A DNA stretch of 64,000 nucleotides, from positions 1,674,001 through 1,738,000 of the forward strand of contig NZ_PGEZ01000001.1 of NCBI RefSeq assembly GCF_002797495.1. The letters are read 5' to 3'. Position numbers and translations under genes: made by a program. Below are positions 1-64,000 of the stretch, one piece after another. Numbering within the stretch: the first letter of the stretch is position 1; the number at the start of each line of letters is the position of its first letter. Under the pieces are notes generated by a model. That model saw nothing but the letters and a program-made list of their open reading frames with translations. It was not told the DNA's origin and ran no database searches. This DNA comes from Mumia flava. Lineage in GTDB: Bacteria; Actinomycetota; Actinomycetes; Propionibacteriales; Nocardioidaceae.

Positions 1-577
1 CGCGGTCGTCGGGGTCCGCGTCGTGCAGCCGGACCACGCGGAACCAGCGCGACTTCACGTCGACCTCGATCGCGCCGCCCTGGGCGGTCGTCAGCGAGGC
101 GCCGTCGACGCCGAGGGCGTCGCTGGAGGTCAGCGTGGCGCCGGGGACGACGTGGTAGAGCAGGACCTGCTCGATGGTGTCGACGCCGGCGGCGGCGACG
201 ATCGCGTCGAACGCCCTCTTCTCCGAGCGGTACCAGCGGCCGGTGACGTCCTTGACGAACCGCTTGAACGACCAGTCGTTCGGGAGGAACGCCGTCACGG
301 GCGTCGATCCGTCGGCGAGGACCGCCACCGGGCTGTCGGGCTTCGCGCCGACGACCGCGAGCACCGCCTCGGTGACGATGTCGTAGTCGCCGCCGCGACG
401 GTCGAAACGGTTGCCGTCCGAGGTGAGCACCGCAGCGAGGCTGCGCTGCCCGTCCCCACCCTTCGCGCCGTCCTTGCCGGTCGGCGTCTGGGCGGATGCG
501 GAGCCGGCCGGAGCGAGCACCCCGGCGGCGAGCAGCGGCGCGGCCAGCGCGGCCGCGGCGATCGTACGGATCTTCAC
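1..577 (-). CDS. Secreted fasciclin (FAS1) domain protein, 3' part outside window
   Basis: Reading leftwards, the protein starts with a signal peptide (basic MKIRT, an Ala/Leu-rich core, then a SASAQ cleavage region). A FAS1 domain follows: VTAFLPNDWSFKRF matches the H1 region and LLYHVVPGATLTS the H2 region. FAS1 proteins are extracellular adhesion or matrix-like modules; their ligand here is unknown. I chose GTG at 577 because GGAGGG lies 7 bases upstream; an in-frame ATG at 583 would sit directly on that ribosome site. The stop codon and C-terminus lie beyond base 1, so further domains cannot be excluded. Confidence 0.82.
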   Translation of the reverse strand, partial: MKIRTIAAAALAAPLLAAGVLAPAGSASAQTPTGKDGAKGGDGQRSLAAVLTSDGNRFDRRGGDYDIVTEAVLAVVGAKPDSPVAVLADGSTPVTAFLPNDWSFKRFVKDVTGRWYRSEKRAFDAIVAAAGVDTIEQVLLYHVVPGATLTSSDALGVDGASLTTAQGGAIEVDVKSRWFRVVRLHDADPDDR

Positions 578-667
578 GAGCATTCCCTCCGTCGAGGGGC
601 CACCGGCCGCGACCCCGTTATGAGGTACTTCGGGGAGGCTCGGCCGATGGTTGCCGCGAATCCGCGA

Positions 668-1429
668 TCAGGTGCGCCGTGGCCCTCGCGGAGGTTCGAC
701 GGGGGACGCCTCGGCGCCGTCCGCGAAGGCCTGGGCGGCGTAGAGCAGCCAGCGGTGGACGGAGGCCGGCGAGCCGCCGGCGTAGTCGGCGAGCGCAGCC
801 CCGTACGCCCGTCCCGCGGCGCGGTGCCCAGCCTCCGGCACGGTGAGCGCCGCCGGGTCGACTCCCCGGGCGACCAGCACCAGCCGCTCGGCCGCGCGCG
901 CGACCAGACCGTTGTCCGACGCGAACGCCCCGGCCGTGGCCACCTCGGCGTGCACGACGGCTGCGACGACGAGCCCCGGGGCGTCGCTCGGCGCGGCGAG
1001 GGTCTGCGCGAGCGCCGTCAGCCGTCGCGCGCCTGCGGGGTCGACGGGACGTCCCAGATCGGCGTCGGCGACCCCACCGCGGGCGACCAGGGTGTGCAGG
1101 CGCGCCAGGGCCTGCAGGGGCGCTCGCTGCCAGGTCGGGACCAGGCCGAGCAGCTCCGTGGACATCCGGGCCGCCGCCAGCGCAAGCGGGTCGCCCTCGC
1201 CCGCACGCAGCGCCTCCAGGTCGTACGGCGCGCCCTCGATCGCGGCGCTGGCGGCCGCGCCGCGCAGCAGCGACTCGGCCGTCGCCTCGGGGCTCGTGCG
1301 TCGCAGCCCACGATCGCGCAGCAGCGAGTCGATCCCGTCACGGGTGGCGGCGAAGGCCGACGGGACGCCTTCGAGGTCCATCAGCGCGGAAAACGGGTCG
1401 GGCACGCCCTGCAGCGTACTCGGCGCCAT
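668..1429 (-). CDS. Fic/DOC-fold protein with degenerate catalytic motif (pseudo-Fic)
   Basis: 253 aa, helical, Ala/Leu-rich. Residues 61-66 (SAAIEG) fit the Fic inhibitory-helix motif [ST]xxxE[GN]. A Fic-like helix (LARLHTLV) follows near residue 110. The segment 160-192 aligns with the Fic core, but the catalytic HPFx[DE]GNGRxxR is replaced by GAFASDNGLVAR (167-178): the catalytic His, the acidic residue and the first Arg are lost, while Phe, Asn-Gly and the last Arg remain. AMP transfer is therefore unlikely; a binding or scaffold role is my inference. It is transcribed divergently from the methyltransferase at 1455, only 25 bases away. Confidence 0.72.
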   Translation of the reverse strand: MAPSTLQGVPDPFSALMDLEGVPSAFAATRDGIDSLLRDRGLRRTSPEATAESLLRGAAASAAIEGAPYDLEALRAGEGDPLALAAARMSTELLGLVPTWQRAPLQALARLHTLVARGGVADADLGRPVDPAGARRLTALAQTLAAPSDAPGLVVAAVVHAEVATAGAFASDNGLVARAAERLVLVARGVDPAALTVPEAGHRAAGRAYGAALADYAGGSPASVHRWLLYAAQAFADGAEASPVEPPRGPRRT

Positions 1430-1442
1430 GGTCCGGCTCGGT

Positions 1443-1448
1443 TAGCCT
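1443..1448 (+). promoter_or_regulatory. -10 element TAGCCT, leaderless start
   Basis: TAGCCT fits TANNNT and ends 6 bases before the GTG at 1455, so transcription should begin at or next to the start codon. The following CAGGGC is a poor ribosome site. No convincing -35 was seen. Confidence 0.5.
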
Positions 1449-1454
1449 CAGGGC

Positions 1455-2237
1455 GTGGACGGTCCGGGGAACCTCGAAGGCGCCTTCGACTCGCACGGGA
1501 CGCAGCCGGGCGAGTCGCTCGCCTATTCGCCACGCACCGTGCGGTGGCTGGTCGGGGACCGGCCCCTCCGCGTGCTCGAGCTCGGGGCCGGCGACGGTGC
1601 GATGACGACGGCACTGACCGAGCAGGACCACGACGTGGTCGCCGTCGACGTGGCCGCCGACGCGCTCGACCGGCTGTCACGCCGCGTCGACGTCACCGTG
1701 GTCCGCGCCGCAGCCGAACGCCTGCCGTTCTCCGCGGGGTCGTTCGACGTGGTGCTCGCCGCCCAGGCCTTCCACCAGTTCGACGCCGCGCGGGCCCTGC
1801 CCGAGATCGCACGCGTGCTCCGGACCGGCGGGCGGCTGGGCCTCGTCTGGCACGTACGCGACGAGTCCGTCCCGTGGGCGCGCCGCCTGTCCGCGCTGAT
1901 CGGCAGCGACGCCGACGACCTCGCCGACGTCGCGGAGCGCCTCCCGCTGTCCGGGCTGTTCTCGCTGCCCGAGCAGTCCGACCACGGAGTCTGGCACCGC
2001 CTCGACCTCGACGGCCTGCTGACGCTCGTCCGTACGCGCCCGCAGGTGGCGTCCCTCGACCCGGGGGCCCGTGAGCGTGTCCTGAGCTCGGTCCGCACGC
2101 TCTACGACTCCTACGCCAGCGGTCACAACGGCCTCCGGATGCGCTACGCCACGCGCTGCTTCTCCGCCGAGGTGCACAAGGACGCGCTGCCACCGGAGCG
2201 ACCGACCTCCGAGGGTGATCTCGCCTTCCGCCTGTGA
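1455..2237 (+). CDS. Class I SAM-dependent methyltransferase
   Basis: 260 aa. The Rossmann motif I is LELGAGDGAMT (about residues 41-51), followed by an acidic strand-2 end (VVAVDVA) and the AERLPFSAGSFDVVLAAQAFHQF region typical of Methyltransf_11 enzymes. The C-terminal third carries no clear substrate signature, so the methyl acceptor is unknown. The GTG at 1455 follows a -10 hexamer, suggesting a leaderless message. It has no operon partner: the neighbour on the left is divergent and the next gene has its own -10. Confidence 0.85.
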   Translation: MDGPGNLEGAFDSHGTQPGESLAYSPRTVRWLVGDRPLRVLELGAGDGAMTTALTEQDHDVVAVDVAADALDRLSRRVDVTVVRAAAERLPFSAGSFDVVLAAQAFHQFDAARALPEIARVLRTGGRLGLVWHVRDESVPWARRLSALIGSDADDLADVAERLPLSGLFSLPEQSDHGVWHRLDLDGLLTLVRTRPQVASLDPGARERVLSSVRTLYDSYASGHNGLRMRYATRCFSAEVHKDALPPERPTSEGDLAFRL

Positions 2238-2300
2238 GCTCCGCGTCTGCTGTCAGCGAACGAGCCCGCGCTTCGATGGCGGATCCTTGGACCTTGCGCC

Positions 2301-2306
2301 TAGCGT
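2301..2306 (+). promoter_or_regulatory. -10 element TAGCGT, leaderless start
   Basis: TAGCGT lies 6 bases before the GTG at 2313. GAAGGG between them could also act as a ribosome site, so the leaderless reading is likely but not certain. Confidence 0.45.
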
Positions 2307-2312
2307 GAAGGG

Positions 2313-2648
2313 GTGAGCACGCTCCTGGTCGGGCTCCCCGACGTCGACGAACGGCCTCCGCTGCTGCGCGAGGCGCTCGGCGACGCGCTGCGCTCCACCC
2401 GCCGTCGCCGCGGGCGCACGCTCCGCGACGTCGCCGCCGCGGCCCAGGTCTCCCTGGCGTACCTGTCGGAGATCGAGCGCGGGCAGAAGGAGGCGTCCTC
2501 GGAGATCCTGGCCGCCGTGTGCGAGGCGCTCGGCGTCACCATGCTGCACCTGCTGTCGGTCGCGGCCGCCTCGTACGCGCCTGCTGCCCCTGCTGCGGCG
2601 GCCGAGGCACCCCGGCCGTGCGAGACCCCGGTCGCGATCGCCGCCTGA
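2313..2648 (+). CDS. XRE-family regulator of ClgR/PopR type
   Basis: 111 aa. One helix-turn-helix covers residues 18-80: GRTLRDVAAAAQVSLAYLSEIERGQKEASSE is almost the ClgR/PopR signature. These proteins activate clp protease and other proteolysis genes in actinobacteria. The tail is low-complexity Ala/Pro and ends in PVAIAA; small hydrophobic ends of this kind act as Clp-dependent degradation tags in ClgR and PopR, so the regulator may be turned over by the proteases it controls (inference). Its location away from the usual clgR neighbours (cinA, pgsA, ftsK) argues for a paralogue, so I give no symbol. Confidence 0.8.
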   Translation: MSTLLVGLPDVDERPPLLREALGDALRSTRRRRGRTLRDVAAAAQVSLAYLSEIERGQKEASSEILAAVCEALGVTMLHLLSVAAASYAPAAPAAAAEAPRPCETPVAIAA

Positions 2649-2695
2649 CCCGCTCGGGCCCGCGCGAGCGGGGCGACGGACCACCACCGGCGACG

Positions 2696-2701
2696 TAGCC
2701 T
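2696..2701 (+). promoter_or_regulatory. -10 element TAGCCT, leaderless start
   Basis: TAGCCT ends 7 bases before the GTG at 2709. No ribosome-binding sequence lies between (CGCTGGT), which supports a leaderless transcript. Confidence 0.5.
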
Positions 2702-2708
2702 CGCTGGT

Positions 2709-3263
2709 GTGAACAGCCGCACGCGCGGTCGGCACGTCCGCCAGGTGACGACGAAGTACCCCGACCAGCCCCACTGGGAGTTCGACACTGCCCTGCTCGA
2801 CGTCGACGAGTGGGGCACCTGGCTGTACATGAGTGCCGGCACGCGGGCCGCGCGCCCCGGGCGCGAGATGCACACCCGGGTCGACAGCGTCACCCTGGTG
2901 CCGACCGACGCGCCGGTGGTCCCGACCTTCCACGCCACCTGGGACGCGCCCCAGCACCGGCTGCGCTACGCGATGTACGCCGACATGACGACGCCGGCCC
3001 ACTGGGAGTCCGACGACGTGGTGACGATGGTCGACCTCGACCTCGACGTGGTGCTGACCGTCGACGGCGACGTCCGGCTGCTCGACGAGGACGAGTTCGA
3101 GGACCACCGCCTGCGGTTCGGCTATCCCGACGAGCTGGTCGCGACGGCGCGGCGCTCGGCCGACGACGTGCTGGCGGCCGTGCGCGCCCGGGCCGAGCCG
3201 TACGGAGAGGTCGGTTGGGCCCGGCTCCGGGAGGCGCAGCGCGTCTTCCACCGCTACCGCTGA
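2709..3263 (+). CDS. DUF402 family protein
   Basis: 184 aa, acidic. The pattern of Trp/Tyr-rich strands (GTWLYMSAGT), AMYADMTTPAHWES and the acidic TMVDLDLDVVLTVDGDVRLLDEDEFEDH fits DUF402, a small beta-barrel family that includes the metal-dependent nucleoside-phosphate hydrolases FomD and Streptomyces SCO5041. The Asp/Glu cluster at about residues 116-138 would supply the metal ligands. It most likely hydrolyses a phosphorylated small molecule, but the substrate cannot be read from sequence. It stands alone between two genes that each have their own -10. Confidence 0.8.
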   Translation: MNSRTRGRHVRQVTTKYPDQPHWEFDTALLDVDEWGTWLYMSAGTRAARPGREMHTRVDSVTLVPTDAPVVPTFHATWDAPQHRLRYAMYADMTTPAHWESDDVVTMVDLDLDVVLTVDGDVRLLDEDEFEDHRLRFGYPDELVATARRSADDVLAAVRARAEPYGEVGWARLREAQRVFHRYR

Positions 3264-3302
3264 GCGGCTCGCCGGGCGCCGCAGCGCCACCGCGGCCCCG
3301 AG

Positions 3303-4772
<1,470 letters not shown>

Positions 4773-4793
4773 CGCAGGTCACGATCTCCGCCT

Positions 4794-4810
4794 CCTGAAC
4801 ACTGTTCAGG
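4794..4810. promoter_or_regulatory. BioQ-like operator upstream of bioY
   Basis: A perfect inverted repeat, CCTGAAC-ACT-GTTCAGG. It matches the TGAAC-N3-GTT core of the corynebacterial and mycobacterial BioQ (TetR) box that represses biotin genes. It overlaps the proposed -35 (TTCAGG, 4805-4810), which lies 18 bases from the -10 TACAGT (4829-4834). Repression by promoter occlusion is inferred; bioQ itself is not in the window. Confidence 0.75.
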
Positions 4811-4828
4811 AAAACGGTCAGGACGGAC

Positions 4829-4834
4829 TACAGT
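4829..4834 (+). promoter_or_regulatory. -10 element of bioYMN promoter
   Basis: TACAGT ends 7 bases before the ATG at 4842, suggesting a leaderless bioY message. The -35 candidate TTCAGG lies inside the operator arm. Confidence 0.5.
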
Positions 4835-4841
4835 GACGCCC

Positions 4842-5477
4842 ATGCCTGAGACCAACCCGAGCGCCGCAGCCGTGGACGCGGCTGCGCCGATCCGCGTCGC
4901 CCACCGCTCCCCCGCCGCCGATGTCGCGCTGATCGCCCTCTTCGCCGCCCTGATCGCCGCGTGCGCACTGCTGCCGGCGATCAACGTCGGCCTTCCGGTG
5001 CCGATCACGCTGCAGACCTTCGCCGTCGGGCTGGCCGGAGCCGTGCTCGGCGCCCGACGCGGCTTCCTCGCCGCCCTGCTGTACGTCGTCGCCGGCCTCG
5101 CCGGGCTGCCGATCTTCTCCGGCGGGGCGGGCGGCCTCGGCGTCCTCGCCGGCCCGACCGTCGGCTACATCCTCGCCTTCCCCCTGGCGGCGTGGATGAC
5201 GGGCTTCCTCGTCGAGCGGATCCCGCGGGAGCGGGTGGCGCTCAGCGTGCCCCTCGTCTTCGCGTCGGCGCTCGCCGCCAACTTCCTGTTCACCCACCCG
5301 ATGGGCATCGTCGGGATGGCGCTGCGCGTGCCGGACCTGACGCTGGCCGGCGCGTTCCGGATCGACGTCGTCTTCTGGCCCGGAGACGCCGTGAAGAGCT
5401 TCGCCGTGGCGATCGTCGCCGTCGCCGTCCACCGCGCCTTCCCGTCCCTGCTCCCCGCGCGGCGGACGACCGACTGA
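4842..5477 (+). CDS. bioY: BioY biotin-binding S component of ECF transporter
   Basis: 211 aa with six membrane segments. It has the BioY hallmarks: GLPVPITLQTFAVGLAGAVLGARRGFLA near residues 50-75, GLAGLPIFSGGAGGLGVLAGPTVGYI, and the late FWPGDAVKSFAVA. BioY captures biotin in the membrane and passes it to the energising ATPase/EcfT module encoded just downstream. ATG 4842 is placed 7 bases after the -10; GTG 4833 is an in-frame alternative that would overlap the -10. The BioQ-like operator implies repression when biotin is plentiful. Confidence 0.92.
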   Translation: MPETNPSAAAVDAAAPIRVAHRSPAADVALIALFAALIAACALLPAINVGLPVPITLQTFAVGLAGAVLGARRGFLAALLYVVAGLAGLPIFSGGAGGLGVLAGPTVGYILAFPLAAWMTGFLVERIPRERVALSVPLVFASALAANFLFTHPMGIVGMALRVPDLTLAGAFRIDVVFWPGDAVKSFAVAIVAVAVHRAFPSLLPARRTTD

Positions 5478-5480
5478 GCC

Positions 5481-6299
5481 GTGTCCCCGACGTCCGAGCA
5501 CCCCCGGCCCTCCGCCATCGCGATGCGGGGGGTCGAGGTGCTCGTCAGCGACCGCACCACACCCCCCGTACCGCGACGGCGGCGGGGCAGGACCGACGCC
5601 GGGCGGGCACCGGACGCAGCCCCCGCGCACGCCCGCCCGCCCGGCGTCCCCGCGGGGATGCTGCGCATCCTCGGGCCCGTCGACCTGACGCTGACCGAGC
5701 ACCGGGTGGCCTTCATCGGCTCGAACGGGTCGGGCAAGTCCACGCTCGCGCGCCTGGTCAACGGCCTCGTGACGCCGTCGCGCGGCACCGTCGAGGTCGA
5801 CGGGATCGACGTGACCGAGGACGCGGCCGCGGTCCGCCGGCGGGTGGGGTTCGCCTTCACCGACCCGGAGGCGCAGCTGGTCATGCCGACCCCGGCCGAG
5901 GACCTCGCGCTCTCCTTGCGACGCAGCGGCGCGGACAAGGCGCAGCGTCGAGCCATGGCCCTGGCGGCGCTCGCCGAGCACGGCCTCGAGCACCTGGCCG
6001 ACACCTCGGTGCACGCCCTGTCCGGCGGGCAGAAGCAGATGCTGGCCCTCGCCGGCGTGCTCGCGACCGGCCCTCGGATCGTGGTCGCCGACGAGCCGAC
6101 GACGTTGCTCGACCTGCGCAACACCCGCCGGATCGGCGACCTGCTGCTCGGGCTCGAGCAGCGCCTGGTCCTGGTGACGCACGACCTCGACCTCGCGGCG
6201 CGGTGCGACCGGGTCGTCGTGGTCGAGGACGGCGCCGTGGCCTACGACGGCGCCCCGGACGACGCGATCGCCCACTATCGCGCGCTGGTGGCACCGTGA
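5481..6299 (+). CDS. bioM: BioM-type ECF transporter ATPase with an N-terminal insert
   Basis: 272 aa ABC ATPase. Walker A is GSNGSGKST with Lys86, then a Q-loop (GFAFTDPEAQLVMPT), the signature LSGGQKQMLALAGVL, Walker B VVADEPTT and the switch His in VTHDLD. It hydrolyses ATP to drive biotin import with BioN and BioY. It starts 3 bases after the bioY stop. Odd: between the first strand (VEVLVSD, residues 18-24) and ILGPVDLTL sits a stretch of about 36 residues rich in Pro, Arg and Ala (25-60, bases 5553-5660) that ordinary CbiO/BioM proteins lack. Confidence 0.9.
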   Translation: MSPTSEHPRPSAIAMRGVEVLVSDRTTPPVPRRRRGRTDAGRAPDAAPAHARPPGVPAGMLRILGPVDLTLTEHRVAFIGSNGSGKSTLARLVNGLVTPSRGTVEVDGIDVTEDAAAVRRRVGFAFTDPEAQLVMPTPAEDLALSLRRSGADKAQRRAMALAALAEHGLEHLADTSVHALSGGQKQMLALAGVLATGPRIVVADEPTTLLDLRNTRRIGDLLLGLEQRLVLVTHDLDLAARCDRVVVVEDGAVAYDGAPDDAIAHYRALVAP

Positions 6300-6895
6300 T
6301 CGGCCTCTATCGCCCCGGCGACACGCTGCTGCACCGGATGAGCGTCGGGGCGACCCTGCTCGCGCTGGCCCTCACGGCGGTCGTCGTGACCTGGGTGCGC
6401 GGGCCGGTCGCGGCGGTGACCGGGCTGCTGGTCGTCACCGGAGTCGCGGTGTACGCGGGGCTGAGCCTGCGCGAGTGCGTCCGCGCGCTCCGTCCGATCC
6501 TCCTGGTCGCGGCCGCGCTCGCGGTGTTCCAGGCATGGCAGGCGACGTGGCAGCGCGCGGTGGAGGTCCCGGTGGACCTGCTGACGCTCGTGCTCGCTGC
6601 CGCCGTCGTCACCGCGACCACGCCGGTGGACGCGATGATCGAGGCGATCGTGCGCTGGCTCGGGCCGTTCCGCCGGCTCGGCGTGCACCCGGAGCGCGTC
6701 GGCCTGGCGTTCGCGCTGATGCTGCGCTCGATCCCGGCTCTGCTGGAGCTCGGGCACGAGACCCGCGACGCCGCCCGCGCCCGGGGTCTCGAGCGGAACG
6801 CCCGCGCCGTGCTGATCCCGTTCGTCCTGCGCGCCGTCGCCCGTGCGCAGGACACGGGCGACGCGCTCGTGGCCCGCGGCATCGGCGACGACTGA
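6296..6895 (+). CDS. bioN: BioN-type ECF transporter transmembrane protein (EcfT)
   Basis: 199 aa with four to five membrane segments. The two Ala-Arg-Gly signatures that couple EcfT to the ATPase are present: AARARGLERN at about 160-170 and LVARGIGDD at the very end. The GTG at 6296 overlaps the bioM stop (GTGA), so translation is coupled. BioN is the scaffold linking BioM to BioY. A tandem-repeat region begins 9 bases after the stop codon. Confidence 0.9.
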   Translation: MIGLYRPGDTLLHRMSVGATLLALALTAVVVTWVRGPVAAVTGLLVVTGVAVYAGLSLRECVRALRPILLVAAALAVFQAWQATWQRAVEVPVDLLTLVLAAAVVTATTPVDAMIEAIVRWLGPFRRLGVHPERVGLAFALMLRSIPALLELGHETRDAARARGLERNARAVLIPFVLRAVARAQDTGDALVARGIGDD

Positions 6896-6904
6896 GGAGG
6901 ACGG

Positions 6905-7080
6905 GTCTCGATCGCTCGCTCCGCTCGCGCCTCGACCAGCGGCGCGGGCTCGACCGGCGAGGCGCGGCCTCGACCAGCGGCGCGGGCTCGACCGGCGAGG
7001 CGCGGGCTCGACCGGCGAGGCGCGGCCTCGACCAGCGGCGCGGGCTCGACCGGCGAGGCGCGGCCTCGACCGGCACAGGG
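6905..7080. repeat. TCGA-family element expanded to an 18/20-bp tandem array
   Basis: A GGGTCTCGATC head with CTCGCTCCGCTCGC is followed by eight CTCGACC repeats at 6931, 6949, 6969, 6987, 7007, 7027, 7045 and 7065. Spacing is 18 or 20 bases and spacers are either AGCGGCGCGGG or GGCGAGGCGCGGC/G. It fills the gap between the bioN stop and the end of the convergent gene at 7093. It has the same ends as the elements near 35033, 44159, 47812, 51981 and 56374. Confidence 0.85.
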
Positions 7081-7092
7081 CGGCCAGGCGGG

Positions 7093-7455
7093 TCAGCGCA
7101 TCGCGTCGGAGTAGACCGAGGACACCGGGGTCTGGGGCTGGCTCGGTGCAGGGCCGATCACGATCTGGCTGGCCAACCGGAACACGTCGATCAGGAGCCG
7201 GTCGAGGGTGTCGACCATCGCGGCCTCGTTAGGCGTGCTGCTGCGGAACAGCTGGCTGTCGACGTTGCGGTGCGCCTCGACCCATCCGATCGTCGACCAG
7301 GACTCGGCCACGGTCGTCGCGACGTCGTTGCGGTAGTCGCTGGTGACGCGCAGGCGCGACCCCGCTCGATGACTGAAGATCACGACGCGACGCATGGAGG
7401 AAGGGCCCTTGCTGGTGGCTTCGTGGATGATCTGCCATCCGGGATACGCGGTCAC
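7093..7455 (-). CDS. Hypothetical protein, unusual composition
   Basis: 120 aa; I do not recognise a family. It starts with VTAYPGWQIIHEATSKGP, has alternating short strands (MRRVVIFSHRAGSRLRVTSDY) and then helices (NEAAMVDTLDRLLIDVFRLASQIVI). No signal peptide or membrane segment is seen. I prefer GTG at 7455: AGAGAG lies upstream, and the longer reading from 7524 adds codons such as AGA, GCA and TCT that look non-coding here. GC is visibly lower than in the flanking genes, hinting at acquisition. It is convergent with bioN across the repeat array and divergent from acs. Confidence 0.55.
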   Translation of the reverse strand: MTAYPGWQIIHEATSKGPSSMRRVVIFSHRAGSRLRVTSDYRNDVATTVAESWSTIGWVEAHRNVDSQLFRSSTPNEAAMVDTLDRLLIDVFRLASQIVIGPAPSQPQTPVSSVYSDAMR

Positions 7456-7832
7456 GAATGCTCTCTTCTGTGCTCTTGCGGTCTGGTGGATCCGAGATTC
7501 CCTTGCCGCCCCCGTGGGCGTCATCCTAGCCCCTCGCCGACGTACGTCACACCGCCTCCCCCCTCGGTGCCCTAGATCACGTTTTCATCACATGACCCTT
7601 GATATTTCAGCGATGTTTCCGCTCCACCATCGCCCCTGCTCACAGGCCGGAGCGTGCCGCCGGTGACGCCGTCGACGTGCTCGCGACCCGACCGTCGAGC
7701 GCGGCGCGAAGGCCGTCGGACCGACCCGTACGCCCGCTCGCCGGGTCCGCCGACGGCCGCCCGTCCCGCTGCGGTGTGACCCGAGGCACAATGGCAACGA
7801 CCAGCGCAGAGCCGACCAGAGAAGGAAGCACA
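7456..7832. other. Intergenic region between the 7093 gene and acs
   Basis: 377 bases without a supported gene. It contains an AT-rich stretch (about 7565-7620) unusual for this genome, a Crp-type site at 7775-7790 and the AGAAGGAAG ribosome site of acs. It should hold the promoters of both flanking genes. An in-frame ATG at 7791 upstream of acs is not favoured because the ribosome site points to 7833. Confidence 0.6.
7775..7790. promoter_or_regulatory. Crp/GlxR-type binding site upstream of acs
   Basis: TGTGA-CCCGAG-GCACA matches nine of the ten conserved bases of the Crp/GlxR consensus TGTGA-N6-TCACA. It lies about 50 bases before the acs start codon. acs and acetate genes are known Crp/GlxR targets in corynebacteria and mycobacteria, and this genome's own crp is at 15252. 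Confidence 0.55.
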
Positions 7833-9791
7833 GTGACGGAACCCAGCCTGTCCAACCTGCTGCACGAGGACCGCCGGTTCGACCCGCCCGCAGACCTGGC
7901 GGCGAGCGCGAACGTCCAGGCCGACGCGTACGAGACCGCATCCGAGGACCGGCTCGCGTTCTGGGCGGAGCAGGCTCGGCGACTGTCCTGGGAGACCCCG
8001 TTCGACGAGGTCCTCGACTGGTCGAACCCACCGTTCGCGAAGTGGTTCGTCGGTGGCACCCTGAACGCCTCCTACAACTGCGTCGACCGCCACGTCGAGG
8101 CCGGCAACGGCGACAAGGTCGCGATCCACTGGGTCGGCGAGCCGGCCGACGACACCCGCTCGATCACGTACGCCGAGCTCAGGGACGAGGTCTGCCGCGC
8201 CGCGAACGCCCTCACCGAGCTGGGCGTCACCAGCGGCGACCGGGTCGCGATCTACATGCCGATGATCCCCGAGACGGTCGTCGCGATGCTCGCGTGCGCC
8301 CGGCTCGGCGCGATCCACACCGTGGTGTTCGGCGGGTTCTCCTCCGACGCGCTGGCGAGCCGGATCTCGGACTGCGAGGCGAAGGTCGTCATCACCGCCG
8401 ACGGCGGCTACCGCCGCGGCGCCCCGTCGGCCCTGAAGCCCGCGGTCGACGACGCCGTCGGCCGCTCGCCGGGCGTCGAGCACGTCCTCGTGGTCCGCCG
8501 GACCGGCCAGGACGTGGCGTGGGGCGAGAAGGACGCGTGGTGGCACGAGCTCGTCGGAGGCCAGTCGGCGGACCACACGCCCGAGGCGTTCGACGCCGAG
8601 CACCCGCTGTACGTGATGTACACGTCGGGGACCACCGGCAAGCCGAAGGGCATCCTGCACACGACCGGCGGGTACCTCACCCAGGCCGCCTGGACGCACT
8701 GGGCGGTCTTCGACCTCAAGGCCGACACCGACGTCTACTGGTGCGCCGCGGACATCGGCTGGGTCACCGGGCACTCCTACATCGTCTACGGCCCGCTCGC
8801 GAACGGCGCCACCTCGGTGATGTACGAGGGCACGCCGGACACGCCGCACAAGGGGCGCTGGTGGGAGATCGTGCAGGAGTACGGCGTGACGCTGCTGTAC
8901 TGCGCGCCGACCGCGATCCGTACGTTCATGAAGTGGGGTGCGGACATCCCCGAGCAGTTCGACATGTCGAGCCTGCGCGTCCTCGGGTCGGTCGGCGAGC
9001 CGATCAACCCCGAGGCGTACGTCTGGTACCGCACGAACATCGGCGGCGACCGTACGCCCGTGGTCGACACGTGGTGGCAGACCGAGACCGGAGCGATGAT
9101 GATCAGCCCGCTCCCCGGGGTCACCTCGGGCAAGCCCGGCTCGGCGATGAAGGCCCTGCCCGGGATCGGTGCGGACGTCGTCGACGACTCCGGCCAGCCG
9201 GTCCCGAACGGCTCCGGCGGCTACCTGGTGCTGACCGAGCCGTGGCCGTCGATGCTGCGCACGCTGTGGGGAGACGACCAGCGGTTCATCGACACGTACT
9301 GGTCGCGCTTCGAGGGCGTGTACTTCGCCGGTGACGGCGCCAAGAAGGACGAGGACGGCGACATCTGGCTGCTCGGCCGCGTCGACGACGTGATGAACGT
9401 GTCGGGCCACCGCATGTCGACGGCCGAGATCGAGTCGGCCCTCGTCTCGCACGAGAAGGTCGCCGAGGCCGCGGTCGTGGGAGCCACCGACGCCACGACC
9501 GGCCAGGCCGTGGTCGCGTTCGTGATCCTGCGCGAGTCCGCGGGCGGCGGTGGCGACGAGATCGTCACCGAGCTGCGCAACCACGTCGCGAAGGAGATCG
9601 GCGCGATCGCCAAGCCGCGCTCGATCATGGTCGTGCCCGAGCTGCCGAAGACCCGCTCGGGCAAGATCATGCGCCGCCTCCTGCGGGACGTGGCCGAGAA
9701 CCGTGAGGTCGGCGACGTCACGACTCTCGCGGACTCGAGCGTGATGGACCAGATCAAGACCGGGCTGTCGAGCGGCGCCGACGACGACTGA
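7833..9791 (+). CDS. acs: Acetyl-CoA synthetase
   Basis: 652 aa, the usual Acs length. The AMP-binding loop is [11 protein letters not shown]; the adenylate motifs WWQTETG and [23 protein letters not shown] follow. The C-terminal [12 protein letters not shown] has Lys611, the residue acetylated by Pat-type enzymes to switch Acs off. It converts acetate, ATP and CoA into acetyl-CoA. GTG 7833 is chosen over ATG 7791 because AGAAGGAAG sits 4 bases upstream. A Crp-type site lies in the promoter region. It opens the block that parallels M. tuberculosis Rv3667-Rv3683. Confidence 0.96.
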
Positions 9792-9806
9792 ACGACCCCG
9801 TACGGT

Positions 9807-9847
9807 GCGTCGCCGGCCGGAACCCGCCTGCGGCCGACCGGCGACGC
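9807..9847. terminator. Hairpin after acs
   Basis: GCGTCGCCGG and CCGGCGACGC pair perfectly over 10 bp around a 21-base loop that can itself pair. It lies 15 bases past the acs stop. It lacks a T-tract, as is common in actinobacteria. Confidence 0.6.
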
Positions 9848-9876
9848 GCCGACGAACGCGGGACGATATCCCCTAG

Positions 9877-9899
9877 GCTCGTGCGAGAACCGCACGAGC
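9877..9899 (+). promoter_or_regulatory. 5' hairpin before the holin-like gene
   Basis: GCTCGTGCG-AGAAC-CGCACGAGC is a perfect 9-bp stem. It begins within a possible -10 (TAGGCT, 9874-9879) and ends 17 bases before the ATG at 9917. It could be a protein-binding palindrome at the start of transcription or an mRNA leader hairpin. Confidence 0.4.
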
Positions 9900-9916
9900 A
9901 TCGACGAGGAGTCGTG

Positions 9917-10372
9917 ATGTCAGAGCCAGGTGTTCCCGCAAGCCCAGAGGCGTCGCAGGAGCCGACGATCGGGCAGCTGGTCGCCGACGCCAGTCGCGAC
10001 CTGTCGACCGTCGTGCGCACCGAGATCGCCCTGGCGAAGTCCGAGGTCAAGGTCAGCGCGAAGTCGGGCGCGGTCGGCGCGGGCTTCCTGGCGGCCGTCG
10101 CCGTGCTCATGCTCTTCGTGATCACGATGCTGTCGATGGCCGGCGGGTTCTTCCTGGCCTGGGTCTTCGACCACGACGTCAGCATCGCCTTCACGTGGGG
10201 CTTCCTGATCATGACCGGCATCTGGCTGCTCGTCGTCGTCATCTGCGCCCTGATCGGGATCCGGATGGTCAAGAAGGTGCGAGCACCCGAGCGCACGATC
10301 GCGACCGTGAAGGAGATCCCGGGGGCCCTCAAGGGGCAGGGACAGCCCGCCGCGACGCCCTCGACCGACTGA
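9917..10372 (+). CDS. Phage-holin-family membrane protein (holin-X type)
   Basis: 151 aa. A soluble N-terminal helix (IGQLVADASRDLSTVVRTEIALAKSEVK) leads to two strong membrane helices at about 55-85 and 92-115, then a basic cytosolic tail. This is the Actinobacterial Holin-X family (PF07332) layout, a name from distant similarity only; no lysis gene is near. It corresponds in position to Rv3669. ATG 9917 has GAGGAG just upstream. Its last 44 bases overlap the convergent gene at 10329. Confidence 0.75.
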   Translation: MSEPGVPASPEASQEPTIGQLVADASRDLSTVVRTEIALAKSEVKVSAKSGAVGAGFLAAVAVLMLFVITMLSMAGGFFLAWVFDHDVSIAFTWGFLIMTGIWLLVVVICALIGIRMVKKVRAPERTIATVKEIPGALKGQGQPAATPSTD

Positions 10373-11180
10373 GCCACACCAGTCCCACGACGATCAGGAC
10401 GACGCCACCCACGGCGGTCGCGGTGGCCCACACGTCGTACGACTCCACCGCCTGCTCCCCGATCCGTTCGGTGACCGCGCCGAGCACCCGCGACTCGGTC
10501 TGGTCGCCGGACAGCGCCGCGGGCACCGCCACCCGTACGACGACCGCCGTGCCGGCCGCGACCAGGACCAGTCCGACGCCGAGCAGCGCGGTGACCGCAC
10601 CGCGGTTGCGGCCCAGCGCCACCGCTCCGATCGCTGCCGCCACCGCGACGGCGACGCCCGCACCCCACCACCGGGTCACGTCCCGCAGCCGGTCGAACGC
10701 CTGCCGGTGCTCAGGCGTCCCGACCAGCACGACGTAGTCGCGGCCGACCGGCAGGTCGACCCCCAACGTCGTGTTGGCCTGGTCGACGACGACCTCGACC
10801 AGCGGCGTCAGGTCCAGCGCGAAGCGCCCCTCCAGGGACTCCGGCGGCAGGTCCGTCACGTCGATGCGATGCGATCGGCGCGCGACCTCGACCCACGCAG
10901 CCGACAGCTCCGGGCTCACCAGCACCTGCTCGGTCGCCGTACGGACGACGCGCTCGGCGACCACGGCAGCCGCGCCGTCGAGGCCCGAGCGCTCCATCAC
11001 CGCGTCGCTGACGTCGTCGACCACGACGTCGCGGACGGCCGGGTCGTCGAAGAGCGGGGACACAAGGGCGACGAACCCTTCCTCGTCCACGACGGTCCGT
11101 TCGAACCAGGCCGCAGGCACGGCGTACGCCGTGGCAGTCAGCGCCACCAGCACCATCAGGGTCGACCACACGCTCCGCAC
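10329..11180 (-). CDS. Membrane protein with large extracytoplasmic loop
   Basis: 283 aa. An N-terminal signal-anchor helix (1-22) is followed by an exposed domain of about 145 residues (VVDEEGFVALVSPLFDDPAVRDVVVDDVSDAVMER...), then three membrane helices (about 172-192, 196-216, 250-272) and a short basic tail. Actinobacterial membrane proteins with this anchor-domain-helices layout are common but uncharacterised. It overlaps the 3' end of the holin-like gene by 44 bases, tail to tail. It runs the same way as the lipoprotein gene at 11201, which ends 20 bases upstream of its start. Confidence 0.75.
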   Translation of the reverse strand: MRSVWSTLMVLVALTATAYAVPAAWFERTVVDEEGFVALVSPLFDDPAVRDVVVDDVSDAVMERSGLDGAAAVVAERVVRTATEQVLVSPELSAAWVEVARRSHRIDVTDLPPESLEGRFALDLTPLVEVVVDQANTTLGVDLPVGRDYVVLVGTPEHRQAFDRLRDVTRWWGAGVAVAVAAAIGAVALGRNRGAVTALLGVGLVLVAAGTAVVVRVAVPAALSGDQTESRVLGAVTERIGEQAVESYDVWATATAVGGVVLIVVGLVWLSRSRASRRAVPAP

Positions 11181-11200
11181 GTGGTCGAGACTAGAGCCGA

Positions 11201-11653
11201 TCAGGAGTCGCCGGGGCTTCGGACCCGATCAGCCGACCAGTTCGAGTCCTCGCTGCGGCGGCTGAGGCTCACCCGGAAGTCGCCTGCGTCGGTCGGCACC
11301 ACCACCACCGCCTGCAGCTCGGCCCCGGAGGTCACGAACGACTCGCCGGACGGCTCGGTGTCGGGCAGCGTCGACGGGTCGACGTAGGCCATCGCGGACT
11401 GCGCGACCACCGAGAGGTGGGGACGCAGCTCCGCGGCCCACTGCGCGGGCGGCAGGTCCGGTCGCGCCCACAGCCCGACCACGCGATCGGCGGCCTCGAC
11501 CGCGACCGCGTCCTCGACGTCGGACCCCAGCGAGCCGCGCGTCGCCGGCGCGGTCGCCGTGGCGGCGTCGCTCGCCTCCTCGGACGTGCCGGCCGCGCAG
11601 CCGGCGAGAGGGGTGAGCAGCACGGTGAGCAGGAGAGCCACCAGGGTCCTCAT
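11201..11653 (-). CDS. Putative lipoprotein
   Basis: 150 aa. The start is MRTLVALLLTVLLTPLAGC, a lipoprotein signal with lipobox LAGC (Cys19), so the mature protein is lipid-anchored outside the membrane. The rest has an acidic linker (SEEASDAATATAP) and a compact domain (AADRVVGLWARPDLPPAQWAAELRPHL...) that resembles small actinobacterial lipoproteins of unknown function. ATG 11653 has AAGGA 6 bases upstream; a longer reading to 11701 would hide the signal peptide. It probably shares a transcript with the membrane protein at 10329. Confidence 0.72.
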   Translation of the reverse strand: MRTLVALLLTVLLTPLAGCAAGTSEEASDAATATAPATRGSLGSDVEDAVAVEAADRVVGLWARPDLPPAQWAAELRPHLSVVAQSAMAYVDPSTLPDTEPSGESFVTSGAELQAVVVVPTDAGDFRVSLSRRSEDSNWSADRVRSPGDS

Positions 11654-11752
11654 CGTCGTCCTTCGCCTCGGGTCGTCAGCACGCGCGTCCGTTGTGCGCA
11701 CCCTAGTGTCCCCGACCCCACTCGCGCCGCCGTCACCCGGCCCCGGTGAGGG

Positions 11753-12928
11753 CTACCGCGCGCACGCACCGGTCGAGACCGGGCGCATGGCGGTCCGGCC
11801 GTCCTCGGCGGCCTCCGCGACCTGGTCGGCGGTCAGCGCGTACCCGGTGGAGGAGTCCTCCACCGACGCAGCGAAGACCACCCCGTAGACGCGCCCCTGC
11901 GACGAGATCACGGGCCCGCCGGAGTTGCCCGGACGTACGAGGCTCCTCAGCGAGAAGACCTCACGGGTCGCCCGCTGCTCGCCGTAGATGTCGCGGCTGC
12001 GCAGACGCTGCTCGGAACGGATCCGTGCCGCGCGCGCGTCGAACGGGCCGTTCTCGGGGAACCCGAGCACGGCGGCGTCGTCTCCCGGCGCCCCGGACGG
12101 GTCGAAGGCCAGCGGCCGAGCCCGCAACCCGATCACCCGGAGGACCGCGACGTCGAGATCGGGGTCGTAGACCACGGTCGTCGCCTCGTACTCCTGGCCC
12201 CGCACCGTCACGTACGGCTGGGTGACGCCGGCGACGACGTGGGCGTTCGTCATCACCCGGTCGGAGGCGAAGACGAAGCCGGAGCCTTCGAGCATCCGGT
12301 CGCAGGACGACTGCCCGGTGATCCGGGCGACGCTGCGCCGGGCCTTGCGGACCCCGGGCTGCTTCAGCACCTCGGGGTCGGGCGCGGCCGCGGGCTCGAT
12401 CGTCTCGGGCGCGAACGGGTCGAGATAACGCGGGAAGAGCGTGGAGTCGACGATCCCGTCGAACGAGTGCAGCGCCTCCCGGGCGGGGTCCGGCATGACG
12501 CCGTCGATCGTCGCGAGGATCTTCGAGCCACGCACCGACGACGACGCTCCCGGGATCTGCGCCCCGGACACGGCGTATCCCAGCGCCCAGCAGAGCACCA
12601 GGACGGCGGCGACGCTGAGCGCGACCCCGCCGGCCGCGTCCGCAGCCCGGGCTGCGGGAGTGGTCAGGCGGTCGCGGAGACCTCCCCCGAAGTGCGAGCC
12701 GATCGCCTGCCCGGACGACGCCAGCACGAGCACGACCATGAGCGCCAGCAGCGAGCGACCCAGCCCGCTCTCGAGCCCGCCGAGGAGAAGCGGGACCAGG
12801 ACCAGCCCGACGGACCCGCCCACGAGCAGCCCGAGGACACCGGCGAACCCGGCGACGAAGCCGCGCCAGTAACCCACCGCGGCGTACGCCACGACGACCA
12901 GGAGGATCGCGACGTCGACGAGGTTCAC
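11753..12928 (-). CDS. marP: MarP-type membrane serine protease
   Basis: 391 aa. Four membrane segments occupy residues 1-120 (colicin V production-like region), followed by a periplasmic chymotrypsin-fold protease. The triad is visible: His230 in TNAHVVAG, Asp259 in DPDLDVAVLR and Ser336 in RPGNSGGP. Cys209 and the Cys near the C-terminus may form the disulfide known in MarP. In M. tuberculosis MarP (Rv3671c) protects against acid and oxidative stress by processing cell-wall hydrolases. The GTG start overlaps the Nudix stop (GTGA), so it is the last gene of an nth-tlpA-nudix-marP operon. Confidence 0.92.
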   Translation of the reverse strand: MNLVDVAILLVVVAYAAVGYWRGFVAGFAGVLGLLVGGSVGLVLVPLLLGGLESGLGRSLLALMVVLVLASSGQAIGSHFGGGLRDRLTTPAARAADAAGGVALSVAAVLVLCWALGYAVSGAQIPGASSSVRGSKILATIDGVMPDPAREALHSFDGIVDSTLFPRYLDPFAPETIEPAAAPDPEVLKQPGVRKARRSVARITGQSSCDRMLEGSGFVFASDRVMTNAHVVAGVTQPYVTVRGQEYEATTVVYDPDLDVAVLRVIGLRARPLAFDPSGAPGDDAAVLGFPENGPFDARAARIRSEQRLRSRDIYGEQRATREVFSLRSLVRPGNSGGPVISSQGRVYGVVFAASVEDSSTGYALTADQVAEAAEDGRTAMRPVSTGACAR

Positions 12929-13656
12929 CTGTCGCCTCGTCGCTGCGACCGCGCGACGTCGGCCTCCATCTCCTCGATCACCGGGTCCGTGCGCGGCTGA
13001 GGGTACGGGCGCAGGCGCTCGGTGTCCCACGGGCGCTCCCAGCCGGCCCGGGCGAGCAGCCGTGCGATCACACCCGCCGTGAAGCCCCACAGAGTCAGGC
13101 CGTGAGCGACGTCGAAACCCGGCCCGCGGAAGCCCGACGGGTGGGTGACGGTGAAGCGGTTGCGTGGATCCATCAGGTGGTCCAGCGGTGTGCGGAACAC
13201 CGACGCCACCTCGACGGTGTCGACCGGTCCGACCGGGACCGGGTCGCGCCACCAGCCGAGGACCGGGGTGACGGCGAAGTTGCTCGGGGGGAGCCAGAGC
13301 CGCGGCAGCGTCGCGAACACGTCCACGCCGTCGGCGTCGAGCCCGACCTCCTCCTCGGCCTCGCGCAGCGCGGTGGTGATCGGACCGGCGTCGGTCGGGT
13401 CGGTCGCACCTCCGGGGAACGCGATCTGGCCTGCGTGCGACCGCAGGGTGTGCGCGCGCTCGGTGAGCAGCACGTCCGGACCGGCCTCGCCCTCACCGAA
13501 CAGCAGGAGCACCGCCGCGGGACGAGCGTCCGTCGGGGCCTCGGGCATCGACGGGGAGAGGAAGCGCGGACTGTCGATCGCGGACCCCGCCTCGGCCACC
13601 GGCCGCAGCCACGAGGGCAGCGCCTGGTGGCCGACCAGCTCGGGCTCGTGGGTCAT
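12925..13656 (-). CDS. CoA pyrophosphatase-type Nudix hydrolase
   Basis: 243 aa. LLTERAHTLRSHAGQIAFPGG matches the signature of the UPF0035 / CoA-diphosphatase subgroup, directly followed by the Nudix helix (ALREAEEEVGL). Members split CoA or related dinucleotides into 3',5'-ADP and phosphopantetheine. ATG 13656 is preceded by GAGAGGA; ATG 13689 overlaps the upstream stop (ATGA) and is an alternative. Its stop overlaps the marP start. The same position is held by Rv3672c in M. tuberculosis. Confidence 0.88.
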   Translation of the reverse strand: MTHEPELVGHQALPSWLRPVAEAGSAIDSPRFLSPSMPEAPTDARPAAVLLLFGEGEAGPDVLLTERAHTLRSHAGQIAFPGGATDPTDAGPITTALREAEEEVGLDADGVDVFATLPRLWLPPSNFAVTPVLGWWRDPVPVGPVDTVEVASVFRTPLDHLMDPRNRFTVTHPSGFRGPGFDVAHGLTLWGFTAGVIARLLARAGWERPWDTERLRPYPQPRTDPVIEEMEADVARSQRRGDR

Positions 13657-13685
13657 CGACGGTCCTCTCGTGCTCCGCGTGCCGC

Positions 13686-14318
13686 TCATCGGAGGTCGAC
13701 CCCGAGATGCTCGTCGACGAGGCCGACGAGGTCGTCGTAGTCGGTGACCGGACGGCGCTCCGTTGCGACGATTGTGCCCGACGCGTCCACGAACACGGTC
13801 TGCGGAAGGCCGATCACGCCGAGCGCGTCGCGCACGGCCTCGTCGGGGTCGCTGACCAGCGGGTACGTCACCCCGCTGTCGGCCGCCAGGGCAATGGCGC
13901 CGAGCGGGTCGGGATCGCGGTAGTCGACGCCCAGCACCGCGACCTGCCCGCCGGCCTCGGTGTGCAGCCGGGCGAGCTCGGGCAGCTCGTCGCGGCACGG
14001 CCCGCACCAGCTGGCCCAGAGGTTGATCACCGTCGGCGTGCCCGGGAGGCCGGCGAGGTTGACCGGGGCGCCACCACCGAGACACTCGAGCACGACAGCC
14101 GGAAGGCCGTCCGGCACAGCCCCCCGCTTGCTCGTCCGCGGGCAGGGCTCGATCCCCGCGTCGGCCTTCGCCGCGGCGAGCTCGGCGGCGTCCGCGTCGA
14201 CGCTCGCGGCGCTTCCTGAGGCTTCCGGCGCATCGGCGGGGCTGAGATCCTCGCCGCCACACGCCGCGAGGACGACCACGGCGCCGAGCAGCACCGCGAC
14301 GAGGGTCGAGCGGCTCAC
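13686..14318 (-). CDS. TlpA/ResA-like lipoprotein thioredoxin
   Basis: 210 aa. The N-terminus VSRSTLVAVLLGAVVVLAAC is a lipoprotein signal, followed by a low-complexity linker and a thioredoxin domain with active site WASWCGPCRDELPELARL. The family handles disulfide or haem-ligand thiol chemistry outside the membrane. Two further Cys (IEPCPRTSK, VLECLGG) occur before the domain. The GTG at 14318 overlaps the nth stop by GTGA; starts further upstream would bury the signal sequence. It matches Rv3673c in position. Confidence 0.88.
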   Translation of the reverse strand: MSRSTLVAVLLGAVVVLAACGGEDLSPADAPEASGSAASVDADAAELAAAKADAGIEPCPRTSKRGAVPDGLPAVVLECLGGGAPVNLAGLPGTPTVINLWASWCGPCRDELPELARLHTEAGGQVAVLGVDYRDPDPLGAIALAADSGVTYPLVSDPDEAVRDALGVIGLPQTVFVDASGTIVATERRPVTDYDDLVGLVDEHLGVDLR

Positions 14319-15091
14319 GCCCGCCCCTCGGTCCGCAGGAGCCTGGCCGCGACCTCCGGGTCGGTCGGGCCCTCCCCGAAGGACGGGCACCACCGGGCGA
14401 TCGAGCAGGCTCCGCAGGCAGGCTTCGTCGCGTGGCAGCAGCGCCGGCCGTGCCAGATCAGGTGCTGCGACGCCGCGGTCCAGTCCTTCTTCGCGACCAG
14501 ACGGTTGAGGGCCATCTCGGCCCGTACGGGATCCTTCGCCGTGGTCGCGTCGAGCAGGTCGAGCCGGCGCGACAGCCGCTGGACATGGGTGTCGACCGGG
14601 AAGCCCGGGATGCCGAAGCCGTTGCCGAGCACGACGTTGGCGGTCTTGCGCCCGACACCGGGCAGCGTCACGAGGTCGTCCATCCGCGGCGGGACCTCGC
14701 CCCCGAAGTCGTCCACCAGGGCAGTCGCCAGCGCGATGATCCGCTCGGCCTTCGCGCGGAAGAAGCCGGTCGGCTTGATGATCTCCTCGACCTCGCTCTG
14801 GTCCGCCTCCGCGAGCGCACGCGCGTCGGGGAACCGCCCGAACAACGTCGGACGCACGCCGTTGACCCTGCGGTCGGTGGTCTGCGCCGAGAGCACCGTG
14901 ACGACCAGCAGCTGGAACGGGTCGTCGAAGTCGAGCTCGATCGTGGCGTCAGGGTAGGTCTCGGCCAGGACCCTGTCGATCTTGCGTGCCCGGCGGACCA
15001 GCGAGGTCGGCGGATCGGGGACCTCGGGCAGCTTCTTCTTCGCGGGCTGCTTCTTCGCTGGGCGGCGCGCGGCGGGGGCGGGCTTCGGCAC
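14315..15091 (-). CDS. nth: Endonuclease III
   Basis: 258 aa. A basic Lys/Pro/Ala tail (1-25) precedes the glycosylase fold. The helix-hairpin-helix LPGVGRKTANVVLGNGFG carries the catalytic Lys, and VDTHVQR the catalytic Asp. A C-terminal [4Fe-4S] loop has the canonical Cys spacing (C-X6-C-X2-C-X5-C: HATKPA, GA, SIARW between Cys). It removes oxidised pyrimidines and cuts at abasic sites. GTG 15091 is the first gene of the operon running down to marP. Confidence 0.95.
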   Translation of the reverse strand: MPKPAPAARRPAKKQPAKKKLPEVPDPPTSLVRRARKIDRVLAETYPDATIELDFDDPFQLLVVTVLSAQTTDRRVNGVRPTLFGRFPDARALAEADQSEVEEIIKPTGFFRAKAERIIALATALVDDFGGEVPPRMDDLVTLPGVGRKTANVVLGNGFGIPGFPVDTHVQRLSRRLDLLDATTAKDPVRAEMALNRLVAKKDWTAASQHLIWHGRRCCHATKPACGACSIARWCPSFGEGPTDPEVAARLLRTEGRA

Positions 15092-15171
15092 GTTGCCAGC
15101 CTACGCAGGAGCGCCGACGTCCAGCATCGCGGCGAGGTCGCCACGCGCAGCGGCGCCATGCTGGCGATCCT

Positions 15172-15201
15172 TTGACACAATGGGGGACACTGACGTACGG
15201 A
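15172..15201 (+). promoter_or_regulatory. crp promoter
   Basis: TTGACA (15172-15177) and TACGGA (15196-15201) are separated by 18 bases, a good housekeeping sigma match at -35. It implies a 5' leader of about 45 bases before the GTG at 15252. Confidence 0.6.
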
Positions 15202-15251
15202 TGACTGCATCCGTCGGACGACGGCCGTTCCGTCGGGGACAAGGAGATCTC

Positions 15252-15929
15252 GTGGACAACGACGTACTGCGCCAGGCGCCGCTCTTCTCGGGGCTGGACG
15301 ACGAGGCCGCGGAGTCGCTGGGCTCGAAGATGACCTCGGGCCACCTCCGCCGCAGCGAGGTGCTGTTCCACGAGGGGGACGAGGGCGACCGTCTCTACAT
15401 CGTGACCGACGGCAAGATCAAGCTCGGCCGCAGCTCCGCCGACGGCCGCGAGAACCTCCTCGCGATCCTCGGGCCCGGCCAGATGTTCGGCGAGCTGTCG
15501 CTGTTCGACCCGGGTCCGCGCTCCGCGACGGCCACCGCCGTCACCGAGTGCGAGCTCGAGAGCCTCGGCCACGACGAGCTGACGAAGTGGCTCGAGGAGC
15601 ACCCGAACGTCTCCCGCGCGCTGCTCGGCCAGCTCGCCTCGCGGCTGCGCCGGACCAACGACGTGGTCGCCGACCTGGTGTTCTCCGACGTCCCCGGGCG
15701 CGTCGCGAAGGCGCTCATGGACCTCTCGAACCGTTTCGGGCGCAAGGCCGACGACGGCATCCACGTGCACCACGACCTGACGCAGGAGGAGCTGGCCCAG
15801 CTCGTCGGCGCCTCGCGCGAGACGGTGAACAAGGCGCTCGCCGACTTCGCCATGCGCGGCTGGCTGCGCCTCGAGCCCCGCTCGGTCGTCATCATCGAGC
15901 CGGACCGCCTCTCCAAGCGCGCCCGCTGA
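15252..15929 (+). CDS. crp: Crp/Fnr-family global regulator
   Basis: 225 aa. A cyclic-nucleotide fold (residues 10-125) contains the phosphate-binding cassette FGELSLFDPGPRSATATA. The winged helix reads DLTQEELAQLVGASRETVNKALADF, with the R-E-T recognition helix of the GlxR/Rv3676 type. It should bind TGTGA-N6-TCACA sites on sensing cAMP; one such site precedes acs. The GTG is set by AAGGAG 5 bases upstream; earlier in-frame codons have no ribosome site. Its 3' end faces a 62-bp hairpin array. Confidence 0.93.
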   Translation: MDNDVLRQAPLFSGLDDEAAESLGSKMTSGHLRRSEVLFHEGDEGDRLYIVTDGKIKLGRSSADGRENLLAILGPGQMFGELSLFDPGPRSATATAVTECELESLGHDELTKWLEEHPNVSRALLGQLASRLRRTNDVVADLVFSDVPGRVAKALMDLSNRFGRKADDGIHVHHDLTQEELAQLVGASRETVNKALADFAMRGWLRLEPRSVVIIEPDRLSKRAR

Positions 15930-16321
15930 GGCGCCGCCACGCCGACGCGGACGTCCGGTCCGCAGGCCCCTGCGGGTGACGGGCTGTCCCTGCCCCTGCA
16001 GCTGACGGGTGACGGTCTGCCCAGTTGGCTGGGGGTGACAGTCTGCCCAGCCGGCTGGGGAGTTGCGCACTGGGCCCTGATGGTTTCCCGCGCCAGGTGG
16101 GGGTCTCCCCAGTTGGCTGGGGAGTTGCGCACTGGGCCCTGATGGTTTCCCGCGCCAGGTGGGGGTCTCCCCAGCTGGCTGGGGAGTTGCGCACCAGGCC
16201 CTGATGGTTTCCCGCGCCAGGTGGGGGTCTCCCCAGCTGGCTGGGGAGTTGCGCACCAGGCCCTGATGGTTTCCCGCGCCCGGTGGGGGTCTCCCCAGTG
16301 GGCTGGGCAGACTGCGCGGCG
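15930..16321. other. Gene-free gap between convergent crp and MBL genes
   Basis: 392 bases holding degenerate CAG/CTGGGG hairpins (15985-16056) and then the 62-bp tandem array. The repeat period is not a multiple of three, so open frames crossing it rotate and are not coding. Confidence 0.75.
16057..16304. repeat. 62-bp tandem repeat, four copies, each with a hairpin
   Basis: Copies begin at 16057, 16119, 16181 and 16243 and differ at only a few bases. CTCCCCAG-YTGG-CTGGGGAG (8-bp perfect stem) spans the unit junctions at 16105, 16167 and 16229, with imperfect versions at 16043 and 16291. The array may be a bidirectional transcription stop between the convergent genes, and its copy number should vary between strains. 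Confidence 0.9.
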
Positions 16322-17131
16322 CTACTGCTCGTCGCCCCGCAGGTAGTCGAGCTGCGCGGCCACGGAGCGCGACGCCGCCGGCCAGAGTGCTTCGTCCACG
16401 TCGGCGTACACGATCCTGACCACGTCCTCCACGCTCTGGGCGCCGTCGTCGAGCGCGGCGCGGACCTGATCGAGACGCTCGGCGCGGTGCGTGACGTACG
16501 CGTCCAGCACGGCGCCGGCGTCGGGCTGCACCGGTCCGTGGCCCGGCAGCAGCCGGACCGGCCCACCGAGGGTGTCGACCACGGCGCGGAGCGCGGCCAG
16601 CGAGGCGAGGTACGGGCCCAGCGCGCCGTCCGGGTGGGCGACCACGGTGGTTCCGCGTCCGAGGACGGTGTCTCCGGTCAGCAGGGACGCGTCGTCGCGC
16701 AGCAGGAACGAGACGGAGTCGCGGGTGTGGCCCGGGGTGGCCAGCACCTCGAGCCGGACTCCGTCCACCTCCACCGTCTCGCCGTCGGTCAGGGTCTCCC
16801 CGCCGCCGCGGCACAGCGCCGGGTCGACAGCGCGCACCGGTGCACCGGACAGCTCGGCGAAGCGCTCGGCACCCTCGGTGTGGTCGTGGTGGTGGTGCGT
16901 GAGCAGGACGAGTCCGACCGGCGCCGCGACCGACAGCACGCGCCCGAGGTGCTCCTCGTCGAGCTCGCCGGGGTCGACGACGACCGCCAGCGCCCCCGGG
17001 GGTGCGTCCGGCCGTCGCAGCACCCAGGTGTTGGTCCCGTCGAGCGTCATCAGCCCCGGGTTGTCCTCGCGTACGAACGTTGCCCACGGCGACGGCGTCC
17101 CGTGCGACGCGACGGCGGTCTGGGGAGTCAT
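16322..17131 (-). CDS. Metallo-beta-lactamase-fold hydrolase (Rv3677c type)
   Basis: 269 aa. The metal motif LTHHHHDHTEG fits T-H-X-H-X-D-H; later ligands are His in ATPGHTRDS, Asp in LLTGDTVLG and His in LLPGHGPV. These features resemble LACTB2/RNase Z-like hydrolases. The substrate is unknown; RNA and thioester hydrolysis are both known in the family. ATG 17131 overlaps the stop of the upstream Nudix gene (ATGA), so the two are co-translated. Confidence 0.9.
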   Translation of the reverse strand: MTPQTAVASHGTPSPWATFVREDNPGLMTLDGTNTWVLRRPDAPPGALAVVVDPGELDEEHLGRVLSVAAPVGLVLLTHHHHDHTEGAERFAELSGAPVRAVDPALCRGGGETLTDGETVEVDGVRLEVLATPGHTRDSVSFLLRDDASLLTGDTVLGRGTTVVAHPDGALGPYLASLAALRAVVDTLGGPVRLLPGHGPVQPDAGAVLDAYVTHRAERLDQVRAALDDGAQSVEDVVRIVYADVDEALWPAASRSVAAQLDYLRGDEQ

Positions 17132-17940
17132 GGCAGCTCCGTCTCCAGGTAGGGGTTTCCGTCGATCACGACGAGGCGCGGGACGACGGGAGCGATCGTA
17201 CGGTCGGCCGCGGCGGTCAGCGCCTCGGCGGCGTGCTCCAGTCCCGCGAGGTCGCGACACGTCACGGCGGTCGGCGGAAGCATCCCCATCTCACCGGCGT
17301 CGACCGAGGCGAGCGCCGCACCCAGAGGCATCCAGGAGGCGTGGTCGGCCTCGCCGGGCAGCGTGCCGACGCGTTGGCCCTCGGGAAGCACCGCCACGAA
17401 GAACCGCGTGTCGAAGCGGCGCGGCTCGAACGTCGGCGTGATCCAGTGGGTCCACGCGGCCAGCAGGTCCGTCCGCAGGACGAGCGAGCGCCGGGTCAGC
17501 ACCTCCGCGAGCGAGATGTCGTGGGCCTCGAGCGCGGCCCGGTCGGCTTGCCAGTCGGGGGCGCTCGCGTCGTCGACGACGGAGCCGGCGTCGGGGCCCG
17601 CGAGGAGCACGCCCGCCTCCTCGAACGTCTCCCGGACGGCCGCGCAGACCAGGGCGCGCGCGAGCTCCTCGGAGCAGCCGAAGCGCTCCGCCCAGATCGC
17701 CGGCGCCGGCCCGGCCCACGCGAGATCGGCGTCGGAGTCGCGCGGATCGACCGCGCCTCCGGGAAACACGTACATCCCCGCGGCGAAGCGCATCGACTGC
17801 TGCCGACGCAGGAGGTACGCCTCGACGCCGTCGGTCCCGTCGCGGAGCAGGACGACGGTCGCCGCGTCGCGCGCGGGCGCGGCGGACTCGACGTCACGGC
17901 CGACGTGCTCGAGCAGGGACGTGGGCAGGGGGACGCGCAT
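17128..17940 (-). CDS. Nudix hydrolase, long-insert type
   Basis: 270 aa. The Nudix fold begins with AATVVLLRDGTDGVEAYLLRRQQSM and MYVFPGGAVDPRDSD. An insertion of about 30 residues separates this from the catalytic helix AAVRETFEEAGVLLA, as in the NUDT19-like subgroup that acts on CoA and its esters. I chose ATG 17940 because AGGGG lies 7 bases upstream; ATG 17946 is in frame but sits on that site. Translation continues into the MBL gene by a 4-base overlap. Confidence 0.85.
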   Translation of the reverse strand: MRVPLPTSLLEHVGRDVESAAPARDAATVVLLRDGTDGVEAYLLRRQQSMRFAAGMYVFPGGAVDPRDSDADLAWAGPAPAIWAERFGCSEELARALVCAAVRETFEEAGVLLAGPDAGSVVDDASAPDWQADRAALEAHDISLAEVLTRRSLVLRTDLLAAWTHWITPTFEPRRFDTRFFVAVLPEGQRVGTLPGEADHASWMPLGAALASVDAGEMGMLPPTAVTCRDLAGLEHAAEALTAAADRTIAPVVPRLVVIDGNPYLETELP

Positions 17941-17998
17941 CGTCATGCCCCTAGGTCTATCCCATCGACCGGCACCGACGCTCGGCCGGCCTCGAGGC

Positions 17999-18460
17999 TC
18001 AGCCGACCTCCACCACCAGCTCGACCTCGACCGGAGCGTCGAGCGGCAGCACGGTGACACCCACCGCGCTGCGGGCGTGCAGGCCCGCGTCGTCGAACAC
18101 CTCGCCGAGCAGCTCGCTGGCGCCGTTGGCGACCACGGGCTGCCCCGTGAAGTCGGGGGTGCTCGCCACGAACACGACGGCCTTCACGATCCGTGCGATC
18201 CGGTCCAGCCCGCCGGACTGCGACGCGGCGGCCGCGAGAGCGTTCAGGGCGCACTGCCGGGCGCACGCGGCTGCCTCCTCCACGGTGACGTCCGCCCCGA
18301 CCTTGCCGGTCGTGATCAGGTCGCCGTCGCGGATCGGCAGCTGGCCCGCGGTGTAGACGTACGAGCCCGTCCGTACGGCCGGCTGGTAGGCGGCGACCGG
18401 CGGGACGACGTCGGGCAGCTCGAGGCCGAGCCCGGCGAGACGCTCGCTCGGCGCCGGCAT
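17999..18460 (-). CDS. RidA / YjgF family protein
   Basis: 153 aa. AVRTGSYVYTAGQLPIRDGDLITTGKVGADVTVEEAAACARQCALNAL and VKAVVFVASTPDFTGQP are the YjgF signature regions, and the conserved Arg-equivalent region near the end is HARSAVGVTVLPLDAPVEVE. RidA proteins hydrolyse reactive imine/enamine intermediates; this longer form corresponds to Rv3678c. Its start overlaps the DUF4177 stop (TGATG, or GTGA if GTG 18463 is used), so the pair is one transcriptional unit. Confidence 0.88.
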   Translation of the reverse strand: MPAPSERLAGLGLELPDVVPPVAAYQPAVRTGSYVYTAGQLPIRDGDLITTGKVGADVTVEEAAACARQCALNALAAAASQSGGLDRIARIVKAVVFVASTPDFTGQPVVANGASELLGEVFDDAGLHARSAVGVTVLPLDAPVEVELVVEVG

Positions 18461-18621
18461 CACGAGTCCTGGATCGGGCGCTTGAAGTACGCGACGAGGT
18501 TCTCCGGGTTCATCCCGGGCACGATCTGCACGAGCTCCCAGCCGTCGCGGCCGAAGTTGTCGAGGATCGCCTTCGTCGAGTGCACGAGGACCGGTGCCGT
18601 CAGGTACTCCCACTGGGTCAT
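18460..18621 (-). CDS. DUF4177 small protein
   Basis: 53 aa: MTQWEYLTAPVLVHSTKAIL, then DNFGRDGWELVQIVPG and AYFKRP. This is the compact DUF4177 fold (Rv3678A in M. tuberculosis): a W-E-Y strand, a helix and GWELV. Function unknown. It is short but clearly real: it sits head-on to the ATPase gene with a 36-base divergent promoter gap and its stop overlaps the ridA start. Confidence 0.85.
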   Translation of the reverse strand: MTQWEYLTAPVLVHSTKAILDNFGRDGWELVQIVPGMNPENLVAYFKRPIQDS

Positions 18622-18644
18622 GGGTCGACTGTATCCCGACCCCG

Positions 18645-18650
18645 TACGCT
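18645..18650 (+). promoter_or_regulatory. -10 element TACGCT, leaderless start
   Basis: TACGCT ends 7 bases before the GTG at 18658, within the 36-base gap to the divergent DUF4177 gene. Confidence 0.5.
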
Positions 18651-18657
18651 CGGGTTC

Positions 18658-19626
18658 GTGGCTGGGCAGACCCGGATGCACGTCGTGACGGGCAAGGGCG
18701 GGACGGGCAAGAGCACCGTCGCGGCCGCGCTCGCCGTCGGCCTGGCCGCACAGGGGTGCAAGGTGCTGCTCTGCGAGGTGGAGGGACGCCAGGGCATCGC
18801 TCAGATCTTCGACGTCGCGCCCCTTCCGTACGAGGAGCGTCAGGTCGCGGCGCTCGACGACGGCGCCGTGTACGCGCTGGCGATCGACGCGGAGGAGGCG
18901 CTGCTCGAGTACCTCGCGATGTTCTACCGCCTCGGGCGTGCCGGCAAGGCGCTGGACCGCTTCGGCGTGATCGACTTCGCGACCACGATCGCGCCCGGCG
19001 TCCGCGACGTGCTGCTCACCGGCAAGGTGTACGAGGCGGTGCGCCGGCGCGACGACGACGGCGACCCGGTCTACGACGCCGTCGTGCTGGACGCTCCGCC
19101 GACGGGGCGGATCGCGCGGTTCCTCAACGTCAACGCGGAGGTGGCGGGCCTCGCGAAGGTCGGGCCGATCCATCGCCAGGCGGACTCGATCATGACGCTG
19201 ATGCGCTCGCGCCGGACGCGGGTCCACCTCGTCACCTTGCTGGAGGAGATGCCGGTGCAGGAGACGCTGGACGCCGTGGACGAGCTGACCGCGGCCGAGC
19301 TGCGGATCGGCACCCTGATCGTGAACCAGGTGCATCCCGCGGTCTTCGACGACGACGAGATCGAGCGGATCAGCAACGGCGGCCTGACCGCGGCGAGCGT
19401 ACGCCGGACGCTGCGGAGCGCCGGTCTCGACCTCGACGGCGGACAGGCCCAGGCGCTGCTGGACGAGGGCCGCGAACGGATCGAGCGGATGCGGCTCCAG
19501 GCCGCGCAGCGGGCGTTGCTCGACGACGCGGGGGCGCCCGTCGTCGAGCTGCCGGCGGTCAGCGAGGGGATCGACCTCGCGCAGCTGCTGTCGCTGGGCG
19601 AGACGCTCGCGGAGGCCCTGCCGTGA
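18658..19626 (+). CDS. Get3/ArsA-like ATPase, first of pair (Rv3679 type)
   Basis: 322 aa. The deviant Walker A is TGKGGTGKSTVAAALA with both signature Lys; switch II is VVLDAPPTGRIARFL. It belongs to the ArsA/Get3 P-loop family. The M. tuberculosis pair Rv3679/Rv3680 (BagA/BagB) forms a Get3-like complex; anion transport is a legacy name. No arsenite Cys motif is present. It overlaps the second ATPase gene by GTGA, consistent with a fixed hetero-complex. Confidence 0.9.
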   Translation: MAGQTRMHVVTGKGGTGKSTVAAALAVGLAAQGCKVLLCEVEGRQGIAQIFDVAPLPYEERQVAALDDGAVYALAIDAEEALLEYLAMFYRLGRAGKALDRFGVIDFATTIAPGVRDVLLTGKVYEAVRRRDDDGDPVYDAVVLDAPPTGRIARFLNVNAEVAGLAKVGPIHRQADSIMTLMRSRRTRVHLVTLLEEMPVQETLDAVDELTAAELRIGTLIVNQVHPAVFDDDEIERISNGGLTAASVRRTLRSAGLDLDGGQAQALLDEGRERIERMRLQAAQRALLDDAGAPVVELPAVSEGIDLAQLLSLGETLAEALP

Positions 19627-20894
19627 CCCCGTCGTCGACCGTGCGGACGGCCGGCGGTCGCGCGAGCGGTCCGCTGGACGTCGACGCGCTGCTCGCGGAC
19701 CCCGGGCTCGAGATCGTGGTCTGCTGCGGCTCGGGCGGCGTCGGCAAGACGACGACGTCGGCGGCGCTGGCGCTGCGGGCGGCCTCGCAGGGGCGGCGGG
19801 TCTGCGTGCTCACGATCGACCCGGCGCGGCGTCTCGCGCAGTCGCTCGGCCTGACCGAGCTCGACAACACCCCGCGTCCGGTGGACGGCGTCGGCGCCGA
19901 CGGCGGATCGCTCGACGCGATGATGCTCGACATGAAGCGCACGTTCGACGAGGTCGTCGAGGCGCACGCGTCACCGCAGAAGGCCGCCCAGATCCTGGCG
20001 AACCCCTTCTACCAGGCGCTGTCGAGCTCGTTCGCCGGCACGCAGGAGTACATGGCGATGGAGAAGCTCGGGCAGCTGCACGCCGAGGCGATCGCCGACG
20101 CCGAGCACCCGCGCTGGGACCTGATCGTCGTCGACACGCCGCCGTCCCGCTCGGCGCTGGACTTCCTGGACGCCCCGGAGCGGCTCGCGTCGTTGCTGGA
20201 CGGACGCCTGCTGCGACTCCTGCTGGCGCCGGCGCGTGGCCCGGCGCGGCTCTTCTCCGCGGGGTTCGGGATGGTCACGTCCGCGCTCGGGAAGGTGCTC
20301 GGGGCTCAGGTGCTGCGTGACGTACAGACGTTCGTCTCGGCGTTCGACGCGCTGTTCGGCGGGTTCCGGGCGCGCGCGGAGGCGACGTTCGCGCTGCTCC
20401 AGGACTCCGGGACGGCGTTCCTCGTCATCGCGGCGCCGGAGCGCGACGCGATGCGCGAGGCGTCGTACTTCGTGGACCGGCTCAGCCAGGACCGGATGCC
20501 GCTCGCGGGGCTCGTCGTGAACCGGATGACCACGCCCCGCGCCGACCTCGACCCCGACGACGCGCTGGCGGCGGCGCGCGTACTCCGCCGTACGAACGGT
20601 TCCGAGCCGGCCCCTGACGCCGAGGCGAACGGCCGTGGCGACGATGCGAGAGAGCCGGAGGACCCCGCGATCGTGCGCCGGCGGCGGGGCGCGAACGACG
20701 ACGTGGTGGCCGCGCTTCTCGACGTCCACGTCGAGCAGGCCAGGATCTGCGCGCGCGAGCGCAGGACGGTGCGCGGGTTCACCCAGGCGCACCCGCGCGT
20801 ACGGGTGGCTGAGGTCCCGTCGCTGCCGACCGACGTGCACGACCTGGCCGGACTGCGACGCGTCGGCGAGCTGCTCGCCGCGTCGACGCGCTGA
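19623..20894 (+). CDS. Get3/ArsA-like ATPase, second of pair (Rv3680 type)
   Basis: 423 aa. The P-loop reads CCGSGGVGKTTTSAALA: the catalytic GKTT is kept but the first (intermonomer) Lys of the deviant Walker A is Ser. Switch II is LIVVDTPPSRSALDFLDAP. Residues about 300-360 form an acidic, low-complexity insert (NGSEPAPDAEANGRGDDAREPEDP) before the C-terminal domain. The lost Lys suggests that the pair works as a heterodimer in which the first subunit supplies it (inference). Translation is coupled to the upstream gene. Confidence 0.9.
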   Translation: MTPSSTVRTAGGRASGPLDVDALLADPGLEIVVCCGSGGVGKTTTSAALALRAASQGRRVCVLTIDPARRLAQSLGLTELDNTPRPVDGVGADGGSLDAMMLDMKRTFDEVVEAHASPQKAAQILANPFYQALSSSFAGTQEYMAMEKLGQLHAEAIADAEHPRWDLIVVDTPPSRSALDFLDAPERLASLLDGRLLRLLLAPARGPARLFSAGFGMVTSALGKVLGAQVLRDVQTFVSAFDALFGGFRARAEATFALLQDSGTAFLVIAAPERDAMREASYFVDRLSQDRMPLAGLVVNRMTTPRADLDPDDALAAARVLRRTNGSEPAPDAEANGRGDDAREPEDPAIVRRRRGANDDVVAALLDVHVEQARICARERRTVRGFTQAHPRVRVAEVPSLPTDVHDLAGLRRVGELLAASTR

Positions 20895-20934
20895 GGACCC
20901 GGTGGGTCAGGTCGGCTGGGTCACGCCGACCGGG

Positions 20935-21240
20935 TCAGCCCGCGGCGCTCGCGGCCGGCGTCGCCTGGGTGACGCGGCTCTCCTGAGCCGCCTCGAGCAG
21001 CGCACGCCAGGACACGACGTTCGGGCGGCGGCGGAGCAGGGCGCGACGCTCCCGCTCGGTCATGCCGCCCCAGACGCCCCACTCGATGTCGTTGTCGAGC
21101 GCCTCGGCCAGGCACTCGCTGCGCACGGGACAGCCCCGGCAGACCTGCTTCGCGCGATTCTGCTCCGCCCCGCGGACGAACAGCGCGTCTGCCGACTCCT
21201 TGCACAGGGCGGCTCCCGCCCAGTCCTCGTTCCAGCTCAC
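20935..21240 (-). CDS. whiB4: WhiB4-type iron-sulfur regulator
   Basis: 101 aa from GTG 21240. Four cluster Cys are present: AALCKES, then VCRGC and SEC in the C-X2-C-X5-C arrangement. DALFVRGAEQNRAKQ and the turn GVWGGMTERERRAL are almost identical to WhiB4 of mycobacteria, a redox-sensing [4Fe-4S] protein that binds sigma factor and DNA. The start is uncertain: GTG 21240 has GGAAGG upstream, while ATG 21270 would add ten residues. Position between the Get3-like pair and ponA2 equals Rv3681c. Confidence 0.88.
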   Translation of the reverse strand: MSWNEDWAGAALCKESADALFVRGAEQNRAKQVCRGCPVRSECLAEALDNDIEWGVWGGMTERERRALLRRRPNVVSWRALLEAAQESRVTQATPAASAAG

Positions 21241-21362
21241 GGCCCACACCTTCCCCGAGATGGCCCCCATCGACGGGGGCCGATGTTGTTCCAGACTCCC
21301 GGGGTTCGGGCGCGGGCACCAGATCACCTGGGATGGTCCGCCATAGCCCGTTCGAACTATTC

Positions 21363-21391
21363 TTGGTGCGATACCGACGTTCCCGTACCCT
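21363..21391 (+). promoter_or_regulatory. ponA2 promoter, leaderless
   Basis: TTGGTG (21363-21368), 17 bases, TACCCT (21386-21391), then 7 bases to the ATG at 21399. This is the clearest complete promoter in the window. Confidence 0.65.
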
Positions 21392-21398
21392 GGGGCCC

Positions 21399-23660
21399 AT
21401 GATTCTGGGGCCCCACCGTTCTGAAGACGGTCGCGCGACGATCCGTACGATCGGCACGATGCTGGGGCTCAGCCTGTTCGCGGGCGTCCTGGTCGCAGGG
21501 CTCGCGATCCCGGTCGCGGCGTTCGTCGGCGTGACCTCCAACAGCATGGCACGGGGCTTCGAGGAGCTCCCGCTCGAGCTGCGCGAGACGCCGATCCCGC
21601 AGCGCTCGAAGGTGCTCGCGTCCGACGGGACGCTGCTGGCGTACTTCTACTCCCAGAACCGTCAGGACGTCCCGCTCAGCAAGATCTCGCCGACGATGCG
21701 CCAGGCGATCGTCTCGATCGAGGACTCCCGCTTCTACGAGCACGGCGCGCTCGACTTCAAGGGCACGGTCCGAGCCCTCGTCAACAACGCGACCGAGGGC
21801 AACACGCAGGGCGGTTCGTCGCTGACGCAGCAGCTGGTCAAGAACATCCTGATCCAGCAGGCGGACAACCCCGAGGAGCTCAAGGCCGCCACCGAGGTGA
21901 CGCCGGCCCGCAAGATCCGCGAGCTCAAGTACGCGATGAGCTACGAGGAGAAGCACTCGAAGGACCAGATCCTCCAGAACTACCTGAACATCTCGTACTT
22001 CGGCGACGGCGCGTACGGCATCAGCGCGGCAGCGAAGCACTACTTCTCCGTCTCGGCCGCGAACCTCGACCTCGTCCAGTCGGCGACCCTGGCCGGCCTG
22101 GTGAAGAACCCGGTCGAGTACGACCCGGTGACCTACCCGGAGAACGCCCTGCGCCGTCGCAACGTCGTGCTCGCGGCGATGCAGAGCCAGGGGCTGATCA
22201 CCCGCCAGGTCGCCGAGAAGGCGATGTCTCGCCCGCTCGGGCTCAAGATCACGAACTTCTCCAACGGCTGCGTGTCGAGCAAGGCGCCGTTCTTCTGCGA
22301 CTACGTCCAGCGCTACCTGCTGCGCGACGAGTCGCTCGGCAAGACCGTCGACGAGCGCCAGTACCGCCTCGAGGCCGGCGGCCTGACGATCAAGACGACG
22401 ATCGACCTGAAGTTCCAGAAGGCCGCCGACAAGGCCGTCAGCAACCGCGTCGCGCCGACCGACAGCGCGATCGGCGCGCAGGCGCTGGTCGAGCCCGGCA
22501 CCGGCGAGGTCCGCGCGCTCGCGCAGTCCCGTCCGATGGGCAACAAGCGCAAGCAGGGCGAGACGTACATCAACTACACCGTCCCCAAGGAGCTCGGCGG
22601 CGCGAACGGGTTCCAGGCCGGGTCGACGTTCAAGGCCTTCACGGCCGCGGCGGCACTGAAGAAGGGCTACCCGGCGAGCACGTACTTCAACTCGCCGCAG
22701 GAGATGACGCTCTCCGGGTTCAACCAGTGCGACGGTCAGAGTGCCGGCTCGTGGAACGTCAGCAACTCCACCGGCGCCGGCGGCTTCCCGATGAGCACCG
22801 CGCTCCCGCAGTCGGTCAACACCTACTTCGCCCAGCTCGAGCGGCTCACCGGGCTGTGCGCCACCACCAGGATGGCGATCAAGCTGGGGCTGCCCGTCGC
22901 CGACAAGGACGACACCTACCCCTCGTTCACGCTCGGCGTGATCGACGTGAGCCCGCTCGACATGGCCGCCGCGTACGCCGCGTTCCCGGCCCGCGGCAAG
23001 TACTGCGAGCCGCGGCCGGTCACCGAGATCCTCGACAAGCGCGGTGACACGCTCAAGAAGTACGACAACGCCTGCGACCGGGTGATGAGCAAGGCGGTCG
23101 CCGACACCGTCAACCAGATCCTGACCAAGGTCCAGTCCGCCGGTGGCTTCGGCGCCTCGCTCGCGCTCGACAAGCCGTCCGCGGCCAAGACCGGGACGAC
23201 GCAGGACAACAAGGCCGTCTGGTACATGGGCTACACCCCGAGCCTCGTGAACGCCTCGATGATCGCCGGCGCGAACAAGTCGGGTCACTGGAAGACGCTC
23301 GCCGGGCAGTCCCTCAACGGCGAGTACCTCTCGTTCAGCGCGATCGGCGGCTCGTCGCTGGCCGGCCCGATGTGGTACGACACGATGAGCCGGATCATGG
23401 ACGACCTCCCGTACAAGTCGTTCAGGTCGCCCGGCAGCCTCGGTGCGGCTCCGTCCGACACTCCGTACGCTCCTGAGCCCGAGCCTGAGCGGCCTCGCGG
23501 TGGCGGCAACGGCGGTGGTGGCAACGGCGGCGGTAACGGCGGCGGCGACAACGGCGGCGGTGGTGGCGGCAACGGTGGCGGCCCCGGCGGCGGCGGACCG
23601 AACGCCGGACCGACCGGCGGCGGTGGTGGCGGCGGCGGTGGCGGCGGCGATCGCGACTGA
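21399..23660 (+). CDS. ponA2: PonA2-type class A penicillin-binding protein
   Basis: 753 aa. A short cytosolic part and one membrane anchor (about 25-48) precede the GT51 transglycosylase (SIEDSRFYEHGALDF, GGSSLTQQLVKN). The transpeptidase shows S-T-F-K in FQAGSTFKAFT, SVN in LPQSVNTYF and KTGT in SAAKTGTTQ. It polymerises and crosslinks peptidoglycan. Several Cys in the transpeptidase domain may form disulfides. The C-terminus lacks the PASTA domain of mycobacterial PonA2 and instead has about 70 Gly/Asn residues (GGGNGGGG repeats, 23500-23655). Confidence 0.93.
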   Translation: MILGPHRSEDGRATIRTIGTMLGLSLFAGVLVAGLAIPVAAFVGVTSNSMARGFEELPLELRETPIPQRSKVLASDGTLLAYFYSQNRQDVPLSKISPTMRQAIVSIEDSRFYEHGALDFKGTVRALVNNATEGNTQGGSSLTQQLVKNILIQQADNPEELKAATEVTPARKIRELKYAMSYEEKHSKDQILQNYLNISYFGDGAYGISAAAKHYFSVSAANLDLVQSATLAGLVKNPVEYDPVTYPENALRRRNVVLAAMQSQGLITRQVAEKAMSRPLGLKITNFSNGCVSSKAPFFCDYVQRYLLRDESLGKTVDERQYRLEAGGLTIKTTIDLKFQKAADKAVSNRVAPTDSAIGAQALVEPGTGEVRALAQSRPMGNKRKQGETYINYTVPKELGGANGFQAGSTFKAFTAAAALKKGYPASTYFNSPQEMTLSGFNQCDGQSAGSWNVSNSTGAGGFPMSTALPQSVNTYFAQLERLTGLCATTRMAIKLGLPVADKDDTYPSFTLGVIDVSPLDMAAAYAAFPARGKYCEPRPVTEILDKRGDTLKKYDNACDRVMSKAVADTVNQILTKVQSAGGFGASLALDKPSAAKTGTTQDNKAVWYMGYTPSLVNASMIAGANKSGHWKTLAGQSLNGEYLSFSAIGGSSLAGPMWYDTMSRIMDDLPYKSFRSPGSLGAAPSDTPYAPEPEPERPRGGGNGGGGNGGGNGGGDNGGGGGGNGGGPGGGGPNAGPTGGGGGGGGGGGDRD

Positions 23661-23738
23661 GTGGAAGCGCACGGGCGATCTGCTCCGCCGCTCGAATCCC
23701 GCGTGACCGGTCTTGGCGGTCTGCGCGATGATGTTCGC

Positions 23739-24197
23739 ATGAGCGACCTCAAGGACCGTCTGCGCGCCGATCTCACCTCCGCGATCAAGGGGCGGGACTC
23801 GCTGCGTGCCTCGACGCTGAGGATGGTGCTCTCGTCGGTGAGCAAGGCCGAGACCGCGGGCAAGCAGGCCAAGGAGCTGGACGACTCCGAGGTGATGGCC
23901 GTGATCACCTCGGAGTCCAAGAAGCGCCGCGAGGCGGCCGAGGCGTACGACTCCGGCAACCGCCCGGAGCTCGCCGAGAAGGAGCGCGACGAGGCGTCGA
24001 TCCTCGCCGAGTACCTCCCCGAGCCGCTGTCGGCCGAGGAGCTGGAGGCGATCGTGACCGAGGCCGTCGCGTCGTCGGGCGCCGCCGGCGAGGGGATGCG
24101 CGCGATGGGCAAGGTCATGGGCCTCGTGAAGCCCCGAACGGAGGGCCGCGCCGACGGGGCCGCCGTGGCCGCCGAGGTCCGGCGGCAGCTCGGGTGA
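23739..24197 (+). CDS. GatB/YqeY domain protein
   Basis: 152 aa, helical and charged. MSDLKDRLRADLTSAIKGRDSLRASTLRMVLSSV begins the YqeY domain and MRAMGKVMGLVKPRTEGRADGAAVAAEVRRQL ends it. The family shares the tRNA-binding tail domain of GatB and may bind tRNA or aid amidotransferase function; its role is unproven. It interrupts the order otherwise shared with Rv3682-Rv3683. Its stop overlaps the next start (GTGA). Confidence 0.88.
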   Translation: MSDLKDRLRADLTSAIKGRDSLRASTLRMVLSSVSKAETAGKQAKELDDSEVMAVITSESKKRREAAEAYDSGNRPELAEKERDEASILAEYLPEPLSAEELEAIVTEAVASSGAAGEGMRAMGKVMGLVKPRTEGRADGAAVAAEVRRQLG

Positions 24198-25129
24198 CGG
24201 GCTCGCGCCGCGCTCGGATCGGGACCGCAGCAGCGTTCGCGACGGTGGGCGCCGGCGTGGCGGCCGTCGCCTACGGCGGGCTGTACGAGCGCAACGCCTT
24301 CGTCGTGCGACGGGTCGACGTCCCGGTCCTGCCGGCGGGCTCGAAGCCGCTCACGGTGCTGCACCTGTCCGACGTGCACATGACGCCGGGGCAGACCCGC
24401 AAGCAGCGCTGGCTTCGCTCGCTGAGCGACTTCGACCCGGACCTCGTCGTGTCCACCGGCGACAACCTCGCCCACCTGCGTGCGTTGCCTGCGGTGCTGG
24501 ACGCCTACCAGGACCTGCTCGACGTCCCCGGGGTCTTCGTGTTCGGGTCGAACGACTACTACTCGCCGACGCCGAAGAACCCGGCGCGCTACCTGATCGG
24601 CCCGTCGGGGATGCGCAAGCGCGTGCCGGACCTCCCGTACGAGCTGATGCGCGCGGAGTTCAGGGCCGCAGGCTGGCTGGACCTCTCCAACGCCTCCGGT
24701 CGGCTCGAGGTCGCCGGGACGACGCTGGCGTTCTCCGGCGTCGACGATCCGCACGTCGGGCGTGACGACCTGGACTCGCTCCCGGGCGCGTACGCCGACG
24801 ACGACGCGGACCTGCGGATCGGTGTCGCACACGCCCCGTACCTGCGGGTCCTGGACGCCTTCAACGTCCGCGGATTCCCGCTCGTGCTCGCCGGCCACAC
24901 CCACGGGGGACAGCTGCGGGTCCCCGGGGTCGGTGCGCTCGTGACGAACTGCGACCTCGACCGGGGCCGCGCGCGGGGACTCTCGACGCACCGGACAGCG
25001 GGCCACGAGCCCTCCTGGATGCACGTCTCCGCGGGGTGCGGGACCTCCCCGTACGCGCCGGTGCGGTTCGCGTGCCGACCCGAGGCGACGGTCCTCGAAC
25101 TGCGTCCGGTAGACTCTCCGAGGAACTGA
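24194..25129 (+). CDS. Membrane-anchored metallophosphoesterase (Rv3683 type)
   Basis: 311 aa. One N-terminal membrane segment (about 8-28), then a calcineurin-like domain with LHLSDVHM, VSTGDN, GSNDYYSP (variant of GNHD) and LAGHTHGGQ, all metal-ligand motifs. The YkuE-like subgroup acts at the membrane face on phosphodiesters or UDP-lipid intermediates. The GTG start overlaps the YqeY-gene stop. It is the last gene of the block that parallels Rv3667-Rv3683. Confidence 0.9.
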   Translation: MTGSRRARIGTAAAFATVGAGVAAVAYGGLYERNAFVVRRVDVPVLPAGSKPLTVLHLSDVHMTPGQTRKQRWLRSLSDFDPDLVVSTGDNLAHLRALPAVLDAYQDLLDVPGVFVFGSNDYYSPTPKNPARYLIGPSGMRKRVPDLPYELMRAEFRAAGWLDLSNASGRLEVAGTTLAFSGVDDPHVGRDDLDSLPGAYADDDADLRIGVAHAPYLRVLDAFNVRGFPLVLAGHTHGGQLRVPGVGALVTNCDLDRGRARGLSTHRTAGHEPSWMHVSAGCGTSPYAPVRFACRPEATVLELRPVDSPRN

Positions 25130-25177
25130 GCGAGACATCCTCTCGGCACGGTTCCGCCGCACGCGAGTGTGGAGCCA

Positions 25178-25251
25178 CGGGGTGTGGCGCAGCTTGGTAG
25201 CGCGCGTCGTTCGGGACGACGAGGCCGCAGGTTCAAATCCTGTCACCCCGA
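25178..25251 (+). tRNA. tRNA-Pro (CGG)
   Basis: The acceptor stem CGGGGTG pairs with CACCCCG. The anticodon stem CGTCG/CGACG encloses the loop TTCGGGA with anticodon CGG at 25212-25214. The T-arm contains GGTTCAAATCC. The discriminator is A25251 and CCA is not encoded. Reads CCG proline codons. Confidence 0.97.
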
Positions 25252-25271
25252 CGCTCTCCCCGCGAGGGGGA

Positions 25272-25306
25272 CGAGGCCCCCGGACCACCACGGTCCGGGG
25301 GCCTCG
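25272..25306 (+). terminator. Strong hairpin after tRNA-Pro
   Basis: CGAGGCCCCCGGACC-ACCAC-GGTCCGGGGGCCTCG: a perfect 15-bp stem with a 5-base loop, 20 bases after the tRNA. There is no T-run. Confidence 0.85.
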
Positions 25307-25349
25307 TGCTGTCTCGGGGCGACGCCGCCCGTCCTCGATCTGCCCGTCC

Positions 25350-25355
25350 TACAGT
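25350..25355 (+). promoter_or_regulatory. -10 element TACAGT, leaderless start
   Basis: TACAGT ends 6 bases before the ATG at 25362. No -35 TTG is seen at the right distance. Confidence 0.5.
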
Positions 25356-25361
25356 GGCGGC

Positions 25362-27395
25362 ATGACGACCTCTTCGCCTGCCGAGGTCCCGCACGAGGTC
25401 CTCTGGACGCCACGGCCCGACGCCCGCTCGCGGACGCGCATCGGGCACTACCTGGACTGGCTCGAGGACCGTGGTGGGCCGCGGTTCGACGACGTCCGCG
25501 AGCTGCACCGCTGGTCCGTCACCGAGGCCGACGCGTTCTGGCGGAGCATCTGGGCGCACCTCGGTCTGCCCGGGGACGTGCCCGCGTCCGCGGAGGACGG
25601 CGCGCCGCGCGTCGCGCTCGAGCCGGTCGGGCCCGGGGCGCCGCAGGTTCCCGATCGGACGTGGTTCCCGGGCGTGCGGCTGAACTACGCGGAGGCCATG
25701 CTGCGGATGCCCGGGCGGGCCGACGACGACGTGGTCGTGGTGTCGGAGTCGCAGACGCGCGAGCGGGTCGCGTACACCGCCGCCGAGCTGCGCGACGCCG
25801 TCGCGCGGGCCCGTGCGGGTCTGCTGCGGCTCGGCGTCGGACGCGGCGACCGGGTGGTCGCGTACGCCCCGAACATCCCGGAGACGCTGGTCGCGCTGCT
25901 CGCCACCGCGAGCCTCGGGGCGGTGTTCTCCTCGTGCGCGCCGGAGTTCGGGACGCGGAGCGTGATCGACCGCTGGAAGCAGGTCGATCCCGTGGTCCTG
26001 GTCGCCGTCGACGGGTACCGGTACGGAGCCAAGGACGTCGACCGCCGCGCCGAGGTCGCGGCGATCCGGGAGGCGCTGCCGACCCTGCGGGCGACGGTCT
26101 GGGTGGACTACCTGGGGTCTCGACGGGGCTCGACCGGCGGGGGTGCCCGGCCGGAGCTGGGATGGGACGACCTGGTCGCGGAGCCGGGTGAGCTGACCTA
26201 CGAGCGCGTGCCGTTCGACCATCCGCTGTACCTGCTGTTCTCGTCGGGGACGACCGGGCTGCCCAAGCCGATCGTGCACGGGCACGGCGGGATCACGCTC
26301 GAGCACGCCAAGTCGCTGGCGCTGGAGCTGGATCTGGGCCCGACCGACACGTTCTTCTGGTTCTCGACCACGGGCTGGATGATGTGGAACCTGCTCGTGT
26401 CCGGGCTGCTCGTCGGATCGACCGTCGTGATGTTCGACGGCAACCTCGCGCACCCGGACACGACGACGCTGTGGCGCCTCGCCGGCGAGCTCGGCATCAC
26501 CTACTTCGGGACGAGCGCACCGTTCCTGCTGCAGTGCACGAAGGACGGCCTGGTGCCCTCGGACATCGCCGACCTCTCGGCGCTGCGGGGCGTCGGGTCG
26601 ACCGGTGCGCCGCTGTCGCCGGACGGGTTCCGCTGGGTCTACGCCACGGTCGGCGCGTCGGTGCAGCTCGGGTCGCTGTCCGGAGGGACCGACGTCTGCG
26701 CGGCGTTCGTGGGGACCAACCCGCTCCTGCCCGTCTACGCCGGCGAGATCTCCGGTCCTGCGCTGGGCGCGGCCGTCGAGGCGTACGACCCGGACGGACG
26801 TCGGGTCCTCGACGAGCTCGGCGAGCTGGTGATCACGGCGCCGATGCCGTCGATGCCGGTCGGGTTCTGGGGTGACGACGACCGGTCGCGCTACCACGCG
26901 GCCTACTTCGAGCAGTATCCCGGCGTGTGGCGCCACGGCGACTGGATCACGATCCACCCGGACGGGTCGTGCGTGATCTCGGGACGCAGCGACGCGACCC
27001 TCAACCGCGGCGGGGTCCGGCTCGGGACGGCGGAGTTCTACGCCGTGGTCGAGTCGCTGGACGAGGTCGCGGACAGTCTCGTCGTGCACCTGGAGGACCC
27101 CGACGGCGGGCCCGGGCGGCTGCTGCTCTTCGTCGTGCCGGCGGAGGGGGTCGAGGCGGACGACCAGCTCCGTACGACGATCGCCGGCGCACTGCGGACG
27201 AACCTGTCGCCACGGCACGTGCCCGACGAGCTGCACGTCGTGCCCGCCGTTCCGCGGACGCTGTCGGGCAAGAAGCTCGAGGTGCCGGTGAAGAAGATCC
27301 TGCGTGGCGCCGAGGTGGACGAGGCGGCGTCGCGCGGCGCGCTGCAGAACCCGGACTCGCTCGAGGCGTTCGCCGCACTGCGCGAGCGGGAGTGA
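25362..27395 (+). CDS. Acetoacetyl-CoA synthetase
   Basis: 677 aa. The N-terminal ACAS region (RIGHYLDWLEDRGG...) and the loop LLFSSGTTGLPKPIVHGHGG, TTGWMMWNLLVSGLL and SLSGGTDVCAAFVG fit acetoacetate-CoA ligases rather than acetate enzymes. The catalytic Lys lies in PRTLSGKKLEVPVKK. It activates acetoacetate for polyhydroxybutyrate or ketone-body use. Odd: residues 251-262 (LGSRRGSTGGGA) are encoded by a sequence matching both ends of the TCGA intergenic repeat. Confidence 0.92.
   Translation: MTTSSPAEVPHEVLWTPRPDARSRTRIGHYLDWLEDRGGPRFDDVRELHRWSVTEADAFWRSIWAHLGLPGDVPASAEDGAPRVALEPVGPGAPQVPDRTWFPGVRLNYAEAMLRMPGRADDDVVVVSESQTRERVAYTAAELRDAVARARAGLLRLGVGRGDRVVAYAPNIPETLVALLATASLGAVFSSCAPEFGTRSVIDRWKQVDPVVLVAVDGYRYGAKDVDRRAEVAAIREALPTLRATVWVDYLGSRRGSTGGGARPELGWDDLVAEPGELTYERVPFDHPLYLLFSSGTTGLPKPIVHGHGGITLEHAKSLALELDLGPTDTFFWFSTTGWMMWNLLVSGLLVGSTVVMFDGNLAHPDTTTLWRLAGELGITYFGTSAPFLLQCTKDGLVPSDIADLSALRGVGSTGAPLSPDGFRWVYATVGASVQLGSLSGGTDVCAAFVGTNPLLPVYAGEISGPALGAAVEAYDPDGRRVLDELGELVITAPMPSMPVGFWGDDDRSRYHAAYFEQYPGVWRHGDWITIHPDGSCVISGRSDATLNRGGVRLGTAEFYAVVESLDEVADSLVVHLEDPDGGPGRLLLFVVPAEGVEADDQLRTTIAGALRTNLSPRHVPDELHVVPAVPRTLSGKKLEVPVKKILRGAEVDEAASRGALQNPDSLEAFAALRERE
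26114..26142 (+). repeat. TCGA-family element copy inside a coding sequence
   Basis: GGGGTCTCGA (26114-26123) followed by GGGCTCGACCGGCGG (26126-26140) matches the ends of the intergenic element and spacers of the array at 6905. It lies in frame at a surface-loop position of the acetoacetyl-CoA synthetase. Confidence 0.55.
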
Positions 27396-27464
27396 CCCGG
27401 GCGAGCCGGGACCGGCGCGGGACGATCGGAGCGGGCGGACGGGGCGGGCGGGCGGACGCGTAGG

Positions 27465-28655
27465 TCAGTCGGGCAGCGTCGGCATGACGAGCCCGGGGTC
27501 GCGCCCGACGAGCGTGCCACGCTGGACCGCGGCGCTGCCGAAGCGCTCACGGACGTCGTCCAGCGCGAGGTCCAGCGCCGCCTGGTCGGGTCCGGCGAAC
27601 GGCAGCTCGAGCTGGATCGCGTCCCCGCCCTCGAAACCCGTGACGGCGACGCCGACCAGGGTGCAGCCGCGCGCATCGATCAGCGGCTGCGCGGCGGCGA
27701 GCAGAGCGCGGGCGGTCGACAGGAGCGCCGCCGTACGGTCCGTCGGACGCCCGAGCGTGTGCGACCGGGTGGCGCGGCTGAAGTCGTCGAAGCGCAGGCG
27801 GAGCGTGACCGTCCGTCCGCGGCGCCCGGATCGTCGCATCCGGCGAGCCACCCGGTCGACCAGGCCGGCGAGCGCGGAGTCGATCCGTTCCGGTGCGTGG
27901 GGTCCCCGACCGAGTGCGCGCTGGGCGCCCATCGACCGGCGACGCCGACCGACCTCGACCGGGCGCGGGTCCTGCCCGGTCGCGAGGGCGTGCAGGTGGT
28001 AGGCGCTGTGGCGGCCGAGGTAGGCGGCGACGGCGCGCGGAGGGACCCGCGCCAGGTCCCCGATCGTCGTGATGCCGCGCTGGTGGAGCCGCTCGGCCGT
28101 CGCCGGGCCCACACCCCACATGCGCTCGACCGGCAGCGGATGCAGGAACGCGTCCTCGGAGTCCGGAGGCACGACCAGCAGCCCGTCGGGCTTCGCGTGG
28201 GCGCTCGCGACCTTGGCCAGGAACTTCGTCCGCGCAACGCCGACCGTGATCGGCAGCCCGACCTCCGCCCGCACGCGTGCCCGCAGCGTGGCCGCGATCG
28301 CCGCCGGCTCGCCGACGAGCCGGGCCAGACCGCCGACCTCGAGGAACGCCTCGTCGATCGAGACCGGATCGACGAGGGGTGTCGTGTCACGGAAGACGTC
28401 GAAGACGGCTCTGCTCGCCTCGGAGTACGCCTCCATCCGCGGCCGGACCGTGAGGGCGCCCGGGCAGATCTCGAGCGCACGGCGATGATTCATCGGGGTG
28501 CGGATCCCGTGCGCCTTCGCCTCGTAGCTCGCCGCGACGACGACACCACCGCCGACGAGGACCGGACGCCCGCGCAGGCTCGGGTCGTCGCGCTGCTCGA
28601 CGGATGCGAAGAACGAGTCGAGGTCAGCGTGCAGGATCGTCGCGCGCCCCTTCAT
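27465..28655 (-). CDS. dinB: DNA polymerase IV (Y family)
   Basis: 396 aa. LHADLDSFFASVEQRDDP carries the first metal Asp and the steric gate Phe-Phe; VSIDEAFLEVGG carries the DE pair. The helix-hairpin-helix WGVGPATAERLHQRGI and the little-finger domain follow. QLELPF near the C-terminus is a beta-clamp-binding motif. It is an error-prone translesion polymerase. A LexA box abuts its start codon, so SOS induction is expected. It ends 69 bases from the convergent ligase gene. Confidence 0.94.
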   Translation of the reverse strand: MKGRATILHADLDSFFASVEQRDDPSLRGRPVLVGGGVVVAASYEAKAHGIRTPMNHRRALEICPGALTVRPRMEAYSEASRAVFDVFRDTTPLVDPVSIDEAFLEVGGLARLVGEPAAIAATLRARVRAEVGLPITVGVARTKFLAKVASAHAKPDGLLVVPPDSEDAFLHPLPVERMWGVGPATAERLHQRGITTIGDLARVPPRAVAAYLGRHSAYHLHALATGQDPRPVEVGRRRRSMGAQRALGRGPHAPERIDSALAGLVDRVARRMRRSGRRGRTVTLRLRFDDFSRATRSHTLGRPTDRTAALLSTARALLAAAQPLIDARGCTLVGVAVTGFEGGDAIQLELPFAGPDQAALDLALDDVRERFGSAAVQRGTLVGRDPGLVMPTLPD

Positions 28656-28670
28656 CGAACATATGTTCGC
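28655..28670. promoter_or_regulatory. LexA (SOS) box at dinB
   Basis: TCGAAC-ATAT-GTTCGC matches 11 of the 12 fixed bases of the actinobacterial SOS box TCGAAC-N4-GTTCGA. Its first base is the A of the dinB ATG (minus strand), so bound LexA would block transcription at or over the start. Confidence 0.8.
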
Positions 28671-28730
28671 ACACGTCGGCCACCCGCAGGTCGGAGTCCG
28701 CCGACCGGCCGGGCGATCCCGTCACCGAAC

Positions 28731-28741
28731 GTTCACCCACG
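28731..28741 (+). promoter_or_regulatory. Candidate PHO-box unit
   Basis: GTTCACCCACG fits the 11-base Streptomyces PHO-box unit GKTCAYYYRSG exactly. The flanking 11-mers fit only partly (about 7 and 9 of 11). It lies 61 bases before the glycerophosphodiesterase start, a typical Pho-regulon gene. Confidence 0.35.
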
Positions 28742-28802
28742 GTCCTCCTGGTGGCCTTCCTTCCCTGGCCGGCCGATCACCGACCCTGGTCACGCTCGAA
28801 GC

Positions 28803-29579
28803 ATGAGCGGAATCCTCACGATGCGACGCCCGCGCGTGGTGGCCCACCGCGGCGCCAGCGACATCGCGCCGGAGAACACCCTCGCCGCGATCCGCGCGGC
28901 CGTCCATGTCGGAGCGGACGCCGTCGAGATCGACGTCCAGCGAACCCGCGACGGCGTCCCGGTGCTGTTCCACGACGAGAACCTCGCCCGGACGACCGAC
29001 ATGGCCGCGCACGACCCCGGCCGTACCGCCTGCCCGGTCTCCGACCTCACGCTGGACGAGGTGCGCCGACTCGACGCCGGGTCGTGGCGCGGTGCCGCCC
29101 ACGCCGGCTGCGGCGTCCCGACGCTCGCCGAGGCGCTCGCGACCCTCGCCGGGACCGGCGTCGGCCTGCTCCTCGAGATCAAGCACCCGTCATCGCAGCC
29201 CGGGCTGGTCGACGCCGTCGCCGACGTGCTCGACAGCCGCGCCGATGACGTGGACGTCACGGTGCAGAGCTTCGACGAAGGTGCGCTGCGCGCCTTCGGA
29301 CGGCGCCGTACCGACCTGCCCCTGGGTCTCCTCACGATGAACGCCCCCCGCCAGCCCGCGCTGTCGGCGTGGGCGAGCGCCGTCAACCCCTGGCACGCGT
29401 CCGTCGGGTCGGCGTACGTACGGAGGGCGCAGCTCGCCGGGCTCCAGACCTACGTGTGGACCGCGAACACCCGCCACGCCATCCGCCGCGCCGCCGACGC
29501 CGGGGTGGAGGGCATCATCACCGACCGACCGCAGCGGGCGCTCGACCTGCTGTCGCGTACGCCGCTCGTCGCCGGCTGA
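28803..29579 (+). CDS. Glycerophosphodiester phosphodiesterase
   Basis: 258 aa TIM barrel. VVAHRGASDIAPENTLAAI holds the catalytic His-Arg and Glu-Asn, DAVEIDVQRTRDGVPVLFHDE the metal Glu/Asp and catalytic His, and LLLEIKHP the third metal Glu. It releases glycerol 3-phosphate from deacylated phospholipids. No signal peptide, so cytosolic. A PHO-box-like unit lies upstream, which would fit phosphate-starvation control. It ends 9 bases from the stop of the convergent response regulator. Confidence 0.92.
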   Translation: MSGILTMRRPRVVAHRGASDIAPENTLAAIRAAVHVGADAVEIDVQRTRDGVPVLFHDENLARTTDMAAHDPGRTACPVSDLTLDEVRRLDAGSWRGAAHAGCGVPTLAEALATLAGTGVGLLLEIKHPSSQPGLVDAVADVLDSRADDVDVTVQSFDEGALRAFGRRRTDLPLGLLTMNAPRQPALSAWASAVNPWHASVGSAYVRRAQLAGLQTYVWTANTRHAIRRAADAGVEGIITDRPQRALDLLSRTPLVAG

Positions 29580-29588
29580 GGCCGTCGG

Positions 29589-30308
29589 TCAGCTCGCGAC
29601 GATCCCGGCGTCGCGTGCTGCTGCGACCGCCGCGGCACGGTCGCGTACGCCGAGCTTGGTGATCACGTTCGAGACGTGGTTGCGCACCGTCTTGTCGCTG
29701 AGCACGAGGGCGCGGGCGATCGCGGCGTTGTCGAGGCCGCGCGCGACCAGGGCCAGGACCTCCGCCTCGCGGTCGGTCAACCCTGCGGTCGCCCGGAGCC
29801 CGGTGGTCGACGGACCAGGGGACGACACGTACGACAGCGCACGCTCGGCGACACCCGAACCGAGGATCAGCTCGCCGCTCGCGACCGCGCGGATGGCGTG
29901 CTCGACGCGTTCGGGCGGCGCCGACTTCAGCAGGTACCCACGGGCGCCCGCGCGGATCGCGGCGAGGACGGAGACGTCGTCCTCGCTCATCGTGACCACG
30001 AGCACCCGCAGGTCGGGGTCACGGCCGAGGAGCTCGCGGGTGAGGACGATCCCGGACTCGCCGGCCAGGTCGAGGTCCATCAGCACGACGTCCACCCCGG
30101 AGTCCACGGCCTGCCGGGCCTGGTCGGGGCCGTCGGCCTGGGCGACGAGCTCGATCCCGTCCAACGAGGCCAGCAGGCCGGCGATCCCGAGGCGGAAGAC
30201 CGGGTGGTCGTCGACGACGGCGACGCGGATGCGGCCGTCGGGAGCGCCGTCGGGCACCGACGTAGGAGGTTCGTCGCCGGGCGCGGCGGTTCCGTGGCCC
30301 CCGGTCAC
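29589..30308 (-). CDS. NarL/FixJ-family response regulator
   Basis: 239 aa. The receiver (about 28-148) has the acidic pair VVDDHPVFR, phospho-acceptor Asp in VVLMDLDLAGESG and the KS switch Lys in YLLKSAPP. The LuxR-type helix-turn-helix reads LTDREAEVLALVARGLDNAAIARALVLSDKTVRNHVSNVITKLGV. It is the partner of the kinase encoded upstream: the GTG at 30308 overlaps the kinase stop (GTGA). Target genes cannot be read. Confidence 0.93.
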   Translation of the reverse strand: MTGGHGTAAPGDEPPTSVPDGAPDGRIRVAVVDDHPVFRLGIAGLLASLDGIELVAQADGPDQARQAVDSGVDVVLMDLDLAGESGIVLTRELLGRDPDLRVLVVTMSEDDVSVLAAIRAGARGYLLKSAPPERVEHAIRAVASGELILGSGVAERALSYVSSPGPSTTGLRATAGLTDREAEVLALVARGLDNAAIARALVLSDKTVRNHVSNVITKLGVRDRAAAVAAARDAGIVAS

Positions 30309-32305
30309 GCCGGGACCTCGGCGACGGGTCGGTCCGCCTGCGGCGGGGCCGTGGTCGTCGGGATGCGCGCGTCGACCCGGGTGCCGCTCCCGTTCGAGCG
30401 GATCTCCACGGAGCCGCCGAGCTCCGCGGCACGTTCGCGCATCGATCCCAGCCCGACCCCGTGGCGGACCTGCGGCTCGAAGCCACGTCCGCCGTCGACA
30501 CAGGTCACGAGGAGGTCGCCGTCGCCGATCCGCACGTCGAGGGTGCAGGCACCGGTGCCGCTGTGCTTCGCCACGTTCGTCACGGACTCGCTGGCGATCG
30601 CGTACGCCGCGGCCGCGACGGGTGGCGCGAGCGGTGGCAGCGGACCGCACACGAGGTCGACCCGCACGTCGGCGGTGTCCCAGCGGGCGACGAGCTCCTC
30701 GAGCGCGGGCCCCAGACCGAGCTGCTCGATCGCAGGCGGCAACAGGCTGTGGGACAGCTCGCGGACGTCGGCGATCCGCTGGTCGAGCTCGTCCAGGAGG
30801 CCGTCGAGCAGGGTGTCGGCGAGGTCGGCGTCGGTCCGCACGGTGTTGCGCACGCCCTGCATCCCGAGCCGCAGGCCCGCGAGCCACGGCCCGAGGCCGT
30901 CGTGCAGCTCGCGTCGGATCACACGTCGCTCCTGCAGCCGGGCCGTGGTCAGTCGTTCGCGGGTGGCGTCCGCCTCGGCGAGCGCGAGGGTGAGGGCGAG
31001 GCCGGCAGCGACGAGACCGCCGAGCTGCTCGATCGCCGCGACGCCTCGGGACCCGAGCCACTCGCCCGGAGGCGCCGTCACCCGCATCGCGCCGATCGTC
31101 GCGCCACGATGGACGACCGGGAGCTCGAGCACGTCGGAGGACGGGCTCCCGTACGACGCGAGGGTCGCACCGTCGGCGCGGATCTCGACGGACTGCAGCC
31201 GCAGCGACTCCGCGAGCCGCTCCGCCAGCACCGCGAGCAGGTCGCGCCCGTCGTCGGTGACGAACCCGGCGCCGATCCGGCTGGCGGCACGGTGCGGCTC
31301 CCACGCGTCCCCGTAGACCAGGGCGGCGACCCGACGACCGGCCCACCCCCGCAGAGGGTAGGCGGCGACGACCACGACGACGGCCGCGACCACCTGGGCG
31401 ACGGCCTCGTCCAGCGCCGCCTGGGCAGCGACGACCGCGAGCACGTACGTCCCGGAGAGCAACAGGGCGAGCAGTCCCGCCACCAGGGACCGGCTCACGG
31501 CGAGCCCGATGTCCCAGAGCTGCTGGCGCAGGATCACGACGAGCAGGGCCCCGGAGAACAGCGCCTGGCAGACCAGGTGCAGCACCGCCGTGACCCAGAA
31601 CGGCACCACGAACCAGACCAGCGGGACGAAGGAGAGCGCCATGACGGCGACGCCGAGTGCGAGCCAGCCCAGGCCGACCCGCTCGTCGGCCGGCCCTCCC
31701 GCCGCCCGTACGGCGACGGCGAGCGCGGTGAGCAGACCGACCACGACGACCGCGACGATCGAGATCCTGGTGTCGGTCATCGGGAACGCGACCCGCTGGA
31801 CCGTCATCACCACGGTGCACGTGACGCCGACCGCGAGGCCCGCCAGATCCCAGCCGCGCGGGAGGCGCTCTCGCATCAACCACGGCACCACGAGGAACAG
31901 GGCCAGCGTGCCGGGCACCCAGGCCCAGCCGAACATGGACACCAGCCACGGCTGCTCGGGCCAGCCGCGCGACGCGACGAGGCCACCGTACGCCCCTCCG
32001 AACGCCGACAGGCCGCCACCGATCGCGGCGATCGCGAGCAGGTACGCGACGACGTGCCGGCGACGCGCGAGGATCACCGAGGCGACCGTCCCGTACACCA
32101 CGGCGACCGTCACGTCGACGAACAGGAAGAGCGTCTCCGGCCCCAGCGAGGGGGCGGAGAACGCGAAGGCCACGCAGGCCGCGAGCGCGAGGGCCCACGA
32201 GATCGCGACCACGACCGTCGCCACGTGTGGCGAACCGCCGGTGCTCGAGACCCCCGTGCCCGAACGCTCGCGGCCCGTGGCGGCGGGCGCCGCGACGTCG
32301 GTCAT
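30305..32305 (-). CDS. NarL-partner sensor histidine kinase, multi-membrane type
   Basis: 666 aa. About eight to ten membrane helices fill residues 25-330; there is no large periplasmic domain, so the signal is probably membrane or intracellular. A GAF-like region (about 350-440) precedes the HisKA_3 helix with His in IRRELHDGLGPWLAGLRLG, then an HATPase_c with NVAKHSGT and GVGLGSMRERAAELGG. A possible -10 (TATGGT, 32320-32315 on the minus strand) lies 9 bases before the ATG at 32305. Signal unknown. Confidence 0.9.
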   Translation of the reverse strand: MTDVAAPAATGRERSGTGVSSTGGSPHVATVVVAISWALALAACVAFAFSAPSLGPETLFLFVDVTVAVVYGTVASVILARRRHVVAYLLAIAAIGGGLSAFGGAYGGLVASRGWPEQPWLVSMFGWAWVPGTLALFLVVPWLMRERLPRGWDLAGLAVGVTCTVVMTVQRVAFPMTDTRISIVAVVVVGLLTALAVAVRAAGGPADERVGLGWLALGVAVMALSFVPLVWFVVPFWVTAVLHLVCQALFSGALLVVILRQQLWDIGLAVSRSLVAGLLALLLSGTYVLAVVAAQAALDEAVAQVVAAVVVVVAAYPLRGWAGRRVAALVYGDAWEPHRAASRIGAGFVTDDGRDLLAVLAERLAESLRLQSVEIRADGATLASYGSPSSDVLELPVVHRGATIGAMRVTAPPGEWLGSRGVAAIEQLGGLVAAGLALTLALAEADATRERLTTARLQERRVIRRELHDGLGPWLAGLRLGMQGVRNTVRTDADLADTLLDGLLDELDQRIADVRELSHSLLPPAIEQLGLGPALEELVARWDTADVRVDLVCGPLPPLAPPVAAAAYAIASESVTNVAKHSGTGACTLDVRIGDGDLLVTCVDGGRGFEPQVRHGVGLGSMRERAAELGGSVEIRSNGSGTRVDARIPTTTAPPQADRPVAEVPA

Positions 32306-32406
32306 GATGGACAGACCATACGACACCTCCGGGCCCCCCACCGCGTGTTCGTACGCAGTCCCGTCGGTCGTCGTCCGGTCGCCCGGCCGTCGTCGCGGCG
32401 CCTCGC

Positions 32407-33204
32407 TCACGCAGCCGCCCCCGCGGCTGCGTCGGCGCGTCCGGTCCCGGCGGTCCGGGTCCCCTTCCGGAACGCGCGGTCTCCGACAGCGAACCCGATC
32501 GCTGTCACGAGGAGCCAGACCGGTCCGCTGAACCCCGCCATGTACTGCAGCGGGGAGATCCCCGCCACCAGCGTGAGACCACCGAGCACCGCGCCGGTGA
32601 TCCCGATCCAGCGTGGGACGGCGCCGTGGCGCCGCCCGGCGACGGCGAGCGCGACCCCGGCGAGCCCGGCTCCGATCCACAGCCACGGGATGGTCGCGAT
32701 CCAGTGGTTGTAGAACGCGATCACCTCCGGGACGTCGCTCTCGATCGCTTCCGTGGCGAACAGGAACTCGGTGTCGAGCCCGGAGCCCAGGAGGCTCGCG
32801 ACCGCGACCAGGCCGAGGCCCGACGCCGCGACGCCGCCGATCAGGCTGCCCTTCGGCGTCGCCGCCGCGACCCGCCGGGCGAGCCCGAGGGCGAAGACGA
32901 CCATGAGGACCATCCCCACGGTCGTCGCGACGTGCATCGCGATCAGCTGTCCTTGCGCATCCGCGAGCCGCTCGGCGATCGCCACCGGATCGGAGTAGTC
33001 CAGGTCCGGATCCCACAGGCCTCCCGAGACCACCACCGTGAACAGTCCGCAGAGCGCCGCGGCGACGCCGGTGAACGCCCACGCGCGCGGTGCCTCCTTC
33101 GGCCGCCCGGCACCCCGCTCGCTCCCCGGGTCCCGCTCGTCGCGCCGGTCACCCGCCGGCGGGTCCGCCAGGAACACCTCTCCCATCGTCGTCGGGTCCT
33201 TCAT
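32407..33204 (-). CDS. Multi-pass membrane protein of unknown function
   Basis: 265 aa. A charged, Arg/Glu-rich N-terminus (about 1-40) leads into six membrane helices. Short patterns such as YNHWIATIPWLWIGAGLAG and PLQYMAGFSGPVWLL look like the DUF4386 family but do not prove it. The C-terminus is Ala/Thr-rich. ATG 33204 is preceded by GGGAG. Two hundred bases separate neither neighbour: it runs in the same direction as the kinase, 101 bases upstream of it, and an inverted repeat (33223-33241) precedes the start. Confidence 0.72.
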   Translation of the reverse strand: MKDPTTMGEVFLADPPAGDRRDERDPGSERGAGRPKEAPRAWAFTGVAAALCGLFTVVVSGGLWDPDLDYSDPVAIAERLADAQGQLIAMHVATTVGMVLMVVFALGLARRVAAATPKGSLIGGVAASGLGLVAVASLLGSGLDTEFLFATEAIESDVPEVIAFYNHWIATIPWLWIGAGLAGVALAVAGRRHGAVPRWIGITGAVLGGLTLVAGISPLQYMAGFSGPVWLLVTAIGFAVGDRAFRKGTRTAGTGRADAAAGAAA

Positions 33205-33222
33205 CCCCCGTCTCCCTTCGCA

Positions 33223-33241
33223 TCAGGTCGTTCTGACCTGA
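33223..33241. promoter_or_regulatory. Inverted repeat upstream of membrane protein gene
   Basis: TCAGGTC-GTTCT-GACCTGA, 7-bp perfect arms, ending 19 bases before the ATG at 33204. It could be an operator or a leader hairpin. More GC palindromes (GTCCC...GGGGAC, CCCGA-CCTG-TCGGG) lie at 33260-33305 and may end the upstream transcript. Confidence 0.4.
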
Positions 33242-33321
33242 GCAAGGTTGCCGGTCCCGGTGTCCCGGGCCCCAGGGGACGATGTCCCGACCTGTCGGGC
33301 GGTTGCGCGCGGGACGAACCG

Positions 33322-33930
33322 TCAGGTCCCGAGCTCGTCGTCGAGCCGCTTCCGGACGATCTCGCCGACCTGCCCGCTCTCGATCTCCTTGCGGCGCCTG
33401 CGCTCGAGCTTCTTCCGGTCCTTCGCGAGGTGCTTGTCGCGGTTGCCGGCGCGGTCGATCGCATCAGCGAACGTCACCACGGCGACGATCAGCGGCCAGG
33501 GGAAGTGCGGGTTGAAGCTGAGATCGGAGAAGCTGATCGCGAGCCAGATGCCGACACACACGAGCGTGATCGTCACGGCCTCGATCCACGACTCGCGTCT
33601 CTTGCGCAGGTAGTACGCGAGAACCTCGTCGTCGGTCACCGACGGTGCGGCCGATGTCGGCGTCGCCCGCACCAGCTCACCCGTGGTCGGGAGCAGATCC
33701 TCGACCAGCGGCAGCACCTCGCCGTACGAGCGGACCTCGGCCCCCTGCTCCGCCCGCTCGTCGAGCTCGGCGCGGGTCAGGCGACCGTCCGCGTACGCGT
33801 CGGTGAACAGGTCCGCGAGGACCCCTCGGTCGGCGTCGGTGAGCCGCAGCCCGGACACGGACTCGTCTCGCGGGTCGCGTGCGAACCGCGCCCACGGCTC
33901 CTGGGTGCCACCGCCGTCGTTCACACCCAT
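33322..33930 (-). CDS. DUF1707 (SHOCT-like) protein with 2TM domain
   Basis: 202 aa. Residues 27-85 are a DUF1707 domain: LRLTDADRGVLADLFTDAYADGRLTRAELDERAEQ. Two membrane helices follow (about 118-136 and 142-158: VTITLVCVGIWLAI, WPLIVAVVTFADAI), then a strongly basic tail (KDRKKLERRRRKE). DUF1707 occurs at the N-terminus of many actinobacterial membrane proteins; function is unknown. ATG 33930 is the first good start. Confidence 0.82.
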   Translation of the reverse strand: MGVNDGGGTQEPWARFARDPRDESVSGLRLTDADRGVLADLFTDAYADGRLTRAELDERAEQGAEVRSYGEVLPLVEDLLPTTGELVRATPTSAAPSVTDDEVLAYYLRKRRESWIEAVTITLVCVGIWLAISFSDLSFNPHFPWPLIVAVVTFADAIDRAGNRDKHLAKDRKKLERRRRKEIESGQVGEIVRKRLDDELGT

Positions 33931-33975
33931 GATCGTGGCACAGCCTCGGGTCTCGCGGACCGGCCGTCCACCACG

Positions 33976-36395
<2,420 letters not shown>

Positions 36396-36634
36396 GGAAA
36401 CGGTCCTCGAGTTGCTGGGTGGTGTGTTGCTGGGGTCAGGGGACGCGAAGAGCGCCTCGTCCAGTCTAACGGGCGCCATCTCGCCCCTCGGCTGCTCGTC
36501 CCGGCCGCTGGACGCCGCCTGCGGGAGCAACGACCTGGACGCGCCTGCGGGCCCGGCGCATGCTGAGCAGTGAGGCGCCCGGTCGCGGTGTGCGCCGGCG
36601 ACGCCCAGCATCAGCGCGTCACCAGGAGGTCGCG

Positions 36635-37018
36635 ATGCTCACCAACTCCGTCACCACCCAGATGATCCCGGTCCGCGACGTCGCACGGGCGAAGGACTTC
36701 TACTACCAGGCCCGGCTCGGCCTCGCTCCCTCCGGCGAGACGCCCGACGGCGGGTACGCGTTCGCGACCGCGGGCGGTCACATGATCGCGCTGCTCCCGG
36801 ACGCCGACGGCGCGCCCAGCGGGCGGACCATGCTCAGCTTCGAGGTGCCCGACCTGGAGAAGGAGGTGCAGGACCTGGAGTCGGGCGGCATCGTGTTCGA
36901 GGACTACGACACCCCGGAGATCACGACCACCGGCCACATCGCGCGGCAGGGGAACGAGGCCGCGGCCTGGTTCAAGGACTCCGAGGGCAACGTGCTCTGC
37001 CTGCACTCGGTCGGCTGA
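36635..37018 (+). CDS. VOC (glyoxalase/bleomycin-resistance) superfamily protein
   Basis: 127 aa. Two beta-alpha-beta-beta-beta modules: [28 protein letters not shown] and [30 protein letters not shown], ending [18 protein letters not shown]. Members are lyases, dioxygenases or binding proteins; the metal ligands are not complete enough to assign one. The start is fixed by AGGAGGT 5 bases before the ATG. It faces away from lysC across a 239-base gap in which nothing else was recognised. Confidence 0.85.
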
Positions 37019-37055
37019 GAGTCGGCAGCGGCGCGCGGCGAGACGAGGCGAGTGC

Positions 37056-38507
37056 TCAGCCCTCCGCGCCGGGGACCGGCGGCGGGTCGTACGGCAGCCG
37101 GACCGTGAACCGCGTGTCTCCCGGCTCCGACGTCACCTGCAGGTCGCCGTGGTGCTTGCGGACGACGATCCGCCAGGAGATGTCGAGGCCGAGGCCCGTT
37201 CCCTCACCGACGGCCTTCGTGGTGAAGAACGGCTCGAAGATCCGGTCCCTGATCCCCGGGTCGATCCCCGGGCCGGTGTCGGCGACCTCCACCTCGGCCC
37301 AGTCCTCGACGCGCCGCGTGGTCAGGGTCAGGGTCCCCTGCCCGTGCATCGCCTGGAGGGCGTTCACGATCAGGTTGGTCCACACCTGGTTCATCTCGGC
37401 CGCGTACATCGGCACGGGCGCGATCGACCGGTCGTACGCCTTGACGACCCGGACCTCCCCGGTCTTCTTCTGCAGCATCACCAGCGTCGCGTCGAGCAGC
37501 TCGTGCACATCGGTCGGGGCGAACGGGGCCCGGTCGAGCTGGGAGTACTGCTTGGCGGCGTCGACCAGCGTCGAGACCCGCGCGGTCGCGTCCTCGATCT
37601 CGCTCATCAGCTGCTCGGTCTCGAGGGTGTACGCGAGCCACCGGACCGCACCCGGGACCACGTCCGGCGTCACCTTCTTCGCGACCTTGTCGAGCCACCC
37701 CTCGTCGAGACCGCCTGCGACCAGCAGCGGAGCCACCTCCCAGCCCTGCTCCACCCCGTGGTCGTCGAGCCAGTCCGTCACGCGGTCCTCGAGGTCGGAG
37801 GACTCCAGCACGCCCAGCGCATCCGCCTCGATCGCCTCGGAACGCCGCTTCAGCGCCTCGTCCTGGAGCAGGATCAGCGTGCCCAGCGTCTCCCGGTCGT
37901 ACGGGCCCTCGGCGATCAGCGCCAGCTTGTGCCGCATCGCCGAGACCCGTTCACGCAACGACGCGGTCGCGCGTACGGCCGCGGCCGCCGGGTTGTTCAG
38001 CTCGTGGGTCAGCCCCGCCGACAACGACCCGAGGGCGAGCAGGCGCTCGCGCTGCCCGACCGCGGCCTGGGTGTTGCGCTGCCCGAAGAACAGCCCTTCC
38101 AGCAGGTGCACCGCCATCGGGAACCAGTCGCGCATCAGCGTCGCGAAGTCGTCCGCGGACAGCACGAAGAACCGCGACGGGGTCAGCACCCGGGTCGACC
38201 CGCCGTACGTCTGGGGGACGCGGTCGCCGAGGTAGGCCGACCAGGCGCCGGTGTAGACGCCCGGCTGGTCGGTGCGCGAGACCTCGACGTCGTCGCCGCC
38301 GACCGCGCGGTAGAGGGCGATCTCGCCCTCGAGCAGCACGTAGAAGCAGGTCGCGTCGTCGCCCTCGCGGATCAGCCAGCCGAGGTCCGCGCGCTCCACG
38401 TGCCCGTGCTCGCACAGCCAGACCAGCTGGTCGTCGTCGAGCTTCTCGAACAGGAACATCCGACGCAGCTCGTCGATGTCGCACGGCAGTCGCTCCGGTG
38501 TGCTCAC
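37056..38507 (-). CDS. Histidine kinase with N-terminal cyclic-nucleotide-binding-like domain
   Basis: 483 aa, soluble. Residues 12-135 form a Crp-type cNMP fold (MFLFEKLDDDQLVWLCEHGHVE, FYVLLEGEIALYR); the binding cassette is replaced by TGAWSAYLGDRVPQTYGGSTRV, so ligand binding is doubtful. The phospho-acceptor is His168 in SLSAGLTHELNNPAAA. The HATPase domain has NQVWTNLIVNALQAM, VADTGPGIDPGI and GEGTGLGLDISWRIV. The start has GGGAGGGG upstream. It follows the response regulator-flavoprotein gene by 16 bases, and the two surely work together. Confidence 0.88.
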   Translation of the reverse strand: MSTPERLPCDIDELRRMFLFEKLDDDQLVWLCEHGHVERADLGWLIREGDDATCFYVLLEGEIALYRAVGGDDVEVSRTDQPGVYTGAWSAYLGDRVPQTYGGSTRVLTPSRFFVLSADDFATLMRDWFPMAVHLLEGLFFGQRNTQAAVGQRERLLALGSLSAGLTHELNNPAAAAVRATASLRERVSAMRHKLALIAEGPYDRETLGTLILLQDEALKRRSEAIEADALGVLESSDLEDRVTDWLDDHGVEQGWEVAPLLVAGGLDEGWLDKVAKKVTPDVVPGAVRWLAYTLETEQLMSEIEDATARVSTLVDAAKQYSQLDRAPFAPTDVHELLDATLVMLQKKTGEVRVVKAYDRSIAPVPMYAAEMNQVWTNLIVNALQAMHGQGTLTLTTRRVEDWAEVEVADTGPGIDPGIRDRIFEPFFTTKAVGEGTGLGLDISWRIVVRKHHGDLQVTSEPGDTRFTVRLPYDPPPVPGAEG

Positions 38508-38523
38508 AGCCCCTCCCGTTCCC

Positions 38524-40206
38524 TCACAGACCTTCCAGGTAGCGGTGCACCAGCATCACGGCCATCGCCCCCTCCCCGACGGCAGACGCCACCCGCTTCG
38601 CGGACTCCGCCCTGACGTCACCGGCAGCGAACACCCCGGGAACGCTGCTCTCCAGGTGGAACGGCGCCCGGTCCCGATCCCATCCCGCGGGCCGCCGGCC
38701 GTCGAGCTCCAGGTCCGGTCCGGTCGGCACGAACCCGTACGCGTCACGCTGCACGACCCCGTCGAGCCACTGCGTCCCGGGCACCGCCCCGATGAACACG
38801 AACGCCCACCCGCACGGCGCCGAGCGGGTCTCGCCCGTCTTCGTGTCGCGCAGCACCAGCTCCTCCAGGTGACCGTCCCCGCACGCCTCGGCGACCTCGG
38901 TGGAGGTCAGGACGCGGATCCGCGGGTGGGCCTCGACCTGCTCGATCAGGTACGACGACATCGACTGCGACAGCGACGGCCCCCGGACCAGGATCGTGAC
39001 CCGGCTCGCCTCCCGGGCCAGGGCGATCGCCGCCTGACCCGCGGAGTTCGCTCCCCCCACCACGTAGACGTCCTCGTCCGCGCACGCGTGGACGTTGGTC
39101 AGGGCGGAGCCGTAGTAGAGGCCGCGGCCCGCCAACGCATCGAGGCCCGGTCCGTCGAGGCGGCGGTACGAGACGCCGCCCGCGAGGATCACGGTCTGCG
39201 TGGCGAGGCTCGACCCGTCGGCGAACCGCAACGTCCGCGCCGGCCCGTTCACCTCCAGTCCCACCGCTTCGCGTGCCGTCACCAGCTCCGCGCCGAACCG
39301 CAGCGCCTGCCGGCGGGCGCGGTCCGCGAGCTGGGCGCCGGAGACCCCGTCGGGGAAGCCCAGGTAGTTCTCGATCCTCGAGCTCTGTCCCGCCTGCCCG
39401 CCCGTCGCGGTGCGCTCGACCAGGACCGTACGCAGGCCTTCCGACGCGCCGTACAGTGCGGCGCTCAGCCCCGCCGGCCCACCGCCGACCACGACCAGGT
39501 CGTAGAAGTCCTCGCTCGGACGCGTCACCAGGCCGACCCGCTCGGCGAGCTCGGTGTCGCTCGGCGCCACCAGCACCGTCCCCTCCGGCGACACGACGAC
39601 CGGCAGGTCGTCCCCGGTGGTCTCCGCGGCCGCGAGCAGGCTGCGGCCCTTCTCGGAGTCGGAGGCGAACCAGCGGTACGGCACCTGGTTGCGCGCCAGG
39701 AACTCCCGTACCTCCGACGAGCGGGCCGACCAGCGGTGCCCGATCAGCTTGGTCTCCGCGACCGGGCGCCGGTCGGTCCGCGCCCACGTCGCGAGCTGTT
39801 CGTCGATCACCGGGTAGAGCTTCTCCTCCGGCGGGTCCCACGGCTTGAGCAGGTAGTGGTCCAGATCGACGAGGTTGATCGCGTCGATCGCGACGCTCGT
39901 GTCGGCGTACGCCGTGACGAGCAGGCGCCGCGCCGCCGGGTAGAGGTCCATCGCGGCCTCGAGGAACTCGACCCCCGACATCCGCGGCATCCGTTGGTCG
40001 GCGAGCAGCACCGCCACCTCGTCGCCGCGCAGCCGCAGCTCGCGCAGCGCCTCCAGCGCCTGCTCGCCGGACTCCGCCCGCACGATGCGGTACTCGCTCC
40101 CGTACCGGCGCCGCAGGTCCCGCGCGATCGCGCGGGAGACCGCCGGGTCGTCGTCGACCGTCAGGATGGCCGTACGCGCCCGCCCGCGCCGCTCGGTCGA
40201 CTCCAT
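38524..40206 (-). CDS. Response regulator fused to Grx-like and thioredoxin reductase-like domains, redox Cys absent
   Basis: 560 aa. Receiver: residues 12-130 with VDDD, phospho-acceptor Asp70 (LLADQRMP) and Lys121 (LLKPW). Residues 150-230 resemble a glutaredoxin, but the C-X-X-C position reads RWSARSSEV. Residues 234-560 are a TrxB-like flavoprotein with VVVGGGPAGLSAALY, VYVVGGANSAGQAA and GVFAAGDVR. The TrxB C-A-T-C site is replaced by LYYGSALTNVHA. So FAD and NADPH binding is likely while disulfide reduction is not; the electron acceptor is unknown. ATG 40206 is preferred to GTG 40236 on codon use. Confidence 0.88.
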   Translation of the reverse strand: MESTERRGRARTAILTVDDDPAVSRAIARDLRRRYGSEYRIVRAESGEQALEALRELRLRGDEVAVLLADQRMPRMSGVEFLEAAMDLYPAARRLLVTAYADTSVAIDAINLVDLDHYLLKPWDPPEEKLYPVIDEQLATWARTDRRPVAETKLIGHRWSARSSEVREFLARNQVPYRWFASDSEKGRSLLAAAETTGDDLPVVVSPEGTVLVAPSDTELAERVGLVTRPSEDFYDLVVVGGGPAGLSAALYGASEGLRTVLVERTATGGQAGQSSRIENYLGFPDGVSGAQLADRARRQALRFGAELVTAREAVGLEVNGPARTLRFADGSSLATQTVILAGGVSYRRLDGPGLDALAGRGLYYGSALTNVHACADEDVYVVGGANSAGQAAIALAREASRVTILVRGPSLSQSMSSYLIEQVEAHPRIRVLTSTEVAEACGDGHLEELVLRDTKTGETRSAPCGWAFVFIGAVPGTQWLDGVVQRDAYGFVPTGPDLELDGRRPAGWDRDRAPFHLESSVPGVFAAGDVRAESAKRVASAVGEGAMAVMLVHRYLEGL

Positions 40207-40232
40207 CCGCAAACCCCCTGACCGTGCCGAGG

Positions 40233-42011
40233 TCACTCGGTCCGCTTCGGCCCGACCCGCATCTCGACGTCGATCTGCTCAGCATCCAGCATCGCCAGCG
40301 CCGTCGCCAGGGCCGCCGAGCTGAACATCCCGACCGATCGTGCCGTGAGCAGCGCCTCCCGCTGCGCCTCGATCACCCGCAACCGTAGCTCGCGGTACTG
40401 GGTGACGGTCCGTTTGCGCTCCAGCGCCTCCTGCTCGTCCTCCGCCTGCTCCCGCAGGTACGCCGCCCGCGCGCGCCGTACGACCTCCGCGTCGTACGGG
40501 GTGCCGTCGGGACGCGTGAGTCCGTCGCCGTCCAGGACGCGTTCCGCGGCCCGCGACAGCGCGGCGAACAGCGGCACGAGATCCGGGTCGCTCCCGGTCG
40601 CACGCTCGTCGACGAGCCCGAGCGCCCGGAGCACCCACGGCATGGTCCCGCCCTGCACGAGCAGCGAGACACCCGCGACGACGAAGGCGATCAGGACGAG
40701 CAGCGAGCGCGACGGGGTGTCCGCGGGAAGCGTCTGCACCGCGGCGACGGTCACCACGCCGCGCAGCCCGGCCCACACCAGGACCGCACCCTCGCGCCAC
40801 CCGAGCGGAGCGCCGAGCACGTAGTCGACGTCGGCGAACGCCCGGCGCACCCGCTTGCGGAAGATCGCGTCCCGGCGGGCGGCCCGGTCGGGATCCTCGT
40901 CCGGCGCGCGCCCTCCGGGGCCCCAGCGTCGGCGGCCCGGCGGAACGTCGCCGTGCTCGAGCAGGTCGACCGCGTCGTTCAGCCGCTCGCGGAACCGGGG
41001 TGCACGCTGCTGGCGCCGGCGCGCGGACAGCACGAGCGGGAGCACGTACGCCGCCCGGACGACGAGCAGGAGAGCGACGGCGGCCACGGCGATCCCGACC
41101 CCGCCCCAGACGTTGCCGTGGTTCTCCTCGACGTCGTTCAGCACTCCGTCGAGCTCCAGCCCCACCAGCAGGAACACCCCGCCCTCGAGCAGCAGCTCGA
41201 TCGTGCGCCAGTTCGACTCTTCGTACAGCCGGTCCTGCGGGCGCAGGTACTTCGGGGCGCCCTGGCCGGTGACGAGCCCGGCGACCACCGCGGCGACGAG
41301 GCCGGATGCGCCGACCGCCTCCGCGGGCAGGTACGCGACGAACGGCGCCACGAACGAGATCGCCGTGCTGACCGACGCCTCCGTGACCCGCCGCCGGACC
41401 ATGAGGTTGGCGCGGCCCACGAGCAGCCCGATCACCACGGCAGCGACCACGGCCCAGACGAACTGGCCGAGCACGCCCCACAGCGACACCGTCGTGGCGA
41501 TCGCCGCGACCGCCGACCGCAGCAGCACGAGCGCGGCACCGTCGTTCAGCATGCTCTCGCCCTCGAGGACCGTCAGCACCCGCGGCGCGACGCCGAGGCG
41601 GCGCGCGATGCCGGTCGCGACCGCGTCGGTCGGGCTGACGATCGCGCCGAGCGCGATGCCGGTGGCGAGCTCGACGCCGGGCACGACCGCGCTGAAGAAC
41701 AGTCCGAGCAGGATCGAGCTGAGCAGCACCAGGACGACCGACAGCCCGCTGATGGCGCCGAAGTCGCGCCGGAAGTCCATCGTCGGCACGGACACCGCCG
41801 CCGAGTACAGCAGCGGAGGCAGGACCACCGCGAGGATCAGCTCCGGGTCGACCTCGATCGGCGGTACGGAGGGGATCACGCTGATCCCGACCCCGAGGAG
41901 CACCAGCAGCAGCGGGGCCGCGACCCCGATCCGCGGCGCCACCAGCGACACCACGACGACGCAGAGCACCGCGCCGACGCCGATGAGCAGGTTCACGAGG
42001 AGGTCGTCCAC
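40233..42011 (-). CDS. CPA1-family Na+(K+)/H+ antiporter
   Basis: 592 aa. Twelve or so membrane helices; the ion-binding ND-type region is IVSPTDAVATGIARRLGV and LEGESMLNDGAALVLL, with WAGLRGVVTVAAVQTLP further on. An additional cytosolic loop (about 325-400, RRRWGPGGRAPDEDP) and a long helical C-terminal tail (about 470-592) are probably regulatory. It exports Na+ or K+ for protons. It ends 26 bases before the response regulator-flavoprotein gene, suggesting one operon. Confidence 0.92.
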   Translation of the reverse strand: MDDLLVNLLIGVGAVLCVVVVSLVAPRIGVAAPLLLVLLGVGISVIPSVPPIEVDPELILAVVLPPLLYSAAVSVPTMDFRRDFGAISGLSVVLVLLSSILLGLFFSAVVPGVELATGIALGAIVSPTDAVATGIARRLGVAPRVLTVLEGESMLNDGAALVLLRSAVAAIATTVSLWGVLGQFVWAVVAAVVIGLLVGRANLMVRRRVTEASVSTAISFVAPFVAYLPAEAVGASGLVAAVVAGLVTGQGAPKYLRPQDRLYEESNWRTIELLLEGGVFLLVGLELDGVLNDVEENHGNVWGGVGIAVAAVALLLVVRAAYVLPLVLSARRRQQRAPRFRERLNDAVDLLEHGDVPPGRRRWGPGGRAPDEDPDRAARRDAIFRKRVRRAFADVDYVLGAPLGWREGAVLVWAGLRGVVTVAAVQTLPADTPSRSLLVLIAFVVAGVSLLVQGGTMPWVLRALGLVDERATGSDPDLVPLFAALSRAAERVLDGDGLTRPDGTPYDAEVVRRARAAYLREQAEDEQEALERKRTVTQYRELRLRVIEAQREALLTARSVGMFSSAALATALAMLDAEQIDVEMRVGPKRTE

Positions 42012-42059
42012 CCTCGGGCTCCCTCCGGCCGCTCGTCTGCTCCGGTGTCGCGGCCCGCG

Positions 42060-44126
42060 TCAGGCGAGCCGTTCCGCGAGGAAACGGTACGCGAGGGCGG
42101 CCATGTGCGCCGCCTGTGCGTTGTTCGCGGCGCCGCCGTGACCGCCCTCGATGTTCTCGTAGTACGTGACGTCCTTGCCCGCCGCGAGCATCCGCGCCGC
42201 CATCTTGCGCGCGTGGCCGGGGTGGACCCGGTCGTCGCGCGTCGATGTGGTGAACAGCACCGGCGGGTACGGGCGCGACGCGTCGAACAGGTGGTACGGC
42301 GAGATCGTCGCCAGGAAGTCCCGGTCGGCCGACTCCGGATCCCCGTACTCCGCCACCCAGGACGCGCCCGCGAGCAGCAGGTGGTAGCGCTGCATGTCGA
42401 GCAGCGGCACCTGGATCACGATCGCGCCGAACAGGTCGGGGAACTGCGTGAGCATGTTGCCGGCCAGCAGCCCGCCGTTCGAGCCGCCCATCGCCCCGAG
42501 GTGCGCGGGCGACGTGATCCGCCGGTCCGCGAGGTCGCGAGCCACGGCCGCGAAGTCCTCGTACGCCCGGATCCTGTGCTCCCGCAGGGCCGCCTGGTGC
42601 CAGCCCGGCCCGTACTCGCCGCCGCCGCGGATGTTCGCGACCACGTACACCCCGCCGCGGGTGAGCCACGCCCGCCCCATCCCACCGGAGTACGCGGGGG
42701 TCAGCGAGATCTCGAACCCGCCGTACCCGTACAGCAGCGTCGGCGCCGTCCCGTCGAACGCGAGGTCCGCCGGCCGTACGACGAAGTACGGCACCCGGGT
42801 CCCGTCGGCCGACGTGGCGAAGTGCTGCTCGGTGACGAGCCCGGCCGCATCGAAGAACGTCGGCATCGCCTTGAGCGGCTCCGGGTCGGCGTTGAGCCCG
42901 CGCGGCCCGAGGTCGACCAGCGAGAGCGTCGTCGGCGTGAGGTAGTCGGTGGTGTACATCCAGACCGAGTCGGACGCGTCGGCGTCGACCGGGGCGACCT
43001 GGATCGTGCCGAGCTCCGGCGCCCCGTGCATCGCGACCCGGTCCCACTCGCCGCCGGGCGTCGCGGGCGGCGTCAGGATCTCCAGCCTGCTGCGGACGTC
43101 GGTCATCACGTCGAGCACGAGCCGGTGCGCGGTGAACGCGTACCCGGCGAGCGCGCTGGACGGCGTCGGCTCGAACAGCACCGTGAAGTCGCGTGCGCCG
43201 TCGAGGAACGCGGAGAAGCCGATCGCCAGGAGGGCGCCGGCCGGGTACGTGGTGCCGTCGACGGTCCAGTCGTCGCGCAGCTCGACGAGCATCTGGTCGC
43301 GCTTGACGCTGGTCTCCGCCGAGTCGGGGACGTCGAGCTTCGTGAGCGCGACGCCGTCCGCGCCGTCTCCCTCGGCCTCCGTCAGCAGGTAGCGCTCCGA
43401 GGTGTAGAACGACGTCGCCCGCACCACCCAGTCGCGCTCGAACCCCGGCGTACGGTCGTGGAACGCACCCACGGACAGGTCTTCGTACGCCCCCTCGAAG
43501 ACGACCTCCGCGTCCTCCAGGGTCTCGCCGCGACGCCACCGCCGAGCGATCCGGGGATAGCCGGACTCCGTGGTCGAGCGCTCACCGGTCTCGGTGGCGA
43601 CGAAGACGGTGTCCGCGTCGATCCAGCTCACGTCGCCCTTGGCCTCCGGGCGGACGAAGCCGTCCTCGAGGAACGTGCGGGTGGTCAGGTCGAACTCGCG
43701 CGTCACGTCCGCGTCGGAGCCGCCGCGCGACAGCGACACCAGGGCGCGGGTGAACGCGAGCGGGCCCGTGCGGAGGATCTTCGCGCCGTGCCAGACCCAG
43801 TTCTCGTCCTCGGCCTCGGCGAGCGCGTCGACGTCGAGGATGACGTCCCAGTCCGGTTCGTCGGTGCGGTACGAGTCGAGCGTCGTCCGGCGCCAGAGCC
43901 CACGGACGTGAGTCGCGTCGCGCCAGACGTTGTAGAACCAGTCGCCGGCCTTCGCGATCGGCGGGATCTTCGCGTCGGAGTCGAGCACCTCGCGGATCAG
44001 CCGCTCGGTCTCGGCGAAGTCCTCGCCCGCCGCCAGCGTCTCCGCGGTCACCGCGTTGCGCTCACGCACCCAGTCCAGCGCCTCGTCACCGAGCACGTCC
44101 TCCAGCCACAGGTTCTCGTCGCCCAT
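42060..44126 (-). CDS. S9 family prolyl oligopeptidase
   Basis: 688 aa. An N-terminal beta-propeller (about 70-400) is followed by an alpha/beta hydrolase with LYGYGGFEISLTPAYS, the nucleophile Ser in MGGSNGGLLAG, Asp in TSTRDDRVHPGHA and His in IEGGHGGAANN. It cleaves short peptides after proline, probably in the cytosol as no signal peptide is present. ATG 44126 follows the -10 TACTCT by 7 bases. Upstream readings would translate the 22-bp repeat and are rejected. It is 48 bases upstream of the antiporter gene. Confidence 0.93.
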   Translation of the reverse strand: MGDENLWLEDVLGDEALDWVRERNAVTAETLAAGEDFAETERLIREVLDSDAKIPPIAKAGDWFYNVWRDATHVRGLWRRTTLDSYRTDEPDWDVILDVDALAEAEDENWVWHGAKILRTGPLAFTRALVSLSRGGSDADVTREFDLTTRTFLEDGFVRPEAKGDVSWIDADTVFVATETGERSTTESGYPRIARRWRRGETLEDAEVVFEGAYEDLSVGAFHDRTPGFERDWVVRATSFYTSERYLLTEAEGDGADGVALTKLDVPDSAETSVKRDQMLVELRDDWTVDGTTYPAGALLAIGFSAFLDGARDFTVLFEPTPSSALAGYAFTAHRLVLDVMTDVRSRLEILTPPATPGGEWDRVAMHGAPELGTIQVAPVDADASDSVWMYTTDYLTPTTLSLVDLGPRGLNADPEPLKAMPTFFDAAGLVTEQHFATSADGTRVPYFVVRPADLAFDGTAPTLLYGYGGFEISLTPAYSGGMGRAWLTRGGVYVVANIRGGGEYGPGWHQAALREHRIRAYEDFAAVARDLADRRITSPAHLGAMGGSNGGLLAGNMLTQFPDLFGAIVIQVPLLDMQRYHLLLAGASWVAEYGDPESADRDFLATISPYHLFDASRPYPPVLFTTSTRDDRVHPGHARKMAARMLAAGKDVTYYENIEGGHGGAANNAQAAHMAALAYRFLAERLA

Positions 44127-44133
44127 GCGGTCG

Positions 44134-44139
44134 AGAGTA
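44134..44139 (-). promoter_or_regulatory. -10 element TACTCT, leaderless start
   Basis: On the minus strand TACTCT is followed by 7 bases and the ATG at 44126. Confidence 0.45.
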
Positions 44140-44158
44140 GGGCGGACCTCGTACGGCT

Positions 44159-44322
44159 GGTCGAGGCGGGCGCCCCCGATGGTCGAGGCGTGCGCCCCCG
44201 ATGGTCGAGGCGGGCGCCCCCGATGGTCGAGGCGTGCGCCCCCGATGGTCGAGGCGGGTGAGGGACGAGCCCGATCGAGACCCCCGCCCTCGATCACTCG
44301 CTGCGCTCGCGCCTCGAGCAAC
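44159..44322. repeat. TCGA-family element with 22-bp tandem array
   Basis: Four 22-bp units (GGTCGAGGCGKGCGCCCCCGAT) begin at 44159, 44181, 44203 and 44225, the fifth (44247) passing into GATCGAGACCC. A second copy in the other orientation follows at 44289-44320 (CTCGATCACTCGCTGCGCTC and GCGCCTCGAGC). It fills most of the 319-base gap between the divergent peptidase and symporter genes; the rest holds the symporter promoter and operator. Confidence 0.85.
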
Positions 44323-44364
44323 GGCCTCATGCGGCGGACGAGCGGCCCGGCCGAGGACTCCCCC

Positions 44365-44393
44365 TTGCTGTGATCGGGGTCTCACGCTAGGTT
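44365..44393 (+). promoter_or_regulatory. Promoter of the symporter operon
   Basis: TTGCTG (44365-44370), 17 bases, TAGGTT (44388-44393). Transcription would begin near 44400, giving a leader of about 45 bases that starts with the palindrome at 44402. Confidence 0.6.
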
Positions 44394-44401
44394 GCTGCGC
44401 A

Positions 44402-44423
44402 TTGACGTTGACGTCAACGCCAA
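44402..44423. promoter_or_regulatory. Palindromic operator at the symporter promoter
   Basis: Core CGTTGACGTCAACG (44406-44419) is a perfect 14-bp palindrome; with outer TTG and CAA, 10 of 11 pairs match. It lies at the expected transcription start, a repressor position. Its half-site CGTTGAC recurs in the operator at 51307. Confidence 0.7.
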
Positions 44424-44445
44424 CCGATGACCGAGAGGACACCTC

Positions 44446-44646
44446 ATGCAGCCCACGCGCCTGCCGCGCGCGGACGTCGCGATCCTGGTCGGGATCGCCG
44501 TCTACGCGCTGATCACGTTCCTGCCGTGGAGCCACGAGCGCACCGTCGCCGGCGTCAGCGTCTTCGCCTGGATGCTGTACGCGCTGATGGTGATGGCGCC
44601 GCTCGCCGGCCTGGCCGCCGCGCTCCGCGAGAACGAGGAGGAGTGA
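44446..44646 (+). CDS. Small two-helix membrane protein paired with symporter
   Basis: 66 aa. Two membrane helices (about 9-27 and 38-60) around FLPWSHERTVAGVSVFAWM, then LRENEEE. Small proteins of this kind (DUF3311/YhdT-like) sit directly upstream of sodium:solute symporters and are probably accessory subunits. GAGAGGA lies before the ATG. It ends one base before the symporter GTG, and its tail codons form that gene's ribosome site. Confidence 0.8.
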   Translation: MQPTRLPRADVAILVGIAVYALITFLPWSHERTVAGVSVFAWMLYALMVMAPLAGLAAALRENEEE

Positions 44647-44647
44647 C

Positions 44648-46072
44648 GTGGTCATCGCCGTCGTCGTCGCGTACTTCGCGTTCCTCGTCGTCGTCGGGCT
44701 CCTGGCCCGGCGCCGGGTCAAGGGCTCGACCGACGAGTTCTTCGTCGCCGGGCGAAGTCTCGGCACGTTCGCGAACTCGTGGGCGTTCCTCGCCTCCCTC
44801 GCCAGCGGCGGTTCGGTGCTCGCCACCGTCGGCACCGCGCTCGCGCTCGGCTTTCCCTACGGCGCGTGCCTGCTGGCCGGCGCACCGGTCGGGTTCACCG
44901 TCGCGTCCATCCTGGTCGCGCGTCCGCTGCGCCGACTCGGCCGCTACACCGTGCCGGACTTCTTCCGGTGGCGCTACCGCAGCCGACTGATCTCCTGGCT
45001 GCTGCCGATCCTCATCGTCGTCGCGTCGAGCGCCTACATCGTGGCGCAGATGAAGGGCGCGAGCCTCGTGGCCTCGTCGGTGCTCGGGATCGACTACAAG
45101 TGGGGGCTGTGGGGCGCCGGCATCGTCTTCATCCTCTACGTGTCGATCGGAGGATTCCTGTCGGTGACCTGGAACGACATCTTCCAGGGCATCCTCATGT
45201 TCTCCGCCATCGTCGGTTTCTCGATCGCCGTCCTCTCCGCGATGGACGGGTACGGCGCGTCGTACGAGGCGATGCACGACGGCTTCCCGCAGCTCGGCGA
45301 GTTCGCCGCACTCCCGATGGCCTCGTACATCGGCGGGTTCCTGACCTGGGCGGTCGCGATCTCGGTCCTGCCGCACGTGATCATGCGGGTCTACTCCGCC
45401 CGCAGCGCACGGTCGGCGCGGGTGTCCCTGAACAACGCGATGCTCATCTACGCCGTCATGATGCTGCTCAGCGCGCTCGTGCTCGTCCCCGGCGCCGCGG
45501 CCCTGCTGGAGGACATCGACCTCAGCAACCCCGACGCGCTCTTCTTCGCGCTGTCCGAGGCCGTCCTGAACCCGCTGATGCAGGGCGTCGTCGCCGCCGC
45601 GGTCCTCGCCGCGATCATGTCCACGACGGCCGGCCTGCTGATGGCCTGCAACTCGGCGATCGCTCACGACCTGTACGGGACGCTGATCCGGCCCCAGGCG
45701 AGCGAGCGCGAGGTCCTGCGCGTCGCCTCGATCGCCACCTGGGTGGTCGGACTGGGATGCACCGCGATCGCGATGAACCCGCCGGAGATGCTGATCGTCC
45801 TGTACACCGCCGCTGTGGGCCTGCTCGCCGCTTCGTGCTTCGCGCCGATGGTGCTGGGCATCTGGTGGAGCCGTACGACCACCGCCGGCGCCGCGGCCGG
45901 CATGCTCGGCGGCGCACTCGCCTTCGGGATCGCGTTCGTCGGGTTCGACATGCCGACCTCGAGCGAGATCCTCGTCGGTCTTCCCCTGTCGTTCGTGCTG
46001 ACGATCGGGGTCAGTCTGACCACGCGCGAGGTCGAGGGCGCGCGCGAGGAGGAGCCGGCGGTCGCCGCGTGA
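44648..46072 (+). CDS. Sodium:solute symporter (SSS family)
   Basis: 474 aa with about 13 membrane helices. RRRVKGSTDEFFVAGRSLGTFANSWAFLASLASGGS is the SSS N-terminal signature, and the Na+-site helix reads AAVLAAIMSTTAGLLMACNSAIAHDLY. Family members take up acetate, pantothenate, proline or other organic anions. With an acyl-CoA ligase and a carboxylase close by, a carboxylic acid is the likely substrate (inference). The GTG is preceded by GAGGAG from the upstream gene. A strong bidirectional terminator follows. Confidence 0.92.
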   Translation: MVIAVVVAYFAFLVVVGLLARRRVKGSTDEFFVAGRSLGTFANSWAFLASLASGGSVLATVGTALALGFPYGACLLAGAPVGFTVASILVARPLRRLGRYTVPDFFRWRYRSRLISWLLPILIVVASSAYIVAQMKGASLVASSVLGIDYKWGLWGAGIVFILYVSIGGFLSVTWNDIFQGILMFSAIVGFSIAVLSAMDGYGASYEAMHDGFPQLGEFAALPMASYIGGFLTWAVAISVLPHVIMRVYSARSARSARVSLNNAMLIYAVMMLLSALVLVPGAAALLEDIDLSNPDALFFALSEAVLNPLMQGVVAAAVLAAIMSTTAGLLMACNSAIAHDLYGTLIRPQASEREVLRVASIATWVVGLGCTAIAMNPPEMLIVLYTAAVGLLAASCFAPMVLGIWWSRTTTAGAAAGMLGGALAFGIAFVGFDMPTSSEILVGLPLSFVLTIGVSLTTREVEGAREEEPAVAA

Positions 46073-46105
46073 GGTGACCGCCGTCCGGGGCGGGGGCCCG
46101 GACAC

Positions 46106-46144
46106 CGAAGGGCCCGCGGTGGAGCATCCACCGCGGGCCCTTCG
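46106..46144. terminator. Bidirectional hairpin terminator
   Basis: CGAAGGGCCCGCGGTGG pairs perfectly (17 bp) with CCACCGCGGGCCCTTCG around AGCAT. It lies between the convergent symporter and ligase genes. Confidence 0.88.
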
Positions 46145-46166
46145 TCGTGTCGCCAGCAACCGCGCG

Positions 46167-47795
46167 TCAGCGCACCGCGACCGCCTCACGCGCCGCCTCT
46201 GCGAGCTCGTTCTTGCGGATCTTGCCCGTCGCCGTCATCGGGAAGGCGTCGATCACCGAGACGACGGGGACCTTGTAGCCGGCCATGTTCTCGCGCGCCC
46301 ACGTGGTGAGAGTCGCGGCGTCGACCGGCTCTCGCACGGTCACGAACGCCACCGGGCGCTGGCCGGTATCGGGGTCGTCGGTCGGCACGACCGCCGCCGA
46401 GTCCACCGCCGGGTGCTGCGCGAGCATCATCTCGATCTCCGCCGGGAAGACGCTCATCCCCTTGACCTTGATCATCTCCTTGGCGCGCCCCAGGTAGTGC
46501 AGGCACCCCTCCTCGTCGAACCGCCCGTTGTCGCCGGTGTGGATCCACCCGTCGCGCAGCTGCGCAGCGGTCGCCTCGGGGTTGTTCCAGTAGCCGGTCG
46601 TCACCGACGGGCTGCGCACGATGATCTCGCCGACCTCGCCGATCGGGAGCGGCTCGGCCGTCTCGAACGACACGACGGCGATGTCGGTCCCGGGCACCGG
46701 GACGCCGCAGAACACCGGCTCGGCCCGCAGGTCGTGGTCGTCGGCGGCGAACCCGTACGGCACGCAGTCGATCGTGTGCGTCTCGGTCATGCCGTACGAC
46801 GACTCGCGCAGCACCGACCCCGGCACCGCCTCGGCCCAGCGGGCCCTCACCTCCGGCGTGAGCTTGCGGATGAACGAGACCGCCTGCGGATCGGACAGCG
46901 AGCTCAGGTCGCGCTCCGGCATCTGCGGGTGGTCCAGCAGCTCGAGGTAGTTCTCGACGGTGCCCACGACGACCTTCACGCCGTGCCGCTCGATCGACTC
47001 GAGCACCGCGGTCGCGTCCCAGCGCGGCATCAGCACGACCGTTCCTCCGAGCACGATCGGCAGCAGGATCCCGAGGTCCTCCCCGGCGATCCAGAAGATC
47101 GGCAGGTAGCAGAGGCTCACGTACCCGGCCCCCGGCTCGTATCCGGCCGCGCCGGCAGCGCTCGCGGCGGTGTAGACCATGTGCCGCTGGGTGTGCTGAC
47201 AGCCCTTCGGCAGACCGGTGGTGCCACCGGTGTAGTTGAGCGCAGCGAGGGCGTCCAGGTCGTCGGCACGCCCGTCGTACGGCTCGACGGCCAGCGCCTC
47301 GCCCCACTCGGGACCGTCGACGAGCAGCAGCGGAACGTCGCCGATCCGGTCGCGCGCCCGGTCGACGGTCGCGGACAGCGCGGTGCTGGTGACGATCACC
47401 CGCGGCGTGCTGTCGTTGATCTCGTAAGCCAGCTCGGCCGGCTGGAACATCGGGTTGACCGGCACGTGCACGGCACCCAGCCGCAGGATCGCGAGGAACG
47501 CGACCACGAACTGCGGACTGTTGCCGAGGTAGACCGCGACCCGGTCGCCGGCGCCGACCCCGTGGCGGTGCATCCACCCGGCGAGCCGGCGGTGCGCGTC
47601 GTCCAGGTCGGCGTACGTGAGCGTGTCGTCGCCGAACACGATCGCCGGCCGTCGCGGGTCCGTCCTCGCCCAGTGCTCGACGTGCGCCGGCAGCACGACC
47701 TCGCCGAGCGGGTACGCGACCTCGCGCGGGGTGTCCGCGGGCCGCACGCGCTCCTGCCGGGCGCGCAGGTCGGCGAGGTAGGTCTCCAGGTCCAT
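46167..47795 (-). CDS. AMP-dependent acyl-CoA synthetase / ligase
   Basis: 542 aa. P-loop LNYTGGTTGLPKGCQHTQRH, A5 region SSYGMTETHTIDC, hinge GWIHTGDNGRFDEEGCLHYLGRAKEMIKVKG and catalytic Lys in PMTATGKIRKNEL. It makes an acyl-CoA from a free acid; the chain type cannot be told. AAGGAG lies before the ATG at 47795. It is downstream of the carboxylase gene on the same strand, separated by the 43-bp repeat array; co-transcription would mean reading through the array. Confidence 0.92.
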   Translation of the reverse strand: MDLETYLADLRARQERVRPADTPREVAYPLGEVVLPAHVEHWARTDPRRPAIVFGDDTLTYADLDDAHRRLAGWMHRHGVGAGDRVAVYLGNSPQFVVAFLAILRLGAVHVPVNPMFQPAELAYEINDSTPRVIVTSTALSATVDRARDRIGDVPLLLVDGPEWGEALAVEPYDGRADDLDALAALNYTGGTTGLPKGCQHTQRHMVYTAASAAGAAGYEPGAGYVSLCYLPIFWIAGEDLGILLPIVLGGTVVLMPRWDATAVLESIERHGVKVVVGTVENYLELLDHPQMPERDLSSLSDPQAVSFIRKLTPEVRARWAEAVPGSVLRESSYGMTETHTIDCVPYGFAADDHDLRAEPVFCGVPVPGTDIAVVSFETAEPLPIGEVGEIIVRSPSVTTGYWNNPEATAAQLRDGWIHTGDNGRFDEEGCLHYLGRAKEMIKVKGMSVFPAEIEMMLAQHPAVDSAAVVPTDDPDTGQRPVAFVTVREPVDAATLTTWARENMAGYKVPVVSVIDAFPMTATGKIRKNELAEAAREAVAVR

Positions 47796-47811
47796 ACGTT
47801 CTCCTTCGGGT

Positions 47812-48038
47812 GGGTCTCGATCACTCGCTGCGCTCGCGCCTCGACCGGCGGACGGGGTCTCGATCACTCGCTGCGCTCGCGCCTCGACCGGCGGACGGGG
47901 TCTCGATCACTCGCTGCGCTCGCGCCTCGACCGGCGGACGGGGTCTCGATCACTCGCTGCGCTCGCGCCTCGACCGGCGGACGGGGTCTCGATCACTCGC
48001 TGCGCTCGCGCCTCGACCGGCGGACGGGGTCTCGATCA
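47812..48038. repeat. TCGA-family element, 43-bp tandem array
   Basis: Five identical 43-bp units begin at 47812, 47855, 47898, 47941 and 47984 and a sixth, truncated, at 48027. Each has GGGTCTCGATCACTCGCTGC, then GCTCGCGCCTCGACC. The last copy runs into and supplies the TGA stop codon of the carboxylase. The units are contiguous, with no unique spacers. Confidence 0.95.
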
Positions 48039-51000
48039 CCAGGTGTCGATGTAGCCACGCCCCGGACGGTCGTCGACGGGCTCGGCGCCGAGCGTCGAGA
48101 TCAGCCACCGGCGTGTGTCGGCGGGGTCGATCACGTCGTCGAGCTCCCCGGTCATCGCGGCGTTCAGCGCCTTGCCGGCCTCGTAGTGCTGGGCGACGAG
48201 CTCGTCGTAGCGAGCACGCCTCGCCTCGGGGTCGTCGATCGACCCGAGCTCGCGGGAGTAGCCCAGCCGGACCGCGCCCTCGAGCCCCATCGGTCCGATC
48301 TCGCCGGTCGGCCACGCGAGCGTCGCGACCGGCTTGTGGAACCCGCCACCCGCCATCGCCTGGGCACCGAGCCCGTACGCCTTGCGCAGCACGACGGTCG
48401 TGATCGGGACCCGCAGGTGCGAGCCGATCACGAACAGCCGGCTGAAGTGCCGCACGGTCGCGGTCCGCTCCGCATCCGGCCCGACCATGAAGCCCGGGGT
48501 GTCGCAGAGCGACACGATCGGCAGCCCGTGCGCGTCGCACAGCTGGAGGAACCGCGCCATCTTGTCCGCACCGTCGGCGTCGATCGCGCCGCCGAGATGC
48601 GCGGGATCGTTCGCGACCAGGCCGTACGGCCGTCCCTCGATCCGGACGAGCGCCGTCACGATCGGCGTCCCGAACTCCCGCCGCAGCTCGAGCACCGAGT
48701 CGACGTCGGCGAGCGTCTCGATCACCTCGCGCACGTCGTAGACCCGCAGGCGGTTCTCGCCGATCACGTGCCGCAGCGCACGCTGGTCGGGCGCCGCCCA
48801 GCTCCGTACGGGCCCTTGGAAGTACGACAGGTAGCGCTGCGCGACGGCGACCGCCTCGGCGTCGTCGTCCACGAGCACGTCCACCACACCGTTCGGGCCC
48901 TGCACCGACATCGGCCCGACCTCCTCGGGCGCGTACGTCCCGAGACCACCGCCCTCGATCATCGCGGGACCGGCCATCCCGAGGGTCGAGTCCCGGGTCG
49001 CGATGATCACGTCGCAGCACCCCAGCAGCGCTGCGTTGCCCGCGAAGCACCGACCGGTCAGGACGCCGACCGTCGGCACCGTCCCGCTCAGCGACGCCAT
49101 CGCGCTGAAGGTCCCGACGTCGAGCCCGGCGGTGTGCACCGGCGTCGTGTCGGTGTCGCCCGGACGTCCGCCGCCGCCCTCGGTGAAGAACACGACCGGG
49201 ACCTCGAGGCGCTGTGCGACGGCGAGCATCCGGTCGGTCTTCTTGTGGCTGAAGAAGCCCTGGGTGCCGGCGAGCACGGTGTAGTCGTAGGCGAGGACCG
49301 CGACCTGCCCGGTCTGCTCGCCGACCTCGGCCGCGTTCACCGTCGCGAGCCCGGTGACGATCCCGTCGGCGGGCGTGCTGCGGATCAGGTCGTCGAGATC
49401 GCGGCGGGTCCGCTGCGCGGCGACCGGCAGCGCGCCGTACTCGACGAACGAGCCGTCGTCGCACAGGTCGTCGACGTTCTCCCGCGCCGTGCGGTGCCCG
49501 AGCGCGTGCCGCTTGGCGACGGCCTCCGGGCGGGCGTCGTCGCGCGTCAGACGGTGCCGCTCGTGGACCTCGGCGAGATCCGGCCGTACGTGGTCGGGCG
49601 CGTGGCGCGCCGCAGCCGTACCGGCGGCGGCCACCACCTCGCCCGGCTCGACGGTCGCGAGCGCGGCGCCGTCGACGACCTGGTCGCCGACCTCGACCTG
49701 CACCTCGCGGACGATCCCGTCGTACGGAGCCGCGACCGGGTGCTCCATCTTCATCGACTCGAGCACGACCAGCGGCGTGCCGGCCGAGACCTCGTCGCCG
49801 ACCGCGACCTCGACCGCGACGACGGATCCCGGGAACGCCGCGGTCACCACCTCCCGGCCCGATTCGACGGCGTGTCCACCTGATCCACTCACCGACTCGG
49901 TGGACTTCGCGCCGGATCGGGGGCGCGGGGTGCGAGCGTCGACCAGATCGGTGGTGGCCTGGCCGGAGGTGACCGCGGGGTCGGCGAGGAGGCTCCTGAG
50001 GAGAGGCAGGTTGGTCTCGATGCCCGTGACGTCCGTCCGCTCGGCGAGCTCGAGCGCGGCGGCGCAGGCGTGCGCGAACGTGCCGGTCGTCGTGACCACG
50101 ATCTTCGCGAGCAGCGGGTCGTAGCCGGGCTCGACCACGGTGCCGGAACGGACGTGCGTGTCGACCCGCACGTCCGGCTCGTCGGGCACCGCGAACCGCT
50201 CGACGGTCCCGGCGCTCGCGACCACCGACCCGTCGGCGGCGTACCGCTCGGCGTTCACCCGCAGCTGGATCGCGTACCGGTCGTCGGGCCCCACCACGTC
50301 GTCGGGCAGACCGACCTCGCCGAGCGTGGCGCCCGCGGCGATCCGCAGCTGCGCCGTCACCAGGTCGACGCCGGTGATCTCCTCGGTCACGGTGTGCTCG
50401 ACCTGCACCCGCGGGTTCACCTCGAGGAAGACGTAGCGCTCCGGGTCGTCTGCGTCGACGAGGAACTCCACGGTCGCGAGACCGCGGTACGCGACCGGTT
50501 CGATCAGCGCGACTGCCGCGGCGTGCAGCGCCTTGCGCGTCCGGGGATCGAGCCGCGGGGCGGGGGCGATCTCGACGACCTTCTGGCGGCGCCGCTGGAG
50601 GCTGCAGTCACGCTCGCCCAGATGCACCACACGACCGCTGCCGTCGCCGACGACCTGCACCTCGAGGTGGCGCGCCCGTGGCAGCAGCGCCTCCGCGTAC
50701 ACGGTGTCGTCGCCGAAGCTGCGCATCGCCTCCGAGCGGCACCGCTCGTACGCGCCGGCGACCTCGGCGGGATCGGTCACGGTCCGCATCCCGCGACCTC
50801 CACCACCGGCGGTGGCCTTGATCATGATCCCGCCGGGGTGGGCCGCGAGGAACGCCTCCGCCTCCGTGACCGACACCCCGGCGTCGGTCGCCGCAAGCAC
50901 CGGGACGCCGTGCTCGATCGCGTGCGTACGCGCCCGCGCCTTGTCCCCGAACAGCGCGAGGGTGTCCGGGTCCGGCCCGACGAACCGCAGACCGGCCTGC

Positions 51001-51278
51001 GCGCAGCGTCGAGCCAGGTCGGCGCTCTCGCTCAGGAACCCGTACCCGGGGTGGACGGCCTCGCACCCGGTCGCGACGGCCGCGTCCACGACCGCCTGCG
51101 CGTCGAGGTAGCCCGCCACCCCGTCGGTCGGGAGCTCGACGGACTCGTCGGCCAGCTCCACCGCCAGGGCGTCCCGCTCGGAGGGGACGTGGACCGCGAC
51201 GGACGGCCACCCGAGCTCGGCCAGCGCGCGCTGGATACGGACGGCGATCTCGCCGCGGTTGGCGATCAGGGTCTTCAC
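48036..51278 (-). CDS. Single-chain acyl-CoA carboxylase (BC-BCCP-CT fusion)
   Basis: 1080 aa. Biotin carboxylase: residues 1-450 (KTLIANRGEIAVRI, KATAGGGGRGMR, EVNPRVQVEH). Biotin carrier: about 475-560 with Lys510 in LESMKMEHP. Carboxyltransferase: about 570-1080 (GVLTGRCFAGNAALLGCCDV, VDVLVDDDAEAV, VSLCDTPGFMVGPDAE). One polypeptide thus carries what is usually split into AccA and AccD chains, as in the LCC-type long-chain acyl-CoA carboxylase. Substrate undetermined. GTG 51278 has GGAGG 6 bases upstream. It is divergent from a tetR gene across a palindromic operator. Confidence 0.92.
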   Translation of the reverse strand: MKTLIANRGEIAVRIQRALAELGWPSVAVHVPSERDALAVELADESVELPTDGVAGYLDAQAVVDAAVATGCEAVHPGYGFLSESADLARRCAQAGLRFVGPDPDTLALFGDKARARTHAIEHGVPVLAATDAGVSVTEAEAFLAAHPGGIMIKATAGGGGRGMRTVTDPAEVAGAYERCRSEAMRSFGDDTVYAEALLPRARHLEVQVVGDGSGRVVHLGERDCSLQRRRQKVVEIAPAPRLDPRTRKALHAAAVALIEPVAYRGLATVEFLVDADDPERYVFLEVNPRVQVEHTVTEEITGVDLVTAQLRIAAGATLGEVGLPDDVVGPDDRYAIQLRVNAERYAADGSVVASAGTVERFAVPDEPDVRVDTHVRSGTVVEPGYDPLLAKIVVTTTGTFAHACAAALELAERTDVTGIETNLPLLRSLLADPAVTSGQATTDLVDARTPRPRSGAKSTESVSGSGGHAVESGREVVTAAFPGSVVAVEVAVGDEVSAGTPLVVLESMKMEHPVAAPYDGIVREVQVEVGDQVVDGAALATVEPGEVVAAAGTAAARHAPDHVRPDLAEVHERHRLTRDDARPEAVAKRHALGHRTARENVDDLCDDGSFVEYGALPVAAQRTRRDLDDLIRSTPADGIVTGLATVNAAEVGEQTGQVAVLAYDYTVLAGTQGFFSHKKTDRMLAVAQRLEVPVVFFTEGGGGRPGDTDTTPVHTAGLDVGTFSAMASLSGTVPTVGVLTGRCFAGNAALLGCCDVIIATRDSTLGMAGPAMIEGGGLGTYAPEEVGPMSVQGPNGVVDVLVDDDAEAVAVAQRYLSYFQGPVRSWAAPDQRALRHVIGENRLRVYDVREVIETLADVDSVLELRREFGTPIVTALVRIEGRPYGLVANDPAHLGGAIDADGADKMARFLQLCDAHGLPIVSLCDTPGFMVGPDAERTATVRHFSRLFVIGSHLRVPITTVVLRKAYGLGAQAMAGGGFHKPVATLAWPTGEIGPMGLEGAVRLGYSRELGSIDDPEARRARYDELVAQHYEAGKALNAAMTGELDDVIDPADTRRWLISTLGAEPVDDRPGRGYIDTW

Positions 51279-51306
51279 GCGGGGCCTCCGTGGACGGGGA
51301 GTGGAT

Positions 51307-51328
51307 CCGTTGACACGAGTGTCAACGG
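51307..51328. promoter_or_regulatory. TetR operator between carboxylase and tetR
   Basis: Perfect palindrome with 10-bp arms (CCGTTGACAC and its complement) around GA. It sits in the 71-base divergent gap, 22 bases before the tetR start and 29 from the carboxylase start. It shares the CGTTGAC half-site with the operator at 44402. Confidence 0.78.
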
Positions 51329-51336
51329 GCTCACCC

Positions 51337-51342
51337 TATACT
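51337..51342 (+). promoter_or_regulatory. -10 element TATACT of tetR, leaderless start
   Basis: TATACT ends 7 bases before the GTG at 51350. TTGACA in the operator is 21 bases away, too far for an ordinary -35. Confidence 0.55.
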
Positions 51343-51349
51343 TTCCGGC

Positions 51350-51967
51350 GTGGAAGGCAAGGGCTGGTCGACACGCGTCGACGTCGACCGGGCCGACTCC
51401 GCCCGACGCTCCGAGCTGCTGGCCGCGTCGCGACGGGTGTTCGAGCGGATGGGGTACGGCGCCGCGACGGTCGCCGACATCACCCGCGAGGCCGGCGTCA
51501 GCCGCGCGACGTTCTACGTGTACTTCGCCTCCAAGCAGGAGGTGTTCACCGTCCTCGCCGAGCAGGTCCGCGACGCCTTCCTCGACGCCCAGGCGCTCGC
51601 CGACATCCCCGCCGACGACGTCGAGCGGGTCTTCCGCACCACGATCGGGGCCTACCTCGACGTCGTCGTCGACCATCTCGCGCTGATCACCGTGCTCGAT
51701 CACCAGGCGCTCGAGGACGCCGAGCTCAACGCCCTGTGGTCCGACATCCAGGCCCGCGCGGTCGACCGGATGGCGCGCTACCTGACCCGCGTCTCCGACG
51801 ACGGCCTCGCGCCGCTCGACCTCGCCGCACGACCCCGGTCGATCGCGCTGATGTCAGGCGGGCAGACCGAGTCGTTCGCCGCCCTGGTCAACGCCGGCAC
51901 GGTCTCGCGCGACGAGGCCGTCGAGGAGATGCTCGCGATCGTCCTGCGCGCGATCGGACTGCGCTGA
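51350..51967 (+). CDS. TetR-family repressor
   Basis: 205 aa. The DNA-binding domain (about 18-64) contains ATVADITREAGVSRATFYVYFASKQEVFTVLAEQV. The ligand domain has no specific signature. Position, divergent to the carboxylase with a perfect palindrome between them, implies that it represses itself and the carboxylase-ligase genes, with an acyl-CoA as the probable effector (inference). The GTG follows its -10 by 7 bases. Confidence 0.9.
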   Translation: MEGKGWSTRVDVDRADSARRSELLAASRRVFERMGYGAATVADITREAGVSRATFYVYFASKQEVFTVLAEQVRDAFLDAQALADIPADDVERVFRTTIGAYLDVVVDHLALITVLDHQALEDAELNALWSDIQARAVDRMARYLTRVSDDGLAPLDLAARPRSIALMSGGQTESFAALVNAGTVSRDEAVEEMLAIVLRAIGLR

Positions 51968-51980
51968 CCCGCCCTTCGAT

Positions 51981-52077
51981 GGTCGAGGCCGAGCGGAGCA
52001 ACCTGCCCCGCTGGTCGAGGCCGAGCGGAGCAACCTGCCCCGCTGGTCGAGGCCGAGCGGAGCGAGGATCGAGACCC
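51981..52077. repeat. TCGA-family element, 32-bp tandem array
   Basis: GGTCGAGGCCGAGCGGAGCR begins at 51981, 52013 and 52045; the first two copies continue with AACCTGCCCCGCT and the third with GAGGATCGAGACCCC. It fills the gap between two convergent tetR genes. Confidence 0.88.
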
Positions 52078-52090
52078 CCGAGGGTGCGGC

Positions 52091-52726
52091 TCAGCCGGCA
52101 GGCAGGCGGCGCGGGATGTCGAGCGCGTTGACCCACAGCGTCGTCAGGGTCTCCACGAGCTGGTCGAGGTCCCAGTCGTCACCCAGGACGAACGCGCTGT
52201 AGGCGGTCCGCGACACCATCATCGACAGCGCCGTCGCCGCCAGGCCGGCGTCGACGTCGGGACTCGCCAGCCCGCGGTCCTGGAGCGCCCGGATGCTGCG
52301 TGCGTTGCGCTGCGTGAACGCCAGCCCACGCTCGCGCCGGACCTCCCGGAACGTGTCGTCGATCGCGGCGACCTGATCGAGCAGCCGCATCAGGGCGGCG
52401 TTGCGGCGGTAGGACTCGAGGTACGCCCGGTTGCTCGCCTCGATCACCGCGACCGGGTCGTCGCCGTCGGCGACGTCGCGGACCTGCGGGTGCAGCATCT
52501 CCTCCTTCACCTCGTCGAGCACGGCGGAGAAGATCTCCTCCTTCGACGCGAAGTAGGTGTAGAACGAGCCGGCGGCGGTGCCGGCCTCGCCGGTGATGTC
52601 CGCGAGGCGCGCGTCGAGGAAGCCGTCGCGCTCGAAGACGGTCCGCGCGGCCTCCACCAGCCGGGCGCGCGTGCGGGCTCCGCGGGCCGTACGCGGGAGC
52701 TCCCGCACCGCTGACTCCTCGGTCAC
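52091..52726 (-). CDS. TetR-family repressor
   Basis: 211 aa. Helix-turn-helix region LADITGEAGTAAGSFYTYFASKEEIFSAVLDEV (about 41-73). GTG 52726 has AGGAGGT 7 bases upstream. It is divergent from the SDR-ACAD-ECH-HAD operon, and the palindrome at 52799 lies between them, so it probably controls that operon and itself. Ligand unknown; lipid or acyl-CoA regulators of this type are common in actinobacteria. Confidence 0.9.
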   Translation of the reverse strand: MTEESAVRELPRTARGARTRARLVEAARTVFERDGFLDARLADITGEAGTAAGSFYTYFASKEEIFSAVLDEVKEEMLHPQVRDVADGDDPVAVIEASNRAYLESYRRNAALMRLLDQVAAIDDTFREVRRERGLAFTQRNARSIRALQDRGLASPDVDAGLAATALSMMVSRTAYSAFVLGDDWDLDQLVETLTTLWVNALDIPRRLPAG

Positions 52727-52792
52727 CGCGCCACCTCCTGGATCTGCTGCCGAACCGGACCCGAAGGCCCCGTGAACCGAGGACCACCGGAC

Positions 52793-52821
52793 TTGAAGTT
52801 GAAGCCGGTTTCAAGTATACC
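52793..52821 (+). promoter_or_regulatory. Promoter and nested operator of the SDR operon
   Basis: TTGAAG (52793-52798), 17 bases, TATACC (52816-52821). The spacer holds the palindrome TTGAAGCCGGTTTCAA (52799-52814, 7 of 8 pairs), and wider arms ACTTGAA/TTCAAGT (52791-52816) enclose it. A repressor bound here would cover the whole promoter. Confidence 0.65.
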
Positions 52822-52848
52822 CATGATCAAAGCTTCGGAAGGACAGCC

Positions 52849-53664
52849 ATGCAGCTGAAGGACACGGTCGCCGTCGTCACGGGCGGCGGCGGGGGCATCG
52901 GCGGAGCGCTCGCCGAGCGCTTCGTACGCGAGGGCGCGCGGGTGGTCGTCGTCGACCTCGACCCCGCCGCGGCCCAGGTCGTCGTCGACCGGATCGAGCA
53001 GACCGCGCCGGGTTCCGCGATCGCCCACGGCGCCGACGTCGCCGACCCCGACCAGATCGCCGCGACCGTGGCCCGCGCCGAGGAGGCGTTCGGGCCGGTC
53101 GACGTGTACGCGGCGAACGCCGGCGTCGGGGGCGGCCACGGGCTCGGCGACGAGGGCTCCTGGTCGCTCGCGCTCGACGTCAACCTCCGCGCGCACGTCC
53201 GCGCCGCCGAGGTCCTCGTCCCGCGCTGGCTCGAGGCCGGACGCGGCTACTTCGTCAGCACCGCCTCGGCAGCCGGGCTGCTCACGCAGATCGGCTCCGC
53301 CCCGTACGCCGTGACCAAGCACGCGGCGGTCGGCTTCGCGGAGTGGCTCGCCGTCACCTACGGCGACCGCGGGATCCGCGTCAGCTGCTTGTGCCCGATG
53401 GGCGTCGAGACCGCGATCCTGCGCGCCGGCGAGCAGTCCGGCGACCCGCTCGGCGCCGCCGCGACCCGCGCGGTCACCTCCGCCGGCGACGTGCTGTCGC
53501 CCGAGACCGTCGCCGAGCAGGTCGTCGCCGCGATGGACGACGAGCAGTTCCTGATCCTCCCGCACCCGCAGGTGCTGGACATGTACCGCCAGAAGGGCGC
53601 CGACTACGACCGCTGGGTCCGTGGGATGCGCCGCTACCAGGCCAGCCTGCTCGCCCAGGGCTGA
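52849..53664 (+). CDS. Short-chain dehydrogenase/reductase
   Basis: 271 aa Rossmann enzyme. Cofactor loop [24 protein letters not shown], catalytic Ser in FVSTASAAG and YAVTK. Asp at the end of strand 2 (VVVDLD) favours NAD(H). First gene of an operon with acyl-CoA catabolic enzymes, so a hydroxyacyl-CoA or related alcohol is a plausible substrate. GGAAGGAC lies just before the ATG. Confidence 0.92.
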
Positions 53665-53698
53665 CGACACCGCGCAGACGACACACGAGGAGACACCG

Positions 53699-54919
53699 AT
53701 GTCGATGTTCCAGACGTCCGACCGGACGAAGAAGTACGCCGAGGTCCTGCTGGACTTCATGGACGCCCACGTCTACCCGGCCGAGGCGGTCTACGAGGAG
53801 CAGATGCGCGAGGCGGGCGACCCGCACTTCCACCCGCCCGTGCTCGAGGAGCTCAAGGCGGAGGCGAAGCGCCGCGGCCTGTGGAACCTGTTCCACCCGC
53901 ACCCCGAGTGGGGCCCGGGCCTGACGAACCTCGAGTACGCCCCGCTGGCCGAGATCATGGGTCGCAGCCCCCACCTCGCACCCGAGGCGACGAACTGTGC
54001 GGCGCCCGACACCGGCAACATGGAGGTCTTCACCCTCTTCGGGACCGACGAGCACAAGCGACGCTGGCTCGAGCCGCTGCTCGACGGCACGATCCGCTCC
54101 GCGTTCGCGATGACCGAGCCGGCCGTCGCGAGCTCCGACGCGACCAACATCCAGCTGCGGATGGAGCGCGACGGCGACGAGTACGTCCTGAACGGGCGCA
54201 AGTGGTTCGCCTCCAACGCCATGCACCGCAACTGCAAGGTGCTGATCGTGATGGGCAAGACCGACCCCACCGCCGCCACGCACCGCCAGCAGTCGATGAT
54301 GGTCGTCCCGATCGACGCCCCGGGCATCACCGTCGTGCGCAACCTCCCGGTCTTCGGCTACGCCGACCGCGAGGGTCACGCCGAGATCGTCTTCGAGGAC
54401 GTGCGGGTGCCCACCGAGGACGTCCTCGCGGGCGAGGGCGAGGGCTTCGCGATCAGCCAGGCGCGCCTCGGACCCGGCCGGATCCACCACTGCATGCGCG
54501 CCATCGGGATGGCCGAGCGCTCCCTGGAGCTGCTCTGCACCCGCGCGCTGTCGCGGGAGACCTTCGGGGTGCCGGTGGCCGAGCGCTCCAACATCCAGGA
54601 CTGGATCGCCGAGGCCCGCATCGACATCGAGAAGAGCCGACTCCTCACGCTGAAGGCCGCGTGGATGATGGACGAGGTCGGCAACAAGGCAGCCCGTACG
54701 GAGATCGCCGCGATCAAGGTCGATGCCCCGAACATGGCGCTCCAGATCGTCGACCGCGCGATCCAGGTCCACGGCGGCGGCGGCGTCACCGACGACTTCC
54801 CGCTCGCCTCGTTTTGGGCGCACCTGCGGACCCTGCGGCTCGCCGACGGCCCGGACGAGGTGCACAAGCGGGCGATCGCCAAGCAGGAGCTCCGCAAGTA
54901 CGCCGGGACGTCGGCGTGA
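53699..54919 (+). CDS. ACAD10/11-type acyl-CoA dehydrogenase
   Basis: 406 aa. [33 protein letters not shown] is the flavin region. The C-terminal half reads [48 protein letters not shown] and [20 protein letters not shown], which is the ACAD10/ACAD11 pattern rather than a classical short-chain dehydrogenase. In animals those enzymes are fused to a kinase-like domain and degrade 4-hydroxyacyl-CoAs through phosphorylated intermediates. GAGGAGA precedes the ATG. The next start overlaps its stop (GTGA). Confidence 0.9.
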
Positions 54920-55701
54920 GCGCTGACGATCTCGTCCTCGCCGAGCGGCGCGGCCGCGTCCTCGTCCTCACGTTCAACCGGCCCGACCGGCTGAACGCCT
55001 GGAACGACGCGCTCGAGGACCGCTACGTCGCGCTGCTCGACTCCGCCGAGCAGGACCCCGACGTGCGGGCCGTGGTCATCACCGGCGCCGGCCGCGGGTT
55101 CTGCGCGGGCGCGGACATGGAGGAGCTGGCGAAGGTCGGCGGCGGCGAGATCGAGGCGATCGACCCGCGCCCCCGCCACCGGCCGCTGCTCTTCCGCAAG
55201 CCGCTGATCGCCGCGATCAACGGCGCGGCCGCCGGGCTCGGCTTCGTGGAGGCGCTGTACGCCGACGTCCGGTTCGCGACGCCGACGGCGAAGCTCACCA
55301 CGTCGTTCGTCCGCCGCGGGCTGATCGCGGAGTACGGAGTGGCGTGGCTGCTGCCGCGGATCGTCGGTCAGAGCCGTGCGCTCGACCTGCTGATCTCCGG
55401 ACGCGTCGTGCTCGGCGACGAGGCGTACGCGATGGGGCTCGTGGACCGGGTCGTCGGCTCCGACGGGCTGCTCGACGCCGCGGTCGCGTACGCCGAGGAG
55501 CTCGCGACCTGGTGCTCGCCGACCTCGATCGGCGTGATCAAGGACCAGGTCCGCGAAGCCTGGACCTCCGCTCCCGCCGAGGCCATCGCCCGGTCCGAGC
55601 GCGAGATGGTCGCGTCGTTCGGTCGCGCGGACGTCGCGGAGGGAGTCGCGAGCTACCTCGAGAGCCGGACTCCGGAGTTCGGCGGGACGGTGCAGGCATG
55701 A
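54916..55701 (+). CDS. Enoyl-CoA hydratase/isomerase family protein
   Basis: 261 aa crotonase fold. [16 protein letters not shown], oxyanion-hole strands [19 protein letters not shown] and [23 protein letters not shown], then [21 protein letters not shown] with a catalytic-type Glu. It hydrates or isomerises enoyl-CoAs produced by the dehydrogenase upstream. Overlaps on both sides (GTGA in front, ATGA behind) make it part of one translationally coupled operon. Confidence 0.92.
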
Positions 55702-56363
55702 GCACAGAGACCGGTACGGAGGCGGGTGCGGGCGACGCGCCCGCCCCGGCCGGACCGGTCACCGCCGTGCTCGTCGACTTCGGTGGCGTGCTGACGACGA
55801 GCGTGATGGCGTCGTTCCGCGCGTACTCGCAGGCGCGGTGCGGCGACCCGTACCGCGTGGAGCGCGTGCTCGGCGGCGACGAGGAGTCGCGGCGTCTGCT
55901 GGTCGAGCACGAGTGCGGGCGCATCGACGGCGCCGCGTTCGAGGCAGGCTTCGCCGCGCGGCTCGGCGCCCACGGCGTGCCGGTCGACGCGGACGGTCTG
56001 GCCGCCGACCTCCAGGCCGGGCTCGAGCCGGACGAGGCCATGCTCGCGCTGCTCGGTCGGCTCCGCGCGGACGGCGTCCCGGTCGCGATCGTCTCGAACT
56101 CCCTCGGTGACGACTGCTACCGCGGCTACGACCTCGACGCGCTCGCCGACGTCTCGGTGATCTCCGGACGGATCGGCGTCCGCAAGCCGTCGCGGCGGCC
56201 GTACGCGATCGCGTGCGAGCGGCTCGGCGTGCCTCCGACGTCGGCCGTGATGATCGATGACCTGCAGCAGAACCTCGACGGTGCGGCCCGGCTCGGGATC
56301 CGCGGCATCCTCCACACGGATGCCGCCACCACCGAGCGTGCCCTTGCGGACCTGATGGCCTGA
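55698..56363 (+). CDS. HAD-IA hydrolase, ACAD10 N-domain type
   Basis: 221 aa. Motif I is VLVDFGGVLT (nucleophile Asp, but Gly where the general-acid Asp normally stands), motif II is VAIVSNS, motif III Lys in GVRKPSRRPY and motif IV VMIDDLQQNLDGAARLGIRGI. This is the subfamily found at the N-terminus of human ACAD10. The lost second Asp suggests weak or specialised phosphatase activity. Start ATG overlaps the hydratase stop. A repeat element follows. Confidence 0.88.
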   Translation: MSTETGTEAGAGDAPAPAGPVTAVLVDFGGVLTTSVMASFRAYSQARCGDPYRVERVLGGDEESRRLLVEHECGRIDGAAFEAGFAARLGAHGVPVDADGLAADLQAGLEPDEAMLALLGRLRADGVPVAIVSNSLGDDCYRGYDLDALADVSVISGRIGVRKPSRRPYAIACERLGVPPTSAVMIDDLQQNLDGAARLGIRGILHTDAATTERALADLMA

Positions 56364-56373
56364 CCCGCACATC

Positions 56374-56492
56374 CGCTGATCGAGGCGAGCGCGCGCACTC
56401 CCGCTGGTCGAGGCGGGCGAGGAACGAGCCCGATCGCGACCCACACCCCCAGCGGCGTCTCGATCCTCGCTCCGCTCGGCCTCGACGAACGG
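56374..56492. repeat. TCGA-family elements between HAD gene and narK
   Basis: Three related pieces: GCTGATCGAGGCGAGC (56374), CTGGTCGAGGCGGGCGAGG passing to CCCGATCGCGACCC (56404-56442), and CGTCTCGATCCTCGCTCCG with GCTCGGCCTCGACG (56456-56487). It fills the 144-base gap between convergent genes. Confidence 0.75.
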
Positions 56493-56507
56493 AAAAGGAG
56501 CACTCCG

Positions 56508-57734
56508 CTACGCGCGGGCGGCTCGGCGGCCGCCGCCACCGCGGAAGCCGAGGAGGGTGAACGCGAGGGCGCCGATCGCGACGATGCACAGCAGCGACAG
56601 CCCGATCGTGTAGCTGTGGTCGGCCTCGTTGTACGTCGCGCCCAGCACGAGCGGCGGGAAGTAGCCGCCGAGGCCGCCGCAGGCGCCGACGATGCCGGTC
56701 ACGGCACCGACCCGCGCGGCCGGAGCCTCCTTCGCGACCCACGCGAACACGCCGCCGGTCCCGAGGCCGAGGAACGCCGCCATCAGCACGAACGAGATCC
56801 CCGCCGGGATCTCCGGCTGCGGCTGGAACGCCACCACGACCGCCATCACGGCCGCGCCCGCGAAGCAGATCGCCGAGACCGTCCGCGGACCGATCCGGTC
56901 CGACAGCACCCCGCCGACCGGCCGCGCGATCACCGCTGCGATCGCGAACCCCGCGGTCCGCGTGCCCGCCTCGGTCAGGCCGAAGTCGTAGACGTCCTTG
57001 AGGTACGTCGGCAGGTAGGTCGAGAACGCGACGAACCCGCCGAACGCCACCGCGTACAGGAACGACATCGCCCACGTCACGGGGAGCTTCGCCGCCGCGG
57101 CGAGCTTCGGGACCACCGGGTCGGTGTTCGGGGACCACGCCGGCGAGTCCCGCATCGCCAGCCACACCAGGACCGCGGTCGCGACCAGGACGGCCGCGAT
57201 CACGAGGTGCGTCGCGTCGTAGCCCCACCAGTCCACCATCCGCGGGGTGAAGAACGACGACAGCGCCGTGCCGCCCATGCCCGCCCCGAACACCCCGGTG
57301 GCGAAACCTCGGCGGTTGCCCGCGTACCAGGCGTTCACGAACGGGATGCCGACCGCGAACGTCGTACCGGCGATCCCGAGGAAGAAGCCGAAGACCAGCA
57401 GCCCCGCGTACGACCCGGCGTTGCCCGCCCAGGCGACCAGCAGCACGAACGGCACCGTGACCAGGGTGAGCACGGTCATCATGAGGCGCCCGCCGAACCG
57501 GTCGGTGAGCGCGCCCGTCAGGATCCGGCCCACCGACCCGACGATCACCGGGGTCGCCACGATCATCGACTTCTGCGTGGCCGACAGGCCCATGTCCTCG
57601 GTGTAGCGGACCGCCAGGGGGCCGATCAGGTTCCAGGCCCAGAAGGTGATCGCGAACGCCCAGGTCGCGATGATCAGGTTCTTCGTCTGCCCCGCCCGGA
57701 GCGCGGCGTCGTCGGCCGTGGTGGTCGTGCTCAT
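56508..57734 (-). CDS. narK: Nitrate/nitrite transporter (NarK/NasA MFS)
   Basis: 408 aa with twelve membrane helices. AFAITFWAWNLIGPLAVRYTEDMGLS is the N-terminal NNP signature. Gly-rich nitrate motifs FGAGMGGTALSSFF and GIVGACGGLGGYFPP lie in helices 5 and 11. It imports nitrate and/or exports nitrite for the adjacent reductase. ATG 57734 overlaps the narI stop (ATGA) and has AGGAGGA upstream, so it is the last gene of narGHJIK. Confidence 0.93.
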   Translation of the reverse strand: MSTTTTADDAALRAGQTKNLIIATWAFAITFWAWNLIGPLAVRYTEDMGLSATQKSMIVATPVIVGSVGRILTGALTDRFGGRLMMTVLTLVTVPFVLLVAWAGNAGSYAGLLVFGFFLGIAGTTFAVGIPFVNAWYAGNRRGFATGVFGAGMGGTALSSFFTPRMVDWWGYDATHLVIAAVLVATAVLVWLAMRDSPAWSPNTDPVVPKLAAAAKLPVTWAMSFLYAVAFGGFVAFSTYLPTYLKDVYDFGLTEAGTRTAGFAIAAVIARPVGGVLSDRIGPRTVSAICFAGAAVMAVVVAFQPQPEIPAGISFVLMAAFLGLGTGGVFAWVAKEAPAARVGAVTGIVGACGGLGGYFPPLVLGATYNEADHSYTIGLSLLCIVAIGALAFTLLGFRGGGGRRAARA

Positions 57735-58486
57735 CGCGTCCTCCTGGAGCGGTCCTCGGTGCCGACCGGGGCCCAGCCCGGGCGGGTCTCGCGTGAGCCC
57801 GGACGGCTCGCGACGTCCCGGCTGCGGTAGACGATGTACGGACGGAAGAGGTAGTGCACGGGCGCCGTGAACGCGTGCACCAGTCGGCTGAACGGCCACA
57901 GCGCGAACAACGCCATCCCGACCAGGACGTGGATGTGGAACTGGTACGGCGCCGCGGCCATCGCGTCGACGTCGGGCTGGAGCACGAAGATCGAGCGGAA
58001 CCAGACCGAGACCGTCTCGCGGTAGTTGTGCGCGTCGTGGCCGGCACCCGCACCGACCAGCGTGGTCCACAGTCCGAGCACGATCGCGGCCACCAGCACG
58101 ACGTACATCGTCTTGTCGTTCTTCGTCGTCGCGGAGAACACCGGACCGCTCGTCCGGCGGCGGTAGACCAGGATCGCGACGCCGACGAGCGTGCAGAAGC
58201 CGGCGACGATCCCGAAGACCATGGCGTTGACGTGGTACATCTGCTCGCTCACGCCCACGGCGTCGGTCCACGACTCCGGGATGATCAGGCCCACCACGTG
58301 CCCGATCACCACCACGAGGATCCCGAAGTGGAACAGCGGCGACCCGATCCGCAGCAGCCGCGACTCGTACAGCTGCGACGACCGGGTCGTCCACCCGAAC
58401 TTGTCGTAGCGGTAGCGCCAGATCGTGCCGCCGACCAGGGTCACGATCACCAGGTACGGCAGCACGCCCCACAGCAGCACGTCCAT
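57731..58486 (-). CDS. narI: Respiratory nitrate reductase gamma subunit (cytochrome b)
   Basis: 251 aa with five membrane helices. Haem-ligating His occur in SPLFHFGILVVVIGHVVGL and in YQFHIHVLVGMALFALWPFSRLVHAF. It oxidises quinol at the outer face and passes electrons to NarH. The ATG shares one base with the narJ stop (TGATG), and the gene is coupled to narK by ATGA. Confidence 0.95.
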   Translation of the reverse strand: MDVLLWGVLPYLVIVTLVGGTIWRYRYDKFGWTTRSSQLYESRLLRIGSPLFHFGILVVVIGHVVGLIIPESWTDAVGVSEQMYHVNAMVFGIVAGFCTLVGVAILVYRRRTSGPVFSATTKNDKTMYVVLVAAIVLGLWTTLVGAGAGHDAHNYRETVSVWFRSIFVLQPDVDAMAAAPYQFHIHVLVGMALFALWPFSRLVHAFTAPVHYLFRPYIVYRSRDVASRPGSRETRPGWAPVGTEDRSRRTR

Positions 58487-59151
58487 CAGCGACCGCCTCC
58501 CGCCGGTACGTCCGCTGTCCGGGTCGGCCCCGCCTCGCTCACCGGCAGCAGCCGGGGGTCGTACGGGTCCAGCCCGACCGTCTCCGTCGGCGGCCCCTGC
58601 GACGCGATCCGCATCGCCGCCGCGCGATCGGCCGGGGACTCGCCCGGCAAGGTCGCGCACACCGCCTCGAGCACCCCTGCGTACGGACTGCCCGCGTCGC
58701 GCAGGGCGAGCCGGAGCAGCTCGATCCCCGCGCGGTACTCCTGCATCAGGTCACGGCCGCCGTCCGGATCGACCCGCGCGGCGAACTCGAGCACGAGCGG
58801 CAGGTAGTCCGGCAGCTCGCCGCGCGTGTCGACGACCCAGCCCGCGTCGCGGTAGCGCTGCTTGAACCGCCCGAGCACCTCGCCGCGCCGCCGGGTGTCG
58901 CCGTCGGTCCAGTACGAGAGGTACAGCGCGTGCTTGCGGGACAGGTCGAAGGTCTCGACGTACGCCTGGCGCAGGTCGTGCGGAGCACCGGCCGCGAGGT
59001 GGTCCAGGAAGCCGGCCAGCGGTTGCGCCGCGGCGGACCGGTCGTGCTCGGCGACGGCCCCGCGCATCGCCGGGACCAGCGCCAGGACCTCGTCGTCGGG
59101 GTAGGCCAGGCACAGCGAGGCGACCTGGCGGACCACCGTCTCCGCGCTCAC
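58486..59151 (-). CDS. narJ: Nitrate reductase molybdenum cofactor assembly chaperone
   Basis: 221 aa, all helical. VVRQVASLCLAYPDDEVLALVPAM and AYVETFDLSRKHALYLSYWTDGDTRRRGEVL are the NarJ/TorD chaperone signatures. It binds immature NarG for cofactor insertion and is not part of the final enzyme. The GTG overlaps the narH stop (GTGA). The C-terminus (after about residue 185) is Pro/Thr-rich and likely disordered. Confidence 0.94.
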   Translation of the reverse strand: MSAETVVRQVASLCLAYPDDEVLALVPAMRGAVAEHDRSAAAQPLAGFLDHLAAGAPHDLRQAYVETFDLSRKHALYLSYWTDGDTRRRGEVLGRFKQRYRDAGWVVDTRGELPDYLPLVLEFAARVDPDGGRDLMQEYRAGIELLRLALRDAGSPYAGVLEAVCATLPGESPADRAAAMRIASQGPPTETVGLDPYDPRLLPVSEAGPTRTADVPAGGGR

Positions 59152-60839
59152 GACGCCGACCCGCCGGACCTGTCGTGGCGCCCGCCTCGAGACGGGTCGT
59201 CGGGGAACAGCCCCTGCGGCGTCCCGTTGCCGTCCCAGTTGAGGAGGTTGACGCGGCCCGAGAGGTCGTCGGCCGGAGTGTCCGCGGTCTGCCGCTGCTG
59301 CAGCGCGTGGAAGGTCTCGACCGCCACCGGCACCGGCTGGCCGCTCGCCTCTCCGAACGGCGCCGAGTCGTACATCCCCGGCCCTCCCTCGAAGTCGAGC
59401 GAGCACCCGATCTCCTCGAGATCGTGGGCCTGCTCGACGTGGGCCTTCGGGATCACGTACCGCTCGTCGTACTTCGCGATGGCCATCAGCCGGTACATCG
59501 CGTACATCGACTCCTCGCTCATCCCGACCGCGGCGGGGATCGACGCGTCGGGCTCGCGTCCGAGGGTGACGTCGCGCATGTACGCCCGCATCGCCGCCAG
59601 CTTCTGGAGCACCTGCGTCACGGGCCCGACGTCGCCGGCGGTGAAGAGCTCGGCGAGGTACTCCACCGGGATCCGCAGCGCGTCGATCGCCCCGAACAGC
59701 GTGCCGGGGTCCTCCGCGTCGTGACCCTGCTCCTTCAGCAGGTCCACGACCGGCGACAGCGGCGGGACGTACCAGACCATCGGCATCGTGCGGTACTCCG
59801 GATGCAGCGGCAGCGCGACGCGGTACTCCTTCGCCAGCGCGTACACCGGGGAGCGTCGCGCGGCGTCCAGCCAGTCCTCGGGGATCTGCTGCTCGCGCGC
59901 CGCCGCGACCACCTCGGGGTCGTCGGGGTCCAGCAGCAGATCGAGCTGCGCCTCGTACAGGTCGTGCTCGTCGGGCGTCGCCGCAGCCGCGGTCACCGCG
60001 TCGGCGTCGTAGAGGAACAGTCCGAGGTAGCGCAGGCGCCCGACGCACGTCTCGGCGCACACCGTGGGCAGCCCGACCTCGATCCTCGGGTAGCAGAAGG
60101 TGCACTTCTCGGCCTTGCCGGAGCGGTGGTTGAAGTAGATCTTCTTGTACGGGCAGCCGGTGATGCACTGGCGCCAGCCGCGGCAGCGGTCCTGGTCGAC
60201 CAGCACGATCCCGTCCTCCTCGCGCTTGTAGATCGCGCCCGAGGGACACGACGCCATGCACGACGGGTTCAGGCAGTGCTCGCAGATCCGCGGCAGGTAG
60301 AACATGAACGTCTGCTCGAGCTCGCCCTTGACCTTCGCCTCGGACTCCGCGCGGACCTTCTGCGCGACCGGGTCGAGCTCCAGCGAGGCCGCCGAGCCGC
60401 CGAGGTTGTCGTCCCAGTTCGCCGACCAGGTCACGGCGGTGTCCTCGCCGGTGATCAGCGACTTCGGCCGTGCGACGGGGAAGTCGTCGCCGAGCGGCGC
60501 GTCGACCAGCGTGCGGTAGTCGTACGTCCACGGCTCGTAGTAGTCCGACAGCTCGGGCTGGACCGGGCTCGCGAAGATCGTCAGCAGCTTCTTGACCCGT
60601 CCGCCGGCCTTCAGCCGCAGCCGGCCGCGCCGGTCGACCTCCCAGCCGCCGCGCCACCGCTCCTGGTCCTCGTAGCGGCGCGGATAGCCCTGGCCCGGAC
60701 GGGTCTCGACGTTGTTGAACCAGACGTACTCCGTGCCGGCGCGGTTGGTCCAGGCCTGCTTGCAGGTCACCGAGCAGGTGTGGCACCCGATGCACTTGTC
60801 GAGGTTCATCACCATGCCCATCTGGGCCATCACCCGCAT
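59148..60839 (-). CDS. narH: Respiratory nitrate reductase beta subunit
   Basis: 563 aa. Four iron-sulfur clusters can be read: CIGCHTCSVTCK; CEHCLNPSCMASCPSG; CRGWRQCITGCPYKK, with the Trp that makes this the [3Fe-4S] site; and CTFCYPRIEVGLPTVCAETC. It conducts electrons from NarI to NarG. The start MRVMAQMGMVMNLDKC is typical of the family. It lies 19 bases after narG. Confidence 0.97.
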   Translation of the reverse strand: MRVMAQMGMVMNLDKCIGCHTCSVTCKQAWTNRAGTEYVWFNNVETRPGQGYPRRYEDQERWRGGWEVDRRGRLRLKAGGRVKKLLTIFASPVQPELSDYYEPWTYDYRTLVDAPLGDDFPVARPKSLITGEDTAVTWSANWDDNLGGSAASLELDPVAQKVRAESEAKVKGELEQTFMFYLPRICEHCLNPSCMASCPSGAIYKREEDGIVLVDQDRCRGWRQCITGCPYKKIYFNHRSGKAEKCTFCYPRIEVGLPTVCAETCVGRLRYLGLFLYDADAVTAAAATPDEHDLYEAQLDLLLDPDDPEVVAAAREQQIPEDWLDAARRSPVYALAKEYRVALPLHPEYRTMPMVWYVPPLSPVVDLLKEQGHDAEDPGTLFGAIDALRIPVEYLAELFTAGDVGPVTQVLQKLAAMRAYMRDVTLGREPDASIPAAVGMSEESMYAMYRLMAIAKYDERYVIPKAHVEQAHDLEEIGCSLDFEGGPGMYDSAPFGEASGQPVPVAVETFHALQQRQTADTPADDLSGRVNLLNWDGNGTPQGLFPDDPSRGGRHDRSGGSAS

Positions 60840-60858
60840 CGCGCGCTCCTCTCGCTGC

Positions 60859-63800
60859 TCAGTACTCCACCTGCTGGCTGCGCCGGCGGATCGTCGCGAC
60901 CATGTCGCGCTGGTTGCCGGTCGGGCCGAGGTAGTTGAACGTGTAGGACAGCTGGGCGTACCCGCCGATCAGGTGCGTCGGCTTGACCAGCAGCCGTGTC
61001 GCCGAGTTGTGGATGCCGCCCCGCCGGCCCGTCGCCTCGGACTTCGGCACGTCGATCGTGCGGTCCTGCGCGTGATGGACGTACGTCACCCCGGGCGGCA
61101 TCCGATGACTGACGACGGCCCGTCCGACGAAGACACCGTTGGCGTTCGTGATCTCGACCCAGTCGTTGTCCGCGACCCCGATCGCGTCGGCGTCGGCGGT
61201 GCTCATCCACGCGGTCGGTCCGCCCCGCGACAGCGCGAGCATGAAGAGGTTGTCCTGGTACTCGGAGTGGATCGACCACTTCGAGTGGGGCGTCAGGTAG
61301 CGGACCGTGATCGACGCGGAGCCGTCCTCACCGATCCGCGGCTCGCCGAAGAGCCGATGCATGTCGAGCGGCGGCCGGTAGATCGGCAGCGCCTCGCCGA
61401 CGTCGGTCATCCAGTCGTGGTCGAGGTAGAAGTGCATCCGCCCCGTCAGGGTGTGGAACGGCTTGAGGCGCTCGATGTTGACCGTGAACGGCGCGTAGCG
61501 GCGACCACCGGTCTCCGACCCGGACCACTCCGGCGACGTGATCACCGGGACCGGCGCCGCCTGCGTGTCGGCGAAGTGGATCTGCTTCTCCTCCGACCCC
61601 TCGGCCAGGTCCGCCAGCGGCTTGCCGACGCGCCGCTCGAGGGTCTGGAACCCCTGCGTCGCGAGCCGACCGTTGGTCGTGCCGGAGAACGCCAGGATCG
61701 CCTCGGCCATCTTCGCGTCGGTGTCGATCGCGGGACGCCCCGCCCCCGCACCGGACGACATCACGCCGTTGCTCCGCGCGAGCCGCGCGGTCTCCTCCTC
61801 CAGCCGGTACGTCACGTTCTTCACCGTGAAGCCGAGCGAGTCCGCCAGGGGTCCGACCGTGGCGAGCTTGTCGGCGATCGCGGTGTAGTCGCGCTCGACC
61901 ACGTGGAACGCCGGCATCGTCCGTCCCGGGACCGCGTCGAAGCCGTCGCGCCAGTCGCGCACCACCCCGCCGGGCTGCGCGACCTCGCCGGGGGTGTCGT
62001 GCTGGAGCGGCACGCTGACCAGGTCGCGCCGGACCCCGAGATGCTCCTTCGCCATCTCCGAGAGCCTCCGCGCGATCGTGTGGAACGCCTCGAAGTCGGT
62101 CCGTGCCTCCCACGGCGGGTCGATCGCCGGGCTGAACGCGTGGACGTACGGGTGCATGTCGGTCGAGGACAGGTCGTGCTTCTCGTACCACGTCGCCGCC
62201 GGCAGGACGACGTCGGAGAGCAGCGTCGTCGAGGTCATCCGGAAGTCCGCCGAGACCAGCAGGTCGAGCTTGCCCTCCGGCGCCTCGTCGCGCCAGCGCA
62301 CGCCGGTCGGCCGCGGCGTCGACGGGTCGGGCCGGCCCAGCACGTTCGAGTGCGTGCCGAGCAGGTGCCGCAGGAAGTACTCGTTGCCCTTCGCCGACGA
62401 TCCGAACAGGTTGGAGCGCCACAGGATCAGCGTCCGCGGCCACGACTCCGGCGCGTCGACGTCCTCGATCGCCGACTTCAGCGTGCCGTCGACGAGCTTC
62501 GACGCGACGTACGAGGGGGCGTCGGGCGCTGCCCCGCGCTCCACCGCCGCAGTCGCCTCGTCGGCGACGTCGAGCGGGTTGCGGTCGAACTGCGGGTAGA
62601 ACGGCATCCACCCCATCGCCGCCGACTGCGCGATCGTGTCCGCGGTGTGCTTCCCCGCGAGGTGCCCCTTCGCCAGCGGTGACGACAGCGAGTCGGCGGA
62701 GTAGCCGTCGTTGCGCCACTGGTCGGTGTGCATGTACCAGTACGCCGTGCCGATCATCGTGCGCGGCGGGCGACTCCAGTCCAGCGCGTTCGCGAGCGAG
62801 ATCCACCCCGTGATCGGGCGGCACTTCTCCTGGCCGACGTAGTGCGCCCAGCCGCCGCCGTTGCGGCCCATGCACCCGGTCAGGGTGAGCAGGGACAGGA
62901 TCGCGCGGTACGTCGCGTCGCCGTGGAACCACTGGCAGATCCCGGCGCCCATGATGATCATCGAGCGGCCGCCGGAGTCGCGGGCGTTGGTCGCGAACTC
63001 CCGCGCGATCCGCTCGCACGCCTGCGCGGGGACGCTCGTGATCTCCTCCTGCCAGGCCGGGGTGTACGGCGTGCTCGCGTCGTCGTACCCGCTGGGCCAC
63101 TCGCCGGGCATCCCCTCGCGCGCGACGCCGTACTGCGCCAGCATCAGGTCGAACACGGTCGTGACCAGGTGCCCGCCGACCTCGCGCACCGGGACGCCGC
63201 GGCGCAGCACCGACCCGGACCCGTCGGGCGCCGTGAAGGCCGGCAGCAGCACCTCGCGCGCCTCGGCGCCCCGCTTCGCACGCAAGGTCAGGGCCGGCGA
63301 CGCGCCGTCGAGGTCGAGGTTCCAGCGGCCCAGGCCCGACTCGGCGTAGCGGAAGCCCATCGAGCCGTTCGGGACGACCGGCTCCCCGGTGAACTCGTCG
63401 AGCACCACCGTCTTCCAGGCGTCCTCCGACGGAGCACCGTCCGCACCGGCGAGGTCCGCCGCGGTCAGGAACCGCCCCGGCACGAGACCACCGGCCTCCT
63501 CGTGCTCCTCGAGGCGGATCAGGAACGGGAGGTCGGTGTAGCGGGTGACGTACTCGCGGAAGAACGGAGTGTCGGCGTCGACGAAGAACTCCTTGAGGAG
63601 GACGTGCCCCATCGCCATCGCCAGAGCCGCATCGGTCCCGGCCTGCGCCGGCAGCCACTCGTCGGCGAACTTCGTGTTGTCGGCGTAGTCGGGGCTGACC
63701 GTCACCACCTTCGTCCCCCGGTAGCGCACCTCCGCCATCCAGTGCGCGTCCGGCGTACGCGTGACGGGGACGTTCGAGCCCCACATCATGAGGTACGTCG

Positions 63801-64000
63801 CGTCCCACCAGTCTCCGGACTCGGGGACGTCGGTCTGGTCGCCGAACACCTGCGGGCTCGCGACGGGCAGATCGGCGTACCAGTCGTAGAACGACGTCAT
63901 CGCGCCGCCGATCAGCTGGACGAACCGCGTCCCGACGCAGTGCGAGACCATGCTCATCGCCGGGATCGGGCTGAAGCCCGCGCAACGATCGGGACCGTGC
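60859..64000 (-). CDS. narG: Respiratory nitrate reductase alpha subunit, 5' end outside window
   Basis: The last 1046 residues or so of the molybdopterin subunit. The first residues visible are HGPDRCAGFSPIPAMSMVS, a well-known internal NarG segment, so the ATG at 63957 is not the start. WWDATYLMMWGSNVPVTRTPDAHW, MIIMGAGICQWFHGDATYRAIL and the C-terminal QLSYTFNYLGPTGNQRDMVATIRRR are typical. The N-terminal FS0 cluster and the Asp Mo ligand lie beyond base 64000. It reduces nitrate to nitrite and heads the narGHJIK operon. Confidence 0.97.
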   Translation of the reverse strand, partial: HGPDRCAGFSPIPAMSMVSHCVGTRFVQLIGGAMTSFYDWYADLPVASPQVFGDQTDVPESGDWWDATYLMMWGSNVPVTRTPDAHWMAEVRYRGTKVVTVSPDYADNTKFADEWLPAQAGTDAALAMAMGHVLLKEFFVDADTPFFREYVTRYTDLPFLIRLEEHEEAGGLVPGRFLTAADLAGADGAPSEDAWKTVVLDEFTGEPVVPNGSMGFRYAESGLGRWNLDLDGASPALTLRAKRGAEAREVLLPAFTAPDGSGSVLRRGVPVREVGGHLVTTVFDLMLAQYGVAREGMPGEWPSGYDDASTPYTPAWQEEITSVPAQACERIAREFATNARDSGGRSMIIMGAGICQWFHGDATYRAILSLLTLTGCMGRNGGGWAHYVGQEKCRPITGWISLANALDWSRPPRTMIGTAYWYMHTDQWRNDGYSADSLSSPLAKGHLAGKHTADTIAQSAAMGWMPFYPQFDRNPLDVADEATAAVERGAAPDAPSYVASKLVDGTLKSAIEDVDAPESWPRTLILWRSNLFGSSAKGNEYFLRHLLGTHSNVLGRPDPSTPRPTGVRWRDEAPEGKLDLLVSADFRMTSTTLLSDVVLPAATWYEKHDLSSTDMHPYVHAFSPAIDPPWEARTDFEAFHTIARRLSEMAKEHLGVRRDLVSVPLQHDTPGEVAQPGGVVRDWRDGFDAVPGRTMPAFHVVERDYTAIADKLATVGPLADSLGFTVKNVTYRLEEETARLARSNGVMSSGAGAGRPAIDTDAKMAEAILAFSGTTNGRLATQGFQTLERRVGKPLADLAEGSEEKQIHFADTQAAPVPVITSPEWSGSETGGRRYAPFTVNIERLKPFHTLTGRMHFYLDHDWMTDVGEALPIYRPPLDMHRLFGEPRIGEDGSASITVRYLTPHSKWSIHSEYQDNLFMLALSRGGPTAWMSTADADAIGVADNDWVEITNANGVFVGRAVVSHRMPPGVTYVHHAQDRTIDVPKSEATGRRGGIHNSATRLLVKPTHLIGGYAQLSYTFNYLGPTGNQRDMVATIRRRSQQVEY

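Follow-up and report, generated by a model that had tools for sequence, protein, structure and literature searches.

What can a two-component response regulator do when its output part is a thioredoxin reductase (TrxR)-like flavoprotein that has lost the active-site cysteines of that enzyme, and does the antiporter gene upstream belong to the same system? Both questions are raised by a locus within the window (the whole 64,000-nucleotide stretch of Mumia flava DNA analysed here). Our preferred answer, to which we give a probability of roughly 60%, is a phosphorylation-gated flavoprotein module in which a kinase would switch a TrxR-like FAD/NAD pair whose electrons bypass thioredoxin. This answer builds on domains, residues, genomic pairing and a partner association, observed across the following features and their relatives.

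37056..38507, minus strand: cognate soluble histidine kinase, 483 aa (open reading frame and Pfam domains)
37086..37394, minus strand: HATPase_c domain of the kinase (85.3 bits)
38004..38006, minus strand: predicted phospho-accepting His168 of the kinase
38130..38375, minus strand: cNMP-like sensor domain without the canonical phosphate-binding cassette (PF00027 cNMP_binding, 30.3 bits, cut-off 27.5)
38524..40206, minus strand: response regulator/glutaredoxin-like/TrxR-like flavoprotein, 560 aa (ATG at 40206, alternative GTG at 40236)
38569..39504, minus strand: TrxR-like FAD/NAD(P) domain pair without CxxC (PF07992 Pyr_redox_2, 105.4 bits)
39082..39123, minus strand: lost-CxxC site (GLYYGSALTNVHAC) with invariant Tyr365 and conserved Cys375 at 39082-39084 (alignment)
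39511..39771, minus strand: glutaredoxin-fold linker domain with S160xxS163 in place of CxxC (AF2 model, pLDDT 83.8, and PDB matches)
39829..40167, minus strand: receiver (REC) domain, predicted phospho-Asp70 at 39997-39999 (PF00072 Response_reg, 53.8 bits)
40233..42011, minus strand: CPA1-type cation/proton antiporter, a genus-level neighbour (PF00999 Na_H_Exchanger, 166.7 bits)

Our results revealed that the soluble kinase is the partner of the receiver-flavoprotein, as the first-pass annotation had proposed: a homologue lies within 3.5 kb of every family member with intact receiver residues (119/119) and of none of the 17 members whose receiver is degenerate or absent. The residues in question (D18, D19, D70, T98 and K121) are intact in the window protein and in 112 of 128 aligned family members, and phosphotransfer is predicted from the genomic pairing. 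The kinase has the H-box His, found in 115/115 aligned kinases, and the ATPase boxes of a two-component kinase; the Pfam HisKA model reaches 13.2 bits, below its cut-off of 26.9. In cNMP domains, GE..L...R.A is the phosphate-binding cassette. It is absent from the window kinase, and its strict pattern occurs in one of 125 kinases (L188), with a looser pattern in L146 and near-canonical versions, judged by eye, in L190 and L196. Thus the sensor does lack a normal cassette, as first described, with the correction that its domain passes the Pfam cut-off. A domain search of the receiver protein found no DNA-binding domain at E <= 0.1, in agreement with the earlier statement that there is no DNA-binding output, and the gene and domain anatomy given there for the kinase, receiver-flavoprotein and antiporter was borne out by open reading frames and Pfam domains. 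Of the two possible starts of the receiver gene, the GTG (40236, in frame) overlaps the stop of the antiporter, and the ATG at 40206 has, by eye, the better-looking ribosome site (AGGGGG).

The enzyme part is defined by what it has lost. Aligned with the thioredoxin reductase encoded separately in its own genome (L012, with CATC and HRRDELR), the window protein has G366 and T370 where the catalytic cysteines would stand, and neither position holds Cys in any of the 128 aligned members, so the missing CxxC is a trait of the family. Tyr365 is invariant among these members, and the window protein has Asn where the family usually has Glu371. The glutaredoxin-like domain had likewise been described as having Ser at its Cys positions, and this too held upon alignment: Cys occurs at position 160 in 0/128 members and at 163 in 6/128, leaving a glutaredoxin fold without a CxxC or CxxS active site. 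The claim that both redox centres are erased is therefore correct for both CxxC sites, but a conserved Cys375 remains near the old active site, five residues past the second TrxR Cys position in the alignment. Cys375 is kept in 119/128 members (110/112 of those with intact receiver residues) and is absent from nine, as well as from five of nine further members.

Because the whole-protein PDB comparison mainly tested the TrxR part, we modelled the glutaredoxin-like domain separately and compared it with known structures by itself. Its best match was the thioredoxin-like BC3987 (3zit_B; Z 12.1, rmsd 1.8, 76 residues), together with cGrx1 (7c12_A; Z 11.1, rmsd 1.6, 72 residues), followed by GST and Spx folds (Z 9-10); NrdH-redoxin structures were also among the best matches, and the best Foldseek E value was 2.0e-3. 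By sequence, the domain has no Pfam match, and its profile gave only a weak glutaredoxin match among PDB sequences (Mrx1, E 0.15).

FAD motifs are present in the window flavoprotein, and across the family both these and the core motifs show very strong conservation. In thioredoxin reductases, HRRxxFR is the motif that binds the 2'-phosphate of NADPH. At this position the window protein reads VRGPSLSQ, and the NADPH of the proposed NADPH/FAD enzyme is an assumption. The loss of this motif makes it uncertain whether a nucleotide is bound at all, and the FAD/NAD domain could be a pseudo-enzyme, which counts against the flavoenzyme module. The model of the flavoprotein has the two-domain FAD/NAD(P) fold of TrxB and matches the FR form (5mh4) with Z 33.7, rmsd 2.1 over 301 residues and TM(target) 0.92, as compared with rmsd 7.4 and TM 0.62 for the FO form (5mjk). 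Being a single static AF2 prediction built on 45 sequences, it suggests an FR arrangement, in which the nucleotide would meet the flavin.

The window protein resembles bacterial TrxB in fold and FAD motifs and differs from it in lacking CxxC and HRRxxFR and in scoring 199.6 bits with TIGR01292 (thioredoxin reductase, NCBIfam), below the cut-off of 343.45. The Bacillus cereus FNR has a TrxR-like fold, transfers electrons with no CxxC and lacks a receiver or glutaredoxin-like domain. Such TrxR-type ferredoxin/flavodoxin-NADP reductases (8c16, 8c3m) match the model with Z 26-27, and thioredoxin reductases give the window sequence higher scores than this type does. The same CxxC-less enzyme part is found with a cNMP-like domain in place of the receiver, in cNMP-glutaredoxin-like-TrxR fusions annotated as 'cyclic nucleotide-binding domain-containing thioredoxin-disulfide reductase', which counts for the module; in these, unlike in the window, the sensor is fused directly and no kinase of the window type lies nearby. 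The window flavoprotein is most likely not a thioredoxin reductase, and most likely a flavin/NAD oxidoreductase gated by phosphorylation.

In the mechanism that we propose, a kinase with a cNMP-like sensor, lacking the nucleotide cassette, would autophosphorylate on His168 and pass the phosphate to Asp70 of the receiver. Through the redox-dead glutaredoxin-fold linker, the receiver would alter the state of the TrxR-like FAD/NAD pair, which may take hydride from a reduced pyridine nucleotide; from the flavin, electrons would go straight to an acceptor or bound partner, with no disulfide route to thioredoxin. A small zf-UBP protein, encoded elsewhere in the window genome, is a candidate for a frequent partner. 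Phosphotransfer, hydride transfer, the direction of signalling and zf-UBP contact are the parts that we infer.

The zf-UBP zinc finger, overlooked in the first-pass annotation, lies by the pair in 36/80 named loci. It was not found in the other 44, some of which end on short contigs, and this counts against it as a module partner, as does the finding that, across 58 genomes, a family member lies within 5 kb of only 11 out of 74 zf-UBP places. The window locus lacks it, and the genome's single zf-UBP match is ~434 kb away. At the level of genomes the two are associated, shared ancestry being ignored throughout: any zf-UBP occurs in 39/42 genomes with the family versus 8/16 without, zf-UBP in a short frame (<500 codons, a limit picked after seeing the frames) in 30/42 versus 0/16 and, in a second sample, in 22/34 versus 10/115. 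The finger is fused to the kinase once (L188; at L189 the long frame differs from that of the kinase), and 13 of the 15 large frames retrieved join it to a CPA1 antiporter, a large open frame being an imperfect proxy for fusion (L165 and L199 show no CPA1 part). It also lies beside the cNMP-TrxR fusions at four of five loci viewed with flanks (L141, L142, L149 and L150, not L152). Taken as a gene association, these counts point to a zf-UBP protein that may frequently contact the module.

Systems of this kind have been recorded before. Burroughs, Iyer and Aravind reportedly predicted, in Mol. BioSyst. in 2011, a bacterial zf-UBP cyclic-nucleotide-dependent redox signalling system, which resembles the sampled loci in the shared neighbourhoods of zf-UBP, cNMP-like domains and a TrxR-like oxidoreductase. 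The loci sampled here differ in that the cNMP cassette is gone from almost every kinase examined in the two-component branch. SCO7297/SCO7298 of Streptomyces coelicolor appear in a published catalogue (PMC9739842) as a kinase and a TrxB-output response regulator, the same kind of pair as in the window by that listing rather than by sequence. In Streptomyces violaceoruber (L066), the pair stands with zf-UBP and the flavoprotein is 68% identical to the window protein. The window holds a further copy of a widespread pair of a known kind, and this copy departs from SCO7297/SCO7298-type pairs in its upstream CPA1 antiporter, its distant zf-UBP gene and the Asn for the usual Glu371.

The antiporter is mostly a local neighbour, confined to the genus as far as sampled. 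It scores 231.7 bits with TIGR00831 (a_cpa1), below the cut-off of 279.6, its assignment resting on the broader PF00999, and its stop lies 26 bases from ATG 40206. A CPA1 antiporter stands upstream of the orthologue in three of the four other genus genomes that have one, and no CPA1 homologue was found in the flanks covered at any of the 80 named loci. Within the genus the two separate both ways, one genome (G003) having kept the antiporter and deleted the pair, and another (G004) having the pair and no antiporter. We accordingly rejected the antiporter as a fixed part: the first-pass annotation, which made it a member of the unit, had itself named unrelated neighbours in other genomes as evidence to the contrary. 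A promoter scan of 36600-44600 found none, and the single terminator-like site was no better than chance. Although CPA1 is not fixed, other types of Na+/H+ antiporter turn up repeatedly around the zf-UBP gene; an NhaA gene adjoins it in the window genome, as well as in the three relatives from the genus retrieved at that place, and lies just behind it in L066.

Several other readings deserve weighing against the gated flavoprotein. An unlikely one reverses the flow, making the flavin/NAD domain a redox input that sets receiver phosphorylation or binding, with protein contact (for example, with zf-UBP) rather than catalysis as output. The loss of all CxxC chemistry, the interchange of the enzyme part among REC, cNMP-like and degenerate REC modules, and the recurrence of zf-UBP would suit it; however, every intact receiver comes with a kinase type that has a sensor domain of its own, which suggests input at the kinase, and the very strong conservation of FAD and core motifs also argues against it. 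That Cys375 replaces CxxC, pairing with the flavin to act on a sulfenate, persulfide or mixed disulfide, seems to us very improbable. Its retention, nearly complete where the receiver is intact, is consistent with such an enzyme, as is the induction of SCO7298, the listed TrxB-output regulator, by reactive sulfane sulfur (PMC9952706), but its absence from other members and its place beyond the old second Cys position are not.

A joint role of the antiporter with the kinase-flavoprotein pair in pH or Na+, as originally proposed and here extended by zf-UBP, is improbable. The adjoining CPA1 gene in the genus, the CPA1-zf-UBP fusions, the NhaA genes beside zf-UBP and the rise of SCO7298 on acid shock (PMC2631018) speak for it, whereas against it stand the 80 named loci, with no CPA1, NhaA in one and an Mrp-type antiporter subunit in six, the separations in G003 and G004, and the lack of a zf-UBP match in the window antiporter and at the corresponding place of the five relatives closest to it beyond the genus. 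A related idea, also rather improbable, draws on an analogy and on the occurrence of zf-UBP on CPA1 antiporters, on one kinase, beside NhaA (in this genus and L066) or alone behind the kinase. KefF is a flavoprotein that gates the K+/H+ antiporter KefC. Similarly, the module might be a phosphorylation-controlled flavoprotein switch for Na+/H+-type antiporters with zf-UBP as a docking piece, in which case the CPA1 antiporter itself would have joined the operon in this genus.

If the pairing is right, the gated flavoprotein would be a two-component system with a flavin redox output instead of a transcriptional one, and zf-UBP an unexplained partner. In a sample of 149 genomes from across the phylum, the window genome among them, 34 have the family (E <= 1e-60), which also occurs in cyanobacteria, Deinococcus and proteobacteria. 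Some members carry thioredoxin-reductase names, and SCO7298 is treated as trxB3 in PMC9952706; the thiols that such names imply are found in 0/128 aligned members, SCO7298 lying outside the alignment. A special kinship between the kinase cNMP-like domain and the cNMP-TrxR fusions was not supported by profile scores: with the kinase cNMP profile, the median for eight fusions was 45.8 bits, while four Crp-type domains encoded in the window genome scored 31.8-61.5. A kinase from Deinococcus is an exception: the first of two at L146 reaches 91.4 bits with the fusion profile.

Three genes on the minus strand make up the cluster, and the coordinates and residues that the first-pass annotation gave for them were correct:

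40233-42011, minus strand, CPA1-type antiporter
38524-40206, minus strand, receiver / glutaredoxin-like / thioredoxin reductase (TrxR)-like fusion protein
37056-38507, minus strand, soluble kinase

The 26-base gap described between antiporter and flavoprotein holds if translation starts at the ATG at 40206, and disappears if it starts at the GTG at 40236, which overlaps the antiporter stop and has a weaker-looking ribosome site. Our results suggest that the receiver-flavoprotein and the kinase most likely work as a kinase-gated flavin/NAD domain pair that dispenses with CxxC chemistry, and that a zf-UBP zinc-finger protein frequently accompanies them.

The loss of the redox centres is confirmed as a rule of the family. 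Members were gathered from relatives of the genome, from plasmid records and from 80 named loci, the best 80 out of at least 588 that were found. Once 16 duplicates or fragments had been removed, 128 were aligned, and two thioredoxin reductases, one of them from this genome, served as controls. Both controls display the Cys pair in this alignment, and none of the 128 members has Cys at either TrxR position; homologues usually retaining CxxC, the outcome that the first-pass annotation had named as refuting its proposal, were thus not seen. Tyr365 is invariant, and C375, which is distinct from the TrxR Cys positions, is Cys in 119/128. Immediately after the second TrxR Cys position, in the column that holds the TrxR aspartate, 106 members have Glu, and the window protein and four genus relatives have Asn. 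The glutaredoxin-like domain has Cys at the first position in 0/128 and at the second in 6/128, carries Ser at both in 94/128, and is entirely without Cys in 88/128. A phylum-wide sample added nine members: none has either TrxR Cys, all retain Tyr365, and C375 is kept in only four.

An AF2 model of the receiver-flavoprotein (45 sequences, mean pLDDT 80.3, pTM 0.65) places the TrxR part nearest the FR form of thioredoxin reductase from Lactococcus (5mh4; Z 33.7, rmsd 2.1 over 301 residues), compared with an rmsd of 7.4 to the FO arrangement (5mjk). This FR-like arrangement comes from one static model, which cannot demonstrate that domain rotation is absent. Modelled alone (pLDDT 83.8), the glutaredoxin-like domain gives Z 10-12 against structures of thioredoxin-like proteins, glutaredoxin and NrdH-redoxin, and Z 9-10 against GST and Spx folds; its Foldseek E-values all exceed 0.001, and a Pfam sequence search gave no match. 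In thioredoxin reductases, an HRRxxFR stretch binds the extra phosphate of NADPH. Here the position reads VRGPSLSQ, and NADPH as the nucleotide is therefore unproven.

The proposed gating of the flavoprotein by the kinase is well supported by gene context. A homologous kinase lies 3' of the receiver gene in all 80 named loci, within 160 bases in 79 and at 1.3 kb in one. Since these 80 are the closest relatives, we also counted the pairing over all 136 other aligned members: a kinase lies within 3.5 kb in 119/119 members with intact receiver residues and in 0/17 with a degenerate or replaced receiver. Kinase His168 is kept in all 115 aligned kinases, the window's included (13 of 127 matches were left out as partial or duplicate). 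The cNMP-like sensor of the window kinase has lost its phosphate-binding cassette, a strict cassette pattern occurs in only 1/125 kinases, a looser one finds one other, and on visual inspection a further two appear close to canonical. If a cyclic-nucleotide signal was ancestral, the site for it is no longer evident in nearly all sampled kinases.

Several further features of these genes were observed. By eye, an insertion of roughly 100 residues appears to separate the two helices of the window kinase's dimerisation domain, and this split may be why Pfam HisKA falls below its cut-off. Two kinases of the same type stand in tandem behind one receiver-flavoprotein at L107 and L112, and three at L192. 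The genome also holds two paralogues: in one the receiver is degenerate and no kinase lies close by (L125:7941-9659; C1:2329967-2331643), and the other (L124) combines an intact receiver with a kinase of its own.

The antiporter, which the first-pass annotation placed in the same cluster, is a local neighbour. No CPA1 homologue (E <= 1e-10) occurs in the 80 named loci within the flanks examined (upstream, the full 10 kb in 65 and less than 2 kb in three). An orthologue (63-65% identity) is present in four of five other genus genomes, immediately 5' of the flavoprotein in three (G001, G002, G005). One genome (G004) has the pair without the antiporter, and another (G003, L187:7456-7794) has an intact antiporter, with the pair naturally deleted down to a short scar in which receiver sequence runs on into the tail of the kinase; antiporter and pair can therefore each occur without the other. 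Other antiporter types recur around zf-UBP or the pair: the window genome's zf-UBP gene lies behind an NhaA gene (L123:4948-7492; PF06965, 453.8 bits), as in three genus relatives fetched there (L167, L168, L169), Streptomyces violaceoruber has the order receiver, kinase, zf-UBP, NhaA (L066:4663-6352), and an Mrp-type subunit occurs in 6/80 named loci, all Rhodococcus or Nocardia. A general antiporter link is accordingly possible, and a fixed role for the window's CPA1 gene is denied.

The component that the first-pass annotation overlooked is zf-UBP, most likely a frequent partner of the kinase/flavin-NAD pair. Its gene adjoins the pair in 36/80 named loci, directly 3' of the kinase in 35. 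It also adjoins fusions in which a cNMP-like domain replaces the receiver, carried by plasmids of Streptomyces and Rhizobium, and, on a plasmid from Paraburkholderia, a TrxR-like gene that has no sensor; chaperone genes lie near the Streptomyces and Paraburkholderia sites, and a tie of zf-UBP/TrxR-like genes to protein quality control is possible. Among 58 related genomes, uncorrected for shared ancestry, any zf-UBP occurs in 39/42 with a family member versus 8/16 without, and short-frame zf-UBP (<500 codons, a limit set after the data were seen) in 30/42 versus 0/16; across 149 genomes phylum-wide, likewise uncorrected, any zf-UBP occurs in 22/34 versus 10/115. The 58 genomes contain 74 zf-UBP places. 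A family member is found within 5 kb of only 11, and 30 belong to frames of at least 550 codons; of 15 fetched among these 30, 13 encode a CPA1 antiporter that bears zf-UBP at its C-terminus (L155-L164, L166, L197, L198). The window genome has a single match, ~434 kb from the pair, and four genus relatives have one 26-30 kb away. In one genome (G154, L188:2277-4034), a cNMP-histidine-kinase that retains the canonical cassette carries its own C-terminal zf-UBP, directly 3' of the receiver-TrxR gene. Burroughs, Iyer and Aravind reportedly proposed, in 2011, a zf-UBP cyclic-nucleotide-dependent redox signalling system.

The window system joins a kind already catalogued yet uncharacterised. TrxB-class regulators are listed for Streptomyces coelicolor (SCO7298, with kinase SCO7297; PMC9739842), a thermophilic cyanobacterium (PMC9953108) and archaeal metagenomes (PMC5847659). 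SCO7298 rises upon acid shock (PMC2631018) and in response to sulfane sulfur, the latter even when AdpA is absent, in a study that names the gene trxB3 (PMC9952706). We found no published function for the fused receiver-TrxR protein in the open-licence literature.

Among minor observations, a Streptomyces angustmyceticus plasmid carries dnaK-grpE-clpB-trxA followed by zf-UBP and cNMP-TrxR genes (L149:1-7296), and Clp and Hsp20 genes adjoin zf-UBP and a TrxR-like gene at L148. Lastly, a 22-base tandem repeat (4.6 copies) at 44158-44258 of the window lies early in a prolyl-oligopeptidase frame or 5' of its true start, and a frame preceding the L125 paralogue has what looks like a similar amino-acid repeat.
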